From: an uncultured Bacillota bacterium
GTDB lineage: Bacteria; Bacillota_I; Bacilli_A; Culicoidibacterales; ZOR0006
Reading direction: 5' to 3'
NCBI GenBank assembly: GCA_945956935.1
Contig: CAMFJD010000012.1
Span: 1 to 52,413, forward strand
Length of the DNA: 52,413 nt
The notes beneath the pieces are model-generated. The model did not search any database. It was given only the letters and a program-made list of their open reading frames with translations, and was not told the DNA's origin. This document shows, one piece after another, positions 1-52,413 of the stretch (positions are counted from its first letter, which is position 1; every line of letters starts with the position of its first letter). The position numbers and the translations under genes were made by a program.

Positions 1-39
1 GTTATGAGCCCGACGAGCTGCCAACTGCTCCACTCCGCG
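1..39 (-). tRNA. tRNA-fMet (CAT), 5' part, cut by window edge
   Basis: The 5' half of an initiator tRNA runs off the left edge. It starts CGCGGAG with a 5' C, as initiator tRNAs do, has a D-arm GAGC...GCTC, and reaches anticodon CAT inside GGGCTCATAAC. It is the last visible member of the minus-strand tRNA cluster. Confidence 0.9.
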
Positions 40-50
40 ATATGTATAAA

Positions 51-139
51 TGGTGCCTAGGGCCGGAGTCGAACCGGCACGGGTGTCACCACCCGCGGGA
101 TTTTAAGTCCCGTGCGTCTACCAATTCCGCCACCCAGGC
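51..139 (-). tRNA. tRNA-Leu (TAA)
   Basis: An 89-nt class II tRNA. Acceptor strands GCCTGGG and CCTAGGC pair, the anticodon loop CTTAAAA gives TAA, there is a long variable arm, a T-loop GGTTCGACTCC, and CCA is encoded. Confidence 0.96.
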
Positions 140-171
140 ATGTTTTCTAACATGAAATTATCTAATTGAAA

Positions 172-247
172 TGGTGTCCTGTACAGGATTCGAACCTGTG
201 ACCCTTTGATTAAAAGTCAAATGCTCTACCAGCTGAGCTAACAGGAC
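172..247 (-). tRNA. tRNA-Lys (TTT)
   Basis: A 76-nt cloverleaf. Acceptor strands GTCCTGT and ACAGGAC pair, the anticodon loop ACTTTTAAT gives TTT, the T-arm is canonical and CCA is encoded. Confidence 0.97.
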
Positions 248-252
248 ATATA

Positions 253-347
253 TGGCGGAGGAAGAGGGATTCGAACCCCCGCGAGATGTTACTCCCCTGT
301 CGGTTTTCAAGACCGATCCCTTCAGCCGGACTTGGGTATTCCTCCGC
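253..347 (-). tRNA. tRNA-Ser (TGA)
   Basis: A 95-nt class II tRNA. Acceptor strands GCGGAGG and CCTCCGC pair, the anticodon loop CTTGAAA gives TGA, there is a long variable arm, and CCA is encoded. Confidence 0.96.
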
Positions 348-355
348 AAATTAAA

Positions 356-432
356 TGGTAGCGGCGGAGAGACTTGAACTCCCGACCTTCCGGGTATGAA
401 CCGGACGCTATAGCCAACTAAGCCACGCCGCC
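356..432 (-). tRNA. tRNA-Met (CAT), elongator
   Basis: A 77-nt cloverleaf. The anticodon stem-loop is CCGG-TTCATAC-CCGG. The GGTTCATACCC context matches the Bacillus elongator tRNA-Met rather than the lysidine tRNA-Ile2, which normally has GACTCATAATC. CCA is encoded. Confidence 0.93.
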
Positions 433-444
433 AAATATTTTTTA

Positions 445-520
445 TGGTGGAGCCTAGCGGGATCGAACCGCTGACCTCCTGCGTGCAAGGCAGGCGCTCT
501 CCCAGCTGAGCTAAGGCCCC
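445..520 (-). tRNA. tRNA-Ala (TGC)
   Basis: A 76-nt cloverleaf with anticodon TGC in CTTGCAC and an encoded CCA. The acceptor stem (GGGGCCT with AGGCTCC) has one G-T wobble. Confidence 0.97.
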
Positions 521-527
521 ATAAAAA

Positions 528-604
528 TGGTGGGACTAAATGGACTCGAACCATCGACCTCACGCTTATCAGGCGTGTGCTCTAACCAGCTGAGCTATAG
601 TCCC
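528..604 (-). tRNA. tRNA-Ile (GAT)
   Basis: A 77-nt cloverleaf with anticodon GAT in CTGATAA and an encoded CCA. It is the first gene of the tRNA operon, 31 nt from the -10 box. No rRNA gene lies upstream, so this cluster has its own promoter. Confidence 0.97.
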
Positions 605-634
605 GTGTATTTCGTTCACTTGAGAACAATATTT

Positions 635-663
635 ATTATAGCCACTATTTCTAGATTTGGCAA
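635..663 (-). promoter_or_regulatory. Sigma-A promoter of the tRNA cluster
   Basis: Minus strand -35 TTGCCA (658-663), 17-bp spacer, perfect -10 TATAAT (635-640). It points at the seven tRNA genes and is among the best-scoring promoters in the window, as expected for stable RNA. Confidence 0.9.
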
Positions 664-781
664 GCTTTTTTTTGATTTTTTTTAGTTTTATTCTACTAAT
701 CGTAGTAATAACGCTTTCTTTGACCTTTCATCTTTATATTTCACAAACAACTCATACTAAATATTTTTTGATTATCATCCC

Positions 782-807
782 AAAAATAAAAAGGGTTTTT
801 CAACCCT
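782..807 (-). terminator. Rho-independent terminator of the MarR gene
   Basis: Minus strand hairpin AGGGTT/AACCCT (792-797 with 802-807) followed by TTTTTATTTTT. It sits just after the MarR stop codon. The rest of 605-781 contains only the tRNA promoter and AT-rich sequence. Confidence 0.85.
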
Positions 808-808
808 C

Positions 809-1309
809 TTATTTTATTTGCTGTTTTTCCACTTTTGCTACTAACATTTCTTGCTTCCAATCTTGCAAGTATGTATGAATATCTGTCATTTCATTTTCAA
901 GCATATAATTATCAAAAACTTCATACAATTTTGCTAATAATTCCAAAAAGGTTGCTTTTTCTTCAGGTGTAAATACAGACCACATTTGATTATGGAGTGT
1001 CAACATTTGTGCATCAAGTGATGCAAATGCTTCTTTTCCTTGTTCTGTAAACTGAAGTGCGTAACTTTTCTTATTGATTGGTTCGCGATAAATCATTCCT
1101 GATTGCTCTAACGTTTTAATTGTACGCGAAATCTGCGCCTTATCAAACGTCGAACGTTTTTGAATACTTTGCATCGTTAAACCAGGATGCACACTAATGA
1201 AGTACATAACTAAATACTCCATTTTATTAAAACCACTTTTTTGAATATGATGCCGAATCAATGTGTCTTGTGTTCTTGCGGCAAAATAAAATAATAATTC
1301 TTCATGCAT
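809..1309 (-). CDS. MarR-family transcriptional regulator
   Basis: A 166-residue winged-helix regulator. Residues about 30-95 form the MarR DNA-binding domain (EYLVMYFISVHPGLTMQSI, then a recognition region KAQISRTIKTLEQSGMI and a wing GMIYREPINKKSYALQ). The start is the ATG at 1309, because AGGTGA lies 5 nt before it; a longer frame to 1342 lacks a site. It is a single-gene unit with its own promoter (TTGATA, 16 bp, TATGAT) and terminator. A palindrome of CAACAA/TTGTTG arms covers the -35 region, which suggests autorepression. The ligand is unknown. Confidence 0.85.
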   Translation of the reverse strand: MHEELLFYFAARTQDTLIRHHIQKSGFNKMEYLVMYFISVHPGLTMQSIQKRSTFDKAQISRTIKTLEQSGMIYREPINKKSYALQFTEQGKEAFASLDAQMLTLHNQMWSVFTPEEKATFLELLAKLYEVFDNYMLENEMTDIHTYLQDWKQEMLVAKVEKQQIK

Positions 1310-1324
1310 AGCGTTCACCTCACT

Positions 1325-1376
1325 ATGTCCATCATAGCACATTCATCGATTTTATCAACAATATTTTTGTTGTTAC
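1325..1376 (-). promoter_or_regulatory. MarR-gene promoter with overlapping palindromes
   Basis: Minus strand TTGATA, 16 bp, TATGAT. The -35 lies inside an inverted repeat (CAACAA-TATTT-TTGTTG), with a second near-palindrome TGTTGTAACAACA next to it. Position over the -35 is typical for a MarR autorepression operator. The operator role is inferred. Confidence 0.6.
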
Positions 1377-1385
1377 AACATAAAA

Positions 1386-1410
1386 TAAAGCGCCTTTAAA
1401 GCGCTTTTAA
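1386..1410 (-). terminator. Terminator after the aminopeptidase gene
   Basis: Hairpin AAAGCGC/GCGCTTT (1387-1393 with 1401-1407) overlaps the aminopeptidase stop codon. T-rich sequence follows on both strands. Confidence 0.8.
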
Positions 1411-2537
1411 TTTTCAGCTGTTGTCTGAAGATTTTCTGGATTTAATGATTCCAACTCTGGCAAGACAAATCGACCATCTCGACGGATTAAAACATCATCA
1501 AAATAAATTTCTCCTCCACCGTATTCTGGTGTCTGAATTAAAACAAGATCCCAATGTACACTTGAACGATTTCCATTATCTGCCTCGTCTTCATAGGCTG
1601 CCCCGGGAGTCACATGTAGACTTCCAGTTATTTTTTCATCAAATAAAATATCACCCATTGGTCGTGTGATTAGCGGATTAACACCAATAGCAAATTCACC
1701 AATGTATCGTGCACCTTCATCTGTATCAAGAATTTCATTGAGTCCTAATGTATCATCAGCTGTTGCTTCAACAATTTTTCCTGCTTCAAATGTTAAAGTG
1801 ACATCATGAAATACTTTTCCACGATATGGACATGGTGTATTATATCGAATTGTCCCCTCAACACTATCTTTAACCGGTGCTGTAAAAACCTCACCATCTG
1901 GAATATTACATTCACCAGCACATGGAATTGCTGGAATATCTTTAATTGAAAAACGTAAATCTGTACCAGGACTTGTAATCCTTACACGATCTGTTTGTTC
2001 CATTAACTGCTTTAATGACTTCATTGCTACTGACATTTTTGCATAATCAACACTACTCACAGCAAATACATAATCAGCATAAGCAGCTAAACTCATCCCC
2101 GCTTTTTGCGCTGCTGCTGGTGTCGGCCAATTTAACAATACCCAACGTAATTGCTTGACAACATAATCACTAGCCGGTCTCATAATTTGTGAATATTCAC
2201 TAAAAATTGATGCTGGTATTTCTGCAAATTCACAATCATTTTGTTCAGCAATAATTAAAATTGTCGCATCCATTCCTTCATATAATGCCATTTGTGATTT
2301 TACATCAACTTCAGCTTGTTCTACACGCATACCACTCAACAGTGCTTGTTTTACCTCATCATCATATTGTTGTGTATGAGCATATGCTCCACACGCGTAC
2401 AATTCAGCAATTATCGCACATACGAGCGATTTACTTTCTGAGCTAAAACGGACCAATACATGTTCATTTCGTTGTACCTTTAACGACTGATGTACAAGCT
2501 GCTTGGCAACTTTTATTACTCTTGGATCCTGTAACAT
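1407..2537 (-). CDS. M29-family aminopeptidase (AmpS/PepS type)
   Basis: A 376-residue metallopeptidase that should release N-terminal residues from peptides in the cytosol. The two-metal site of family M29 can be read: Glu216 in NIPDGEVFTAP, Glu281 in YIGEFAIG, His308 in GSLHVTPG, Tyr315, His328 and Asp330 in VHWDLV. Family members are usually near 400-410 residues, so this is slightly short at the N-terminus but has all catalytic elements. The start has AAGGTGGGG, lying inside the end of the preceding gene 2 nt upstream, so the two are translationally coupled. It is the last gene of the thioredoxin-like/DUF402/aminopeptidase operon. Confidence 0.92.
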   Translation of the reverse strand: MLQDPRVIKVAKQLVHQSLKVQRNEHVLVRFSSESKSLVCAIIAELYACGAYAHTQQYDDEVKQALLSGMRVEQAEVDVKSQMALYEGMDATILIIAEQNDCEFAEIPASIFSEYSQIMRPASDYVVKQLRWVLLNWPTPAAAQKAGMSLAAYADYVFAVSSVDYAKMSVAMKSLKQLMEQTDRVRITSPGTDLRFSIKDIPAIPCAGECNIPDGEVFTAPVKDSVEGTIRYNTPCPYRGKVFHDVTLTFEAGKIVEATADDTLGLNEILDTDEGARYIGEFAIGVNPLITRPMGDILFDEKITGSLHVTPGAAYEDEADNGNRSSVHWDLVLIQTPEYGGGEIYFDDVLIRRDGRFVLPELESLNPENLQTTAEN

Positions 2538-2539
2538 AC

Positions 2540-3088
2540 CTATTCCCCACCTTCTTCTAACTCAAGTTGGTGCTGTAATATCGCATACCATTCCTCCATG
2601 AATCCCCGTGCAAACGGACCGCGTCGTTCACGAACCATTTTCACAAGAAAATCTAACTCATCATGTAAAATAATATCGATATCCTCACCATATCCCATTT
2701 TCAATTTATGACGTGCATATTCATCTCGATCAAGTACACGTTGCGTATAATCAGGGTATACTTTCACATCAAGATCATAATCAATATACTTCATTTTATT
2801 GTCATCAAATACATATGGAGAACTCAAATTACAATAAAAATGGACACCATCTTGTCGTAACATTCCAATTACATTGAACCAGTGGTGTTCAAAAAAAACG
2901 GAAATAGCTGGTTCTCGTGTAAACCATGTACGACCATTATGTTCTGTTACCATTGTTCGACGGTTAGCAATTACAACGTATTGGTGTGAAATTGCTAATA
3001 CTGTTGATTCTTCCCATTCACGATGTACAGAACCGTCATGCTTAAAACTTAAAATTGCGACTTTTTGACCAATCTCCGGTAAATTCAC
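2540..3088 (-). CDS. DUF402 family protein (YgaC/Ntdp-like)
   Basis: A 182-residue DUF402 protein resembling B. subtilis YgaC and the S. aureus nucleoside tri-/diphosphatase Ntdp. The family core is clear: SFKHDGSVHREWEES, then NRRTMVTE, GRTWFTREPA and FYCNLSSPY, with acidic YIDYDLDVKVYPD likely to bind metal. I chose the GTG at 3088, because AGGTGG (3095-3100) lies 6 nt before it and the protein then begins VNLPEIGQKV like YgaC. The longer ATG form at 3127 would overlap the upstream gene by 17 nt. Nucleotide hydrolysis is inferred from the family. Confidence 0.85.
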   Translation of the reverse strand: MNLPEIGQKVAILSFKHDGSVHREWEESTVLAISHQYVVIANRRTMVTEHNGRTWFTREPAISVFFEHHWFNVIGMLRQDGVHFYCNLSSPYVFDDNKMKYIDYDLDVKVYPDYTQRVLDRDEYARHKLKMGYGEDIDIILHDELDFLVKMVRERRGPFARGFMEEWYAILQHQLELEEGGE

Positions 3089-3110
3089 AACTTGCCACCT
3101 ACTCTCTTCT

Positions 3111-3407
3111 TTATTTTTTTTCCGCATTTATCTGGCAAAAGTGAGCCACATTCACCACATTTGCAAAAGTATATAATTTTGCTCGTGTCTGCATACTCAA
3201 AATACAAGGTACTTGAGTAATTTTTAGACGCTGTGCAAAGTTTGGATAATGATTCGCATTAACTGCAATAAACTGATACTGATACGTTTGTTCAACAATT
3301 TCAATCATTTGCTTCGCAAGCTGACACGTCCCACACAGTGGTGTATAAAAATAAAGAAATCCTCCATTATTATTTATATTTTGCTCTGTTTGAGTCCACT
3401 CACGCAT
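3111..3407 (-). CDS. Thioredoxin-like protein (YtpP type)
   Basis: A 98-residue thioredoxin fold: redox motif CGTC near residue 25 (YTPLCGTCQLAK) and the cis-proline signature TQVPCI. The CGTC dipeptide differs from the CGPC of main thioredoxins and is closer to YtpP-like side proteins. It is the first gene of a three-gene operon with the DUF402 protein and aminopeptidase. AGGAG lies 10 nt before the ATG. The strong terminator 123 nt upstream belongs to a separate small RNA, or is a leader attenuator for this operon. Confidence 0.85.
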   Translation of the reverse strand: MREWTQTEQNINNNGGFLYFYTPLCGTCQLAKQMIEIVEQTYQYQFIAVNANHYPNFAQRLKITQVPCILSMQTRAKLYTFANVVNVAHFCQINAEKK

Positions 3408-3530
3408 GAATCATAACTCCTTTTAAATTTTTCCCTTTAATTATACCAAAAAATTCACTACTTCGTATGACTAAGTTTGCTTTTCAGCTTTTTTTACGTA
3501 TTTCATCGCAAAAAATTCACATACTAATAC

Positions 3531-3653
3531 GAAAAAAAAGACAATCCGGTCGTGGATTGCCCTTTCAAAAGTAAATAATTATGTGATAGTTTAATTTTTA
3601 CCATCTAATTATGATAAGTATTAAAATTATTTACTTTATAGTTTGTTAACTAC
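3531..3653 (-). ncRNA. Small structured RNA candidate (about 120 nt)
   Basis: The gap 3408-3744 has no gene but a complete transcription unit on the minus strand. Its promoter is TTGCAT (3683-3688), 17 bp, TATAAT (3660-3665). Next come two perfect 13-nt arms AAAGTAAATAATT / AATTATTTACTTT (3625-3637 with 3568-3580) enclosing 44 nt that can pair further. A terminator hairpin CAATCC/GGATTG (3542-3559) with eight T follows. It has no credible open reading frame. It could be a free sRNA or a regulated leader of the thioredoxin-like operon that starts at 3407. Confidence 0.6.
3532..3559 (-). terminator. Rho-independent terminator
   Basis: Hairpin GCAATCC-ACGACC-GGATTGT on the minus strand followed by CTTTTTTTT. 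It closes the small RNA and may also catch readthrough from the uracil permease gene, which has no clear terminator of its own. Confidence 0.85.
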
Positions 3654-3659
3654 ACACAT

Positions 3660-3688
3660 ATTATACCGATTAATTTGACAAAATGCAA
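3660..3688 (-). promoter_or_regulatory. Sigma-A promoter of the small RNA candidate
   Basis: TTGCAT, 17-bp spacer, perfect TATAAT on the minus strand, about 60 nt downstream of the uracil permease stop codon. Confidence 0.75.
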
Positions 3689-3744
3689 GCAGCAGCAAGC
3701 TTCATACAATGAACCCTTACTTTTTATTATCTAAGATCTTATAC

Positions 3745-5067
3745 TTAAATGACTTGTTGAATCGGATCGATATCATGTGGTTGTGGCGTTCCATGTCCTA
3801 ACTCTTTTTCAGGTAGTAATTGATGTAATACAATTCCAACAATTGCTGCTAAAGCCATCCCACTTAGGTTGATTGTTCCAAGTTGTAAAAAAGCTCCACC
3901 AAGTCCAATGACTAAAACAATTGCAATGATAACCATATTGCGCTGGGCAAGTAAATTAATCCGGTTATTTGCCAGTACTCGTACACCATTGAGACCAATA
4001 AGACCGAAGAGTAGGATTGAAATACCTCCCATCACTGGAGCTGGAATTGTACTAATTAAAGCTGATACCTTACCTATGAATGCTAATGAAATTGCGAAAA
4101 TCGCTGCTAAGCCAATGACCCACACACTTGCTACACGTGTCATTGAAATAACACCTGTATTTTCAGCATATGTTGTATTCACTGGACCACCAAAAAATCC
4201 TGCGACAAACGTTGCTAATCCATCACCTAACAATGTACGATGTAGCCCTGGATCTTTCAATAAATCACGATTCACAATACTTCCTAAAACAACATGATCT
4301 CCTACGTGTTCTGCTACTGTCACAATTGTGACGGGAATAACTAGCCAAAACACCTCCATACTAAATATTGGTTGATAATGAATAAATGGTATATTCACTT
4401 CTGGTAACGCGAACCATGCCGCTTCCAGAACTGGTGTAAAATCGACAATTCCAACAATTAGAGAAAAGATATACCCAATAATTAAACCAACTAAAATCGG
4501 AATTAATTTCCAATATCCCTTTGCATACACCGATACAAGCACTGTTGTCACTAGTGTTACCATTGAAACTAAAATAGCGATCAAACTATACTCTCCATCA
4601 ATATACATAGCATTATTAACTGCTGTACTTGCTAAACCTAATCCTATCACCATAATAACTGGGCCAATCACAACCGGTGGTAAAATTTTGTTTAACCACT
4701 GTGTTCCCGCAAGTCGCATAACACCAGCAAGAGTGAGGTATACAATCCCCACCATCATAACTCCAAGACCGGCATTCGCTAAACCTGCACCATTTTCTAA
4801 TGCAATAGCTGCTTGTAACGGGGCAATATATGCAAATGATGAGCCAAGATAAACTGGTGATTTTGCCTTTGTTGCTACCATATAAATAAGTGTCCCTATA
4901 CCACTGCACAACAATGCGACACTAATCGGTAAGCCAACTAAAATTGGTACTAAAACTGTTGCTCCAAACATTGCAAAAACATGCTGAAAACTCAATAATA
5001 ACCATTGAAACTTATTGGCAGGTTGTTGATGAACGTCAAGATATAAATGACTTGGTTTCGTTTGCAT
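3745..5067 (-). CDS. uraA: Uracil permease (NCS2 family, UraA/PyrP)
   Basis: A 440-residue inner-membrane uracil:proton symporter of the nucleobase-cation-symporter-2 family, with about 14 hydrophobic segments. The uracil branch signature QHVFAMFGATVLVPILVGL lies at residues about 28-46. The substrate/proton residues of UraA are kept in TVAEHVGDHVVL, followed by LLKDPGLHRTLLGDGLA and NTTYAENTGVISMTRVAS. Start: ATG 9 nt after TAGGAG. The gene sits behind a leader peptide and attenuator (5109-5191) that look designed to sense UTP, which fits the uracil assignment. Confidence 0.93.
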   Translation of the reverse strand: MQTKPSHLYLDVHQQPANKFQWLLLSFQHVFAMFGATVLVPILVGLPISVALLCSGIGTLIYMVATKAKSPVYLGSSFAYIAPLQAAIALENGAGLANAGLGVMMVGIVYLTLAGVMRLAGTQWLNKILPPVVIGPVIMVIGLGLASTAVNNAMYIDGEYSLIAILVSMVTLVTTVLVSVYAKGYWKLIPILVGLIIGYIFSLIVGIVDFTPVLEAAWFALPEVNIPFIHYQPIFSMEVFWLVIPVTIVTVAEHVGDHVVLGSIVNRDLLKDPGLHRTLLGDGLATFVAGFFGGPVNTTYAENTGVISMTRVASVWVIGLAAIFAISLAFIGKVSALISTIPAPVMGGISILLFGLIGLNGVRVLANNRINLLAQRNMVIIAIVLVIGLGGAFLQLGTINLSGMALAAIVGIVLHQLLPEKELGHGTPQPHDIDPIQQVI

Positions 5068-5108
5068 AATTCATAACTCCTATCTTTTTCTTTATGATTC
5101 AAAAAAAA

Positions 5109-5134
5109 ATACGACAACCAAAAGGCAATCGTAT
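5109..5134 (-). terminator. Attenuator hairpin in the uracil permease leader
   Basis: Stem ATACGA/TCGTAT (5129-5134 with 5109-5114), extended inward by CC/GG, then nine T on the minus strand. It lies between the leader peptide stop (5138) and the permease start (5067). The hairpin begins 3 nt after the leader stop codon, so a ribosome there would cover the 5' arm. Confidence 0.85.
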
Positions 5135-5137
5135 GTA

Positions 5138-5191
5138 TCAGATAAAAAACATAGAGATAAAAAATACTGCTGTCCCTGTCGTTACATCCAT
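5138..5191 (-). CDS. Leader peptide of the uracil permease gene (17 aa)
   Basis: A 17-codon frame, MDVTTGTAVFFISMFFI, preceded by AGAGGTGAG 4 nt before the ATG. Codons 9-17 are very U-rich (GUA UUU UUU AUC UCU AUG UUU UUU AUC). The stop is 3 nt from an attenuator hairpin with a nine-T tail. This is the layout of the E. coli pyrBI leader: low UTP makes RNA polymerase pause in the U-rich tract, the ribosome catches up and prevents terminator folding. The mechanism is inferred; a small hydrophobic peptide with its own role is a less likely alternative. Confidence 0.75.
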   Translation of the reverse strand: MDVTTGTAVFFISMFFI

Positions 5192-5228
5192 ATTTCTCAC
5201 CTCTACTTTCTTTTTATACTTATTAGGT

Positions 5229-5257
5229 ATTTTAATTTTTTCGTTTGTAAATGTCAA
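5229..5257 (-). promoter_or_regulatory. Sigma-A promoter of the uracil permease leader
   Basis: Minus strand perfect -35 TTGACA (5252-5257), 17-bp spacer, -10 TAAAAT (5229-5234). It lies right after the stop of the purine permease gene, so the two permeases are separately transcribed. Confidence 0.88.
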
Positions 5258-5267
5258 CCCTTGTCTC

Positions 5268-6563
5268 TTATAGGAAGAAATTTAATAAGAATACAAAGAA
5301 TAATCCGATCATAATTGGATTAATTTCTTTTGCACGGCGAGCAAAAATCATTAATAATACATATGCAGTAAATCCAAATGAAATTCCTTCGGCAATTGAA
5401 GCTGTTAATACCATCATTAAAATCGTAAAGAACGCTGCAAACGCTGTTGGTTGATCAATCCAATCAATTTCTTTTACTGATTCAGCCATTAATGCTCCCA
5501 CAATAATTAGTGCTGGTGCTGTTACTGCGCTTGTGAAAATCCCTAACACTGGTGAGAAGAATAGTGCAATTAAAAATAGTGTTGCTGTTGTTGCAGCTGT
5601 TAAACCTGTACGACCGCCTTGTTCCACTCCTGTCATAGATTCAACATACGATGTTACTGAAGACGTTCCTAACACCGCACCAATTGTTGTTGATAATGCA
5701 TCAGATAACATTGCTTTACTTCCATTTTTAATTTTCCCATCAGCATTTAATAGACCTGCACGACTTGCTACTGCCATTAATGTTCCTGCCGTATCAAAGA
5801 AATCAACAAATAAAAATGCAAAAATGACAAGTAAGAAATCTGGCTTTAAAATTTCTGAGAATCCTGCAAAAACTTGTCCAAATGTTGGCATAATTGAAGG
5901 TGGCATTGATACAATTGTTGTTGGCATATCTGATAGACCAAAACCTAATCCTACAAGTGCTGTAATAATCATTCCCATAAAAATTGCAAATCGTTGCTTC
6001 ATCATCATCAATAGTAATGTTACAACTAATCCAAAAATCGCTAACAATACTTGTGGATCAGAAATATCACCAAATGCCACTAACGTATCTGGATTCCCGA
6101 CGACAAGACCTGCATTTTTTAATCCGATAAAAGCAATAAAAAATCCAATTCCAACTCCAACAGCAATTTTCAATGAGTGTGGAATCGCTGTAATAATTTT
6201 TTCACGTACTCCGGAAAATGATAAGAGTAAAAATAAAATACCCGAACAGAAAATACCTGCTAATGCTGCTTGCCAACTATATCCCATCCCTAACACAACT
6301 GTAAATGCAAAGAACGCATTCATTCCCATTCCAGGTGCTTGTGCAATTGGTAAGTTTGCCACAAATGCCATAATATATGTTCCAATTGCAGCTGATAAAC
6401 ACGTTGCCACAAATACTGCACCCGTGTCCATTCCTGCGTTCCCTAAAATAAGTGGATTAACAGCTAAAATATAAGCCATTGCCAAAAAGGTTGTTAATCC
6501 TGCGACCATTTCTGTTCGCACTGTTGTGTTACTGGCTTTTAAACCAAAAATTTTCTCTAACAT
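5268..6563 (-). CDS. pbuG: Guanine/hypoxanthine permease (NCS2, AzgA/PbuG type)
   Basis: A 431-residue membrane protein of the AzgA-like purine permeases. Typical segments: TEMVAGLTTFLAMAYILAVNP, QAPGMGMNAFFAFTVV, FLFVDFFDTAGTLMAV and GTSSVTSYVESMTGVEQGGRTGLTA. It has about 12-13 hydrophobic helices. GGAGG precedes both a GTG at 6566 (6 nt) and the ATG at 6563 (9 nt); I list the ATG. A guanine-type riboswitch with a terminator lies upstream, so expression should fall when guanine or hypoxanthine is plentiful, matching a guanine/hypoxanthine rather than adenine carrier. Confidence 0.92.
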   Translation of the reverse strand: MLEKIFGLKASNTTVRTEMVAGLTTFLAMAYILAVNPLILGNAGMDTGAVFVATCLSAAIGTYIMAFVANLPIAQAPGMGMNAFFAFTVVLGMGYSWQAALAGIFCSGILFLLLSFSGVREKIITAIPHSLKIAVGVGIGFFIAFIGLKNAGLVVGNPDTLVAFGDISDPQVLLAIFGLVVTLLLMMMKQRFAIFMGMIITALVGLGFGLSDMPTTIVSMPPSIMPTFGQVFAGFSEILKPDFLLVIFAFLFVDFFDTAGTLMAVASRAGLLNADGKIKNGSKAMLSDALSTTIGAVLGTSSVTSYVESMTGVEQGGRTGLTAATTATLFLIALFFSPVLGIFTSAVTAPALIIVGALMAESVKEIDWIDQPTAFAAFFTILMMVLTASIAEGISFGFTAYVLLMIFARRAKEINPIMIGLFFVFLLNFFL

Positions 6564-6590
6564 CACGTTATTCCTCCAAAAATTGATAAA

Positions 6591-6624
6591 TCAAAATAAA
6601 AAAGAGACTTCAAATAGAAGTCTC
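6591..6624 (-). terminator. Terminator of the purine riboswitch
   Basis: Perfect 7-bp stem GAGACTT/AAGTCTC, T-run on the minus strand, between aptamer and permease start. It is the expression platform of the riboswitch; the ligand-bound aptamer should favour it. Confidence 0.9.
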
Positions 6625-6686
6625 ACGAAGAACAGTGACTATTTGGACTGCATACTAAATATACAGCACATGTAGTACTTAACCTC

Positions 6687-6749
6687 CGTAGTCGGCCGAT
6701 TTAAGGTTAGCCGGTAGAAACTTCTGGACCATATTTCCAGTTTTATACG
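6687..6749 (-). promoter_or_regulatory. Purine (guanine-type) riboswitch aptamer
   Basis: A 63-nt aptamer: P1 CGTA/TACG, P2 ACTGG/CCAG with loop AAATATGGT, the conserved junction AGTTTCTACC, P3 CGGCTAACC...CGGCCG and GACTACG. The C in GACTAC (position 74 of the family) is the guanine/hypoxanthine-specific base; adenine aptamers have U there. A terminator hairpin follows at 6591-6624, so it should switch transcription off when ligand is bound. Confidence 0.95.
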
Positions 6750-6783
6750 AATATAATAGATATATAATATATATTACTTTACT

Positions 6784-6813
6784 ATTTTAGCTGTTCGCCT
6801 GTAAAAATGTCAA
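6784..6813 (-). promoter_or_regulatory. Sigma-A promoter of the purine permease riboswitch
   Basis: Minus strand -35 TTGACA (6808-6813), 18-bp spacer, -10 TAAAAT (6784-6789). It starts a leader of about 200 nt. The remaining part of the gap 6814-6981 shows only AT-rich sequence and a weak plus-strand -10 (TATAGT) for the next gene. Confidence 0.8.
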
Positions 6814-6981
6814 TATTTTACATTTTTTTCGTAATCTTTTACAAAAACACTTGCGTAGTAATCGTTTTCATTCGGATTAATTAATAAAAAAATAACTACT
6901 TTCTTTATCTACATAGCATCACTGTACGCTTTATGCTATAGTTATGAAAGAATATTATTTACAAAGGAGCTTCACTAAATT

Positions 6982-7503
6982 ATGGATGCACATACGCTTA
7001 TTACCACAATAATGCCAGGTGGATTTGTCTTGATGGCAGCTATTCTTGCTAACTTTACCGCCCAATTTTATAAATTTGTTCGTCATTATGTTGATTATCA
7101 TAAATGGGACATTGCTTATTTATTCACGACTGGCGGGATGCCTTCATCTCATTCATCACTTGTCGTCGCTACTGTTGTTGCGATTGGTATTGTTGATGGA
7201 GTAAATACAACAACATTCATTTTAGCACTTATTTTCGCTTCTGTTGTCTTACATGATGCACTTGGTATTCGACGGCACGCTGGACGTCAAGCACAAGTAA
7301 TCAATCAAATGATTCAGGATTTACAAGGTGTTCAAGAGGCTATCATGGAAGGTGGTTTGCTAAATAACCCTAAATATGATCGACGCTTAAAAGAATTACT
7401 CGGTCATGAACCAATTGAAGTTGCTGCTGGAACAATTTGGGGAATTGTTTCGACAACACTATTCTACTGGATGCTCACTTGGTTATTACAGATGAATATC
7501 TAA
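6982..7503 (+). CDS. DUF212 / divergent PAP2 family membrane protein (YuiD-like)
   Basis: A 173-residue membrane protein of the acid-phosphatase/vanadium-haloperoxidase related DUF212 family. Signature motifs are GGMPSSHSSLV near residue 52 and DALGIRRHAGRQA near residue 94. Hydrophobic segments occur at the N-terminus, after the GGMPSSHS motif, and at the C-terminus. AAAGGAGC lies 11 nt before the ATG. It stands alone between divergent and convergent neighbours. A lipid-phosphatase role is possible from the fold but not shown. Confidence 0.88.
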   Translation: MDAHTLITTIMPGGFVLMAAILANFTAQFYKFVRHYVDYHKWDIAYLFTTGGMPSSHSSLVVATVVAIGIVDGVNTTTFILALIFASVVLHDALGIRRHAGRQAQVINQMIQDLQGVQEAIMEGGLLNNPKYDRRLKELLGHEPIEVAAGTIWGIVSTTLFYWMLTWLLQMNI

Positions 7504-7504
7504 C

Positions 7505-7535
7505 AAAAAATCGCTTCTTTTGAAGCGATTTTTTG
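7505..7535. terminator. Bidirectional terminator
   Basis: AAAAAATCGCTTC-TTTT-GAAGCGATTTTTT: a stem with A-run before and T-run after. It serves both the convergent DUF212 gene and the RluA-type gene. Confidence 0.95.
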
Positions 7536-7539
7536 TTTA

Positions 7540-8415
7540 TCATTTTCGACAAGCAGTTTGCAAATGTACTGCTAACGGTAATTTAAAGTGTAGCTGTCTC
7601 TCAATTATCGGATGAAAAAATGAAAGATAATAACTTTGTAAACACAAAGTTTGTTTTTTATCTTCATACTGATTATATAAAGAGTCACCAATCAAAGGGT
7701 TCCCAAGCTTATTCATATGGACTCTAATTTGGTGAGTACGTCCTGTCCCCAATTTCAATCTGAGAAGGCTCATAGATTTTTTCTGACTTGTATAACAAAT
7801 ATAATACATTGTTTTTGCATATTTCCCATCGAGTGATGCATACCGTTTTATACCATCCATACCACGGCTAATTGGCCACGTTATGACTCCACGGTGCTTT
7901 GCTAGATATCCTCTAACACATGCATAATAATGTCGCTCAATTTTTTGATCATGCATGAATTGTTTTATCATATGATTTTTAGCAATTAATACTAATCCAC
8001 ATGTTTCTTTGTCTAATCGTGTAATGATATGCACAGTCGATGATGTGTTTCCACTCTGTTCATAATAGTAGCAAATACGTTGCACTAGGGAATCTGTATT
8101 ATCTACTGCCGAAGGGATACTCAATAATCCCTGAGGCTTATTCACAACGAGAAACCATTCATCTTCATAGATAATTTCAATTGGTTTATCAATTGGTATG
8201 AGGCTAGTACTCTTGTGCTCTCTTGGCAAAACAATTCTCAATTGTGCGCCAACTATTACTGGTGATTTTAGGCGAGCATATTCACCAGCTTGCCATATTT
8301 CCCCACCATATCGAATTTTTTGAAGTAATCGTTTAGAAAATTGTTCTTCTTTATTTAAATAAGTTCCAATTGTACGACATGTTGTTTTTTGAACTGTTAT
8401 TACATACTCCATCAT
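7540..8415 (-). CDS. RluA-family pseudouridine synthase (YjbO-like)
   Basis: A 291-residue RNA pseudouridine synthase. The catalytic motif reads IITRLDKETCGLVLIAK with Asp135; the usual HRLDxxTSG is altered to TRLDKETCG. Other family segments are VVNKPQGLLS and LGTGRTHQIRVHMNKLGNPLIGDSLY. An S4-like part is at residues 1-65. The gene follows NAD kinase by 11 nt, the same order as ppnK-yjbO in B. subtilis. The ribosome binding site (GAAGAGA) is weak and coupling with nadK is likely. The RNA target is not predictable. Confidence 0.9.
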   Translation of the reverse strand: MMEYVITVQKTTCRTIGTYLNKEEQFSKRLLQKIRYGGEIWQAGEYARLKSPVIVGAQLRIVLPREHKSTSLIPIDKPIEIIYEDEWFLVVNKPQGLLSIPSAVDNTDSLVQRICYYYEQSGNTSSTVHIITRLDKETCGLVLIAKNHMIKQFMHDQKIERHYYACVRGYLAKHRGVITWPISRGMDGIKRYASLDGKYAKTMYYICYTSQKKSMSLLRLKLGTGRTHQIRVHMNKLGNPLIGDSLYNQYEDKKQTLCLQSYYLSFFHPIIERQLHFKLPLAVHLQTACRK

Positions 8416-8426
8416 ACATATCTCTT

Positions 8427-9209
8427 CTAAATAAATGAATTATTCACCCGTTCCCAAAACGGTCGTTTCTTAAATCTAGCAAACTGTGCTTTATATTCGT
8501 GTAAATGACAACGAATTGTGGTAACTGCTAAACAATCATGCACTAAATGGTCATATGTTACTGTGACACTGTTAGAATATTCAACATGCAGATCAATATA
8601 TTGCTTCTTATAGAAAATCATCGGTGAACCTATTGTCCGATACACTTTATTATTAATTGAAGCAATTTCTGTCATTTGAAATGCTTCTACCCTTGGATGA
8701 ATTAATGCTCCACCTAACGACTTATTATACCCCGTACTCCCAGATGGTGTTGAGACGCATAAACCCGTACCACGAAATGTTTCAAAATGTTCCCCATCAA
8801 TTTGAACTTCAATTTTCAACGTCTTTGCCGGATCACTAATCGTCAACTCATTTAATGCTAAATACGAACAAGGTCCACATTCCCCATCTAATTCGATTGC
8901 TAGTACTGGAAATCCAACAGTTGTGTACTCTTCAGCAACCATCGCCGTAAGTAACTCATCTAACTCTTCAATTTTCCAGTCAGTATAAAATCCTAAACTT
9001 CCTGTATGAATTGCGATAAACTTCACCGTTGCTAAGATTGCTTGATACTGCTGGAATGCTTCTAACATTGTACCGTCTCCACCAATTGAAATAACGAAAT
9101 CAGGAGTTTTTTCATCATATAACCATCCATGCTGTATCAATACTTGCATGATTTGTTGTTTTGTTTGAGCTGAAACATCATCATGACGAATAACTGTTGC
9201 AAAACGCAT
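8427..9209 (-). CDS. nadK: NAD kinase
   Basis: A 260-residue ATP-NAD kinase that phosphorylates NAD to NADP. The GGDGTML motif (SIGGDGTMLEAF), the NE motif in YLALNELTISDP and the glycine-rich TPSGSTGYNKSLGGALIHP are intact. The start is the ATG at 9209, 7 nt behind GGGAGG; a frame reaching 9251 lacks a site. It forms an operon with the RluA-type gene and is divergent from the CYTH gene, as in the B. subtilis yjb region but without yjbM. Confidence 0.95.
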   Translation of the reverse strand: MRFATVIRHDDVSAQTKQQIMQVLIQHGWLYDEKTPDFVISIGGDGTMLEAFQQYQAILATVKFIAIHTGSLGFYTDWKIEELDELLTAMVAEEYTTVGFPVLAIELDGECGPCSYLALNELTISDPAKTLKIEVQIDGEHFETFRGTGLCVSTPSGSTGYNKSLGGALIHPRVEAFQMTEIASINNKVYRTIGSPMIFYKKQYIDLHVEYSNSVTVTYDHLVHDCLAVTTIRCHLHEYKAQFARFKKRPFWERVNNSFI

Positions 9210-9385
9210 AATTAATCCTCCCTTTAATAAATTTTGTACTACTATACTCAATATCTATACATATTCATTTTATCCTATTCACTTTTGAAAATCACTACTT
9301 ATCCTATATTTCATCTAAAAAACTCTCTTTTCCACTGAAAAACATTATTTACATAAGTATTCAACAAATCATTTTGTTATAATGA

Positions 9386-9395
9386 ACTTACTTTG
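9386..9395 (+). promoter_or_regulatory. Extended -10 promoter of the CYTH gene
   Basis: TGTTATAAT (an extended -10) lies about 35 nt before the CYTH start. No good -35 is present. AACAAA-TCAT-TTTGTT, a short inverted repeat, covers the spacer. Confidence 0.5.
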
Positions 9396-9417
9396 ACTTG
9401 AAGGGGCTGTTGAACAT

Positions 9418-9990
9418 ATGAAACATGAACTTGAAATTGAATTTAAAAATTTACTAACAGAAGCGGAATTTTTACAACTAACAGAACACTTTATCATTGA
9501 AGTATTTCATGAACAAACAAATACATACTTTGATACCGCTAATTTTGCAATTAAATCACTCGGTGGAGCATTGCGAATTCGCACAAAACGAGGAAAAACA
9601 GAGTGTACACTCAAACTACCAAATCAACATACACATGGACTTGATGAATTTACTCAGTCTTTCAATGAACTTTTTGCAACACCGGAACAAGCATTAAATC
9701 AAGCAACTGACATGCATAAACTCCTCCAAACACACGGTATTTCTCCTAAAGAACTTATCTGTCTCACATCGCTTACAACAAAACGTGCAGAGTGTTCTTA
9801 TAAAAATGGTATCCTCGTATTTGATGAAAGTTTTTACAATGGTTTGCAAGATTTTGAACTCGAATTTGAGTGTGATAATTATGAAAAAGGTCAATATTTT
9901 TTTCAAGAATTACTTACTCGTTTTCAAATACCGATTCGGCAAACACCAAATAAAATTCAACGTGCGATGTCCACTCGTTGCACACGCTAA
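9418..9990 (+). CDS. CYTH-domain protein (YjbK-like triphosphate tunnel enzyme)
   Basis: A 190-residue CYTH/triphosphate-tunnel-metalloenzyme protein. The N-terminal ExExK signature is present as ELEIEFK (residues 4-10). Further tunnel residues follow in ALRIRTKRGKTECTLKLP and VFDESFYNGLQDFELEFE. The C-terminal NKIQRAM is also typical of YjbK. Family members hydrolyse inorganic triphosphate or related substrates. Its last 77 bp overlap the 3' end of coiA on the other strand, an unusual convergent overlap supported by conserved C-termini on the CYTH side. Confidence 0.88.
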   Translation: MKHELEIEFKNLLTEAEFLQLTEHFIIEVFHEQTNTYFDTANFAIKSLGGALRIRTKRGKTECTLKLPNQHTHGLDEFTQSFNELFATPEQALNQATDMHKLLQTHGISPKELICLTSLTTKRAECSYKNGILVFDESFYNGLQDFELEFECDNYEKGQYFFQELLTRFQIPIRQTPNKIQRAMSTRCTR

Positions 9991-10924
9991 GGTATGCTTG
10001 GTACAACGCATTTTTATCGATATTCAAACGTTGATATGTTTCAAAACAATCAGCGTTTTTTTGACATATCCCTAATATCGATAAAATAAGCAAATAAAAA
10101 TATTCATATTGTGTACATTCTGTCAATAAAATGCGTTGACCACAACTTAATTTGTAACAACATTCTCCTTGTTGAATCACCGGAGTTGTTATTAAGTGAT
10201 CATCAAAGAGTGGAATAGGTATTCCAACATGCAGTGGCAATTGCTCAGATCGAATACCCCAACGATACAAAGCTTGAGCAATTGTATGATTCACTCGAGA
10301 ATAGCGGATTGAATATGTATGCTTCCATCGATTAAAAAAATCAAGGCCTGATTGAAACTGAGCAACTGTTAAACAATAATTATTTTTCAACGTTAAATAC
10401 TGAACGAATGCTGACCACGCGATTGGTTTCTTCACATATAAGACATTCTGCTTCGTCAATATATGAATATTTTCGAATACAAGACAATATCCATCCTTAT
10501 ACTGATATACCCTGCCGTAACTATCTGAAAACATCCCTAATTGACTCACACGTAACTGTTCACCAACTAACCAATGAAGCTGTGAACCATATCGTGCTTT
10601 TCTCATATGAACTGTACGCTCAGTAATCGATGAAAGTTGAATCTCAATTACTTGATTTGCTAGTACAGCATCTGCTCGAAAGTTACCAAAATCTTTCTCA
10701 AAGCAAATATTTGCGTAATATTTCCGTAAGGTAGCTTTAATTTGTTTATGTAATTCACCTTCACCACCACATTGATGACTTGTTATATGAGCAAAATACG
10801 GTCTTTTTCGCTGACTTATACGAACACTCACACGTCCACCACATTCAACACAAAAATATTGTACACCCCTTTCAGCATGAATACTGTCGATAACCTGTCG
10901 CTCTTTCGTTTTCGCAATAAACAT
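9914..10924 (-). CDS. coiA: Competence protein CoiA-like nuclease
   Basis: A 336-residue CoiA-type protein. An N-terminal zinc-binding part (YFCVECGGRV, then RPYFAH and C52) is followed by a PD-(D/E)XK-like nuclease core FRADAVLANQVIEIQLSSI (Asp, then Glu-x-Gln). CoiA promotes recombination of imported DNA during transformation. The length is a little below the 370-380 of Bacillus homologues. Its Shine-Dalgarno AGAGAGGTGG lies inside the 3' arm of a 19-bp hairpin that also works as a terminator (10929-10975), so both transcription and translation initiation could be held off. It lies 53 nt after cls on the same strand. Confidence 0.88.
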   Translation of the reverse strand: MFIAKTKERQVIDSIHAERGVQYFCVECGGRVSVRISQRKRPYFAHITSHQCGGEGELHKQIKATLRKYYANICFEKDFGNFRADAVLANQVIEIQLSSITERTVHMRKARYGSQLHWLVGEQLRVSQLGMFSDSYGRVYQYKDGYCLVFENIHILTKQNVLYVKKPIAWSAFVQYLTLKNNYCLTVAQFQSGLDFFNRWKHTYSIRYSRVNHTIAQALYRWGIRSEQLPLHVGIPIPLFDDHLITTPVIQQGECCYKLSCGQRILLTECTQYEYFYLLILSILGICQKNADCFETYQRLNIDKNALYQAYLSVCNEWTSHVEFYLVFAESVFENE

Positions 10925-10975
10925 AAAAAACCACCTCTCTTACTTTGTTATACGCACAAAGTAAGAGAGGTGGTT
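10925..10975 (-). terminator. 19-bp hairpin: terminator that contains the coiA ribosome binding site
   Basis: Perfect arms at 10929-10947 and 10957-10975 with a 9-nt loop, then TTTTTT directly before the coiA ATG on the minus strand. The descending arm carries AGAGAGGTGG, the only Shine-Dalgarno for coiA. The hairpin should end cls transcripts and, in readthrough RNA, mask coiA translation initiation. Confidence 0.9.
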
Positions 10976-10977
10976 GA

Positions 10978-12516
10978 TTAAAATATAGGCGAAAATAAAC
11001 GAATGAAACTCTCACTCAATTTTTGAACAACTGATCGTTCACGCCAGTATCTTCGCTCGATTTTTTTTGAATTTTTAAAATCTTCTTCAACAACCGCAGC
11101 TAGTTCTCCCACTATTTTCTGACCAGATACAAGTGCCATAGCTTCAAAATTGATAACTAACGAACGATAATCTAAATTTGCTGTTCCACATGCCGCAAAA
11201 TGATCATCAAAGACCCATACCTTACTATGTTGAAATGTATTATCTAACATATAGATTTCAACGCCTGCATCGAGTAACTCTTGAATATGACTCTGTGTAC
11301 ATAAATATACCATCTTCTTATCTGGATTACCTGGAATTGAAATTCTCACATCAACACCTGATAGTGCAGCTGCTTTCAAAGCGTATAAAATTTCATCCGG
11401 TAAAATCAAATACGGTGTTGTTAACCAGACACGCTGCGTTGCACTTGCAATTAATTTATATAAACTATTTTTCAATGGTTTGCGTTGTGTATCTGGACCA
11501 TCTGTGATAATTTGCACATACTGTTCCGTGCATAGCATTGCGTATTGTGGTGCATAGTCTAACATATTTTGTTCCATAAAATTTTCATGTGTCGAAAAAT
11601 ACCAGTCACCCAAAAAGACAGTCTGTAAACTCCGAACTGCCTCACCCTCCAAGCGAAGATTCGTATCACGCCAATTCTGTGTTCGCTCATTTCCAAATAC
11701 ATATTCACGACCAAGATTAAATCCACCAATAAAACCAATTGTTCCATCAATAACAACAATTTTCCGATGATTTCGCCAGTTTATTGTCGCATCTAAAATA
11801 AGCGACTGTGGTTCACCAAAAAAAGCAAATTTTATTCCAGCATCGATAAAACGACGAATACATTCATCCGACAATGTGTTAAAACTCCCACCACCATCGA
11901 CAAGGAATCGTACTTCAACACCCTCCCGAGCCTTAGCCTCCAACGCTTCAAATAATGGTCGTGTCACATCATCCTCACGGACAATATAGAATGCTAAATG
12001 CACATGATGCACTGCTCTTAAAACAGCTGTACGTACATCATCAAAAAACTGCTGACCAATTTCTACTTGTACATCCGTATGTTGATACATTGGCCTTGTA
12101 CCTATTGTTTGCAAAAACTGATATTGTCTTTGTAAATACGGATTAGCCTCCTTAAATTGGACTGGAATAAACGCCTCATACTGGTCATCAAATAAAGCAT
12201 TTTGCTCAATTTTCCGCTTAAATGCAACAATATGCCGCTTACTTCTGCCAAATAAAAAAAATAATGCAACTCCAACAATTGGAATAGCAAAAACAATTAA
12301 GATCCAAGCCCACTTTGTCGACGGATCACGCCTACTCAAAAAAATAAAGACAAATACACTGAATGAAACAATCATTTGTGTCACCGAGAAAAACAATGTA
12401 TCTCCATACTGCATCAATATTGTTGTGCTAATGAGCCCCCCAACAACAACAAGTAACAGTAGTCCAATAAACTGATTACGACTTTTAAATTGCTGCCACT
12501 GTTTCTTTCGTTCCAT
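10978..12516 (-). CDS. cls: Cardiolipin synthase
   Basis: A 512-residue phospholipase-D superfamily enzyme that condenses phosphatidylglycerol into cardiolipin in the membrane. Two N-terminal membrane segments (about residues 15-35 and 42-60, then 70-90) are followed by two HKD motifs: HRKIVVIDGTIGFIGG near residue 255 and HSKVWVFDDHFAACGTANLD near residue 430. GGGGG lies 8 nt before the ATG. A weak terminator after spx lies directly upstream, so it may be partly cotranscribed with spx. Confidence 0.95.
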   Translation of the reverse strand: MERKKQWQQFKSRNQFIGLLLLVVVGGLISTTILMQYGDTLFFSVTQMIVSFSVFVFIFLSRRDPSTKWAWILIVFAIPIVGVALFFLFGRSKRHIVAFKRKIEQNALFDDQYEAFIPVQFKEANPYLQRQYQFLQTIGTRPMYQHTDVQVEIGQQFFDDVRTAVLRAVHHVHLAFYIVREDDVTRPLFEALEAKAREGVEVRFLVDGGGSFNTLSDECIRRFIDAGIKFAFFGEPQSLILDATINWRNHRKIVVIDGTIGFIGGFNLGREYVFGNERTQNWRDTNLRLEGEAVRSLQTVFLGDWYFSTHENFMEQNMLDYAPQYAMLCTEQYVQIITDGPDTQRKPLKNSLYKLIASATQRVWLTTPYLILPDEILYALKAAALSGVDVRISIPGNPDKKMVYLCTQSHIQELLDAGVEIYMLDNTFQHSKVWVFDDHFAACGTANLDYRSLVINFEAMALVSGQKIVGELAAVVEEDFKNSKKIERRYWRERSVVQKLSESFIRLFSPIF

Positions 12517-12529
12517 TGAACGTTCCCCC

Positions 12530-12561
12530 TTTTAAAAAAAGACTGCCGAAACAATCTTTTT
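12530..12561 (-). terminator. Terminator after spx
   Basis: Minus strand AAAAAGATTG-TTTCGG-CAGTCTTTTT with T-run TTTTTTT. It overlaps the spx stop codon and lies 14 nt before the cls start. Confidence 0.75.
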
Positions 12562-12991
12562 AATTTGCAATTACACCACGCACACCTTGGCACTGTGGAT
12601 ATTTTTCACAACTTTCACAACTTACACATAAATCTCGTAATTCACGTGGGACAAATGTACGAATTTCTTCATCATTATAACCAACTTGTAAACGTTTATC
12701 ATCGATAATAATTGGCCGTCGTAATACACTTGGATTTTCTTGAACAAAAGCAATCAATGTATTTAGACTCATTCCTTCTATATCAATATTTCCTTCTTGA
12801 ATTACTTTTGAACGCCTTGAAATGATATCTTCCGTCCCATTTTCTGTTCGTTCTAATATATAACAGAGTTCTTCTTTTGTTAGCGGTGTAACAAATAGAT
12901 TCTTCTCACGGTATGGTAAATTATATTCTTCGAGCCACTTTTTTGCTTTTCGGCATGATGAGCAGCTTGGAGTTGTATATATAGTAATCAT
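12560..12991 (-). CDS. spx: Spx-family RNA polymerase-binding regulator with extra Cys cluster
   Basis: A 143-residue ArsC-fold protein of the Spx family. The redox switch CSSC is at residues 10-13 in TTPSCSSCRKAKKWL; RPIIIDDKRLQVGYNDEEIRTFVPR is the RNA polymerase-binding/redox core. B. subtilis Spx has 131 residues; here the C-terminus continues with four cysteines at 122, 125, 128 and 134 (CVSCESC...PQC), which may bind a metal or iron-sulfur cluster or form a second disulfide switch. The gene keeps the opp-spx-coiA neighbourhood of Bacilli, but mecA is missing. GGAGG lies before the ATG. Confidence 0.92.
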   Translation of the reverse strand: MITIYTTPSCSSCRKAKKWLEEYNLPYREKNLFVTPLTKEELCYILERTENGTEDIISRRSKVIQEGNIDIEGMSLNTLIAFVQENPSVLRRPIIIDDKRLQVGYNDEEIRTFVPRELRDLCVSCESCEKYPQCQGVRGVIAN

Positions 12992-13133
12992 GTGTACTCC
13001 TCCTTTTTCATCTATTAATTGGTCACAAATTGTAACTCAATAGTTTTATTTTACCGAATATTATCTATAAACTCAACGCTTGTTTAATTAAGTTTCCTGA
13101 CACACAATTATTTTTTGGCTGTTTTGACATAAA

Positions 13134-13168
13134 AAAATTAAAAAAACAAGCATCCCCCAATGCCTGTT
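13134..13168 (-). terminator. Terminator of the opp operon
   Basis: Minus strand AACAGGCAT-TGGGGG-ATGCTTGTT followed by TTTTT, directly after oppF. Confidence 0.85.
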
Positions 13169-13174
13169 TTTCCT

Positions 13175-14119
13175 TTATTTTGCTTTTGAAGCGAGCTGTT
13201 TTTCGTACTCTGCTAACTCTTTTTTGTTTGCACGGATAAAATGCCCTGGACGGATTTCTACCCATTCCGGTTGTTCCTGCGAATAATCATGAACATCAAC
13301 AGTATATGGAATACGTTGACGATTTCGTTCATAAATTGGATCTGGTTCTGGAATTGCTGATAATAACGATTTTGTATATGGATGCAATGGATTTTCATAT
13401 AAGTCATCTGAGTCTGCTAACTCCACCAATTTCCCATGATACATTACTCCAACACGATCACTAATATATTTTACCATCGATAAATCATGGGCAATAAATA
13501 GATATGTTAATCCTAATTCTTTTTGTAATTTTTGCATTAAATTGACAACTTGTGCTTGAATTGATACGTCTAATGCAGAAATTGGTTCATCAGCAATGAT
13601 AAATTTTGGCTGTGTGATTAAAGCACGGGCAATTCCAATCCGCTGGCGTTGTCCCCCAGAAAATTCATGTGGAAATCGATTGGCATGATCAGGTGTTAAT
13701 CCAACAATTTCTAAAATTTTATATACACGTTCTTGACGCTCTTGTTTTGTTTTGGCTAGCTTATGAATGTCAAGTCCCTCAGCAATAATATCAATAACTT
13801 TCATACGTGGGTTTAAACATGCATATGGATCTTGGAATATCATTTGAATTTCACGTGTCAAAGACCGTTTCAATTCCTTTGAAATTTTCCCGCTAATTAC
13901 TTGATTATCAAATTTGACTTCACCGTCAGTGATGTCATACAAACGAATAATCGAACGACCAGTTGTTGATTTTCCTGAACCTGATTCACCAACAAGCCCA
14001 AATACTTCACCTTTGTAAATGTCAAAGCTCACATCATCGACAGCTTTTACAACTTGGCCACCACTAACTTTGAAATATTGCTTTAAGTTTTTCACTTCTA
14101 CTAATTTTTCTTTACTCAT
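13175..14119 (-). CDS. oppF: Oligopeptide ABC transporter ATP-binding protein OppF
   Basis: A 314-residue ATPase of the peptide importer. Walker A GESGSGKS near residue 44, signature FSGGQRQRIGIARAL, Walker B FIIADEPISALD, and the C-terminal peptide-transporter extension HPYTKSLLSAIPEPDP. Its start overlaps the oppD stop (TAATG). It is the last gene of the oppBCDF operon and works as a dimer with OppD below the OppB/OppC channel. Confidence 0.95.
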   Translation of the reverse strand: MSKEKLVEVKNLKQYFKVSGGQVVKAVDDVSFDIYKGEVFGLVGESGSGKSTTGRSIIRLYDITDGEVKFDNQVISGKISKELKRSLTREIQMIFQDPYACLNPRMKVIDIIAEGLDIHKLAKTKQERQERVYKILEIVGLTPDHANRFPHEFSGGQRQRIGIARALITQPKFIIADEPISALDVSIQAQVVNLMQKLQKELGLTYLFIAHDLSMVKYISDRVGVMYHGKLVELADSDDLYENPLHPYTKSLLSAIPEPDPIYERNRQRIPYTVDVHDYSQEQPEWVEIRPGHFIRANKKELAEYEKQLASKAK

Positions 14120-15156
14120 TAGTCAAGTACGCCTCCTTTTTCACCGAATGATTGACGTAACCGTTGCACAATTGCAGGTGGTTCAACTTTTGGTGCATTT
14201 GGATGCAATAACCATGTTGCTGCATAGTGAGTATCACTTACTTTAAACATTGGCGGTTGCTTCTCAAAATCAAGTTTTAATGCCCATTGATTTCGGGGTG
14301 CAAATGCATCACCTTTTGGTGGATATAAAAGGTTTGGTGGTGTTCCCGGAATCGAGAATAACTCACCATCAGAATCTAACGATGGCATTGATGCCAATAA
14401 TCCCCATGTATATGGATGCTGTGAATTGTAAAATACTTCATTTGAACTTCCAATTTCAACTAAACGTCCAGCATACATTACTGCAACACGGTCTGCAACA
14501 TTTGCCACTACACCAAGATCATGCGTGATAAAAATAACCCCAACCCCTGTTTTCTTTTGAATATCTTTCATCAATTCGAGGATTTGTGCTTGTATTGTCA
14601 CATCTAATGCCGTTGTTGGTTCATCTGCAATTAATACCTTAGGATTACATCCTAATGCAATTGCAATAACAATACGTTGACGCATTCCCCCTGAAAATTG
14701 GTGTGGGTATTGTTCAAAACGCAATTCAGGATTCGTAATTCCTACAAGTGTTAAAAGTTCAATTGCTTTTACTTTTGCTTCTTCCTTTGACACTTTTTGG
14801 TGTTTGATAATCCCTTCCATAATTTGTTTTCCAATTTTCATAGTCGGATTTAAAGATGTCATCGGATCTTGGAAAATCATCGCAATTTCGCCACCGCGCA
14901 TATCTTCCAATTCAGTTTTTGTCATCTTTGTAATATCTTTTCCTTCTACGATAATTTCACCGTGCTTAATGTAACCATTGCTCGCTAAAATTCCCATAAT
15001 TGCTCGAGTAGCGACTGATTTCCCAGATCCTGACTCACCAACAATTGCTAAAGTTTCACCTTTATCCAATTCGAAATTTACACCACGAACTGCATGTACT
15101 TCACCAGCATTTGTTTTGAAAGAAATATGTAAATCTTTTACTTGTAATAAAGCCAT
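14119..15156 (-). CDS. oppD: Oligopeptide ABC transporter ATP-binding protein OppD
   Basis: A 345-residue ATPase: Walker A GESGSGKS, signature FSGGMRQRIVIAIAL, Walker B VLIADEPTTALD, C-terminal peptide-transporter domain (HPYTWGLLASMPSLD and SIPGTPPNL). The start is the ATG at 15156 (MALLQVKDL), with AAGGGTGG 5 nt upstream; a GTG three codons earlier would sit directly on that site. It lies 14 nt after oppC. Confidence 0.94.
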   Translation of the reverse strand: MALLQVKDLHISFKTNAGEVHAVRGVNFELDKGETLAIVGESGSGKSVATRAIMGILASNGYIKHGEIIVEGKDITKMTKTELEDMRGGEIAMIFQDPMTSLNPTMKIGKQIMEGIIKHQKVSKEEAKVKAIELLTLVGITNPELRFEQYPHQFSGGMRQRIVIAIALGCNPKVLIADEPTTALDVTIQAQILELMKDIQKKTGVGVIFITHDLGVVANVADRVAVMYAGRLVEIGSSNEVFYNSQHPYTWGLLASMPSLDSDGELFSIPGTPPNLLYPPKGDAFAPRNQWALKLDFEKQPPMFKVSDTHYAATWLLHPNAPKVEPPAIVQRLRQSFGEKGGVLD

Positions 15157-15170
15157 GTTCGCCACCCTTT

Positions 15171-16127
15171 CTATTTCATTTTCGGATCAAACGCATCGCG
15201 TAGACCATTTCCTAATAAGTTAAAGCTAATCATTAAAATTGTTAAAACTAACGCTGGAATCAAAATCAAGTGTGGATATAATAACATTGACTTAAATCCA
15301 TCACTAATTAAAATCCCTAATGATGGTGTTGGCGCTGGTAATCCCAAACCTAAAAATGCTAAGAATGATTCGAAGAAAATTGTACTTGGAATCGAGAATG
15401 ACACGACAACGATTAATTGTCCAACAACATTTGGTACTAAATGCTTAAAGATTAACCGAGCATTTGAAGCCCCTAATGTCCGTGCAGCCAAAATAAATTC
15501 ATATTCTTTATATTTCAAAATTTGACTACGAACAACACGTGACATACCTACCCAACTCGTGAATGAAACAGCAAAAATAATTGTTGGAATACTTGGTTTA
15601 AACACAACGAGTAATAACGTTAGTAACACTAAACTTGGGATACTCGAAATAATTTCTGCAATACGTTGCATAATGATATCTAACGTTCCACCATAGAAAC
15701 CTGATACTCCACCGTATGTCGTTCCAATAACTAATTCAATAGCCGCTACAACAACAGCAATAAATAATGAAATTCGTGCTCCATACCATGTACGTACCCA
15801 TAAACTCCGTCCAATATCATCAGTTCCAAACCAATGTTCTGCGCTTGGCAATTGACTCGCATTCATTAAATCCTGCGCAGCATAATCACCACCACCATTT
15901 AAGTAAGGACCAACAATTGATAGTACGACAATAATTAATATTAAAACTAATCCAGTAATTGCTAACGGATTTTTACGTAAGTTTATCCATGCCTCAGACC
16001 AAAATGATGTGTTTTTTGACTCGATTTTTTCACTTGCCTCTTCATGAAGTGGTGTCAAAATTAATAACGACTCATCAACACCAGTAATGTCTTGCGGACT
16101 CACATATTGTTGCTTCATTGCCTCCAT
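15171..16127 (-). CDS. oppC: Oligopeptide ABC transporter permease OppC
   Basis: A 318-residue permease with an N-terminal OppC_N segment (LRKNPLAITGLVLILIIVVLSIVGPY) and a binding-protein-dependent transport domain. The EAA loop reads EFILAARTLGASNARLIFKHLVPN. About six membrane helices. The start codon overlaps the oppB stop by one base (TAATG), with GGAGGTGG 6 nt before it. Confidence 0.94.
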   Translation of the reverse strand: MEAMKQQYVSPQDITGVDESLLILTPLHEEASEKIESKNTSFWSEAWINLRKNPLAITGLVLILIIVVLSIVGPYLNGGGDYAAQDLMNASQLPSAEHWFGTDDIGRSLWVRTWYGARISLFIAVVVAAIELVIGTTYGGVSGFYGGTLDIIMQRIAEIISSIPSLVLLTLLLVVFKPSIPTIIFAVSFTSWVGMSRVVRSQILKYKEYEFILAARTLGASNARLIFKHLVPNVVGQLIVVVSFSIPSTIFFESFLAFLGLGLPAPTPSLGILISDGFKSMLLYPHLILIPALVLTILMISFNLLGNGLRDAFDPKMK

Positions 16128-17056
16128 TATTTGCCACCTCCTAAACGAATACGTGGATCAATAATTCCATAGAGAACATCGATCACTAAAATGATTGCAA
16201 TGTTTAATGCAGCATAGAATAATGCTAACGATAAAGTTAACGTATTATCGCTACTATTGATTGCATTAACAAGGACATTTCCAAGACCTGGAATACCGAA
16301 GATACGTTCAATTACAAGTGACCCTGTTAAAATTGACATCGATAATGGACCTACCACTGTAATTACTGGAATCAAGGCATTACGAATCGCATGCTTCCAA
16401 ATAACTGTATTATGCTTTAATCCTTTTGCTTGTGCTAATAAAATGTAGTCACTTCCTAATACTTCAACTAATTCTGTACGCATGTAACGTGTAACAGCTG
16501 AAATTGCATATAACGATAAAGCAAATACCGGTAAAACCATCGACAACATATTTGACGCTGAATAAATGATTGGTACTAACCCAAGTTTAAATGCAAATAC
16601 ATATTGTAAAATCGTTGCGAATACATAACTTGGTACGGCAATTCCGAGTACGGTTAAGACTGTAATCCCATTATCTAGCCATTGACCTCGCTTCAACGCT
16701 GAACCAATTCCAGCAAACAAGCCGACGCTCACACCTAAAATGATTGCTGGTAATCCAACACTCATTGATACGACAATTTTACTACTAATAATTTCTGAAA
16801 TCGGTGCACTTGGCTGCACTTTTAATGATGTTCCTAAATCCCCTTGTAATAAATTCCCGATGTAACGTGCATATTGTTGTGGCAGTGGATCCATTAGTCC
16901 ATACTGTGCTTCAACATTATCACATACTTCAGCTGGTAATTTTGCGCGGTCACAAATTCCGCCAGGCATCAGTTGTAACAGTCCAAAAAGAACCGTTGCA
17001 ATTACCCATAGTGTTAAGATCGCAATTAAGATACGTTTGACAATATACTTTAACAC
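16127..17056 (-). CDS. oppB: Oligopeptide ABC transporter permease OppB
   Basis: A 309-residue permease, start LKYIVKRILIAILTLWVI, EAA loop DYILLAQAKGLKHNTVIWKHAIRNALIP. I chose the GTG at 17056 because GGAGG lies 7 nt before it; the frame extends to 17074 through the binding site. It opens an oppBCDF operon that lacks oppA, the peptide-binding protein, on either side. A binding protein encoded elsewhere must serve it. Confidence 0.93.
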   Translation of the reverse strand: MLKYIVKRILIAILTLWVIATVLFGLLQLMPGGICDRAKLPAEVCDNVEAQYGLMDPLPQQYARYIGNLLQGDLGTSLKVQPSAPISEIISSKIVVSMSVGLPAIILGVSVGLFAGIGSALKRGQWLDNGITVLTVLGIAVPSYVFATILQYVFAFKLGLVPIIYSASNMLSMVLPVFALSLYAISAVTRYMRTELVEVLGSDYILLAQAKGLKHNTVIWKHAIRNALIPVITVVGPLSMSILTGSLVIERIFGIPGLGNVLVNAINSSDNTLTLSLALFYAALNIAIILVIDVLYGIIDPRIRLGGGK

Positions 17057-17114
17057 TTGAGTTCCTCCTCTCACTTCTTTCCTTTGAATAAATATTTTTG
17101 AATATTGGTTTAAT

Positions 17115-17143
17115 GATATGCAAAAACCGTCTAAAATTCAAGC
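17115..17143 (-). promoter_or_regulatory. Sigma-A promoter of the opp operon
   Basis: Minus strand TTGAAT, 17-bp spacer, TATCAT, about 60 nt before oppB. No riboswitch or T-box is visible in 17144-17335. Confidence 0.7.
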
Positions 17144-17335
17144 TTTTTTAAAAATAAATGTGGAAATGTACGGAAATAATTAATAATTATCACCAGAAAC
17201 CGCTAACTTTTCACGGTGTAGATAATTTTTATCTCATGATTATAATTTTTTATCACTTTGTTGTTTTTTTATTATCAAATTCATAACAAAAAACAGTGGA
17301 AATGAATGCACTTTATTTCAATTTAGTATAAAGCA

Positions 17336-17344
17336 TGATATACT
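17336..17344 (+). promoter_or_regulatory. Extended -10 promoter of the DUF3899-trpS operon
   Basis: TGATATACT (TG-n-TATACT) with only a weak -35 (TTTCAA). The message would start about 12 nt before the ATG of the DUF3899 gene. No T-box is present although many Bacillota trpS genes have one. Confidence 0.55.
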
Positions 17345-17362
17345 TTTGACTTGGTGATACAG

Positions 17363-17737
17363 ATGAAAAAAAAGATACAAATGAGTTGTATATTAGTATT
17401 AAGTAGCCTTTTTGTTTCGGCACTTTTTGGCTTGTGGCAGCAGCAGCTTGTCGCATTTATTGACTGTTTATTTATTATTGGTATGATTACTATCGTTATT
17501 GGAGCATGGCTGTATATTCTTGATCAAGGATTTTTCCGTGTTTTGAATTTTGGATTTAAAAAATTACGCAAACATTTACCCTTTATTTCTAAGATTCGCG
17601 AAAGTGATGAAGTTACAAATAATGAAGAAACAACTATTTTTGATTATGAAACAAAACAATATACATACACAAAACCAATCATTTTAAGTGGTTGTATTAG
17701 TGTTGTTATTTCATATACTTGTCTATTTTTAGTATAA
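17363..17737 (+). CDS. DUF3899-type small membrane protein
   Basis: A 124-residue membrane protein: two hydrophobic segments near the N-terminus (about residues 7-27 and 31-53), a basic stretch LNFGFKKLRKHLPF, an acidic linker, and a C-terminal hydrophobic helix. It resembles DUF3899 proteins of Bacilli. I chose the ATG at 17363 with GGTGA 5 nt before it; GTG 17354 and TTG 17351 are possible. It lies 18 nt upstream of trpS and is probably cotranscribed. The function is unknown. Confidence 0.7.
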   Translation: MKKKIQMSCILVLSSLFVSALFGLWQQQLVAFIDCLFIIGMITIVIGAWLYILDQGFFRVLNFGFKKLRKHLPFISKIRESDEVTNNEETTIFDYETKQYTYTKPIILSGCISVVISYTCLFLV

Positions 17738-17755
17738 AAAAAGGAGGATTCCATC

Positions 17756-18766
17756 ATGAAAAAACGCATGATTTCTGGTATCCAATCATCAGGAACTATT
17801 ACATTAGGAAATTATATCGGTGCAATTCAAAATTTTATTGAACTACAAAATGAATATGAGCTATTTGTGTTCATTGCTGACTTACATTCAATTACTGTGC
17901 CTCAGGAACGAAAAACACTACAGCATAACATCCGTTCACTTGCGGCACTTTACCTCGCTTGTGGACTTGACCCTGAAAAAGTAACTATCTTCATTCAATC
18001 AGAAGTGCCACAGCATACACAACTTAGTTGGATTTTAGAATGCTCGACATATATGGGCGAACTTGAGCGAATGACACAATTCAAAGATAAATCACGCTCG
18101 CAGGCTGATTCGAATATGAATGCGAGTATCGGTGTAGGACTTTTCACATATCCTGCATTGATGGCAGCAGATATTCTTTTATATGACGCTACATTTGTTC
18201 CAGTTGGAGAAGATCAAAAACAACATTTAGAATTAACACGAAATCTTGCACAACGTTTTAATAATAAACACGGAGATACATTTATTGTTCCGGAACCAAT
18301 TATCCCTACCGCTGGTGCACGTATTATGTCATTGACTGATCCAACGCGTAAAATGAGCAAATCTGATCCAAATCAAAAAAGCTTCATCTCATTACTAGAC
18401 CCATTACCAACGATTGCTAAAAAAATCAAATCGGCTGTTACGGATTCAGACGGTGTTATTGCTTTTGATCCAGAAAATAAACCCGGTCTTAGTAATTTAC
18501 TCACGATTTATAGCGTACTTACTAAACGTTCAATTGCTGACATTGTATTAGAGTACACAGGTTGTGGGTATGGAAAATTCAAAGGAGATCTTGCTGATAT
18601 TGTTGTTCAAACAATTGAACCTATCCAACAACGTTATCAAACAATTTACAACTCTGAATTGTTAGATAATGTTCTAGATGCTGGTGCTCAAAATGCCCAA
18701 CGTCTCGCTAATCGTAAACTAACAAAAGTACAAAATAAAGTCGGTCTTGGCCGCAAACGTAAATAA
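17756..18766 (+). CDS. trpS: Tryptophanyl-tRNA synthetase
   Basis: A 336-residue class I synthetase charging tRNA-Trp. The HIGH-like motif reads SSGTITLGNYIGA (T replaces H, as in Bacillus TrpS), the KMSKS motif is TRKMSKSDPNQK, and GELERMTQFKDKS and PVGEDQKQHLELTRNLA are typical. Perfect GGAGG lies 10 nt before the ATG. The trpS-opp adjacency is shared with B. subtilis. Confidence 0.97.
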   Translation: MKKRMISGIQSSGTITLGNYIGAIQNFIELQNEYELFVFIADLHSITVPQERKTLQHNIRSLAALYLACGLDPEKVTIFIQSEVPQHTQLSWILECSTYMGELERMTQFKDKSRSQADSNMNASIGVGLFTYPALMAADILLYDATFVPVGEDQKQHLELTRNLAQRFNNKHGDTFIVPEPIIPTAGARIMSLTDPTRKMSKSDPNQKSFISLLDPLPTIAKKIKSAVTDSDGVIAFDPENKPGLSNLLTIYSVLTKRSIADIVLEYTGCGYGKFKGDLADIVVQTIEPIQQRYQTIYNSELLDNVLDAGAQNAQRLANRKLTKVQNKVGLGRKRK

Positions 18767-18790
18767 TCTATTCGAAAGGATGTATTTGTT

Positions 18791-19621
18791 ATGCAACAAC
18801 ACCTGATTGTCGTTGATCTTGATGGAACAGCCCTAAAAAACCATACTGAGCTCGCTCCCTTTACATTAACAGTCCTAAAACAATTACAAGCAAACGGTCA
18901 CATCATTATGATAGCTACCGGCCGCTCTTACCTCGCATCACGTAAATTTTACGAACAACTAGGCAGTGAAACACCACTTAGCAATTTAAATGGTGCCATT
19001 GTCCATCATCCTTCTTGTGCAAACTTTCCTCCATTGCAACATTTCGTAAATGCTTCTTTGTTGGAAAAATTATTTGACATAAGTTGTTTTCCAGAGGTTG
19101 AAATCATCTGGATTGATAAACAGCTTCAAGCCGTTATGACTGGCACAAATGCACAAATTGATCAATTAATCGCAGAACAAAACTTTATTGCTGATATTTC
19201 AATTCAATCACTCTCACCAGCTGATTTGGCTACTGCGCATGCGTGTACAGTCGTGATTAAAAATGGAATGGTGTCACAATTCATGGAGAAAGCAGAAGAA
19301 ATTTTTGGTAAAAATGTTGCTCTTCGTTGCTGGGGACCTGGATATGAAAACTTTATCGAATTATTCACTCCACATATTTCTAAAGCATCTGCAATTGCTC
19401 ATGTGCAAGCACACTATGGAATTAACAATGCTCACACATTAGCTTTCGGAGACCAAATGAATGATTTAGAAATGTTTGCCTATGTACCACATAGTGTTGC
19501 TATGTCTAATGCTGTTCCCGAGCTTAAAGCATTGGCACACGCCATAACTGATCGACCTAACACCGCTGGCGGTGTTGGACACTATCTCAATCAGTACTTC
19601 CAACTCAACATCACAGAATAA
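18791..19621 (+). CDS. HAD-superfamily hydrolase, Cof type
   Basis: A 276-residue phosphatase of the Cof/IIB HAD subfamily. Motif I DLDGTAL at residues 8-14 (nucleophile Asp8), motif II ATGRS near residue 43, Lys in HISKASAI, motif III FGDQMNDLEMF. The IIB cap lies between motifs II and III. Substrates of such enzymes are usually sugar phosphates or nucleotides such as FMN/PLP precursors; none can be assigned here. GAAAGGATG precedes the start; it follows trpS by 24 nt. Confidence 0.9.
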   Translation: MQQHLIVVDLDGTALKNHTELAPFTLTVLKQLQANGHIIMIATGRSYLASRKFYEQLGSETPLSNLNGAIVHHPSCANFPPLQHFVNASLLEKLFDISCFPEVEIIWIDKQLQAVMTGTNAQIDQLIAEQNFIADISIQSLSPADLATAHACTVVIKNGMVSQFMEKAEEIFGKNVALRCWGPGYENFIELFTPHISKASAIAHVQAHYGINNAHTLAFGDQMNDLEMFAYVPHSVAMSNAVPELKALAHAITDRPNTAGGVGHYLNQYFQLNITE

Positions 19622-19686
19622 CATATAAAAATATGACACCGTTTTTGCATATTCAAGCAAAAACAAAAGTCAAGAAATAAACAAAG

Positions 19687-19740
19687 AAATCCATTACATG
19701 CTGTAAGAAATAAAGCACTGTAATGGATTTTGGCTTATTT
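19687..19740 (+). terminator. Long hairpin, probable terminator of the trpS operon
   Basis: Arms AAATCCATTACA-TGCT and AGCA-c-TGTAATGGATTT (19687-19702, 19714-19730) form a 16-bp stem with one bulge. The following sequence TTGGCTTATTTT is only moderately T-rich. The rest of the gap 19622-19905 holds a TTTTTGC/GCAAAAA repeat and the msrA promoter. Confidence 0.55.
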
Positions 19741-19841
19741 TAAACATCAAAACAAATGCTCATCAATTTCATCACTATAAATGTTCCGTTGAATGTAGGC
19801 TAGATTATTCATATGTTCATTTCTAACTAAAAGCAACGCAC

Positions 19842-19870
19842 TTGTTTTTTTATTTTTTTTCATCTATACT
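19842..19870 (+). promoter_or_regulatory. Sigma-A promoter of msrA
   Basis: TTGTTT, 17-bp spacer, TATACT, 35 nt before the msrA start. Confidence 0.7.
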
Positions 19871-19905
19871 GTGGATAAATTAGTACATAGAGGGGGATAC
19901 AACTT

Positions 19906-20403
19906 ATGATAAAGAAAATTGTTGTTGCTGGTGGTTGCTTCTGGGGTGTTGAAGCATATTTCCAACAAGTTCACGGTATTACTAGTACACAAGTTGGATA
20001 TAGTCAAGGATTATTTCCATTTCCAACATATGAACAAGTTTGTAGTGGAACAACAGGGCACGCAGAGGTATGTGAATTAACATATAATTCTGATGAACTT
20101 TCACTCTTACAACTACTCGAACATCTTTTTAACATTATCGATCCAACAAGCATAAATCGGCAAGGCAATGATAAAGGCAACCAATACCGTACCGGTATCT
20201 ATTATATTGATCAAAACGATGTCAATACGATTAAAGCCTTTATTCTATCGAAACAGGCAAACTATACTAAACCTATCGTTGTAGAAGTCGAATCAGCAAA
20301 ACCATTTTACCGTGCTGAAGACTATCACCAACACTACCTTCAAAAAAATCCGAATGGGTATTGCCACATCAATTTAGATTCAATAACAAAACTTCAACCA
20401 TAA
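19906..20403 (+). CDS. msrA: Peptide methionine-S-sulfoxide reductase A
   Basis: A 165-residue MsrA that reduces methionine-S-sulfoxide. The catalytic motif GGCFWGVEAYF places the nucleophilic Cys at residue 12; ENP-like segments YRTGIYY, AEDYHQHYLQKNPNGYCH are conserved. AGAGGGGG precedes the ATG. It is a single gene with its own promoter and terminator. Confidence 0.96.
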   Translation: MIKKIVVAGGCFWGVEAYFQQVHGITSTQVGYSQGLFPFPTYEQVCSGTTGHAEVCELTYNSDELSLLQLLEHLFNIIDPTSINRQGNDKGNQYRTGIYYIDQNDVNTIKAFILSKQANYTKPIVVEVESAKPFYRAEDYHQHYLQKNPNGYCHINLDSITKLQP

Positions 20404-20437
20404 AAAAAGCCTTCGATTCATTTCGAAGGTTTTTTTA
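20402..20437. terminator. Bidirectional terminator of msrA and the YitT gene
   Basis: AAAAAAAGCCTTCGA-TTCATT-TCGAAGGTTTTTTT, a 7-bp stem with A- and T-runs on both sides, between convergent genes. Confidence 0.93.
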
Positions 20438-20443
20438 TTTATA

Positions 20444-21310
20444 TTATTGCAATCGTGCAAAGCGACCTTGAATTTGATGTGTTGGCATAATATCAACAAA
20501 TGCTTGCCCATCGATACTCGAAATCAATTGTTGTGTATCATATAATTGGTAACTTGTCACAACAGTCATCAATGTTTTCTTTGGCTGATTTGTGTATGCA
20601 CCAACTGCATCAAACACAGTAATACCACGATGATTTGTTGCATTTAATGCATCAATTAATTGCTCTGCCTGACACGTCACAATAAACAACGTATATTTCA
20701 TATGACTTGAATGAATTGAATTCACAAGAATTGACTGTACATAGAGCAAAATTAATGTATAGAGTGCGGGTTGAATATCATTCATTAATGCTGCAACAGC
20801 AATAATTCCAGCATTAATAATCAATGCATATTTCCCAAATGACGCATCTGATTTTGTTGATAAATACATCGTTAAAATGTCCATCCCACCAGTTGAACCA
20901 CCATATCTCAAGCTCAAACCAACTCCAACACCAATTAAAATACCACCAAAAACGACATTCACAATCTCATCAGTTGAAATTGTGAGTGGTGGAATCACAG
21001 CAAACAAAAGACTTGTAATACCGACTGAAATAATTGATAAAATCGTAAATCGACGATTTACTTTAAACCACCCAAATATAAACAATGGAATATTCATGGC
21101 AAATAAAATAATACCTAAATCAAGTGGAACATTTAAAAATTTTTGACTTGCATAGACGATTAGCTGACTAATACCCGCTAATCCACCACTGTATAACTCT
21201 GCTGGTTGTACAAATAATTTAAATCCAATAACATAAATAATTGCCCCTAAAATTACTGCGATTACTTGATGCATTCGACTTTGACGATCGAAATAATTCA
21301 AGACTGACAT
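20444..21310 (-). CDS. YitT family membrane protein (DUF161/DUF2179)
   Basis: A 288-residue membrane protein: five to six hydrophobic segments (DUF161) including FGGILIGVGVGLSLRYGGSTGGMDIL, then a soluble C-terminal DUF2179 domain from about residue 205 (TLFIVTCQAEQLIDALNATNHRGITVFDAVGAYT). The start ATG at 21310 has GAGGGAG 5 nt upstream; the ATG at 21328 has none. Function in the family is not established. Confidence 0.88.
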   Translation of the reverse strand: MSVLNYFDRQSRMHQVIAVILGAIIYVIGFKLFVQPAELYSGGLAGISQLIVYASQKFLNVPLDLGIILFAMNIPLFIFGWFKVNRRFTILSIISVGITSLLFAVIPPLTISTDEIVNVVFGGILIGVGVGLSLRYGGSTGGMDILTMYLSTKSDASFGKYALIINAGIIAVAALMNDIQPALYTLILLYVQSILVNSIHSSHMKYTLFIVTCQAEQLIDALNATNHRGITVFDAVGAYTNQPKKTLMTVVTSYQLYDTQQLISSIDGQAFVDIMPTHQIQGRFARLQ

Positions 21311-21389
21311 AACAACTCCCTCTTTCATAGAACAGACATTTTTTTCATTCTATCATAAAAATTGTTTGTCGACTAGTATATTCACGTTT

Positions 21390-22514
21390 TCACAACAGTG
21401 ATTGTCGTTGTTGTTCCGCACGTTTTAGTTGCACTTGTTTTCGCAATGCACGCCAACGTAATAAGCGTAAATATTTGAAAGTATGTAAAATCACGACCAT
21501 TCCTGGAACAGCAAAGAAAATACCAAAAAAGCCGAATAACGTACTCCCAACATATAATGACAACAAAATAAGTAAGTCATGTACCTTAATTGCACGACCA
21601 TATACTTTTGGTTGAATAAAATTCGACTCAAACTGTACATAAATTAATAATGTTACCATTACCTTGACAAATAAAGATACTGATATTGGTAATGTCACAA
21701 TCACAACAAAAATAAGCCCAATTGTCGTTCCAAAAATTGGAATAACTTGTAGTAGATTAATTACCAGTGCAAGCGGAATTGCATTTGGTACTTGAAAAAT
21801 TGATAAAATAATCGCAAAGGCCGTAAATCCAATACAAATAATTAATCCAAGTGCACCAATATAACTACGTAATGTTGATCCAAGACCTTGAATATATTCC
21901 TCCCACAATTTTCGTTTTCGCACCGGAAATATACGTACCCACATTTCGATTAAATGTGGATAGTCAATTAACATATACACACTGATAATTGCTGTCATTG
22001 CAATGGTTAAAATAACACCCACTGTTGAACCAATATAGTCGACACCTGATGACAAGAACCATTGTGGAATTGTTCGTAATAATTCATTATAGTTATTGAC
22101 AATCCAACGTGTCACCTCATAAACAAGATCTACCTGAAATTCACGTGCAATCCATTCTAGAAATTGTGTACCTGATTGTCCTAGCGCCACGAGTTGTTCT
22201 CCAAGTGTTGGGATAACATTGAAAAACGCAAAGAATAAACCACCCACAACAATAAGAATAACTAAAAACGCTGAAACACCACGTAATTTGCCACCGAATA
22301 CACGATTTTGCAACATAGTTACCAGTGGGTTAAATAAAAATGCAATAATAAATCCACCGATAAATGGTGTTAATACTGTTTTTATTGAATCAAAAATCCC
22401 GCCAAACTGTTGAAATCCATAATAAGCGACAAGCACTGAAATAAGAATAACAAGTCCATTAATAACTCGCCAATTTGGTCGGTTTTTAAAATATTTCCGA
22501 ATTATATCTTTCAC
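21390..22514 (-). CDS. AI-2E family transporter-like membrane protein (YtvI/YueF type)
   Basis: A 374-residue PerM/AI-2E family protein with about seven to eight membrane helices; typical parts are FIGGFIIAFLFNPLV, the periplasm-like loop with MLIDYPHLIEMWVRIFP, and VQFESNFIQPKVYGRAIKVHDLLILLSLYVGSTLFGFFGIFFAVPGMVV. The start is a GTG with AAGGAG 9 nt upstream. It follows addA by 22 nt and is probably in the same operon. The substrate is unknown; family names based on autoinducer-2 should not be taken literally. Confidence 0.87.
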   Translation of the reverse strand: MKDIIRKYFKNRPNWRVINGLVILISVLVAYYGFQQFGGIFDSIKTVLTPFIGGFIIAFLFNPLVTMLQNRVFGGKLRGVSAFLVILIVVGGLFFAFFNVIPTLGEQLVALGQSGTQFLEWIAREFQVDLVYEVTRWIVNNYNELLRTIPQWFLSSGVDYIGSTVGVILTIAMTAIISVYMLIDYPHLIEMWVRIFPVRKRKLWEEYIQGLGSTLRSYIGALGLIICIGFTAFAIILSIFQVPNAIPLALVINLLQVIPIFGTTIGLIFVVIVTLPISVSLFVKVMVTLLIYVQFESNFIQPKVYGRAIKVHDLLILLSLYVGSTLFGFFGIFFAVPGMVVILHTFKYLRLLRWRALRKQVQLKRAEQQRQSLL

Positions 22515-22536
22515 CTTTTATTTCTCCTTTTATTTT

Positions 22537-25500
22537 TTATGAAAAATGAATGCTTTGTTGTGCTTGTAAAAAGTACAATTCACCTCGAATTGATTTTCCA
22601 TGCGACCCAAATAATCGTTGTGCTGCTCGGATATACGTCTCCATTTGAATCCGATATCGTTCCCAAAGTTTTTCTTGATTCGCTTGAGAAAAATCACTAA
22701 TATAATCGCTCTTATAATCAACAATAACAATTTCATCTTTCAAATGATAAATAGCATCAAAAATCCCCCGCATAACAACGTACTCTGATTTTTCTTGCCA
22801 ATACGGGAAAATTTCTTCACTTGAACGTAGCAGACTAAAAGCTAATTCCCGTTGAATAGATTCCGCTTCTAAAAATTGTTCTCCAAGTGATGAAGCGTAA
22901 AATTGTTGAATCACTTTTTCATCAATCAGTTCTCGCATTTCATCCTTTGGTAAAATAGCTACTAACCATTGTTGGAGTTCACATTGCGTCATAACTATTT
23001 GCGGTAAACACTGCATTACACGATGGTATGCATTTCCTTTTGCTAATGCCTTACTTTCTGTTCGTTCACACATAAATTTTGGTAACATCAAAGGCTCCTT
23101 TTTCAGTGATTCCGTTTGATTGACATGTACTAAAGAATAATGCTCTGATGTTTGTTGTTGTAGCTCAAATCGCTTTAAGTCACTAATTGACACTTGTGCA
23201 TAGTGCGTTGTTGCTTGAGCGTATGGATATACGAATCCTAAAGCCCGTCCGACTTGATCAAATTGTACATTTGGCAACAAACTTTGTTCAACAATTGCCT
23301 GGGAAATATCATGAACACCTTCAACTACTATCGACTCACTTAGAAAAGATTCCGTATGGTATTGGACATGCATCGAAACTGGTGTTTGTGTCACCTGTAC
23401 TGATGCTAAACAAGGATGAGTTTGAAATGCCGCAAAACTCTGGTGTCGAATCATACTCAACATGATCCACTCCAAATAACTCTTAGCACTTGTTCTTTTC
23501 ATTTCACTTAGTACAAGCGTTTTTTCATCTAATACATCACTGTACTTTTCTTGTAATTGCTCAATCGTTTCTTTCGTTTGTCCTACTAAAATCAATTTCT
23601 CTTTTGCACGTGTGAGTGCAACATATAATATACGCAGTTCTTCTGCTAGTTGTGCTTGTTTACTCCGCTCTCCGATTACCGTATGTATGAGTGATTTTGC
23701 ACGATAATTTTGCTCTAAATCAACATAATGTAAACTTGCTCCATACGTTTTATCTAATACAAGCGTTTGGCTCACATCACGCATATTAAATTGTTTTTGC
23801 AAATCTACGACAAAAACAACTGGAAATTCCAATCCTTTCGATTTGTGAATTGTCATTAATTGTACAACATTTTCCTGTTCAGCAATCGATCGCGAATTAG
23901 TAAAATCTTGTTTCTGCTCTTGCATATTCACGATAAAGCGATTGAATTTAAATAAACTACGAAACCCAATCGCTTCATACGTTCGAGCTTTATCTATAAA
24001 AGCATCAATATTTGCTTGTCGATGAATTCCATTTGGCAATCCACCAACAAAATCGTAGTACCCTGTTTCCATTAGCATCTCTTCAATCCACTGTGCTAAC
24101 GGTTGTTGCTTCACACGCTCATGCCACCGTTGCTCATATGCCTGAACCAATTGGATTTTATGATACAATAGCTCATCAACTTGTGATTCCGTTGCTTGTT
24201 GAACATTTTGGCACAATGCTTGATGTGTATTGAGCAATCGAAGTACTAATAAATCATTTTCATTACAACCAATAATAGGCGAACGCAACCATCCTGCATA
24301 TTCAATATCATCGAATGGATTATCAATAATTCGTAAAATTGCCAATAAATTACGAATTTCACTTGCATCGAAGTAACTTCCTTGTTCTTGTGCCACATAC
24401 GGAATCTGTTTCGCTTTCAATAATTCACTTACCTGCTCGAATAAAACTGTTCGTGAACGAAATAAAACCGCAATATCTGCATAGCGAATTGGCCTGCTTA
24501 CTCCTTTATCTGTTACTAAAAATTCTTTTTCAACTAATGATTGAATTTTCTCAACAATATATCCAGCCTGATTTTCAACTGGCTGAATTGTTTCTGATTC
24601 AGGAGCAAGTAAATGTACTTCAACTTGCATGTGTTCATGTGTTGGATATGATGCACCTGCGTAGAGTTGTGCAGCATCGTCATATGTAATTTCAGCAAAT
24701 GATTGGTCCATCAACTGAACAAAAAGATGGTTTATAAAATCTAGCACTTGAGTTCGACTCCGGAAATTTTGGTTCAAATCAATTCTCATGCCATCTGTTT
24801 CTATATTTTCATACGTTTGATATTTCATTTGAAATAACTGTGGATCTGCAGAACGAAAGCGATAAATTGATTGCTTTACATCACCAACCATGAATGTATT
24901 TGAACCTGTACTACAGTATGTAATAATAGCCTCTTGAACCTCATTAGTATCCTGATATTCATCTACTAGCACTTCATGTATACTCGCTTTAAATTGCGTT
25001 CGAATCGCTTCATCTGCCTGAAACAAAGCAAGCGTGTATCGCTCTAAATCACTGAAATCAACAATATTTCGTTGTTGCTTCAATCGACTGTATTCATTCA
25101 CATACGATTCTGTCGCCGAGAACAGGGTTGCCAACTGTCTTCCGATAAATAATTGATGTTGCATTACTTGTGATTCATCAATACTATATTGTTCACTCCA
25201 CTGCTTCCAATCCTTCTTCAATGCATCGACAATATTTTTTGCATCTTTACTTCCGCCACTTGGCCAACGCTGAAATGATGCGCGAGTCAAAATTTGTCTA
25301 ATATTTGCCCAATTTTCTTGAGCAATAGCATCATATAGTTGCGCCACATATTTTTCGCATTCTTGAATCGCAATCACTACTTTTGGTGCATTCTTTGCAT
25401 TTTGGTCGACTAACATATGAGCTTGTTCAAGTTGGTCTATATGTTGCCGTAATTGCTTTAACAATTTCTGTTTCAAAAATTGTCCCCATTGTGTTCCAAA

Positions 25501-26109
25501 AATATCAGTTGTTTGTATAAAATTTTGTACTGTACGCTTTTCCCACTCCACAACGTCGACAAGTGATTGTTGAAAATTAGCTAATTGATAAATTAATCCT
25601 TCGATTGTTTCATCACCACGATCGCCACTATACGCATCGACAAATTGCAAAAACTGTGGATTTTGCTGTTCATATAAAGCAATTAATGTTGTCTCCATTG
25701 CCTGAGTTCGTAATAGTGCTAATTCAAACTCATCTCCAATTCGAAATTGTGGATCAAGCGTTGTTGCATAATAAAATTGTCGCAATATTTGAATACAGAA
25801 GGAATGAAATGTTGCTATCTTAGCTTGATTTAACAAATGCACTTGCTGTTGCCAATATTTTTTATCCGCACCTTGTGAATCATGAACTAATTGGTCTAGA
25901 CGTTTACGAACTCGTTGTCTCATTTCTTGAGCTGCTGCATTTGTAAACGTTAAAACAACCAATTCATCTACACGACAATGCCGTTTGACAATTTTTTGAA
26001 TAATCCGCTCTACCAACACAGCCGTCTTTCCACTTCCTGCTGCTGCTGCAACTAATATATTCGCACCTGTTTCATCAATTGCACGTTGCTGTGCTTGTGT
26101 AAACTGCAT
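22537..26109 (-). CDS. addA: ATP-dependent helicase/nuclease subunit A
   Basis: A 1190-residue UvrD-like helicase with C-terminal nuclease. Walker A AAAGSGKTAVLVERI near residue 25, motif II VLVDEYQDTNEVQ, motif V TIHKSKGLEFPVVFVVDL, motif VI LRILYVALTRAKEKL, and nuclease core EIVIVDYKSDY near the end. With AddB it processes double-strand ends to Chi-like sites for RecA loading. The start is the ATG at 26109, 7 nt behind GAGGAG; the addB stop lies within that spacer. Confidence 0.96.
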   Translation of the reverse strand: MQFTQAQQRAIDETGANILVAAAAGSGKTAVLVERIIQKIVKRHCRVDELVVLTFTNAAAQEMRQRVRKRLDQLVHDSQGADKKYWQQQVHLLNQAKIATFHSFCIQILRQFYYATTLDPQFRIGDEFELALLRTQAMETTLIALYEQQNPQFLQFVDAYSGDRGDETIEGLIYQLANFQQSLVDVVEWEKRTVQNFIQTTDIFGTQWGQFLKQKLLKQLRQHIDQLEQAHMLVDQNAKNAPKVVIAIQECEKYVAQLYDAIAQENWANIRQILTRASFQRWPSGGSKDAKNIVDALKKDWKQWSEQYSIDESQVMQHQLFIGRQLATLFSATESYVNEYSRLKQQRNIVDFSDLERYTLALFQADEAIRTQFKASIHEVLVDEYQDTNEVQEAIITYCSTGSNTFMVGDVKQSIYRFRSADPQLFQMKYQTYENIETDGMRIDLNQNFRSRTQVLDFINHLFVQLMDQSFAEITYDDAAQLYAGASYPTHEHMQVEVHLLAPESETIQPVENQAGYIVEKIQSLVEKEFLVTDKGVSRPIRYADIAVLFRSRTVLFEQVSELLKAKQIPYVAQEQGSYFDASEIRNLLAILRIIDNPFDDIEYAGWLRSPIIGCNENDLLVLRLLNTHQALCQNVQQATESQVDELLYHKIQLVQAYEQRWHERVKQQPLAQWIEEMLMETGYYDFVGGLPNGIHRQANIDAFIDKARTYEAIGFRSLFKFNRFIVNMQEQKQDFTNSRSIAEQENVVQLMTIHKSKGLEFPVVFVVDLQKQFNMRDVSQTLVLDKTYGASLHYVDLEQNYRAKSLIHTVIGERSKQAQLAEELRILYVALTRAKEKLILVGQTKETIEQLQEKYSDVLDEKTLVLSEMKRTSAKSYLEWIMLSMIRHQSFAAFQTHPCLASVQVTQTPVSMHVQYHTESFLSESIVVEGVHDISQAIVEQSLLPNVQFDQVGRALGFVYPYAQATTHYAQVSISDLKRFELQQQTSEHYSLVHVNQTESLKKEPLMLPKFMCERTESKALAKGNAYHRVMQCLPQIVMTQCELQQWLVAILPKDEMRELIDEKVIQQFYASSLGEQFLEAESIQRELAFSLLRSSEEIFPYWQEKSEYVVMRGIFDAIYHLKDEIVIVDYKSDYISDFSQANQEKLWERYRIQMETYIRAAQRLFGSHGKSIRGELYFLQAQQSIHFS

Positions 26110-26113
26110 ATTT

Positions 26114-29100
26114 TTACTCCTCCTCATTTTTTTGATTCATGAGTACTGCTTCTCTATGTCCACTTGTTACATAACACCCTGGATTTTCTGGTAATTGTTG
26201 ATCAAATTGACAAATCGTGCGATATGGGCAATACTCACATGGAAGTTTTTCAATTCCCTTTGGTTCAATCGGCACTTCACCAGCAATAATTAACTCAGCA
26301 CTCGAACGAATTTTTTCATTGGTAAATGTCGTTAAATTCGTTAATTCTTCTGCTGACAAGATGGGACTTGTTTTATAAAATCCTGTTTTACTTTGTTTAA
26401 TACCTTTAATATAATCAGTTGCCCCATGTAATAATGTATCATCCATTTGTGAAATAATTATTGCATCATCAATTGCATAACCTAATAGTTGTTGTTGTGG
26501 ATGACCAATATATTCTTGAGCTTTGGCTAAACTAATATTTGCTTTTTTATTTTGAATCGTAAAATAAAACATGCCAGCCGGATGGCTATTTGGTAAAATA
26601 TCTTGCGTTGCAACATCTAAATACATTGGCATTTGTAACGATAACCCGTGATAAATTTCATCAAAATCAACTGATTTATCCGTTGACTTATAGTCAATAA
26701 TTCGTACATATGTTCCTGTTTCGGTTTCAAGTGTATCAATTCGATCAATCTTCCCTCGTAAACTTAATGTGTATTCGGGTGTCAAAATATATTCACGTGC
26801 TGCAAATATGCTTTGTTTTTGACCAAAACTCACTTCAGCAAAACGTAAATCGAACTGAGAATGCTGATCGATTTCAACGAGCCGTCGTACGCTTTCTAGG
26901 ACATTTTGCTCTAATTTTTTCAGTAAATATTCACTTCGAGCATTTTCATAAAATGCATGATAGTGTAAATATGGCTGTAACTGTTGTAATGACTCCTTTG
27001 TCCAACTTACAATTTCTTGTTCCGTTAACTGCGCAAATCGATACTTACGCTCAAATAACTGTATAGCGATAAATTCAAGGCAGTAGTGGTATAAGTTACC
27101 AATCTGTAAAAAGGAAATTTTATATGTTTGTTCGTCTTGTAGTCCTAACATATACTGCGTATAAAACCGATATGGACAACGGTTGTATGTCTCAATTCGC
27201 GTTGCTGTTCCACTAATTTTATCACCAAAACAACGTTTGACTAACATAGGATCAATCCGTGTCGCAATATTTTTGTAATCTAGCGAACGACGAATAAAAT
27301 ATGCTTGTTCATCATGTGTAATCAACCAATTGTACGTTGCTTGCCACATTGTTCCCAATTCTTTTCCTTGTAGCGCCTGCGCTAAATGATAGTGTAAATA
27401 ACGGTAGCTCGCTTTCGGTGTCAAACTAAACGGTGCGTATATTTCACCAAGTTGTTGCGGAAACAATCTTGTCTGCACCCCAAATTGATGAGTGATTTCT
27501 TGGATGATTTGTGCAGGATATTGTTCCTTTTCACCACTCTCACCATCTGCTAATACATAACTCAAAACAACTTGTTTTTTCGTATTAGCAACTAACAGAT
27601 AAAAATTTAATTGTTGTGATGCTAACGATCCATACAAATCTGGTGCTAATTGAATATTCGCCTGTTCAAATTGTTCTCGTTCTGCTTGTGTCAGTAATCC
27701 TGTCTGATCGGCAAAAAATGGAAAGCTACCTTCATTCAATCCAAGCACATATGTGTACTGGATACCCATGCCTGCATCTGTTTGCGCCATTTGAAAACGT
27801 GCTCGTTCAAAATCACCAATTAATACATAGTCAAGACTTGGTGGTGCTAACTGGAAAGTAAGTTGTTCAAATCCTGTTTCAAGAATTGAAATAAACTGTG
27901 TTAAATCAATCGTGTCATCCCCTGAAATTGTCACAATTTCCTCAAAAACAGTGACTAATTGTTGCCATACTTGCTGATCTTGCTTCGCCTTCACTAATTC
28001 GCCTTCACTTTCAGCATTTTGCATTTGTGTGAAGAGTTGTTGTGGAACTTGCAAATATTCCAGTAAAGTAAAAACAGCAATACTAAAGTCTTGAACTGTT
28101 TGTGCCTGTTTAATTGCACTTTCAAATTGTTGAAGAGGTGTAACAATAAGTGTTCGCCAATGAGTGATTTGTTCAGTATGTTTTTGCTCAACATCTGTGA
28201 GTGGTTGCTCTAAATGTTCAATTGTATCAGAAATTCTATATGTCCACTGTGTATGTTCATGCCAATGTTTGCGACCAAATTTCCCACGACGAATACAGTA
28301 ATTTTCAAAAAAAGCAATTTGCTCAAAATAATCGTGATTAGATAATTGCTCAGAATTAAAAAAACCCGTTTTCACTGTTCGAAAAATATCTTCGTACTGC
28401 CAATTATGTTTTACAACAGCTAAACTACCTAAAATACATTCCAAAATCGGATGAAAATACATAGGTGTTTTTTCATCGAGGAAAAATGGCAAATCATACA
28501 GAGGGAAAATCCGACGAATAAGCTGATAATACTCACTTGGTTGTGAAACATAGACTGCCACATCTTGATATCGTGCACCGTGAATCACCTGATTGCGAAT
28601 GTGCTGTGCAACCGCCTCAACCTCTCTTAAGCGATTCATTCCACCTATTATTTGAATTGCTTCATCTTCATTATCTAATGGTGTTTCTTGAGCAAATGAA
28701 CCTCTATCTGCTAGCCACTTCTCCAGTTGTTGCAACGCTTTTTGTTCACTTCGTTGATGTTGTTGACTATCTAACCAAATTGTTTGAACATCAGTCGTCG
28801 GAAATGTTTTATGTGTAAACTGGCACATTTGCCAATATGTTTTTCCCGTGATTAGAAATGTTTCACTTTGTTCATATTCCTCAATTGTATCATAAGGACG
28901 ATCCAGTGTAAGAACTAGAGTTGTTTTCGCAACAACTTGAGCTAGTGTTTGAATAAATTGCTGCTCAAGCTTATTAAAACTGTGAAATCCATCAATCACA
29001 ATCACTGCATTTGATAGGCTCAGTGCATTTACTACATTTTTGTTAGCTAACAATTGTGTTGCTTGTTGTAATTGTTGCTGTTGTGTCATCACGCCTTTTT

Positions 29101-29620
29101 CGTCAAGTTGTTCTTTTACATACTGACGTATCAATAAAATATCATGTAGTTTACGTCGTAATGCTTGATCATTTGTGAATGTTTCAATATGCTCTTGTTC
29201 TAGAGTAACTTGCCAATTATGAAACTCATGTAAACAATCTAGAATATGCGCACTAAATCCTGGTTGCTTTGCTACACGTTCGTATACTTGCCATTCATTA
29301 GTATGCTCAACAAGTACCTTCCGAATCAACATTTGCATTCCCAAATCACTGATCACATGTAAATCTTGCCCTGTTTGTTGCAACCATGTACTAATTAACA
29401 CATTAACAATGTTTTTGAAACTATATACAAATACGTTACTTGCACTCTGCGTTTCAAATCGTTGTAATAGTTGTAACTCTGTTTGAAAACTCATTTGATC
29501 AGGTACAAGATAAAAATAGGGTGTTTTTCCGTCACCTTGCTGTACATGATTAATAAATTGTTTCATTGCCAACTCACTTTTCCCAACACCACTACGGCCA
29601 ATAATATATTGAAATCGCAT
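26114..29620 (-). CDS. addB: ATP-dependent helicase/nuclease subunit B
   Basis: An 1168-residue AddB. Walker A GRSGVGKSELAMKQF at residues 8-22, GLNEGSFPFF in the inactivated helicase part, nuclease core IIDYKSTDKSVD. The iron-sulfur staple cysteines are present: one in YNRCPYRFY near residue 800 and C1128, C1131, C1137 (PCEYCPYRTIC), so this is the AddB type with a [4Fe-4S] staple, not the streptococcal RexB type that lacks it. Operon with the VTT protein (TAATG overlap) and addA. Confidence 0.96.
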   Translation of the reverse strand: MRFQYIIGRSGVGKSELAMKQFINHVQQGDGKTPYFYLVPDQMSFQTELQLLQRFETQSASNVFVYSFKNIVNVLISTWLQQTGQDLHVISDLGMQMLIRKVLVEHTNEWQVYERVAKQPGFSAHILDCLHEFHNWQVTLEQEHIETFTNDQALRRKLHDILLIRQYVKEQLDEKGVMTQQQQLQQATQLLANKNVVNALSLSNAVIVIDGFHSFNKLEQQFIQTLAQVVAKTTLVLTLDRPYDTIEEYEQSETFLITGKTYWQMCQFTHKTFPTTDVQTIWLDSQQHQRSEQKALQQLEKWLADRGSFAQETPLDNEDEAIQIIGGMNRLREVEAVAQHIRNQVIHGARYQDVAVYVSQPSEYYQLIRRIFPLYDLPFFLDEKTPMYFHPILECILGSLAVVKHNWQYEDIFRTVKTGFFNSEQLSNHDYFEQIAFFENYCIRRGKFGRKHWHEHTQWTYRISDTIEHLEQPLTDVEQKHTEQITHWRTLIVTPLQQFESAIKQAQTVQDFSIAVFTLLEYLQVPQQLFTQMQNAESEGELVKAKQDQQVWQQLVTVFEEIVTISGDDTIDLTQFISILETGFEQLTFQLAPPSLDYVLIGDFERARFQMAQTDAGMGIQYTYVLGLNEGSFPFFADQTGLLTQAEREQFEQANIQLAPDLYGSLASQQLNFYLLVANTKKQVVLSYVLADGESGEKEQYPAQIIQEITHQFGVQTRLFPQQLGEIYAPFSLTPKASYRYLHYHLAQALQGKELGTMWQATYNWLITHDEQAYFIRRSLDYKNIATRIDPMLVKRCFGDKISGTATRIETYNRCPYRFYTQYMLGLQDEQTYKISFLQIGNLYHYCLEFIAIQLFERKYRFAQLTEQEIVSWTKESLQQLQPYLHYHAFYENARSEYLLKKLEQNVLESVRRLVEIDQHSQFDLRFAEVSFGQKQSIFAAREYILTPEYTLSLRGKIDRIDTLETETGTYVRIIDYKSTDKSVDFDEIYHGLSLQMPMYLDVATQDILPNSHPAGMFYFTIQNKKANISLAKAQEYIGHPQQQLLGYAIDDAIIISQMDDTLLHGATDYIKGIKQSKTGFYKTSPILSAEELTNLTTFTNEKIRSSAELIIAGEVPIEPKGIEKLPCEYCPYRTICQFDQQLPENPGCYVTSGHREAVLMNQKNEEE

Positions 29621-30273
29621 TATTCTTCCTCCCTCATATGACGTTTAACTCTTCGTTCAGACGCATCCCAGCGTTTTTGAATATAGTGTACTAAAATTGT
29701 TACAACGAAAATACTTCCAATCGCCCCAATTAAATAAAGAGGATTATCAAATATTCGTAAAAAACCTGTTCCTAAAAACGTTGCCATTGCAATCATAATT
29801 GTTTCACCACAAATCAATCCGAAAATATAAGTGCTTTTGGGTATTTTTGAAAGTCCTGCGGCAATCGTAACCGGAACTGGTGATACAATTAAAATAAGTG
29901 GTCCGTATAACATTGTTACATATAAAAATCCACGACGCTCGAGTTTACTCATTAGTTCTTCCACCGTTTTTTGTAGATGAAAACGGTGAATAAAGCGCCA
30001 TAAATATTGTCCAATTTTTTGTCGAAACAAAAAGAAAAAAGAATATGTTCCTAAGACAATTCCAATTAACGACACAAAAAAACCAATAAGTGGACCAAAT
30101 ACAACTGTATTCATTGCAACAATAATCATCGTTGGAATAAAAAAAACATATACTTGCAGGAATGAAACAACAATTCCAATTAATGGAACAACTAATGGTG
30201 CTTGTTCATTCCATTGTGCTAACAAATACTGTAATTGCACAAGTCCCTCTTTCACTGCTTCTAATTCTGGCAT
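29620..30273 (-). CDS. TVP38/TMEM64 (VTT domain) membrane protein
   Basis: A 217-residue membrane protein with five to six hydrophobic segments and the VTT/SNARE-associated domain: VVFGPLIGFFVSLIGIVLGTYSFFFLFR, then GPLILIVSPVPVTIAAGLSKI with its central prolines. Its stop overlaps the addB start (TAATG), so it leads the addBA operon. DedA/VTT proteins are membrane lipid-related transporters; no specific role can be given. Confidence 0.85.
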   Translation of the reverse strand: MPELEAVKEGLVQLQYLLAQWNEQAPLVVPLIGIVVSFLQVYVFFIPTMIIVAMNTVVFGPLIGFFVSLIGIVLGTYSFFFLFRQKIGQYLWRFIHRFHLQKTVEELMSKLERRGFLYVTMLYGPLILIVSPVPVTIAAGLSKIPKSTYIFGLICGETIMIAMATFLGTGFLRIFDNPLYLIGAIGSIFVVTILVHYIQKRWDASERRVKRHMREEE

Positions 30274-30347
30274 AACTTCACACCTTTCTTATCAGATCAA
30301 TCTCTTTTAGTATAACAGGTATTGTTTGACATTGTCTTATTTTCTAT

Positions 30348-30382
30348 ACAAAAAAACGGTAGCCTGACTAGCTACCGTTTTG
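30348..30382 (-). terminator. Terminator of the sugar ABC ATPase gene
   Basis: Minus strand ACGGTAGC-TAGTCAG-GCTACCGT followed by TTTTTTTG: an 8-bp stem with a clear T-tail. Confidence 0.93.
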
Positions 30383-30390
30383 CATAATTT

Positions 30391-31488
30391 TTAACGAATT
30401 CGCAATTCTGTTTCATTATCAAAGAAATGTGCTTTATTCATGTCAATTGCTAAAGTAATCTCTTTCCCCATTTCCATTGTCTCACGTGCAGGTACAACAG
30501 CTGTTAATGACGCATCTCCTAACATTGTGTGAATAATGTAATCAGGTCCAAGTAATTCAGCAACATTAATCGTTGTTTTAAACGTTGATTCAGCAAAAGT
30601 TTCTAAGAATAATGGTTCTGCACCAATCCCCTCAGGACGAATACCTAATGTTACTTCTTTCCCTTCATAACCACCTTTTTTCAACGGTGCATATTTTCCA
30701 CCTGGAATAGCGAACGATTGGTTTCCAACAACAAAACGTTCATTTTGAATTTTACCGTGAATAAAGTTCATTGTCGGTGATCCAATAAATCCTGCAACGA
30801 ATAAATTTTCTGGCATATCGTAAATATCTTTTGGTGTATCGATTTGTTGAACAATTCCATCTTTCATAACAACAATACGATCTGCCATTGTCATTGCTTC
30901 TGTTTGGTCATGTGTTACATAAATTGTCGTTGCACCAACATTTTTATGCAATTTAATAATTTCAGCACGCATGTGCCCACGTAATTTAGCATCTAAATTT
31001 GATAACGGCTCATCCATTAAAAACACTTTTGGATGACGAACAACCGCACGACCGAGTGCAACACGTTGACGTTGTCCACCAGACAACGCTTTCGGTTTAC
31101 GATCTAATAAGTGATCTAATCCTAACATTTTAGCTGCTTCTGTTACTTTTTTATCGATTTCAGCCTTATCAACCTTACGTAATTTCAATCCAAATGCCAT
31201 ATTATCATACACACTCATATGTGGGTATAATGCATATGATTGGAAAACCATCGCGATGTCACGATCTTTTGGTTGCACGTCATTTACAAGTCGTTCATCA
31301 ATAAAAAATTCCCCTTTTGAAATATCTTCTAATCCCGCAATCATTCGTAATGTCGTTGATTTCCCACATCCTGATGGCCCAACGAAAACGATAAATTCAC
31401 CATGCTCAATATCAATGTTAAAATCTTTTACTGCCTCAAAACCATTATCATAAATTTTATAGATACTTTTCAACTGCATTGTTGCCAT
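30391..31488 (-). CDS. Sugar ABC transporter ATP-binding protein (MsmK/MsmX/UgpC type)
   Basis: A 365-residue MalK-family ATPase: Walker A GPSGCGKST, signature LSGGQRQRVALGRA, Walker B VFLMDEPLSNLD, switch His in YVTHDQTEAMTMAD, and a C-terminal regulatory TOBE/OB part with LGIRPEGIG. No permease or binding protein is nearby, so it is likely a multitask ATPase like MsmX, energising several importers. It lies beside an amylase and a PucR-type regulator. A cre-like site (31557-31570) overlaps the promoter. Confidence 0.92.
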   Translation of the reverse strand: MATMQLKSIYKIYDNGFEAVKDFNIDIEHGEFIVFVGPSGCGKSTTLRMIAGLEDISKGEFFIDERLVNDVQPKDRDIAMVFQSYALYPHMSVYDNMAFGLKLRKVDKAEIDKKVTEAAKMLGLDHLLDRKPKALSGGQRQRVALGRAVVRHPKVFLMDEPLSNLDAKLRGHMRAEIIKLHKNVGATTIYVTHDQTEAMTMADRIVVMKDGIVQQIDTPKDIYDMPENLFVAGFIGSPTMNFIHGKIQNERFVVGNQSFAIPGGKYAPLKKGGYEGKEVTLGIRPEGIGAEPLFLETFAESTFKTTINVAELLGPDYIIHTMLGDASLTAVVPARETMEMGKEITLAIDMNKAHFFDNETELRIR

Positions 31489-31543
31489 AATATGTGACCC
31501 CTTTTTTCTTTTAAATTTAGCACATTGTGCCTGAACACTTTTG

Positions 31544-31587
31544 ATTATAAACTTATCGAAAGCGTTTGCATATGTGCAAGTTGCACA
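31544..31587 (-). promoter_or_regulatory. Promoter with cre-like site and a 15-bp palindrome
   Basis: Minus strand -10 TATAAT (31544-31549). The cre-like ATGCAAACGCTTTCG (31557-31571, 14 of 15 consensus positions WTGNAANCGNWNNCW) covers the -35 region. Directly upstream is a perfect palindrome TGTGCAAGTTGCACA (31573-31587), a likely second operator. CcpA repression is inferred. Confidence 0.7.
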
Positions 31588-31616
31588 AAAATAAACTATT
31601 GTATATCGAATAACTT

Positions 31617-32213
31617 TTAACGTTTTAAGGTTGTAACTATATATAATGCCATTGCACCATAAAAAGTTCGAACATCAATTCCCGTTATTTGCAATAATTT
31701 TTCTAGGCGATAGTTCAGGGTATTTCGATGAATATATAATCGTTTTGCTGCCTTTGACAAATTTAAATTTGCTTGGCAAATTGCTTGAATCGTTTGCACT
31801 TCTTCGTGTGTTAACTGTTCAACAACTGGATTCAATATATCCATTACTTGTTCTTTTGTCAGTATACCCACATATTCAACAATAAATTGCTCAAATGAAA
31901 TAACCCCCTGATATGAACTCCCTAATAAAGTGAGCACTGTTCGCTGCTGATTCCATGTCGATAATTCATAGGATGGCCTACCAATTAGAATGGTCATCGC
32001 AGTCATAAAATCTTGCTCAAGCATTGATGCAATTGCTTGCCAATCCGGTGTTTCACTTGGATATATAAGCGTTTCTAGTTCGATACATGCTGTCGTCATT
32101 GTCAAATGATGCATATGAATACCATATCCATCTAAATAGGTGGCGACAACTTCTAAACACTCATCCCATTCAATTGGATGCTTAGAGACAAAAAAGATTG
32201 GTTGCAAAAACAT
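31617..32213 (-). CDS. PucR/CdaR-type helix-turn-helix regulator
   Basis: A 198-residue protein. The C-terminal PucR-type helix-turn-helix (HTH_30) covers residues about 140-195: NLNLSKAAKRLYIHRNTLNYRLEKLLQ. The N-terminal two thirds match no motif I recognise and may sense a ligand. The start is the ATG at 32213 with GGGGGAG 4 nt upstream. It follows the amylase gene by 26 nt and precedes the sugar ATPase promoter, so it may control this cluster. Confidence 0.8.
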   Translation of the reverse strand: MFLQPIFFVSKHPIEWDECLEVVATYLDGYGIHMHHLTMTTACIELETLIYPSETPDWQAIASMLEQDFMTAMTILIGRPSYELSTWNQQRTVLTLLGSSYQGVISFEQFIVEYVGILTKEQVMDILNPVVEQLTHEEVQTIQAICQANLNLSKAAKRLYIHRNTLNYRLEKLLQITGIDVRTFYGAMALYIVTTLKR

Positions 32214-32239
32214 TGACTCCCCCACGCTCCCTACTTATT

Positions 32240-33769
32240 TTACTTCGTTTGCTCCAAAAAGATATGTGAATCAAGTGGTGCAATTTTCACAGTTTTCCCT
32301 TCGATTGTACCATAAATACCTTGCGGATTCACTGTTGTGAGTGTAACTTCACACGCTTCTTTTGATAAGTTATGCATAACATGGACAGTTCCTGTCTCAT
32401 TTTCTACTGTGTAGTGAATAAATTTATCAGCTGCTTTCATAATTTCCACAGTTCCACTAATGAGCTGTGGGTATGTGTTACGAATATTAATTAACTGCTT
32501 ATAGTGTAAATACATCGATGTCTGATCTACTTGCTGCTGTTCCACACTTGGTGTTTGTTTATTTTGTTCAATTGACTCCCAACTCGTCTGCAAGCCATTT
32601 CCATCTGTTTGCCACAAAAATGGTTCTCGAATACGTTCATCTGGTTTCATTCCAGTCATTCCTAGTTCTTCTCCATAATATATATAACTTGTTCCTGGTA
32701 ATGTCAGTAATAGATTCGCTGCTAATTTTGCTCGCTGTTTATCCTCAAAAACAGCACTCATCACACGTGTTTGATCATGATTTGTTAAAAAATTTGTTGA
32801 TATTGCTCCTTTATTCACTGTTTTAAATCGCTGAATATTTTCCACATACTCCTTAATATACTGGGTTTCTCCACGATTAACTGCCCTTATCATACTCGTC
32901 GCTAAATCAAACTGAAACAAACCATCATTCCCAGCATAATATGGTGTCATTGCACTTGTTCCTAACCATACTTCTGATACAAAATACACCTGTGGATTCA
33001 CCTTCTGTGCTGCTTTTTTCAATGCTTGTAGCACCGACACTGCTTGCTGTGTTGCATCATTGATTATCTTCAATTCTCCTTCATTATAAAAATGTTTAAC
33101 TGCATCAAATCGAAAGCCATCAACGCCTTTCTCCAACCAAAATTGTAAAACATTTTGCCATTCTGAAATAACTAGTGGATTATCAAGATTCACTTCAGGC
33201 ATATGTGCTCCAAAATAGCCATAGTAATAGTCTGTTTGATTCAGTTTGTGCCATGGTCCATTCAAAAGAAACTCATCATCACTTTGATCATTCAACGCGT
33301 AATACTCACGATATTGACTATTTTGATTTGTCTTGACATCAAGAAACCAAGGGTGCTGATCACTCGTATGATTAAACACCATATCCATAACAATCTTCAT
33401 TCCTCGTTTATGTGCTTCTTCTACGAGTTGTTCAAAATCAGCTAGTGTACCAAATTGTTCATCAACGCTGTAATAATCTTCAACATCATATTTGTGATAA
33501 GATTGCGAGGAATGAATCGGTGTTAGCCAAATACCATTCACACCTAATTCTTGTAGATAATCAAGTTTTTGCGTAATTCCTTGCAAGTCACCTACTCCAT
33601 CACCATCACTATCTGCAAAAGAATAAACAAATATTTGATACATAGTCCCTACTTTATCAGTCCACATACTCATATCTCGATTATGTGCCAAATACGCCAT
33701 TACACTAAACACCCCACCAAGGCATACTACTACAAATATCCATACTAGCCATTTTTGTTGTTTTTTCAT
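32240..33769 (-). CDS. Alpha-amylase family (GH13) hydrolase, membrane-anchored or secreted
   Basis: A 509-residue GH13 enzyme. N-terminal signal-anchor (residues 7-28, no lipobox). Catalytic barrel motifs: DMVFNHT (region I), GFRFDAVKH with the Asp nucleophile (II), YFVSEVW with the acid/base Glu (III), FLTNHDQ (IV), plus calcium-like DSDGDGVGDLQGI near residue 52. The DSDGDGVGDL motif is typical of oligo-1,6-glucosidase/neopullulanase-like enzymes. The start is the second ATG (33769), 7 nt after AAGGAG. A perfect cre lies upstream. Substrate: alpha-glucan, linkage undecided. Confidence 0.9.
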   Translation of the reverse strand: MKKQQKWLVWIFVVVCLGGVFSVMAYLAHNRDMSMWTDKVGTMYQIFVYSFADSDGDGVGDLQGITQKLDYLQELGVNGIWLTPIHSSQSYHKYDVEDYYSVDEQFGTLADFEQLVEEAHKRGMKIVMDMVFNHTSDQHPWFLDVKTNQNSQYREYYALNDQSDDEFLLNGPWHKLNQTDYYYGYFGAHMPEVNLDNPLVISEWQNVLQFWLEKGVDGFRFDAVKHFYNEGELKIINDATQQAVSVLQALKKAAQKVNPQVYFVSEVWLGTSAMTPYYAGNDGLFQFDLATSMIRAVNRGETQYIKEYVENIQRFKTVNKGAISTNFLTNHDQTRVMSAVFEDKQRAKLAANLLLTLPGTSYIYYGEELGMTGMKPDERIREPFLWQTDGNGLQTSWESIEQNKQTPSVEQQQVDQTSMYLHYKQLINIRNTYPQLISGTVEIMKAADKFIHYTVENETGTVHVMHNLSKEACEVTLTTVNPQGIYGTIEGKTVKIAPLDSHIFLEQTK

Positions 33770-33784
33770 TTTCATTCTCCTTGT

Positions 33785-33860
33785 AGATAACGCTTTCTTT
33801 TTTTAAGTATACGCAATCCGCACTCATTCAACAATATTTGTTGTTATGTTATCGTTAACA
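33785..33860 (-). promoter_or_regulatory. Amylase promoter with two cre sites and a palindrome
   Basis: Minus strand -10 TATACT (33806-33811). TGTTATCGTTAACA at 33847-33860 fits cre TGWNANCGNTNWCA at all 14 positions. AGAAAGCGTTATCT (33785-33798), just downstream of the start site, fits 12 of 14. A palindrome CAACAA-ATA-TTGTTG covers the -35 region and resembles the one before the MarR gene. Glucose repression by CcpA is inferred. Confidence 0.75.
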
Positions 33861-33873
33861 CTTTTTTACGCAC

Positions 33874-33901
33874 AAAAAAGCAGCACACTTCGGTGCTGCT
33901 T
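33874..33901 (-). terminator. Terminator between the amylase promoter region and uvrA
   Basis: AAGCAGCAC-CGAAGT-GTGCTGCTT with TTTTTTG on the minus strand, 20 nt after the uvrA stop. It ends the uvrA transcript. Confidence 0.93.
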
Positions 33902-33921
33902 CGATGCCCTATATCTCAATA

Positions 33922-36750
33922 TTAAAGCAACGGTTTTAAATATTGCCCTGTATATGATCCCATTACTTCGCTTACTTGCTCAGGTGTTCCCATTGCGACA
34001 ATTTGTCCACCTTCATCGCCACCTTCAGGACCTAAATCGATAATATAATCCGCAACTTTAATTACCTCAAGATTATGTTCAATAACGAGCACGCTATCTC
34101 CATTTTCAACAATTCGCTGTAACACTTTAATCAACTGAGCAACATCAGCAATATGCAAGCCTGTCGTTGGTTCATCTAGAATATATAGCGTTTTTCCAGT
34201 TGCACGTTTATGTAATTCGCTCGCAAGTTTTACACGCTGTGCTTCTCCACCTGATAAAGTCGTTGCCGATTGACCTAATTTAATATAACCAAGCCCAACA
34301 TCAACAATCGTTTGGAGTTTACGTGTAATTTTTGGAATATTTTCAAAAAATTCAACCGCTTCCTCAATTGTCATTGATAACACATCATAAATATTTTTCT
34401 CTTTATAGCGGACGTGTAATGTTTCTGCATTGTATCTTTTTCCATGACACTGCTCACATGGTACATATACATCTGGTAAAAAATGCATTTCAATCTTGAT
34501 AATTCCATCACCTTGACACGCTTCACAACGACCTCCTTTTACGTTAAATGAGAACCGTCCTTTTTGATACCCACGTACTTTTGCTTCATTTGTTTGAGCA
34601 AATAAATCACGAATATCATCAAATACACCTGTATACGTTGCAGGATTTGAGCGTGGTGTTCGACCGATTGGCGATTGATCAATATCAATAATTTTATCGA
34701 TATGTTCCATACCTTCAACACTATCACATGCACCAGGTCTTTCTTTACTTTTATTGACCACTTGTGCTAATGAACGAGCTAAAATATCATGTACAAACGT
34801 TGATTTCCCTGAGCCAGATACACCCGTTACACACGTTAAATTACCAAGCGGAATTGTTACATCAATTCCTTTCAAATTATTTTCATGTGCATTCTTGACG
34901 ACAAGGGATTTTCCACTTCCAACACGTCGTTCAGCTGGGACCGGAATTGATTGTTTTCCTGATAAATATTGACCTGTAATCGAATCAGGATTTGCCATAA
35001 CTTCTTCAGGTGTTCCTGCAGCAACAATCTGCCCACCGTGAATACCAGCTCTTGGACCAACATCGATTAAATAATCAGCGGCACGCATAGTATCCTCATC
35101 ATGTTCTACAACTAAAATACTATTACCCAAGTCACGCATACCTTTTAATGTTTCAATCAAACGATCATTATCACGTTGATGTAGACCAATTGATGGCTCA
35201 TCTAGTACATACGTCACACCTGTCAATCGTGAACCTATTTGTGTAGCAAGGCGAATACGCTGTGCTTCTCCACCTGATAGTGTTCCTGCCATACGATTTA
35301 AGTTTAAATAACCTATCCCGACATTATTCAGGAAAGACAAGCGGTCACCAATTTCCTTTAAGACAAGCTGAGCAATTTTTTGCTGCGTTGGTGTCAATGT
35401 TAATTCTCTAAAAAAGCTCAGACTATCTCTCACTGATAGTGCCGTCACTTCAGCAATATTCTTTAAACCAACTTGAACCGACAGTGCTTTCTCATTCAAA
35501 CGTGTTCCATGACAACTAGGACATAATTGTTCACTCATATATTGATGAATTTGATCACGCATGAAACTACTCGTTGTTTCTCGATAACGTCGTTCAAGAT
35601 TGTTAATAACACCTTCAAAAACCCCCTGACGTTGATGCACTTGACCGCTCTCCGTTTTAAAGGTAAAATCATAAATTTTCTTGCTTCCATAGAGGATTAA
35701 TTGTCGCTCTTTTTTTGTAAAATCTTTGAGTGGCTTATGAATATCAATACCTTCTTCTTTTGCCGCAGTCATCATCATTGAATAATAAATTGAATCAACT
35801 GCCCATCCAGAAATACCAAGTAACAATCCCTCAGCTAGCGAACGATTTGGATCTTTAATAACTAATTGAGGATCAATCTCCATTTTCGTTCCCAATCCAT
35901 TACACTCTTGACATGCTCCAAATGGTGCATTAAATGAAAAAAGACGAGGCTCCAATTCACCAACACTAAACCCACATTGACGGCAAGAAAAATGCTCACT
36001 AAACAGTAATTCCTCTGATTCCCCATCAACTATCACCACTGCTCGACCACTTGCTAATTTCGTTGCTGTTTCTAGCGAATCGTGCAATCGACTTTGACTA
36101 TCTGCTTTCAATGCGATTCGGTCAACAACAACATCAATTGTATGTTTTTTATTTTTTTCTAGCGTGAGTTCGTCCTCCAATAAATGCATTTCACCATTCA
36201 CACGAATACGAACATACCCATCTTTTCGTAACTGTTCTAATACTTTGACATGTGTTCCTTTTTGCCCATTAATGATGGGTGCTAAAATTTGCATTTTTGT
36301 TCGCTCAGGAAATTCGAGCAAACGTTCTGTCATTTGTTGAATCGTCTGTGATTCAATCGGAACGTGATGATTTGGACAATATGGTATCCCTATGCGTGCA
36401 TAAAGCAATCGTAAATAATCATATATTTCTGTCATTGTCCCTACTGTTGAGCGCGGATTACGACTTGTTGTTTTTTGATCAATTGAAATAGCTGGTGATA
36501 AACCCTCTATTGTATCAACATCCGGTTTTTCCATATTACCTAAAAACTGTCTTGCATATGCTGATAGTGATTCAACATAGCGTCGCTGACCTTCGGCGTA
36601 AATCGTATCAAACGCTAGTGATGTTTTTCCGCTCCCAGATAGTCCAGTCAAAATAACTAGTTGATTTTTCGGAATATCGATATCAATATTTTTCAAGTTA
36701 TTTTCACGCGCCCCTTTGACACGAATAAATTTTTGTTCCATATCTGACAC
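33922..36750 (-). CDS. uvrA: Excinuclease ABC subunit A
   Basis: A 942-residue UvrA, full length. Two ABC modules: Walker [15 protein letters not shown] and [14 protein letters not shown], signatures [14 protein letters not shown] and [14 protein letters not shown]. Zinc modules CRQCG...CQEC and CEAC...CEQC are present. It recognises DNA damage with UvrB. The gene has its own promoter, 520 bp after uvrB, with a palindrome at the -35. Confidence 0.97.
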
Positions 36751-36772
36751 CTCTCCATAATTTTATGATTCT

Positions 36773-36801
36773 AGTATATCATACCTTGTCGTTTTGACAA
36801 G
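36773..36801 (-). promoter_or_regulatory. uvrA promoter with palindrome CTTGTC-N5-GACAAG
   Basis: Minus strand TTGTCA (36795-36800), 16 bp, TATACT (36773-36778) with a TG before it. The -35 lies in a perfect 6-5-6 inverted repeat CTTGTCAAAACGACAAG (36785-36801). It does not match the Bacillus LexA box CGAAC-N4-GTTCG. Confidence 0.7.
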
Positions 36802-36852
36802 TAACAAATCTCTTTCCTATATTATATCAAAACATACTCCTAAAAAATAAAA

Positions 36853-36875
36853 AAACACACGATAAACGTGTGTTT
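36853..36875 (-). terminator. Second terminator downstream of the small RNA
   Basis: AAACACACG-TTTAT-CGTGTGTTT followed by TTTTATTTTTT on the minus strand. It backs up the terminator formed by the last hairpin of the C-tract RNA. Confidence 0.88.
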
Positions 36876-36882
36876 AAAAAAT

Positions 36883-37137
36883 AAAAAAGGACATCTGGAA
36901 AAAAAGGGGGGGAAAACCAGATGTCCTTTACAGGGGATTGATGTTTACTCATTGGATTTACGGCTTCGAACAAAAATATTAAAAAAGGGGGGAAGTTCGA
37001 AGTTGCGTAAGCAATAGAATAAACACATGAATGTTAGTTCCATTGGCGGGGGACCGATGTCCCTAACATTCAAAATAAAACTAAATAAAAAGGGGGGTTG
37101 TAAATAGGTTGCAACAAATAGGGGATTTATTTGTTAC
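36883..37137 (-). ncRNA. Multi-hairpin small RNA candidate with C-tract loops (about 255 nt)
   Basis: The 519-bp gap between uvrB and uvrA has no gene but a full minus-strand transcription unit. Read as RNA: hairpin 1 AACAAAUA/UAUUUGUU with CCCC in the loop (37113-37135); a linker with six C (37092-37097); hairpin 2 GAAUGUUAG/CUAACAUUC with a CCCCC loop (37029-37071); hairpin 3 (36964-37002) with a CCCCCC loop; a linker CCCC; hairpin 4 GGACAUCUGG/CCAGAUGUCC (36889-36926) with seven C, then TTTTTTATTTTTT. C-tract loops in Gram-positive sRNAs pair with Shine-Dalgarno sequences. No family is recognised. Confidence 0.78.
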
Positions 37138-37143
37138 GTTGTT

Positions 37144-37173
37144 ATTATACTCGGTATCGACTTAGAATGTCTT
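37144..37173 (-). promoter_or_regulatory. Promoter of the C-tract small RNA
   Basis: Minus strand AAGACA (37168-37173), 18-bp spacer, perfect TATAAT (37144-37149), about 100 nt after the uvrB stop codon. Start expected near 37137. Confidence 0.7.
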
Positions 37174-37269
37174 TAATCAATCATTAGATTGAACTAAAGT
37201 TTTATTCAAGTTGCTCGATTAATAATTACAAAAGTATGTAAAGAATCACAGAAATCGTTTTCTCGTTTT

Positions 37270-39255
37270 TTATTTACTCATTGACGCTTGAATTTCAATG
37301 ATTGCATCTCGCAACTGTGTTGCCGTTTCAAAATCAAGCTTGCTTGCCGCATCTTTCATTTCTTTTTGTAAACGTTCAATTAACTTCATTCTTTCGCGTT
37401 TATTCATTTTAGTCGTTTGATATGGATCCTCGTTATCTTGCACTTCAACACTTGCCGAAATAACATCACGAATTTCTTTCATAATTGTTTTTGGTGTGAT
37501 ACCATGCTCAATATTATATGCCATTTGAATTTCCCGACGACGTTTTGTCTCACTAATGGCCCTTTGCATCGAGTCGGTCATTTTATCTGCATACATAATG
37601 ACATGACCTGATGCATTTCTAGCAGCTCGACCAATAATTTGAATGAGCGAACGTTCAGAACGTAAAAAGCCTTCTTTATCCGCATCTAAAATAGCTATGA
37701 GCGAGACTTCTGGAATATCTAGCCCTTCTCTCAATAAATTAATTCCGACTAACACATCATACTTTCCTAGTCTCAGATCACGAATAATCGCAATTCGTTC
37801 TAATGTTTTAATTTCTGAATGAAGATAGGCAACCTTTATTCCTTGTTCTTTAAAATATTTCGTCAACTGTTCACTCATTTTAATTGTCAGCGTTGTCACA
37901 AGTACACGTTCATTTTTTGCAATTCGCTCATGTATATGCATCATTAAATCATCAATCTGATTTTTACTAGGTTTCACGCTAATTTCTGGATCGAGTAATC
38001 CTGTAGGGCGGATAATCTGTTGAACTACCGGAATACTTGGCTCATACTCTAGTTCATATTTTCCAGGTGTAGCTGAAACATATACAATTTGATTTGTTTT
38101 CTCAATAAATTCATCAAACCGTAGTGGACGATTATCAAGAGCTGATGGTAAACGAAATCCATGTCCGACTAACACTTCTTTTCTGCTTCGATCACCATTG
38201 TACATCCCACCAATTTGTGGGATTGTCACATGCGATTCATCAATAATCATTAAATAGTCATCTGGAAAGAAATCTAGTAAACAAAACGGTGTTTCATCGG
38301 CATCACGCAGTGTTAAATGTCGTGAATAATTTTCAACTCCTGTACAGAAACCCATTTCTCGTAACATTTCTAAATCATATTGTGTCCGCTGTTCGAGCCT
38401 TTGCGCTTCAAGTAACTTCCCTTCCTGATTCAATATAGTTAGTCGTTCACTAAGTTCCGCTTCAATTCGTCTAATTGCTTCTTCTAACGTATCTTTTTTT
38501 GTTACATAGTGACTTGCAGGTAAAATTGCTACGTGTTCACGATCGGCTAATATTTTCCCAGTGACAATTTCCACCTCACTAATTCGTTCAATTTCATCAC
38601 CAAAAAATTCTACTCGAATTCCAGCCTCATCTTGACCAATTGGAATAATTTCAACAACATCTCCACGTACACGGAATGTTCCACGAGCAAATTCAACATC
38701 ATTACGTTGGTACTGAATATCAATCAAGGCTCTCATAAAATCTTGACGATCGAACTCTTGTCCTAAACGAATCGATACGAGCATACTTTTATATTCTTCT
38801 GGTGATCCAATACCATAAATACAAGAAACAGAAGCTACCACAATCACATCACGACGTTCCAATAAAGCAGTTGTTGCTGAATAACGTAATTTTTCAACTT
38901 CATCATTTACTTGTGCATCTTTTTGAATATATGTATCCGTTGATGGTTTATATGCTTCTGGTTGATAGTAATCAAAATTACTGACAAAATATTCAACCGC
39001 ATTATGAGGAAAAAACTCTTTCAATTCACTGTATAATTGTCCTGCAAGTGTCTTATTATGTGCAATGACAATTGTTGGACGATTCACATGTTGAATCACC
39101 TGGCTCATTGTATATGTCTTTCCTGTCCCAGTTGCCCCCAATAAAATTTGTTGTTTTTCTCCACTTTCCAAACCACGAACGAGTTTCTTAATTGCTTCTG
39201 GTTGATCACCACTTGGTTCAAAAGGTGCATGCAATTCAAATTTATCCACTTTCAA
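37270..39255 (-). CDS. uvrB: Excinuclease ABC subunit B
   Basis: A 661-residue UvrB: Walker A GATGTGKT near residue 41, helicase motifs including DESH-type [11 protein letters not shown] and QIIGRAARN, and a C-terminal UVR domain ([30 protein letters not shown]) for UvrC contact. The start is a TTG at 39255 (GGAG 4 nt upstream) or a GTG two codons later. The damage-probing hairpin reads [14 protein letters not shown]; Tyr92 and Tyr93 of the Bacillus caldotenax enzyme are replaced by Asn and Phe here. Confidence 0.96.
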
Positions 39256-39321
39256 TCATCTCCTTTACTAAAAAAAGCTCTAGTATTAGTATACTACAGC
39301 TTCTTATTTTCGCTAGTCTTA

Positions 39322-40722
39322 TTACTGCACCAATTCAATTGCACGTTGTAATTGAACATCATTTTTATAATCATTTGTATATGCTTTTAATAAAGTGTTC
39401 AATGCATTCGCTGTTGGCACATCGATAACTCCCGTTACTGGTAACTTTTGATCTGTTTGGAATTGTTTTAAAACACCTACAAGTGATTCATGAAAGACAC
39501 CATCAATTTGATCAATTTCATATCCCGCGTAAGATAACATATACTGAGCTGTTAATACTTTTGTATTTGCTTGATCAACTTGGATTGTCTCACTTAAGGT
39601 AATTGTAGGTAATTGATAATAAATTGAAGGCGAGACCTCAACATCTGGTGTCACTCCAACTTCATTAATTGACGTTCCATTGGGTGTTAACCAATGTTCA
39701 ACTGTTAACTTTAATACACCTCCGTCTAACAAATCAAACTGTTTTTGAACGGTTCCTTTTCCGTACGTCGTTGTTCCCACTATAGTAGCATCAGCAAGCT
39801 GTTGTAATGCAGCACTCATTATTTCCGCTGCAGAAGCTGTGTTTTCATTCACTAAAACAACATAATCATATTGTGCATTTTCAGTTAAATCAGAACGCAT
39901 TTCGCGCTGATTTCCATTACGATCTTCAATAATTACATATGGCTGTGCACTACTTACTAATGTCGATAAAATTTCGCTGACAGCATCTAAATACCCTCCA
40001 GGATTATCACGAAGATCAATAACAAGTGTCGACACTGCTCCTAGTTGTTCTAACACATGTGCAAATTCCCTTGCTGTTGAAGCACCAAATGATTGGCGCA
40101 TATCAATATAACCATATGTTTCTTCTTGGTCTAATGTCATTGTTGCTGCACTTTCCTGGGAAATACTTGCACGCGTAATTGGTAAATCAACAATTTCCCC
40201 ATTACGCCAAAGTGTCAGCACCACTTCACTTCCTGCAGGACCTTTGACTTGTGCAATAACTTCATCTAATGATTGATTTTCAACACTATTACCATCTACA
40301 GCCTGAATTTGATCATTCTGCTGTAATCCTGCTTTCAATGCAGGAGACCCTTCAAGTACCTCACTAATAACTATTTTCCCATCTAATGCTTGAATCATCG
40401 CTCCTATTCCTTCAAAAGATGATTCTAAACGTTCACGAAAAGCTGCCGTTTCATCAGCAGACATATAGCTTGAATGGATATCCCCTAATGCAGATACTGC
40501 TCCTGAAATAGCTCCAGCTTGTAATTGCGATTCCTCAACAGATCCATAAAATTCTTTTTGGATAATTTCGTTTACTTGCTTTAATTCAAGTGTCTGCAAA
40601 CTCGCACCAAAAATGTTCACATTTAAACTCAATGCAACGATACTAACACTGACAACGGCTGCGATACTCGCACTAATAATGGCTGTGCGCACTACCTGTT
40701 TTCTTGTATATTCTCTACTCAT
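39322..40722 (-). CDS. S41-family carboxy-terminal processing protease (CtpA/CtpB type)
   Basis: A 466-residue exported protease: N-terminal membrane segment (about residues 10-35), PDZ domain with EGIGAMIQ and GSPALKAGLQQNDQI, S41 core with catalytic Ser in NTASAAEIMSAAL and Lys in GTTTYGKGTVQKQ, then a C-terminal peptidoglycan-binding domain (residues about 395-445). The start at 40722 has GGAG 7 nt before it. It follows the M23 hydrolase gene after a terminator. It may process the hydrolase or another envelope protein. Confidence 0.93.
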   Translation of the reverse strand: MSREYTRKQVVRTAIISASIAAVVSVSIVALSLNVNIFGASLQTLELKQVNEIIQKEFYGSVEESQLQAGAISGAVSALGDIHSSYMSADETAAFRERLESSFEGIGAMIQALDGKIVISEVLEGSPALKAGLQQNDQIQAVDGNSVENQSLDEVIAQVKGPAGSEVVLTLWRNGEIVDLPITRASISQESAATMTLDQEETYGYIDMRQSFGASTAREFAHVLEQLGAVSTLVIDLRDNPGGYLDAVSEILSTLVSSAQPYVIIEDRNGNQREMRSDLTENAQYDYVVLVNENTASAAEIMSAALQQLADATIVGTTTYGKGTVQKQFDLLDGGVLKLTVEHWLTPNGTSINEVGVTPDVEVSPSIYYQLPTITLSETIQVDQANTKVLTAQYMLSYAGYEIDQIDGVFHESLVGVLKQFQTDQKLPVTGVIDVPTANALNTLLKAYTNDYKNDVQLQRAIELVQ

Positions 40723-40742
40723 ATAATTACTCCATTCTTTTA

Positions 40743-40768
40743 GCAAAAAAAGCCAATAAAATTGGCTT
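40743..40768 (-). terminator. Terminator between the M23 hydrolase gene and ctpA
   Basis: AAGCCAAT-TTT-ATTGGCTT followed by TTTTT on the minus strand, 21 nt before the ctpA start. Readthrough or a nearby promoter must supply ctpA. Confidence 0.88.
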
Positions 40769-40769
40769 T

Positions 40770-41855
40770 TTAAAATCCGATATATCCAGCTGGATCAACG
40801 TTCACACCGTTTATCCATAATTCAAAGTGTAAATGTGGAGCTGTCACAAATCCTGTTGCTCCCATCGTCCCAATTGACTGACCACCATTTACGCTTTGTC
40901 CTGCTGAAACAGAGAGCGAATTCAAGTGATAATATTGAGTTGTTGATCCATCTCCATGGCTAATTGTAACATAATTCCCACGAGAACTATCACTACCTGC
41001 AGCACTTACGACCCCTGATGCTGCCGCAACAACAGGCGCCCCTACATACGCTCCTAAATCAATTCCTGTATGGCAACGTCCAAAATAATCATCACCACAA
41101 ACACCCCAAGGGAACATTAAATACCCTCCTGGTAATGGATTCGTATATGAACCTTCTGGGACTGTAACAATTTGACTGCTTTCAGATTGAACCGTTTCTT
41201 GCTGAGCTACAAGTGTTTCTGCTTCTTTTTGAAGTTCTACTACAAGCTTAGCTTCAAGAGCATGTAATTCATCGAGTTGCCCCTGAGCACTTACATACAA
41301 CGCATCAATCGATGCACGTGCTGATTCGCTCACTGCTGTATTTATCACAATTTGATCAAGCTTTGTTTGCATTTCATTTAACAACTTTTGATCATATGCA
41401 GTCAAATCATTCAATGTCATTGCACGTTGAATGAAATCCCCTAATGACTCTGAATTTACAAGGAAATCTAACAATACATTCCCTTTTGTCAACTCTTGCA
41501 TATGAATCATACGTCCAGCAACCTTATCCTTCAAATTCATTGCCTCAATTTCAAGCTGTTCACTTTGTTCTGCTAATTGGTTGATATTCGCTTGAATATC
41601 ATCACGTGTAACACTTACTTCTTGCAAATATGTATTCACAAGATCCATTTTTGATTCAATACTTGTACGATCAGTTGAACTCATCTTTGACAATTGTTCT
41701 GTCAATTCATTTGATTTTTTTTCAAGTGTCGTTACAATTGCCTCGCATCCCGCTTGCGAGTCACAATTAGCAGTTACTGCCAATTGTTGTGACGGGATCA
41801 AAATGGTTATTAGCAATAACACGCCAACAATGACCACCTTTTTTAAATTCAACAT
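40770..41855 (-). CDS. Peptidoglycan hydrolase, M23 (LytM) with coiled-coil N-domain
   Basis: A 361-residue exported protein. Signal peptide at residues 1-29 (LNLKKVVIVGVLLLITILI), long coiled coil about residues 35-220, then an M23 domain: HTGIDLG (metal ligands His, Asp) and HLHFELW. It is an EnvC/PcsB/CwlO-type protein; its position right after ftsE-ftsX suggests activation by FtsEX. The start ATG at 41855 has AAGGTGA 5 nt upstream. DL-endopeptidase versus amidase activation cannot be decided, but the metal site is complete, so it should be catalytic. Confidence 0.92.
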   Translation of the reverse strand: MLNLKKVVIVGVLLLITILIPSQQLAVTANCDSQAGCEAIVTTLEKKSNELTEQLSKMSSTDRTSIESKMDLVNTYLQEVSVTRDDIQANINQLAEQSEQLEIEAMNLKDKVAGRMIHMQELTKGNVLLDFLVNSESLGDFIQRAMTLNDLTAYDQKLLNEMQTKLDQIVINTAVSESARASIDALYVSAQGQLDELHALEAKLVVELQKEAETLVAQQETVQSESSQIVTVPEGSYTNPLPGGYLMFPWGVCGDDYFGRCHTGIDLGAYVGAPVVAAASGVVSAAGSDSSRGNYVTISHGDGSTTQYYHLNSLSVSAGQSVNGGQSIGTMGATGFVTAPHLHFELWINGVNVDPAGYIGF

Positions 41856-41887
41856 ATTATTCACCTTTTCACTTTCTATTTCGCTTC

Positions 41888-42790
41888 TTATTTTTTCAAG
41901 AATTTCGTCATTGAGAATAGACTTCCTAAAATACCAACAAAAGCACCGATAGCGATTGTCAGAAGACTAATTCCAAGTAAAATCTCTGACGGTTCCGCTA
42001 AACGTACAAGTGCTAATTGCCCTTGATTTGTTAAGTATCCATATAATTGTGTATATCCGACAATCGTTAAACCGACTGGAATAATCGATCCGAGTATCCC
42101 AATAATAAGTCCTTCCAAAATAAACGGCCAACGAATAAAGAAGTTTGATGCTCCAACAAGGCGCATAATTTCGATTTCAGTGCGGCGAGCCATAATCGCC
42201 ATACGGATTGTATTTGAAATTAATACAACTGCTACTACCATAACAGCAAGTACTACAAAGGCACCAAAACGTTGAACTGTATCAAAAATTTGCAAAATAT
42301 TTTCCGCTGTTTCTTGACCATACTGAATTTTATCGAGCTCACTAAATGCCGTCAACGCTGTCACTGTTGCTTCAGCATCACGAGGATCAATTAATGTAAA
42401 CGTCAAGGTTGCTTTTAGTGGATTATCATCGCGGTAAGATTCGAATATTTTACCCTCTTCACCGTATGATAGAATTAAATCATCTAACTCTTGATCTGCT
42501 GTTTTATACTGGATCTCAGCAACATTTCCTAATGTACGCGTCTGTGCAATCAAGTTATCAATTGCCTCAGCACTCGTATCTTTTTTAATTGTCGCATAAA
42601 TTTTGATATCTTTTTCTAAATTTGATGTGACATTATTCACATTTAACACGACCAATACAAGGAAACTTGTCAAAAATAGCGCAACTGCTACCGACAATAC
42701 TGCTGAGAAGGCGAGCATGCGATGACGCCAAATTCCTTTAAAAGCTTCACGCCAATGACGTGTTCCCATTCTAAAGTACTTCATCATCAT
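41888..42790 (-). CDS. ftsX: Cell division protein FtsX
   Basis: A 300-residue permease-like protein: N-terminal cytoplasmic part, first helix about residues 20-45, an extracellular domain (DIKIYATIKKDTSAEAI...DNPLKATLTF), and a three-helix FtsX core (VLISNTIRMAIMARRTEIEIMRLVGASNFFIRWPFILEG). The ATG at 42790 has GGAGGG 7 nt before it, inside the ftsE 3' end; the genes overlap by 20 nt. Works with FtsE to activate a hydrolase. Confidence 0.94.
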   Translation of the reverse strand: MMMKYFRMGTRHWREAFKGIWRHRMLAFSAVLSVAVALFLTSFLVLVVLNVNNVTSNLEKDIKIYATIKKDTSAEAIDNLIAQTRTLGNVAEIQYKTADQELDDLILSYGEEGKIFESYRDDNPLKATLTFTLIDPRDAEATVTALTAFSELDKIQYGQETAENILQIFDTVQRFGAFVVLAVMVVAVVLISNTIRMAIMARRTEIEIMRLVGASNFFIRWPFILEGLIIGILGSIIPVGLTIVGYTQLYGYLTNQGQLALVRLAEPSEILLGISLLTIAIGAFVGILGSLFSMTKFLKK

Positions 42791-43466
42791 AGAAATACCC
42801 TCCTTCTTGTGCATCATTGATGATTACACCATTTTCAAATGTCAATGTTCGCTTACGGCTCTCATTCACAAGATGGATATCGTGAGTTGCCATAACAACC
42901 GTTGTCCCACGTTTATTTACTTCTTCAAGTACTTCCATAATTGTTTGTGATGTCACAGGGTCTAAGTTTCCTGTTGGTTCATCAGCAATTAATAGCTTTG
43001 GTTTATTTACAATTGCACGAGCAATTGCAACACGTTGTTGTTCTCCACCAGATAATTGATCCGGAAATTGTTTCATCTTATCGATTAAACCAACAAGCTC
43101 AAGTGCTTCTTTCACTTTCGTGTTAATTGTCTGTGCATCTTCACCATGTACTTCCAATGCGTACGCAACATTTTCATACGCAGTTAAATTGGGTAATAAT
43201 TTGAAATCTTGGAAGACTACTCCGATTGTCCGACGGTATTTGTGTACTCTTCGATTTGTGACTTTTGTTAAATCTAAACCATCAACGAGAACATGTCCTT
43301 GTGTTGCACGTTCTTCACGATAGAGCAATTTGATAAATGTCGATTTACCCGCTCCTGAATGTCCAACAACATAGACAAATTCGCCTTCTTGGATATCTAC
43401 TGAAATATCATTCAGTGCTTTCATATGATTTTTATATATTTTGGAAACATTTGATAGTTTAATCAA
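42771..43466 (-). CDS. ftsE: Cell division ATP-binding protein FtsE
   Basis: A 231-residue ABC ATPase: Walker A GHSGAGKSTF, signature LSGGEQQRVAIARA, Walker B LLIADEPTGNLD, switch His in MATHDIHLV. The likely start is a TTG at 43466 (IKLSNVSKIYKNHMKALNDIS), 7 nt behind AAGGTGG; two GTG codons upstream overlap that site. It opens the ftsE-ftsX-M23 operon. The 260 bp before it show no clear promoter beyond TATAAA, and no other feature. Confidence 0.92.
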   Translation of the reverse strand: MIKLSNVSKIYKNHMKALNDISVDIQEGEFVYVVGHSGAGKSTFIKLLYREERATQGHVLVDGLDLTKVTNRRVHKYRRTIGVVFQDFKLLPNLTAYENVAYALEVHGEDAQTINTKVKEALELVGLIDKMKQFPDQLSGGEQQRVAIARAIVNKPKLLIADEPTGNLDPVTSQTIMEVLEEVNKRGTTVVMATHDIHLVNESRKRTLTFENGVIINDAQEGGYFYDDEVL

Positions 43467-43717
43467 ACGAATCACCACCTTATTTGTTTTGTTATTTTCA
43501 ATAAATTTATACGAGAATTTTTTTGAAAAGATACAGTTATTACTTATTATTTCTCGAAATGTTCGATGAAAATATTCTGAGTATACTCCTACAATTCATT
43601 ATTATAATGAAATTCACTCTATAAATCTAGTCTTTATTCGTTTTCATTCCGTATGAAATATCGCTTTCCCTATTATATATAAGGAAAATCACACATATTA
43701 AAAATTTGAAATCTATA

Positions 43718-43740
43718 AAAAAAGCAGCCTTAAGCTGCTT
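43718..43740 (-). terminator. Terminator of trmL
   Basis: AAGCAGC-TTAAG-GCTGCTT followed by TTTTT on the minus strand, overlapping the trmL stop codon. Confidence 0.92.
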
Positions 43741-44275
43741 ATTCGTTCGTTAAAATCCAGTCTTTTCCTTTAAACCCTTTATCATCCGCCTGTGGTTCCT
43801 CAGTCAATAAATTTGGAAAATTTTGCTGTCTTAATGCTTCATATAAAAGTACTGTTGCACAGTTAGCAACATTCAATGAACGTACATGTCCATTCATTGG
43901 AATTCGTAAGCACGTATCAAAATATGGTTTTAAAATCTCTTTTGGAATTCCTTTCGACTCACTGCCAAAGACAAAATAAATATCTTCTTCGCAGTTACTA
44001 TAGTCGAAATCAGAATACGATTTCTGACCATATCTCGTTAGAAAATAAAACTTTCCGCCTTGGTTTTGTTCAAAAAACATCTCAATTGATTCATACTCAG
44101 TAAAATCAACATATTCATAGTAGTCCATAGCAGCACGACGCATATGTTTTTCATCAAGTGAAAATCCAAGCGGATGAATTAAGTGTAACTTTACACCTGT
44201 TGCTGCACACGTTCGCATAATATTCCCTGTGTTTGGTGGAATTTCTGGTTGATACAATACAATGTGGATTGCCAT
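43739..44275 (-). CDS. trmL: tRNA (cytidine/uridine-34 2'-O)-methyltransferase TrmL
   Basis: A 178-residue SPOUT methyltransferase that modifies the wobble base of tRNA-Leu. Typical parts: IVLYQPEIPPNTGNIMRTCAA, HPLGFSLDEKHMRRAAMDY, FVFGSESKGIP (knot), and IPMNGHVRSLNVANCATVLLYEALRQ. The ATG at 44275 has GAGGTGA 5 nt before it. Promoter TTGACG, 18 bp, CATAAT (44294-44323) lies next to the first copy of a direct repeat that marks the start of the accessory region. Confidence 0.95.
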   Translation of the reverse strand: MAIHIVLYQPEIPPNTGNIMRTCAATGVKLHLIHPLGFSLDEKHMRRAAMDYYEYVDFTEYESIEMFFEQNQGGKFYFLTRYGQKSYSDFDYSNCEEDIYFVFGSESKGIPKEILKPYFDTCLRIPMNGHVRSLNVANCATVLLYEALRQQNFPNLLTEEPQADDKGFKGKDWILTNE

Positions 44276-44293
44276 TTTCTTCACCTCTTGTGT

Positions 44294-44323
44294 ATTATGC
44301 CATGTAAACAATTTGTTCGTCAA
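44294..44323 (-). promoter_or_regulatory. Promoter of trmL
   Basis: TTGACG (44318-44323), 18-bp spacer, CATAAT (44294-44299). The -35 overlaps the edge of the direct repeat. Confidence 0.7.
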
Positions 44324-44464
44324 ATAAAATATTGTTTTTTCATTTGTTCTATTTTTCTGAAAATGCAGTAATACAGCTGTTTTTTATGCTTTTTTTTAAA
44401 TTAAATACTATTAGTATAATAAGCAATTTGTTTTTTGTGACTTTTTTGTGACTTTTATAAAATA
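44321..44464. repeat. Direct repeat, copy A
   Basis: 20 bp (44321-44340) identical to 45101-45120, then a 50-bp insertion, then about 74 bp (44391-44464) close to 45115-45186, including TATTAGTATAATAAGCAATTTG and a doubled TTTTTGTGAC. It lies immediately upstream of the trmL -35. Confidence 0.8.
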
Positions 44465-44730
44465 AAAAAGAGAGGGGAATTCTCTCTTTTGCATGTTAAC
44501 GATTTTCGAAGTAACATACAAAGAATGCATAAGGCATAGTCTTTAGGGTAAAAGCTCCAATTCCAGTCACTTTCATATTTTGCAACAGTAATATCTACAT
44601 TGATAAACAGATCAAGCAACTCTTCCAACCTCTTGATTTTTTTAAAATCAATTACTTCTAATATTTGTTTTACACTACGAGCTTCTAACATTAATTCTGG
44701 AATCAATTCCTTTTCTACTCTCGCGACCAT
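44455..44730 (-). CDS. Hypothetical small protein, possibly frameshifted
   Basis: A 91-residue frame starting VARVEKELIPELMLEARSVK behind AAAGGGTGGAGTGG. The first 60 residues are helical and charged. The last 20 run through the terminator hairpin at 44468-44490, which is unusual. In the +1 frame the same DNA reads VTGIGAFTLKTMPYAFFVCY and stops just before the hairpin. So a frameshift near the middle is possible. No function is recognised. Confidence 0.45.
   Translation of the reverse strand: MVARVEKELIPELMLEARSVKQILEVIDFKKIKRLEELLDLFINVDITVAKYESDWNWSFYPKDYALCILCMLLRKSLTCKRENSPLFFIL
44464..44490 (-). terminator. Hairpin AAAAGAGAGA/TCTCTCTTTT
   Basis: AAAAGAGAGAATTCCCCTCTCTTTTTT on the minus strand: a stem with T-tail, a likely terminator for the small gene upstream. 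Confidence 0.75.
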
Positions 44731-44793
44731 AACCACTCCACCCTTTCTGCGGATTTTATCTCGTGTGTACACAAAGTATCAAAACCAAAAAAT

Positions 44794-44862
44794 TTAGGCA
44801 ACCATATCAACCAAACTGAATTGTAAACATGCAAAAATAATTACACAAAATTTTCCCCACAT
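44794..44862 (-). CDS. Small hydrophobic peptide (22 aa)
   Basis: A 22-codon frame beginning MWGKFCVIIFACLQF with AGAGGTGA 5 nt before the ATG. It is hydrophobic with two Cys. The open frame continues upstream to about 45100 without a good start, and the upstream protein-level sequence (AD[WQ]AINK[TI]NIIDKT) is shared with a decayed copy at 46.5 kb. So either a short peptide is made or this is the tail of an older gene. Role unknown. Confidence 0.4.
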   Translation of the reverse strand: MWGKFCVIIFACLQFSLVDMVA

Positions 44863-44941
44863 ATTTATCACCTCTTTTTTATTGTACGTGTTCGTTATTT
44901 CATATTCATATGAAATGCTTGCATCAAATTCAATTTTCAAT

Positions 44942-44994
44942 TTTTCAACACACGTTTTATCAATAATATTTGTTTTATTGATTGCCCAATCAGC
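44942..44994. repeat. Module repeat, copy 1 (53-bp core)
   Basis: About 85% identical (45 of 53) to 46473-46525, same orientation. In the minus frame it encodes ADWAINKTNIIDKTCVE versus ADQAINKINIIDKTYDE, so the amino acids are kept better than random drift would suggest. Confidence 0.7.
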
Positions 44995-45100
44995 ACTATT
45001 TAAAATAACTGGTTGCCTAAATTTTCTGAATTGCAACTTAGATTTTTTTACCTGTAAAAAGTCTTTCCCTTTTCTTGTAACTATTGTATCAAAATAACTT

Positions 45101-45186
45101 CAAATAAAATATTGTTTTTTATGCCTTTTTTAAAATTAAACGCTATTAATATAATAAGCAATTTGTTTTTGTGACTTTTATAAAAT
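45101..45186. repeat. Direct repeat, copy B
   Basis: Second copy of the repeat at 44321-44464, without the 50-bp insertion. The two copies flank a 0.6-kb cassette with the small peptide and hypothetical genes. Confidence 0.8.
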
Positions 45187-45190
45187 TCAA

Positions 45191-45215
45191 AAAGCTCTAT
45201 TTATAATAGAGCTTT
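45191..45215 (-). terminator. Terminator of the secreted/anchored protein pair
   Basis: AAAGCTCTAT-TATAA-ATAGAGCTTT, a perfect 10-bp stem, followed by TTTGAATTTTAT on the minus strand. Confidence 0.75.
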
Positions 45216-45230
45216 ATTCTTATATAATAT

Positions 45231-45671
45231 CTATTCAGAAGTATCTAATATCACAACCTGTTCTCCCATATGATTAACTAAAACATATCGCTGATATTTT
45301 TCACATACTTGTTCACAAGATTGACTAATGATTTTTTCTTCTCTCATAGCAAGTATCATTTTATATTCTGATAATGAATTATCACTCCGAATCCCCCTGA
45401 AATGATAGCCGCCGTAATTTGGCATAATCATCCTAAAATGAAAATCTGTTGTTTCATCTAGCACTTCAACTTCATCAACTATATATTTTAATTCTGTTCT
45501 CTTATCGTAAAATGGCTCACCTATTTTGACTACAGGTATATTAGTTTGTAAATTATTTTGTTTTTTCTCTTCTTGTATATTCTGATTAATAGAATTAACA
45601 ATTAAAATTCCGACTAAAGCTAAAACAATCACAATCAGAGAGATATTTAAATTACGCTGCTTGTGCGACAT
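45231..45671 (-). CDS. Hypothetical membrane-anchored protein
   Basis: A 146-residue protein: one membrane helix at residues about 13-32 (LIVIVLALVGILIVNSI), short coiled linker, then an extracellular domain with FYDKRTELKYIVDEVEVLDE and a Cys pair SCEQVCEKY near residue 125. The start ATG lies within the end of the upstream gene (20-nt overlap) and has no clear binding site, so translation should be coupled. Probably a partner of the secreted protein encoded before it. No family recognised. Confidence 0.65.
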   Translation of the reverse strand: MSHKQRNLNISLIVIVLALVGILIVNSINQNIQEEKKQNNLQTNIPVVKIGEPFYDKRTELKYIVDEVEVLDETTDFHFRMIMPNYGGYHFRGIRSDNSLSEYKMILAMREEKIISQSCEQVCEKYQRYVLVNHMGEQVVILDTSE

Positions 45672-46263
45672 ATTGCGTACCATTCGTAACACTTGTACTT
45701 CTTTCTGTTGTTCTCAAATATTTACCTGAATAACGATCATACACGTCGACTTTATATTTTCTCACTGTTATATCACTATAATTATATATTCTTGTATACT
45801 TCCCTCTGAGTGACGGAGCTACATTATTACAATTAGCAGTAGAACTTGACTCCCTTGAAAAAGCAATTGATACAAGATTAAATCCAAAACCGATACTTAC
45901 ATTTCTATAGTCCGGATGTTCACCAATACCAGTCCAACAAAAATGTGATCTAATCGCTCTGCCAAATGAGAGTGCTTCTCCAAAATTGTAAGGATTTAAA
46001 CTTCCTGATGGTCCATAATTAAATCTTCTAGTTGATAAAAGTGTTAGTTTTTCATACGTACTACTCCTTGATATATTACCTGTTTCTTCAATATTTATAT
46101 ACGTATCTACTAATTTTGGATCAATATAATATCCATTACTATCTTCTACAAAACCCTCAGCTGTATTAGCAAAAACAACTAATGATTCTGTATTCACCAA
46201 GGAAAAAATCGTTAAAAACAAACTAATTATACATAAATACAAATTCTTTTTATGTATTTTCAT
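45652..46263 (-). CDS. Hypothetical secreted protein
   Basis: A 203-residue exported protein. Signal peptide residues 1-34 (KIHKKNLYLCIISLFLTIFS, cleavage near FANTA). The mature part has RRFNYGPSGSLNPYNFGEA, two Cys (SHFCWTGIGEH and TANCNNVAP) that may form a disulfide, and a C-terminal beta-rich VRKYKVDVYDRYSGKY. The ATG at 46263 has GGGGGG 7 nt before it; promoter TTGTAC, 17 bp, TAGAAT (46295-46323). Coupled to a membrane-anchored partner. A toxin or bacteriocin with its immunity protein is possible but unproven. Confidence 0.65.
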   Translation of the reverse strand: MKIHKKNLYLCIISLFLTIFSLVNTESLVVFANTAEGFVEDSNGYYIDPKLVDTYINIEETGNISRSSTYEKLTLLSTRRFNYGPSGSLNPYNFGEALSFGRAIRSHFCWTGIGEHPDYRNVSIGFGFNLVSIAFSRESSSTANCNNVAPSLRGKYTRIYNYSDITVRKYKVDVYDRYSGKYLRTTERSTSVTNGTQYVAQAA

Positions 46264-46294
46264 ATACATTCCCCCCTTATTTATCTTTACTTAA

Positions 46295-46323
46295 ATTCTA
46301 CCAATAAAATTATTTTCGTACAA
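46295..46323 (-). promoter_or_regulatory. Promoter of the secreted-protein gene
   Basis: TTGTAC, 17-bp spacer, TAGAAT with TG one base before (extended -10). Confidence 0.6.
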
Positions 46324-46590
46324 TATTGTTCATTGATTTTAACAATAAAAACAGGTGCCACCAATCTTTCGTTAACGCTTTCTTCTCGTGAGAGATATCG
46401 GAGTTATTACAAAAAACGTCAACCATCATAAAAATATTTACAATGAATTTTACACACATATTTATCTCATCTTTTTCATCATATGTCTTATCAATAATAT
46501 TTATTTTATTAATTGCCTGATCAGCATTATTTAAATTTAACTGATCGACTAATTTTTTTGAATTTCAAATTAGAGTTTTATTTTTCTCAA
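46310..46590 (-). pseudogene. Decayed third copy of the small-gene module
   Basis: On the minus strand the sequence parallels 44700-45040: ADQAINKINIIDKTYDE, a weakened binding site, then MCVKFIVNIFMMVD for MWGKFCVIIFAC, and CACGAGA-GAAAG-TGG echoes of the next gene start. The upstream part is shifted out of frame and stops interrupt it. The remaining 49-codon frame overlaps the promoter of the secreted-protein gene and is probably not expressed. Confidence 0.55.
46473..46525. repeat. Module repeat, copy 2 (53-bp core)
   Basis: Partner of 44942-44994. Marks the decayed copy of the module. Confidence 0.7.
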
Positions 46591-46593
46591 CAA

Positions 46594-46635
46594 CAAAAAA
46601 AACGACTAAAAGCATAAAACTAAAGTCATTTTTCT
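46594..46635 (-). terminator. Possible terminator of the ribbon-helix-helix operon
   Basis: AATGACT...AGTCGTT on the minus strand with one wobble pair and eight T after. The loop is about 10 nt. Confidence 0.55.
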
Positions 46636-46679
46636 TCTCTCAAAGTTATATTTATTTTTAAATATTTACAATGAGCTTT

Positions 46680-46926
46680 ACAAAACTCTTGCTTTCAACT
46701 TGCTTTTCAAAGTGCTATCAATTTGCTTTACTTGCTTTCATCTCGAAAAGCATTGCTATCAATTTGCTTTCATCAATATATACAAGGGTAAAAGTCGGCT
46801 CTGCTGACTTTTGAGAAATAAAGTGAAAGCATGATTGCTTTCACTTCCTTATCCTGTTTCATACCCTCAAAGAGGGTGAGAAATCGACTGTGGTTCGACT
46901 TACCACTAGCAAACGATAAGTTTGCT
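46680..46926. other. Non-coding stretch with repeats and a cluster of hairpins
   Basis: No gene in 46591-46948. From 46690 to 46775 TTGCTTT-containing repeats recur (TCAATTTGCTTT twice, TCAACTTGCTTT once). From 46790 four clear hairpins follow: AAAAGTC/GACTTTT (46790-46812), AAGTGAAAGCA/TGCTTTCACTT (46821-46846), ACCCTC/GAGGGT (46863-46877) and AGCAAAC/GTTTGCT (46908-46926), with a weaker one around 46890. None has a good T-tail. Origin of transfer, single-strand origin or a structured RNA are options. Confidence 0.6.
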
Positions 46927-46948
46927 CTGAATAAATTTAATAACACGC

Positions 46949-47305
46949 TTAATATTTTTTCTGTTCATTTCGCATTTTATTTTCCCACTTTTCCATAAAT
47001 AAATGTTCTTCAAAGACAGTAATGTCACTTTCGTCTGGCATAAATGCAAACATCATTTGATTAAGCATAGCTGTTTGTTTTTTCTGTTCGAACATAAATT
47101 TTTTTTGTGATTTCTTTTCTAATTCTAGTTCTAATTTCAATGCTTCATTTTCTTTTTTTAGTTCTTCGATATCATTTTTTTTATAGTTATCAACTAAGAA
47201 CATAATTAATTCTCGTTGAGTTGGGCATTTTAATTCGTATGCCAACAATTGTATTTTCGAAATATATTCTTCGCTCAATCGCACACCAAATTGTTTTTGC
47301 ACCAT
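46949..47305 (-). CDS. Ribbon-helix-helix protein with coiled coil
   Basis: A 118-residue protein. Residues 1-40 (VQKQFGVRLSEEYISKIQLL, then PTQRELIMFLVDNY) match a ribbon-helix-helix DNA-binding domain and resemble the protein encoded just upstream. Residues about 45-75 form a charged coiled coil (EELKKENEALKLELELEKKS). The start has GGGGG 8 nt upstream. Possibly a plasmid partition or copy-control DNA-binding protein. Confidence 0.65.
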   Translation of the reverse strand: MVQKQFGVRLSEEYISKIQLLAYELKCPTQRELIMFLVDNYKKNDIEELKKENEALKLELELEKKSQKKFMFEQKKQTAMLNQMMFAFMPDESDITVFEEHLFMEKWENKMRNEQKKY

Positions 47306-47307
47306 AA

Positions 47308-47547
47308 TTATTTCCCCCTTTGTAAATTTACATAGTATGAAATCATTTGCAATAAACTTGTTTGTTTTTGACATTCAATTAATAATTCCTCACTCAATTG
47401 TTTGTTTGTTTTAGTTGTTATACTATAACTATCCAATAAAAACATAATTAATTCTTGTTGGCTACTACACCCTGTTTGTTTCATTATTTCCTTTAATTTC
47501 AAAATATATTCATCACTCAATCTAAAACTTATTTGTTTTCTATTCAT
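47308..47547 (-). CDS. Ribbon-helix-helix protein
   Basis: A 79-residue protein: NRKQISFRLSDEYILKLKEI, then CSSQQELIMFLLDSY, is a ribbon-helix-helix fold like the downstream gene. The two share RLS[DE]EYI and QELIMFL[LV]D, which points to tandem duplication. Start overlaps the upstream stop (ATGA). Confidence 0.65.
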   Translation of the reverse strand: MNRKQISFRLSDEYILKLKEIMKQTGCSSQQELIMFLLDSYSITTKTNKQLSEELLIECQKQTSLLQMISYYVNLQRGK

Positions 47548-47768
47548 TCTAATTCCTCCATCTGATCTGAATTATATGCTGTCACTTCTTCTTCTGTTAC
47601 GTCACAAAAACTATATAAATCTATTTTTTTATCTATACCTTTTGTAAGGTTTTTTAAATTTTTTGCCATGTTCGAAATTTTTTCATTACGTTCTTGGCAT
47701 TCTTTAAATTCATCATACAAAGGATCCGGTACAAAAAAATCTGACGCTTTTACTTTTTTATCACACAT
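47544..47768 (-). CDS. Hypothetical small protein
   Basis: A 74-residue acidic protein starting CDKKVKASDFFVPDPLYDEF behind AAAGGAG. It is predicted mainly helical. It lies in the operon between the sigma-4-like regulator and the ribbon-helix-helix genes. No family recognised. Confidence 0.6.
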   Translation of the reverse strand: MCDKKVKASDFFVPDPLYDEFKECQERNEKISNMAKNLKNLTKGIDKKIDLYSFCDVTEEEVTAYNSDQMEELE

Positions 47769-47781
47769 ATATTCTTCTCCT

Positions 47782-48159
47782 TTATTTTTTATCCAGTGGC
47801 ATATATTCATCAAACCACCATTTATATTCCAACCATCTTTGCTCAATCATCGGGATAATTTGCAGCCTATATCTATGAATAGTTGTTTTTCCTATATGTA
47901 ATTCGTCAGATACTTCTTGTAGCGTGCTGATATTTTTAAAGAAGAAAACATCAACAAATCTTTTTTGCTCCGTTGTTAATACACTTTCAATGTCATTAAA
48001 TAACTGTTCAGCACGTTCTAGTAAATCTTTATACGCTTGACGTTCTTCAGTAGAAATATTTATGAGTTTCCATTCAAATGCTTGTTTATCACGCTTAAAA
48101 CGTTTTTTTCGACATATATATTCATTTACTGTAACGTTATCAATATATTTATGTTTCAT
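47782..48159 (-). CDS. Sigma-70 region 4-like / phage-type regulator
   Basis: A 125-residue protein. C-terminal helix-turn-helix at residues about 70-105 (NISTLQEVSDELHIGKTTIH) similar to sigma region 4 or RinA/ArpU-type phage regulators. The N-terminal part is basic (ICRKKRFKRDKQAF). GGGGAACAGT precedes the ATG; 10 nt after the ATPase gene. Confidence 0.65.
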   Translation of the reverse strand: MKHKYIDNVTVNEYICRKKRFKRDKQAFEWKLINISTEERQAYKDLLERAEQLFNDIESVLTTEQKRFVDVFFFKNISTLQEVSDELHIGKTTIHRYRLQIIPMIEQRWLEYKWWFDEYMPLDKK

Positions 48160-48169
48160 ACTGTTCCCC

Positions 48170-49297
48170 TTACTTCTTAAATTTAGCTAATAAATTTTTA
48201 AACCCTTTTGTTTTTGATTTTGTTTTTATATCAAATAAATTTTGCAATGTTTCTTCAACTTTTTGATTATGTGTAACTGTACGATTAATTTCAGCAAACA
48301 CAATTTCATCACGATCAATGTTTGGAAAAGTATAAATTTGTTTTTCTTCTGGGATAGCCAAGATTTCTTTAAAATGTCTATCTATTGCTGGGAGTGTTCC
48401 ATGTTTATTCAATAAGAATTTACCTCTATGATTCATCACTTCGGTAAATACTGTTGGATTTCGCCATATTTGAGGATAATTGTAATCAAATACATAGTAA
48501 ATATCAGTGAAATATTTCTCATACTCTCGTATATCTTCAAACTCACATGCACTAAAATCATACAATAACACTTCATTATCGCTTTCTATCAGTTCTAGTT
48601 CTTTTAAAAAATTAAATTCATTTCGAGTGATTACTTGCTCACTCTCACTGTAACGCTCTTCAATTTTACTATCAAAGCTAATCAACTGTGTTTTCACCCT
48701 ATTTTTCTGTAAAAACTCAAATGATTCCAATGATATTGTTGTAGCCCCAACACCAGCAAATAAATTAATAAATGCTATCCGCTTCTGTTTGAATAATTCT
48801 TTTTCTATCCGAACACTTTCAACTATTTTTGTTTGTGTTTCTACCTTTATTTTTTCTTCCCCAATCGGATTTAATTGTTGCATTAGTGCTTCTACATCAC
48901 TTGCAGTACGAGGATTTGTAAGTAAACCATCAAGTAGAAAACATTGTTCCTCTTCTGATTGCTCAATATCTAACTCGAAAAATTGATTTAATTGTTTTGA
49001 TACTAAATCTGGAATGATTTCTTTGTTTGTTGTTATTGGAATTAAGCGTACTTGATCGCCAGTTTTTTTTCTTAGTTTCAACAAAAATGGTATAAAATCT
49101 CGCTTGTTAAACGCCGTTTCATCAACAACAATACAATTTAAATGATGTTCCCTTGTTAAAATTTCCAATAGATCTTCTGTATTCTCCCAAATCCCATTGG
49201 TATCTGGATTTGCATATATTAATCGTAATTCATGTTTTGTAATTCTTTCATGTTTGACTAAATAGTCATACTGATTTACTACTGCCCTAATAATCAT
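48170..49297 (-). CDS. CpaE/TadZ-like ParA-family protein
   Basis: A 375-residue protein. Residues about 1-125 look like a divergent receiver-like domain; residues 174-340 are ParA/MinD-like with a P-loop variant FINLFAGVGATTISLESFEF (AGVGATT at 181-187). The Walker lysine is replaced by Ala, as in CpaE/TadZ proteins. In those, the protein localises a secretion or pilus complex; on mobile elements a role in positioning is possible. GGGGAATAATA precedes the ATG. It sits in an operon with small DNA-binding proteins. Confidence 0.65.
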   Translation of the reverse strand: MIIRAVVNQYDYLVKHERITKHELRLIYANPDTNGIWENTEDLLEILTREHHLNCIVVDETAFNKRDFIPFLLKLRKKTGDQVRLIPITTNKEIIPDLVSKQLNQFFELDIEQSEEEQCFLLDGLLTNPRTASDVEALMQQLNPIGEEKIKVETQTKIVESVRIEKELFKQKRIAFINLFAGVGATTISLESFEFLQKNRVKTQLISFDSKIEERYSESEQVITRNEFNFLKELELIESDNEVLLYDFSACEFEDIREYEKYFTDIYYVFDYNYPQIWRNPTVFTEVMNHRGKFLLNKHGTLPAIDRHFKEILAIPEEKQIYTFPNIDRDEIVFAEINRTVTHNQKVEETLQNLFDIKTKSKTKGFKNLLAKFKK

Positions 49298-49299
49298 TA

Positions 49300-49536
49300 T
49301 TATTCCCCTTTTCCTATTTCTAAAATTAAGTATTGTGCTGATTTTTCGTTAAATGGTGTTTTAACAATTAAGTTAGGAAACAACTCGTTCATCTCCTTCC
49401 GTACTTTCTTATACGATTTTATACTCACTACTGTATTGCCAAATTCAATCAAACGCTCAATTGGATTTGATAAATCTTTTTTCTTTACATTATTTTTCTT
49501 CATAACATTGTAATATACTGTTCTCTTATCAATCAT
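49300..49536 (-). CDS. Hypothetical small basic protein
   Basis: A 78-residue protein starting IDKRTVYYNVMKKNNVKKKD behind GGGGAGAATG. Lysine-rich, no motif recognised. First gene of the operon that reads into the CpaE-like gene (2-nt gap). The gap 49537-49713 upstream holds two AAAA(G)TGCTTTTAA repeats 21 bp apart. Confidence 0.55.
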   Translation of the reverse strand: MIDKRTVYYNVMKKNNVKKKDLSNPIERLIEFGNTVVSIKSYKKVRKEMNELFPNLIVKTPFNEKSAQYLILEIGKGE

Positions 49537-49626
49537 ATTTACATTCTCCCCACATCTTAAAATGGATTTAAATACCCCTATTTGCTTGCTTATCACTTTT
49601 TACATATACAAACTCATTTTCCTCTC

Positions 49627-49662
49627 AAAAGTGCTTTTAAGGTTACTTAAAATGCTTTTAAA
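49627..49662. promoter_or_regulatory. Two 21-bp spaced imperfect palindromes
   Basis: AAAAGTGCTTTTAA (49627-49640) and AAAATGCTTTTAA (49649-49661) place their TGCTTTTAA halves exactly 21 bp apart, two helical turns, upstream of the small basic protein operon. A dimer-binding operator is plausible. Confidence 0.45.
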
Positions 49663-49713
49663 CACATGTGAGATAATTAGTTTAATGTTTTTATCGAAAA
49701 AAATGCAAACATA

Positions 49714-50622
49714 TCAATTTAAATCTCTCATTAGTTCTTCTACGTCCGCTAATTTCTGAGCATATTCTTCTGGAGACAAAGAATTTATCCAGTCATTATG
49801 TTCTTTCGTTTGTTGATCCCAATTAGGCATAGTCTCATTTCGTGTATTACTAGACGTGTAAGACGTTTTACGTTGTTTTTCTGAACGCTCAAAATCTTCG
49901 CATGTTTTAATACCTTTTTTCTCCAGATTTTCAATCGTTGTTTTTAGATAATTGAGATTAACCCCTCTTGTACTTGTAAGAATACATTTGTTAATAACCA
50001 GTTCTAATAGCTGAACGTCATATTGACGTAACCACATTCTTACAGTATTTAAAACAAATTGTGTTGCAGCTATATTTAAGTTTTTCAATTCAGATATGAT
50101 TCGTTGTTCATCTGTTTGTTTATTCTTTTCTTCTGTTTCAACAACTAACATACTAACTGTATTATTAACTGTATTACTAACTGTATTATTATCTTTTAAG
50201 TTTTCAACACACCCCGTTCCGTTTTCAACACACCCTGTTCCGTTTTCAACACACCCTGTTCCGTTTTCAACACACTCCGTTCCGTTTTCAACACACCCTG
50301 TTCTATTTTCAACACACCCTTTTTCATTTTCTCCATATAACTTTTTCGTGCATCTAACAATTCTCTTTTCAATTGATTTTGTGCCGTTTTTGTATTGATG
50401 AAAAATATTTACAAAACCTTTCTTTTCCAAATCTCTAATAATTGTCGAACATCTTGTTTTTGATATTCCAAAAAAATTTGAAAAATGCTCATTGCTTGCA
50501 TAACAGCCTTCTGAATTATCCAAACTGTCAATCTCGACTAGAAACAGTTTTTCCATAACAGATAATTCTTTATTAATCCAAATCCATTTTGGAATCCAAA
50601 CACCTTTAAAATCTCTCTGCAT
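49714..50622 (-). CDS. Phage/plasmid replication protein, winged helix plus DnaD-like domain
   Basis: A 302-residue replication protein. N-terminal winged helix, residues about 5-75 (DFKGVWIPKWIWINKELS; ASNEHFSNFFGISKTRCSTI), as in phage replisome organisers. Residues 101-141 are six 7-residue repeats of the type GCVENGT, encoded by 21-bp DNA repeats. C-terminal DnaD-like region residues about 175-240. The ATG has GGAGGAG upstream and overlaps the previous gene by 17 nt. Iterons within the gene suggest the origin is here. Confidence 0.8.
   Translation of the reverse strand: MQRDFKGVWIPKWIWINKELSVMEKLFLVEIDSLDNSEGCYASNEHFSNFFGISKTRCSTIIRDLEKKGFVNIFHQYKNGTKSIEKRIVRCTKKLYGENEKGCVENRTGCVENGTECVENGTGCVENGTGCVENGTGCVENLKDNNTVSNTVNNTVSMLVVETEEKNKQTDEQRIISELKNLNIAATQFVLNTVRMWLRQYDVQLLELVINKCILTSTRGVNLNYLKTTIENLEKKGIKTCEDFERSEKQRKTSYTSSNTRNETMPNWDQQTKEHNDWINSLSPEEYAQKLADVEELMRDLN
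50152..50325. repeat. Candidate replication origin: six 21-bp iterons plus three AT-rich 12-mers
   Basis: Six tandem 21-bp units (50200-50325), core TTTTCAACACACCCTGTT, nearly identical. Next to them, three tandem 12-bp units ACTAACTGTATT/ATTAACTGTATT (50152-50187), AT-rich. Iterons beside AT-rich 12/13-mers are the layout of iteron origins; many phage and RepA_N replication genes carry their origin inside the coding region. Confidence 0.75.
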
Positions 50623-50860
50623 TATTCAGCTCCTCCTTTTTAGGGGGCTTTAGATCATTGATATTAAAACTTGCTCTCTCAATACCCAATCGTTCAAATA
50701 AAACTTGTTTAGAAATTCTACCTTTCATAACTACAAATCCCTTTTTTTCCAACTCATCATTGATAGTGCGTACAATTTTTGCACTCTTGTTGTAATCAAA
50801 TCTAATAATTGCTCCTACTTCTCTAATCGTCAGTAATGATGGTAATTGTTCATATGTCAT
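50606..50860 (-). CDS. Small helix-turn-helix protein
   Basis: An 84-residue protein with a MerR/excisionase-like helix-turn-helix: LLTIREVGAIIRFDYNKSAK, then ELEKKGFVVMKGRISKQVLFERLGI. Binding site GGAGGAGGG; ATGA overlap with the Cro-like gene, and 17-nt overlap with the replication gene. It may be an excisionase or replication accessory factor. Confidence 0.6.
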   Translation of the reverse strand: MTYEQLPSLLTIREVGAIIRFDYNKSAKIVRTINDELEKKGFVVMKGRISKQVLFERLGIERASFNINDLKPPKKEELNNAERF

Positions 50861-51090
50861 TTTCCCTCCTCCTTTTTAACCTTTTGAGTTAATTGTTTTT
50901 CAAAAAAAATATTTATTTTACCTTTCGGTAAATCAAACAATTCCAAAATCTTCAGTTTTTCTGCATCAGTAAAGTCTACTTTCCCATTTTCCTTACGGAA
51001 ATATGTTATAGGTACCACCCCTAATAAATCAGCCATATCCTTTTGTGTTAGACCTCTTACTTTTCTTTCTTTAACTAATTCATAAAGCAT
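50857..51090 (-). CDS. Cro-like helix-turn-helix regulator
   Basis: A 77-residue HTH_3 protein: LYELVKERKVRGLTQKDMAD, recognition helix PITYFRKENGK. First gene of the leftward early operon, opposite the CI-like repressor. Promoter TTGACT, 17 bp, TAAAGT (51117-51145). An operator-like sequence TTAACCTTTTGAGTTAA lies inside its 3' end (50876-50892). Confidence 0.75.
   Translation of the reverse strand: MLYELVKERKVRGLTQKDMADLLGVVPITYFRKENGKVDFTDAEKLKILELFDLPKGKINIFFEKQLTQKVKKEEGK
50876..50892. promoter_or_regulatory. Operator-like site inside the Cro-like gene
   Basis: TTAACCTTTTGAGTTAA, arms TTAAC/GTTAA, differs from the intergenic operators by three bases. Confidence 0.5.
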
Positions 51091-51116
51091 ATGTATACCT
51101 CCTTGTTACAATACCC

Positions 51117-51145
51117 ACTTTAATATCCTAAAAGGTTAAAGTCAA
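51117..51145 (-). promoter_or_regulatory. Leftward early promoter
   Basis: TTGACT (51140-51145), 17-bp spacer, TAAAGT (51117-51122). An imperfect operator half (AGGTTAA) lies in the spacer. Confidence 0.65.
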
Positions 51146-51152
51146 TAACTTT

Positions 51153-51214
51153 TTAACTTTTAGTGTTAATTTTTTAACTTTTAGAGTTAAAAAGCTTTAA
51201 TACATTGTATTAAA
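51153..51214. promoter_or_regulatory. Operator region between Cro-like and CI-like genes
   Basis: Two 17-bp operators TTAACTTTTAGTGTTAA (51153-51169) and TTAACTTTTAGAGTTAA (51174-51190) with 21-bp centre spacing, and a perfect palindrome TTTAATACATTGTATTAAA (51196-51214) over the presumed promoter of the CI-like gene. Confidence 0.75.
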
Positions 51215-51260
51215 ACGATATCATTAATTCACCTTAAACGATAAAAAGGAGTTGATTCAT

Positions 51261-51917
51261 ATGGAAAATAACAATTTAGGACAAAAAATAAGGAGTTCTC
51301 GTAAAGCACTTAACTTAACACAATCCGAACTTTCTGAAAGAACAAATGTTCCACTTATGCAGATATCAAGATATGAACGAAATGTGAATGAGCCTGATTT
51401 TGAAACAATAAAGCGTATTGCAGATGCCTTAGATGTTCCAACTACATGGCTACTAGGCATAAAAGACGAAATACTATCTGAATCAAATAATCTTTACAAA
51501 AATCCGAATCCTCGTTACGCACCATTATTGGGCACAGCAAGTGCTGGCACTCCTGAAAACACTGATGACTTTATTGATGAAATGCTAGAAGTACCAACCT
51601 TTATTAAACATAAAGCAAATTACATGTTTTTTATAAAAGTTAATGGTGATTCTATGAACAAACTAATGCCTAATGGATCAGTAGCTTTAATTTTAAAATC
51701 GGAACATTTTACAAAGCAACCCATATCTGGAGATATTGTCGTCTTTAAAGTCGATAACGACTTTTGTATAAAACGCTTCATTGAAACAGATACAGTCGTT
51801 ATATTTGAGCCATCTAGCTACTCTGATGAATTTAAACCACTAGTCTATGTAAAAGGATCTAACATTGATATTGAAATAATAGGTAAAGTAATCTATACAT
51901 ACAATATTTGGGAATAA
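51261..51917 (+). CDS. CI/LexA-like repressor with S24 self-cleavage domain
   Basis: A 218-residue phage-type repressor. N-terminal HTH_3 (residues about 7-62; TQSELSERTNVPLMQISRYE). C-terminal S24 domain: cleavage site Ala95-Gly96 (GTASAGTP), Ser131 in NGDSMNKLMPNG, Lys171 in CIKRFIET. Self-cleavage stimulated by RecA filaments should induce the element on DNA damage. The ATG at 51261 has AAGGAG 9 nt upstream. Confidence 0.92.
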   Translation: MENNNLGQKIRSSRKALNLTQSELSERTNVPLMQISRYERNVNEPDFETIKRIADALDVPTTWLLGIKDEILSESNNLYKNPNPRYAPLLGTASAGTPENTDDFIDEMLEVPTFIKHKANYMFFIKVNGDSMNKLMPNGSVALILKSEHFTKQPISGDIVVFKVDNDFCIKRFIETDTVVIFEPSSYSDEFKPLVYVKGSNIDIEIIGKVIYTYNIWE

Positions 51918-51949
51918 TTGCTTAAATATAGTTAAAAAAACAGAATAAT

Positions 51950-51985
51950 AAAAAACCAAGCTATTAATAACTTGGTTTTCTTTTA
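51950..51985. terminator. Bidirectional terminator
   Basis: AAAACCAAG-CTATTAATAA-CTTGGTTTT, between the repressor and the convergent partial gene; T-rich on both sides. Confidence 0.85.
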
Positions 51986-51986
51986 A

Positions 51987-52413
51987 TTATTTATATTGTG
52001 ATATGTGCTTGTCCAAAACTTTCAAAATATTACTTTTATTTTCAGAAGCATTGGTAGTTGATAATTGTCCTTTTTTAGAGCTCAAATCTGGACTGCGACG
52101 TATAAAATTTTTTGCTTCCTCTCCTTTACTTGTTATTTTCTTATTACCTATTAATACGCATTCAATATTTGTACAAAACCATATTAAATCATATTCTTTT
52201 TGATTAACATAATTATTTATACTTGTAAAAAAATTCTTCTCCGTCCTATCTGTATTGATTTTATCTGTGTCAATCACATAAATTACTTTTGTCTCTCCAG
52301 AAAACATTTGGATATATTTCCCTATTTCTTTTTGTACTTTTGGAGATTGATAATTTCCTGTATAACGCAAGCGAAAACTTAACTTTGATGCATTTGAATT
52401 ATTAACATGTAAC
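51987..52413 (-). CDS. Hypothetical protein, 3' part, cut by window edge
   Basis: The frame stays open to the right edge, so the start is outside; at least 141 residues are visible. VIYVIDTDKINTDRTEKNFF and YDLIWFCTNIECVLIG recall the Asp-rich and Asn-x-Glu segments of TOPRIM-type nucleases such as RloB-like proteins. This is a weak similarity. It follows the repressor convergently, a position where accessory or defence genes are common. Confidence 0.55.
   Translation of the reverse strand, partial: LHVNNSNASKLSFRLRYTGNYQSPKVQKEIGKYIQMFSGETKVIYVIDTDKINTDRTEKNFFTSINNYVNQKEYDLIWFCTNIECVLIGNKKITSKGEEAKNFIRRSPDLSSKKGQLSTTNASENKSNILKVLDKHISQYK

Follow-up and report, generated by a model that had tools for sequence, protein, structure and literature searches.

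The closest described systems to the RNA reported here are small RNAs (sRNAs) with C-rich pairing sites. In RsaE/RoxS, C-rich UCCC motifs serve target pairing. In LhrC, a loop, a single-stranded part and the loop of the terminator each carry a CU-rich site; the RNA pairs with Shine-Dalgarno regions and does not need Hfq (PMC4132741). The sX13 RNA of Xanthomonas forms three stable stems, all of whose apical loops carry C4-C5, and is Hfq-independent. It represses hfq and other mRNAs that have G-runs close to their start, and in its host ~5% of genes carry such a run at the ribosome-binding site (PMC3771888). IsrR of Staphylococcus has three C-rich regions (PMC9410917). The CiaRH csRNAs of Streptococcus are stem-loop RNAs with anti-Shine-Dalgarno sequences, which lie behind the activator direct repeat NTTAAG-N5-TTTAAG (PMC3091779).

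We analysed a stretch of 52,413 nucleotides (the window), which is one contig of a 1.84-Mb low-GC Bacilli genome (G000); positions are those of the window. The comparison genomes were G001, which is another species of the genus, and G002 and G003, two members of the same order. On the minus strand, between uvrB (37270..39255) upstream and uvrA (33922..36750) downstream, both encoding NCBIfam equivalogs, we found an sRNA gene at 36882..37137, recognized by a promoter-like site, a terminator, a non-random fold and a homologue in G001. The predicted transcript of ~255 nt likely starts at G37137, and we infer both its 5′ and its 3′ end from the sequence. It is probable that this gene specifies an independently transcribed, Hfq-independent, trans-acting sRNA whose six redundant C-seeds would block ribosome binding on several mRNAs. 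Elsewhere in the window are a purine riboswitch aptamer (6669-6770, minus strand) and six clustered tRNA genes (54-604, minus strand).

The structure consists of four hairpins and two linkers. Hairpin 1 (37113..37135) has 8 bp and a loop containing CCCC (37124-37121); its sequence, AACAAAUAAAUCCCCUAUUUGUU, presumably resembles the 5′ hairpin of RsaE. The 40-nt, single-stranded linker 1 (37073..37112) contains CCCCCC (37097-37092). Hairpin 2 (37028..37072) presents CCCCC in its loop (37052-37048), and the long stem of hairpin 3 (36942..37026) ends in an apical loop with CCCCCC (36992-36987). Linker 2 (36930..36941) carries CCCC (36936-36933). Hairpin 4 (36886..36929), with 13 bp and a loop containing CCCCCCC (36912-36906), is followed by TTTTTTATTTTTT and thus forms an intrinsic terminator. 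A backup terminator, AAACACACG-TTTAT-CGTGTGTTT plus a T-run, lies at 36853..36875, where G001 has a different hairpin and T-run (CACGAATGAAAATTCGTG). All of these features are on the minus strand. From 5′ to 3′, the C-tracts are therefore 4, 6, 5, 6, 4 and 7 nucleotides long and occupy all four loops and both linkers.

The promoter-like site, AAGACA-18-TATAAT (37144..37173, minus strand), has its −35 box at 37173-37168 and its −10 box at 37149-37144. In a pairwise comparison, the −10 box is identical in G001, but the −35 box, AAGACA, is weak. A 42-nt element, AAACTTTARTTCAATCTAATGAWTGRTTAAAGACATTCTAAGTC (37160..37202, minus strand), covers the −35 box and extends upstream of it. Between the two species this element has hardly changed, in contrast to its unconserved flanks, and it occurs once in its genome. 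It includes an imperfect direct repeat, CAATCTAATG / CATTCTAAGT, spaced 22 bp apart, and is a possible activator site. Given the poor −35 box and the conserved element over and upstream of it, the sRNA likely depends on an activator. The CiaR-type repeat NTTAAG-N5-TTTAAG is absent upstream of the −10 box, where the sequence is TTAAAGACATTCTAAG. IsrR is Fur-repressed and has Fur boxes; in the element at 37160-37202, no Fur-like 7-1-7 palindrome was recognized by eye.

A preliminary description of this locus, made from the DNA letters, had placed it between uvrB and uvrA and reported the two promoter boxes, a terminator with a backup, C4, C5, C6 and C7 in four hairpin loops, and further C-tracts in linkers. 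We confirmed the location from the NCBIfam assignments of both neighbours and found the remaining features exactly as described (the linkers carrying C6 and C4), with the proviso that the −35 box is poor. However, the statement that no family with this layout is known was overstated. Three C-rich apical loops in sX13 (PMC3771888), CU-rich sites in LhrC (PMC4132741) and three C-rich regions in IsrR (PMC9410917) are designs with multiple C-rich sites, so the layout is of a known kind. What is unusual in the present sRNA is the number (six) and the length (up to seven) of its C-tracts.

The relationship to these RNAs appears to be one of design. No Rfam family scored above its cut-off for the sRNA, the best sub-threshold matches including LhrC, ncr1241 and RsaE. 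We rejected membership in the LhrC family (RF00616, LhrC1-5 of Listeria), which aligned weakly to hairpin 4 and the backup terminator (30.1 bits versus a cut-off of 110; E 0.012). LhrC is a 111-nt RNA with three sites and five copies, whereas the present sRNA has ~255 nt and six sites, and whole-genome blastn detected no second copy. RsaE/RoxS (RF01820) was rejected at 14.9 bits versus a cut-off of 79. The sX13 RNA is similar in that both fold into multiple stable stems with C4+ in their apical loops. However, it is gammaproteobacterial, lies beside polA and has three loops, and the likeness is one of description, with no sequence relationship known. In IsrR, primary sequence is conserved in H1 and H2 and covariation is slight; the present stems, by contrast, covary (again compared by description). 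Judged by the Rfam models, the sRNA is a separate new family, with sX13 and IsrR compared by description.

The sRNA folds much more stably than its composition would predict. Its minimum free energy is −66.2 kcal/mol, compared with −32.7 ± 3.5 for dinucleotide shuffles (z = −9.6; n=200, none as stable). The G001 RNA, folded alone, forms four matching hairpins (z = −10.1). Sequence statistics cover 1.18 Mb of the 1.84-Mb genome and 1.19 Mb of G001. Runs of C6+ number 32 on both strands of the 1.18 Mb, but the 257-nt sRNA stretch has three of them versus 0.0035 expected, as well as six C4+ tracts versus 0.15 expected. The corresponding Poisson tails (~7e-9 for C6+ and 1.4e-8 for C4+) are descriptive, because the stretch was picked for its striking look. 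Nowhere else in the 1.18 Mb are there four consecutive C-loop hairpins. Single C-loop terminators do occur elsewhere in this sequence and look like chance.

G001 has the same RNA after uvrB, with 82-83% identity compared with 79% in the flanking coding DNA; the remainder of the uvrB-uvrA gap around the sRNA does not align. The two species share an unchanged 55-nt block that runs from the hairpin 1 loop through linker 1, so that linker 1 is perfectly conserved outside its C-run as well. All six C-tracts are kept. The stem of hairpin 2 has been rebuilt with mostly different sequence in G001, yet its pairing is retained and its UCCCCCG loop is unchanged. Hairpin 3 exhibits three two-sided compensatory changes, and hairpin 4 has two along with a U-A to U-G change. 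Thus, five pairs in these hairpins carry changes in both partners and one pair in a single partner, while sliding the partners by 1-3 columns yielded zero two-sided changes. For a comparison of two sequences, this covariation support is strong, although not exhaustive. The preliminary description had named covarying stems and conserved loops as support, and this is the pattern that emerged. The refuting outcome that it named, a lack of conserved stems with variable loops, needs to be inverted, since it is the loop C-tracts that have been preserved, while the stems show covariation.

The U-A to U-G change pairs only in the minus-strand RNA, and would be an A-C mismatch on the plus strand. This change and the terminator fix the strand of the sRNA as minus. 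The alternatives that the RNA is coding or has a dual function, or that a G-rich plus-strand transcript is the functional one, are very improbable. A promoter-like sequence on the plus strand, TTGACA-18-TATATT (36794-36823, 11/12 matches), points antisense into the sRNA, but this site is not kept in G001. The plus strand has no terminator, and its fold is weaker relative to its own shuffles (z only −4.9). As for coding potential, no ORF in the sRNA is conserved between the two species.

The position between two repair genes raises the question of whether the structure instead acts in cis, as a 3′ end of the uvrB mRNA or a uvrA leader that affects the stability or expression of these genes. The arrangement is probably shared by G001. 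There, one contig carries uvrB and the RNA and stops in a T-run that follows its second terminator hairpin, the uvrA contig stops at a T-run ahead of the promoter of uvrA, and these ends suggest the same uvrB-sRNA-uvrA order. This gene order is compatible with a cis-acting element. However, the sRNA has its own conserved −10 box and upstream element, and two terminators precede uvrA, which has a conserved promoter of its own (TTGTCA-16-TATACT, 36773-36800, minus strand). Moreover, there is no G4 run anywhere in the sRNA, leaving the C-tracts with no evident partner in cis. A cluster of C-tracts upstream of uvrA was also absent at 80 other loci (0/80) and in G002. A cis-acting role is, on these grounds, quite unlikely. 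An inverted repeat, TTGTCAAAACGACAA, overlaps the uvrA promoter and is degenerate in G001.

Searches with a model of hairpins 3 and 4 (R1) gave matches in the two species of the genus only, among 296 class genomes. Likewise, the 33-nt 5′ block, with up to 3 mismatches permitted, was present only in these two among 395 class genomes. The covariance search in relatives that had been proposed for this RNA thus recovered it in G001 as well as in G000, with no match beyond the genus in the 296 genomes. The sRNA therefore appears to be limited to its genus, and restriction to this level is common among Gram-positive sRNAs. We rejected a mobile origin, as the sRNA has no match in plasmids or phages. 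Paralogues in the genome were not found either: whole-genome blastn returned only a 24-nt match at chance level, and the 1.18 Mb contained no other C-loop cluster.

A gene for Hfq (PF17209) was not found in the whole genomes G000, G001 and G002, while control genomes with a known Hfq gave matches. Given these results, the natural reading is Hfq-independent pairing through accessible loops. The genome does encode KhpB/Jag, a KH-domain protein, and the C-tract hairpins might conceivably sequester a C-binding protein, as the preliminary description also considered, for example KhpA/KhpB. CsrB/RsmZ-type RNAs titrate proteins by displaying GGA motifs. The present RNA also repeats a motif in its loops, conserves the loop C-tracts while its stems covary freely and, as described below, exhibits pairing outside the C-run at chance level; a KhpB/Jag without a detected Hfq would fit as well. 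We nevertheless regard titration as unlikely. The C-tracts fit a conserved class of G5 Shine-Dalgarno sequences, and mRNA targets have been proven for other C-loop sRNAs. Also, we know of no poly(C)-binding global regulator in Bacilli.

The G5 class is apparent from the start sites of the genome. Runs of G5+ are infrequent, with 250 of them in the 1.18 Mb (both strands), but 57 of 1005 predicted genes (5.7%) have one 1-25 nt before the start codon versus 2.7 expected. This 21-fold excess is somewhat inflated, because Shine-Dalgarno strength was one of the criteria in choosing start codons. The proportion is similar to the ~5% in the host of sX13. Among 408 orthologue pairs, 14 have a G5+ run in both species compared with 2.25 expected (p = 5e-10). 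The excess at starts and its conservation between species indicate that the start sites matching the C-tracts form a stable class. A separate observation concerns a gene at 45655-46263 (minus strand) whose 203-aa product has a signal-like N-terminal stretch and matches no Pfam family. Its start site is AAGGGGGG, and its relative in G001 has a weaker G-run.

Predicted duplexes of −18 kcal/mol or stronger occur at 68 of the 1005 start sites, but at only 4 of 991 internal coding sites. Stronger duplexes at starts are, however, what any anti-Shine-Dalgarno sequence would give. The sequences flanking the C-run in linker 1 did not yield more conserved targets than shuffled flanks did, and pairing beyond the C-run was at control level. 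Because the real linker 1 is no better than its flank-shuffled controls, no specific conserved target or regulon can be named. Thus, of the target prediction suggested in the preliminary description, the concentration of pairing at starts was borne out, while the specific targets were at the level of shuffled flanks. The proposal of a global translational repressor fared similarly: an sRNA with anti-Shine-Dalgarno C-seeds is well supported and repression is plausible, but no conserved target rose above these controls.

Two individual candidates were rejected. One is the start of a GDPD gene (G000:C1:27872-27895), whose 24-nt near-perfect match to the hairpin 3 loop was equalled by 2 of 60 flank shuffles and is absent in the G001 orthologue. 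The other is the start of an ABC-transporter ATPase gene (L203:13077-13832). Its pairing with linker 1 (−30.5 kcal/mol) was also equalled by 2/60 shuffles and is missing at the closest G001 match. At L155:3279-5770 (plus strand), strong pairing with the C-tracts is predicted in both species at the start of each of three consecutive genes, the first of which encodes an ABC-transporter ATPase. Some top predictions hint at two themes, transport and phosphate, the latter from phoU, a PnpS/PhoR-like kinase and GDPD.

Among the strongest predictions, khpB/jag (L161:9944-10594, minus strand, in G000; L289, minus strand, in G001) is predicted in both species, with −25.8 and −18.8 kcal/mol and a G6 and a G5 run, respectively, before the start. 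A PP2C phosphatase gene has values of −25.0 and −20.0. Since sX13 represses hfq (PMC3771888), khpB is an attractive lead, though only a lead. It is conceivable, but doubtful, that the multi-seed RNA acts globally as the switch of a conserved regulon that has GGGGG-type Shine-Dalgarno sequences and includes khpB/jag, a candidate RNA chaperone, in this lineage without a detected Hfq. If so, the sRNA would be a counterpart of sX13 and its repression of hfq.

The covarying stems, C-rich loops, fixed strand and G-runs at starts together make a trans-acting sRNA with C-rich anti-Shine-Dalgarno seeds well supported at the level of sequence comparison. The runs of C exposed in all loops and linkers make it probable that this RNA switches genes off by covering G-rich ribosome-binding sites. 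In the mechanism that we propose, minus-strand transcription of the ~255-nt RNA from its own promoter-like site would be controlled by an activator that binds the conserved element upstream. The RNA would present its six C-tracts, four in loops and two in linkers, as redundant seeds. These seeds could pair with G-runs in or beside Shine-Dalgarno sequences, and the pairing would block ribosome binding and thereby repress several mRNAs, a mode of action like that of LhrC, sX13, IsrR or RsaE. This mechanism is probable for an sRNA known so far from the sequences of two species. These species constitute a natural test, in that the stems were rewritten and every C-tract was kept.

The sRNA would thus be an unrelated RNA that joins LhrC, sX13, IsrR and RsaE in the same solution, namely runs of C on hairpin loops directed against G-rich start sites. 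With its six seeds, each four to seven C long, it extends this design. If our reading is true, there would be sRNA control in a lineage of Bacilli in which Hfq was not detected, and a class of Shine-Dalgarno sequences would be tied to a single regulator.
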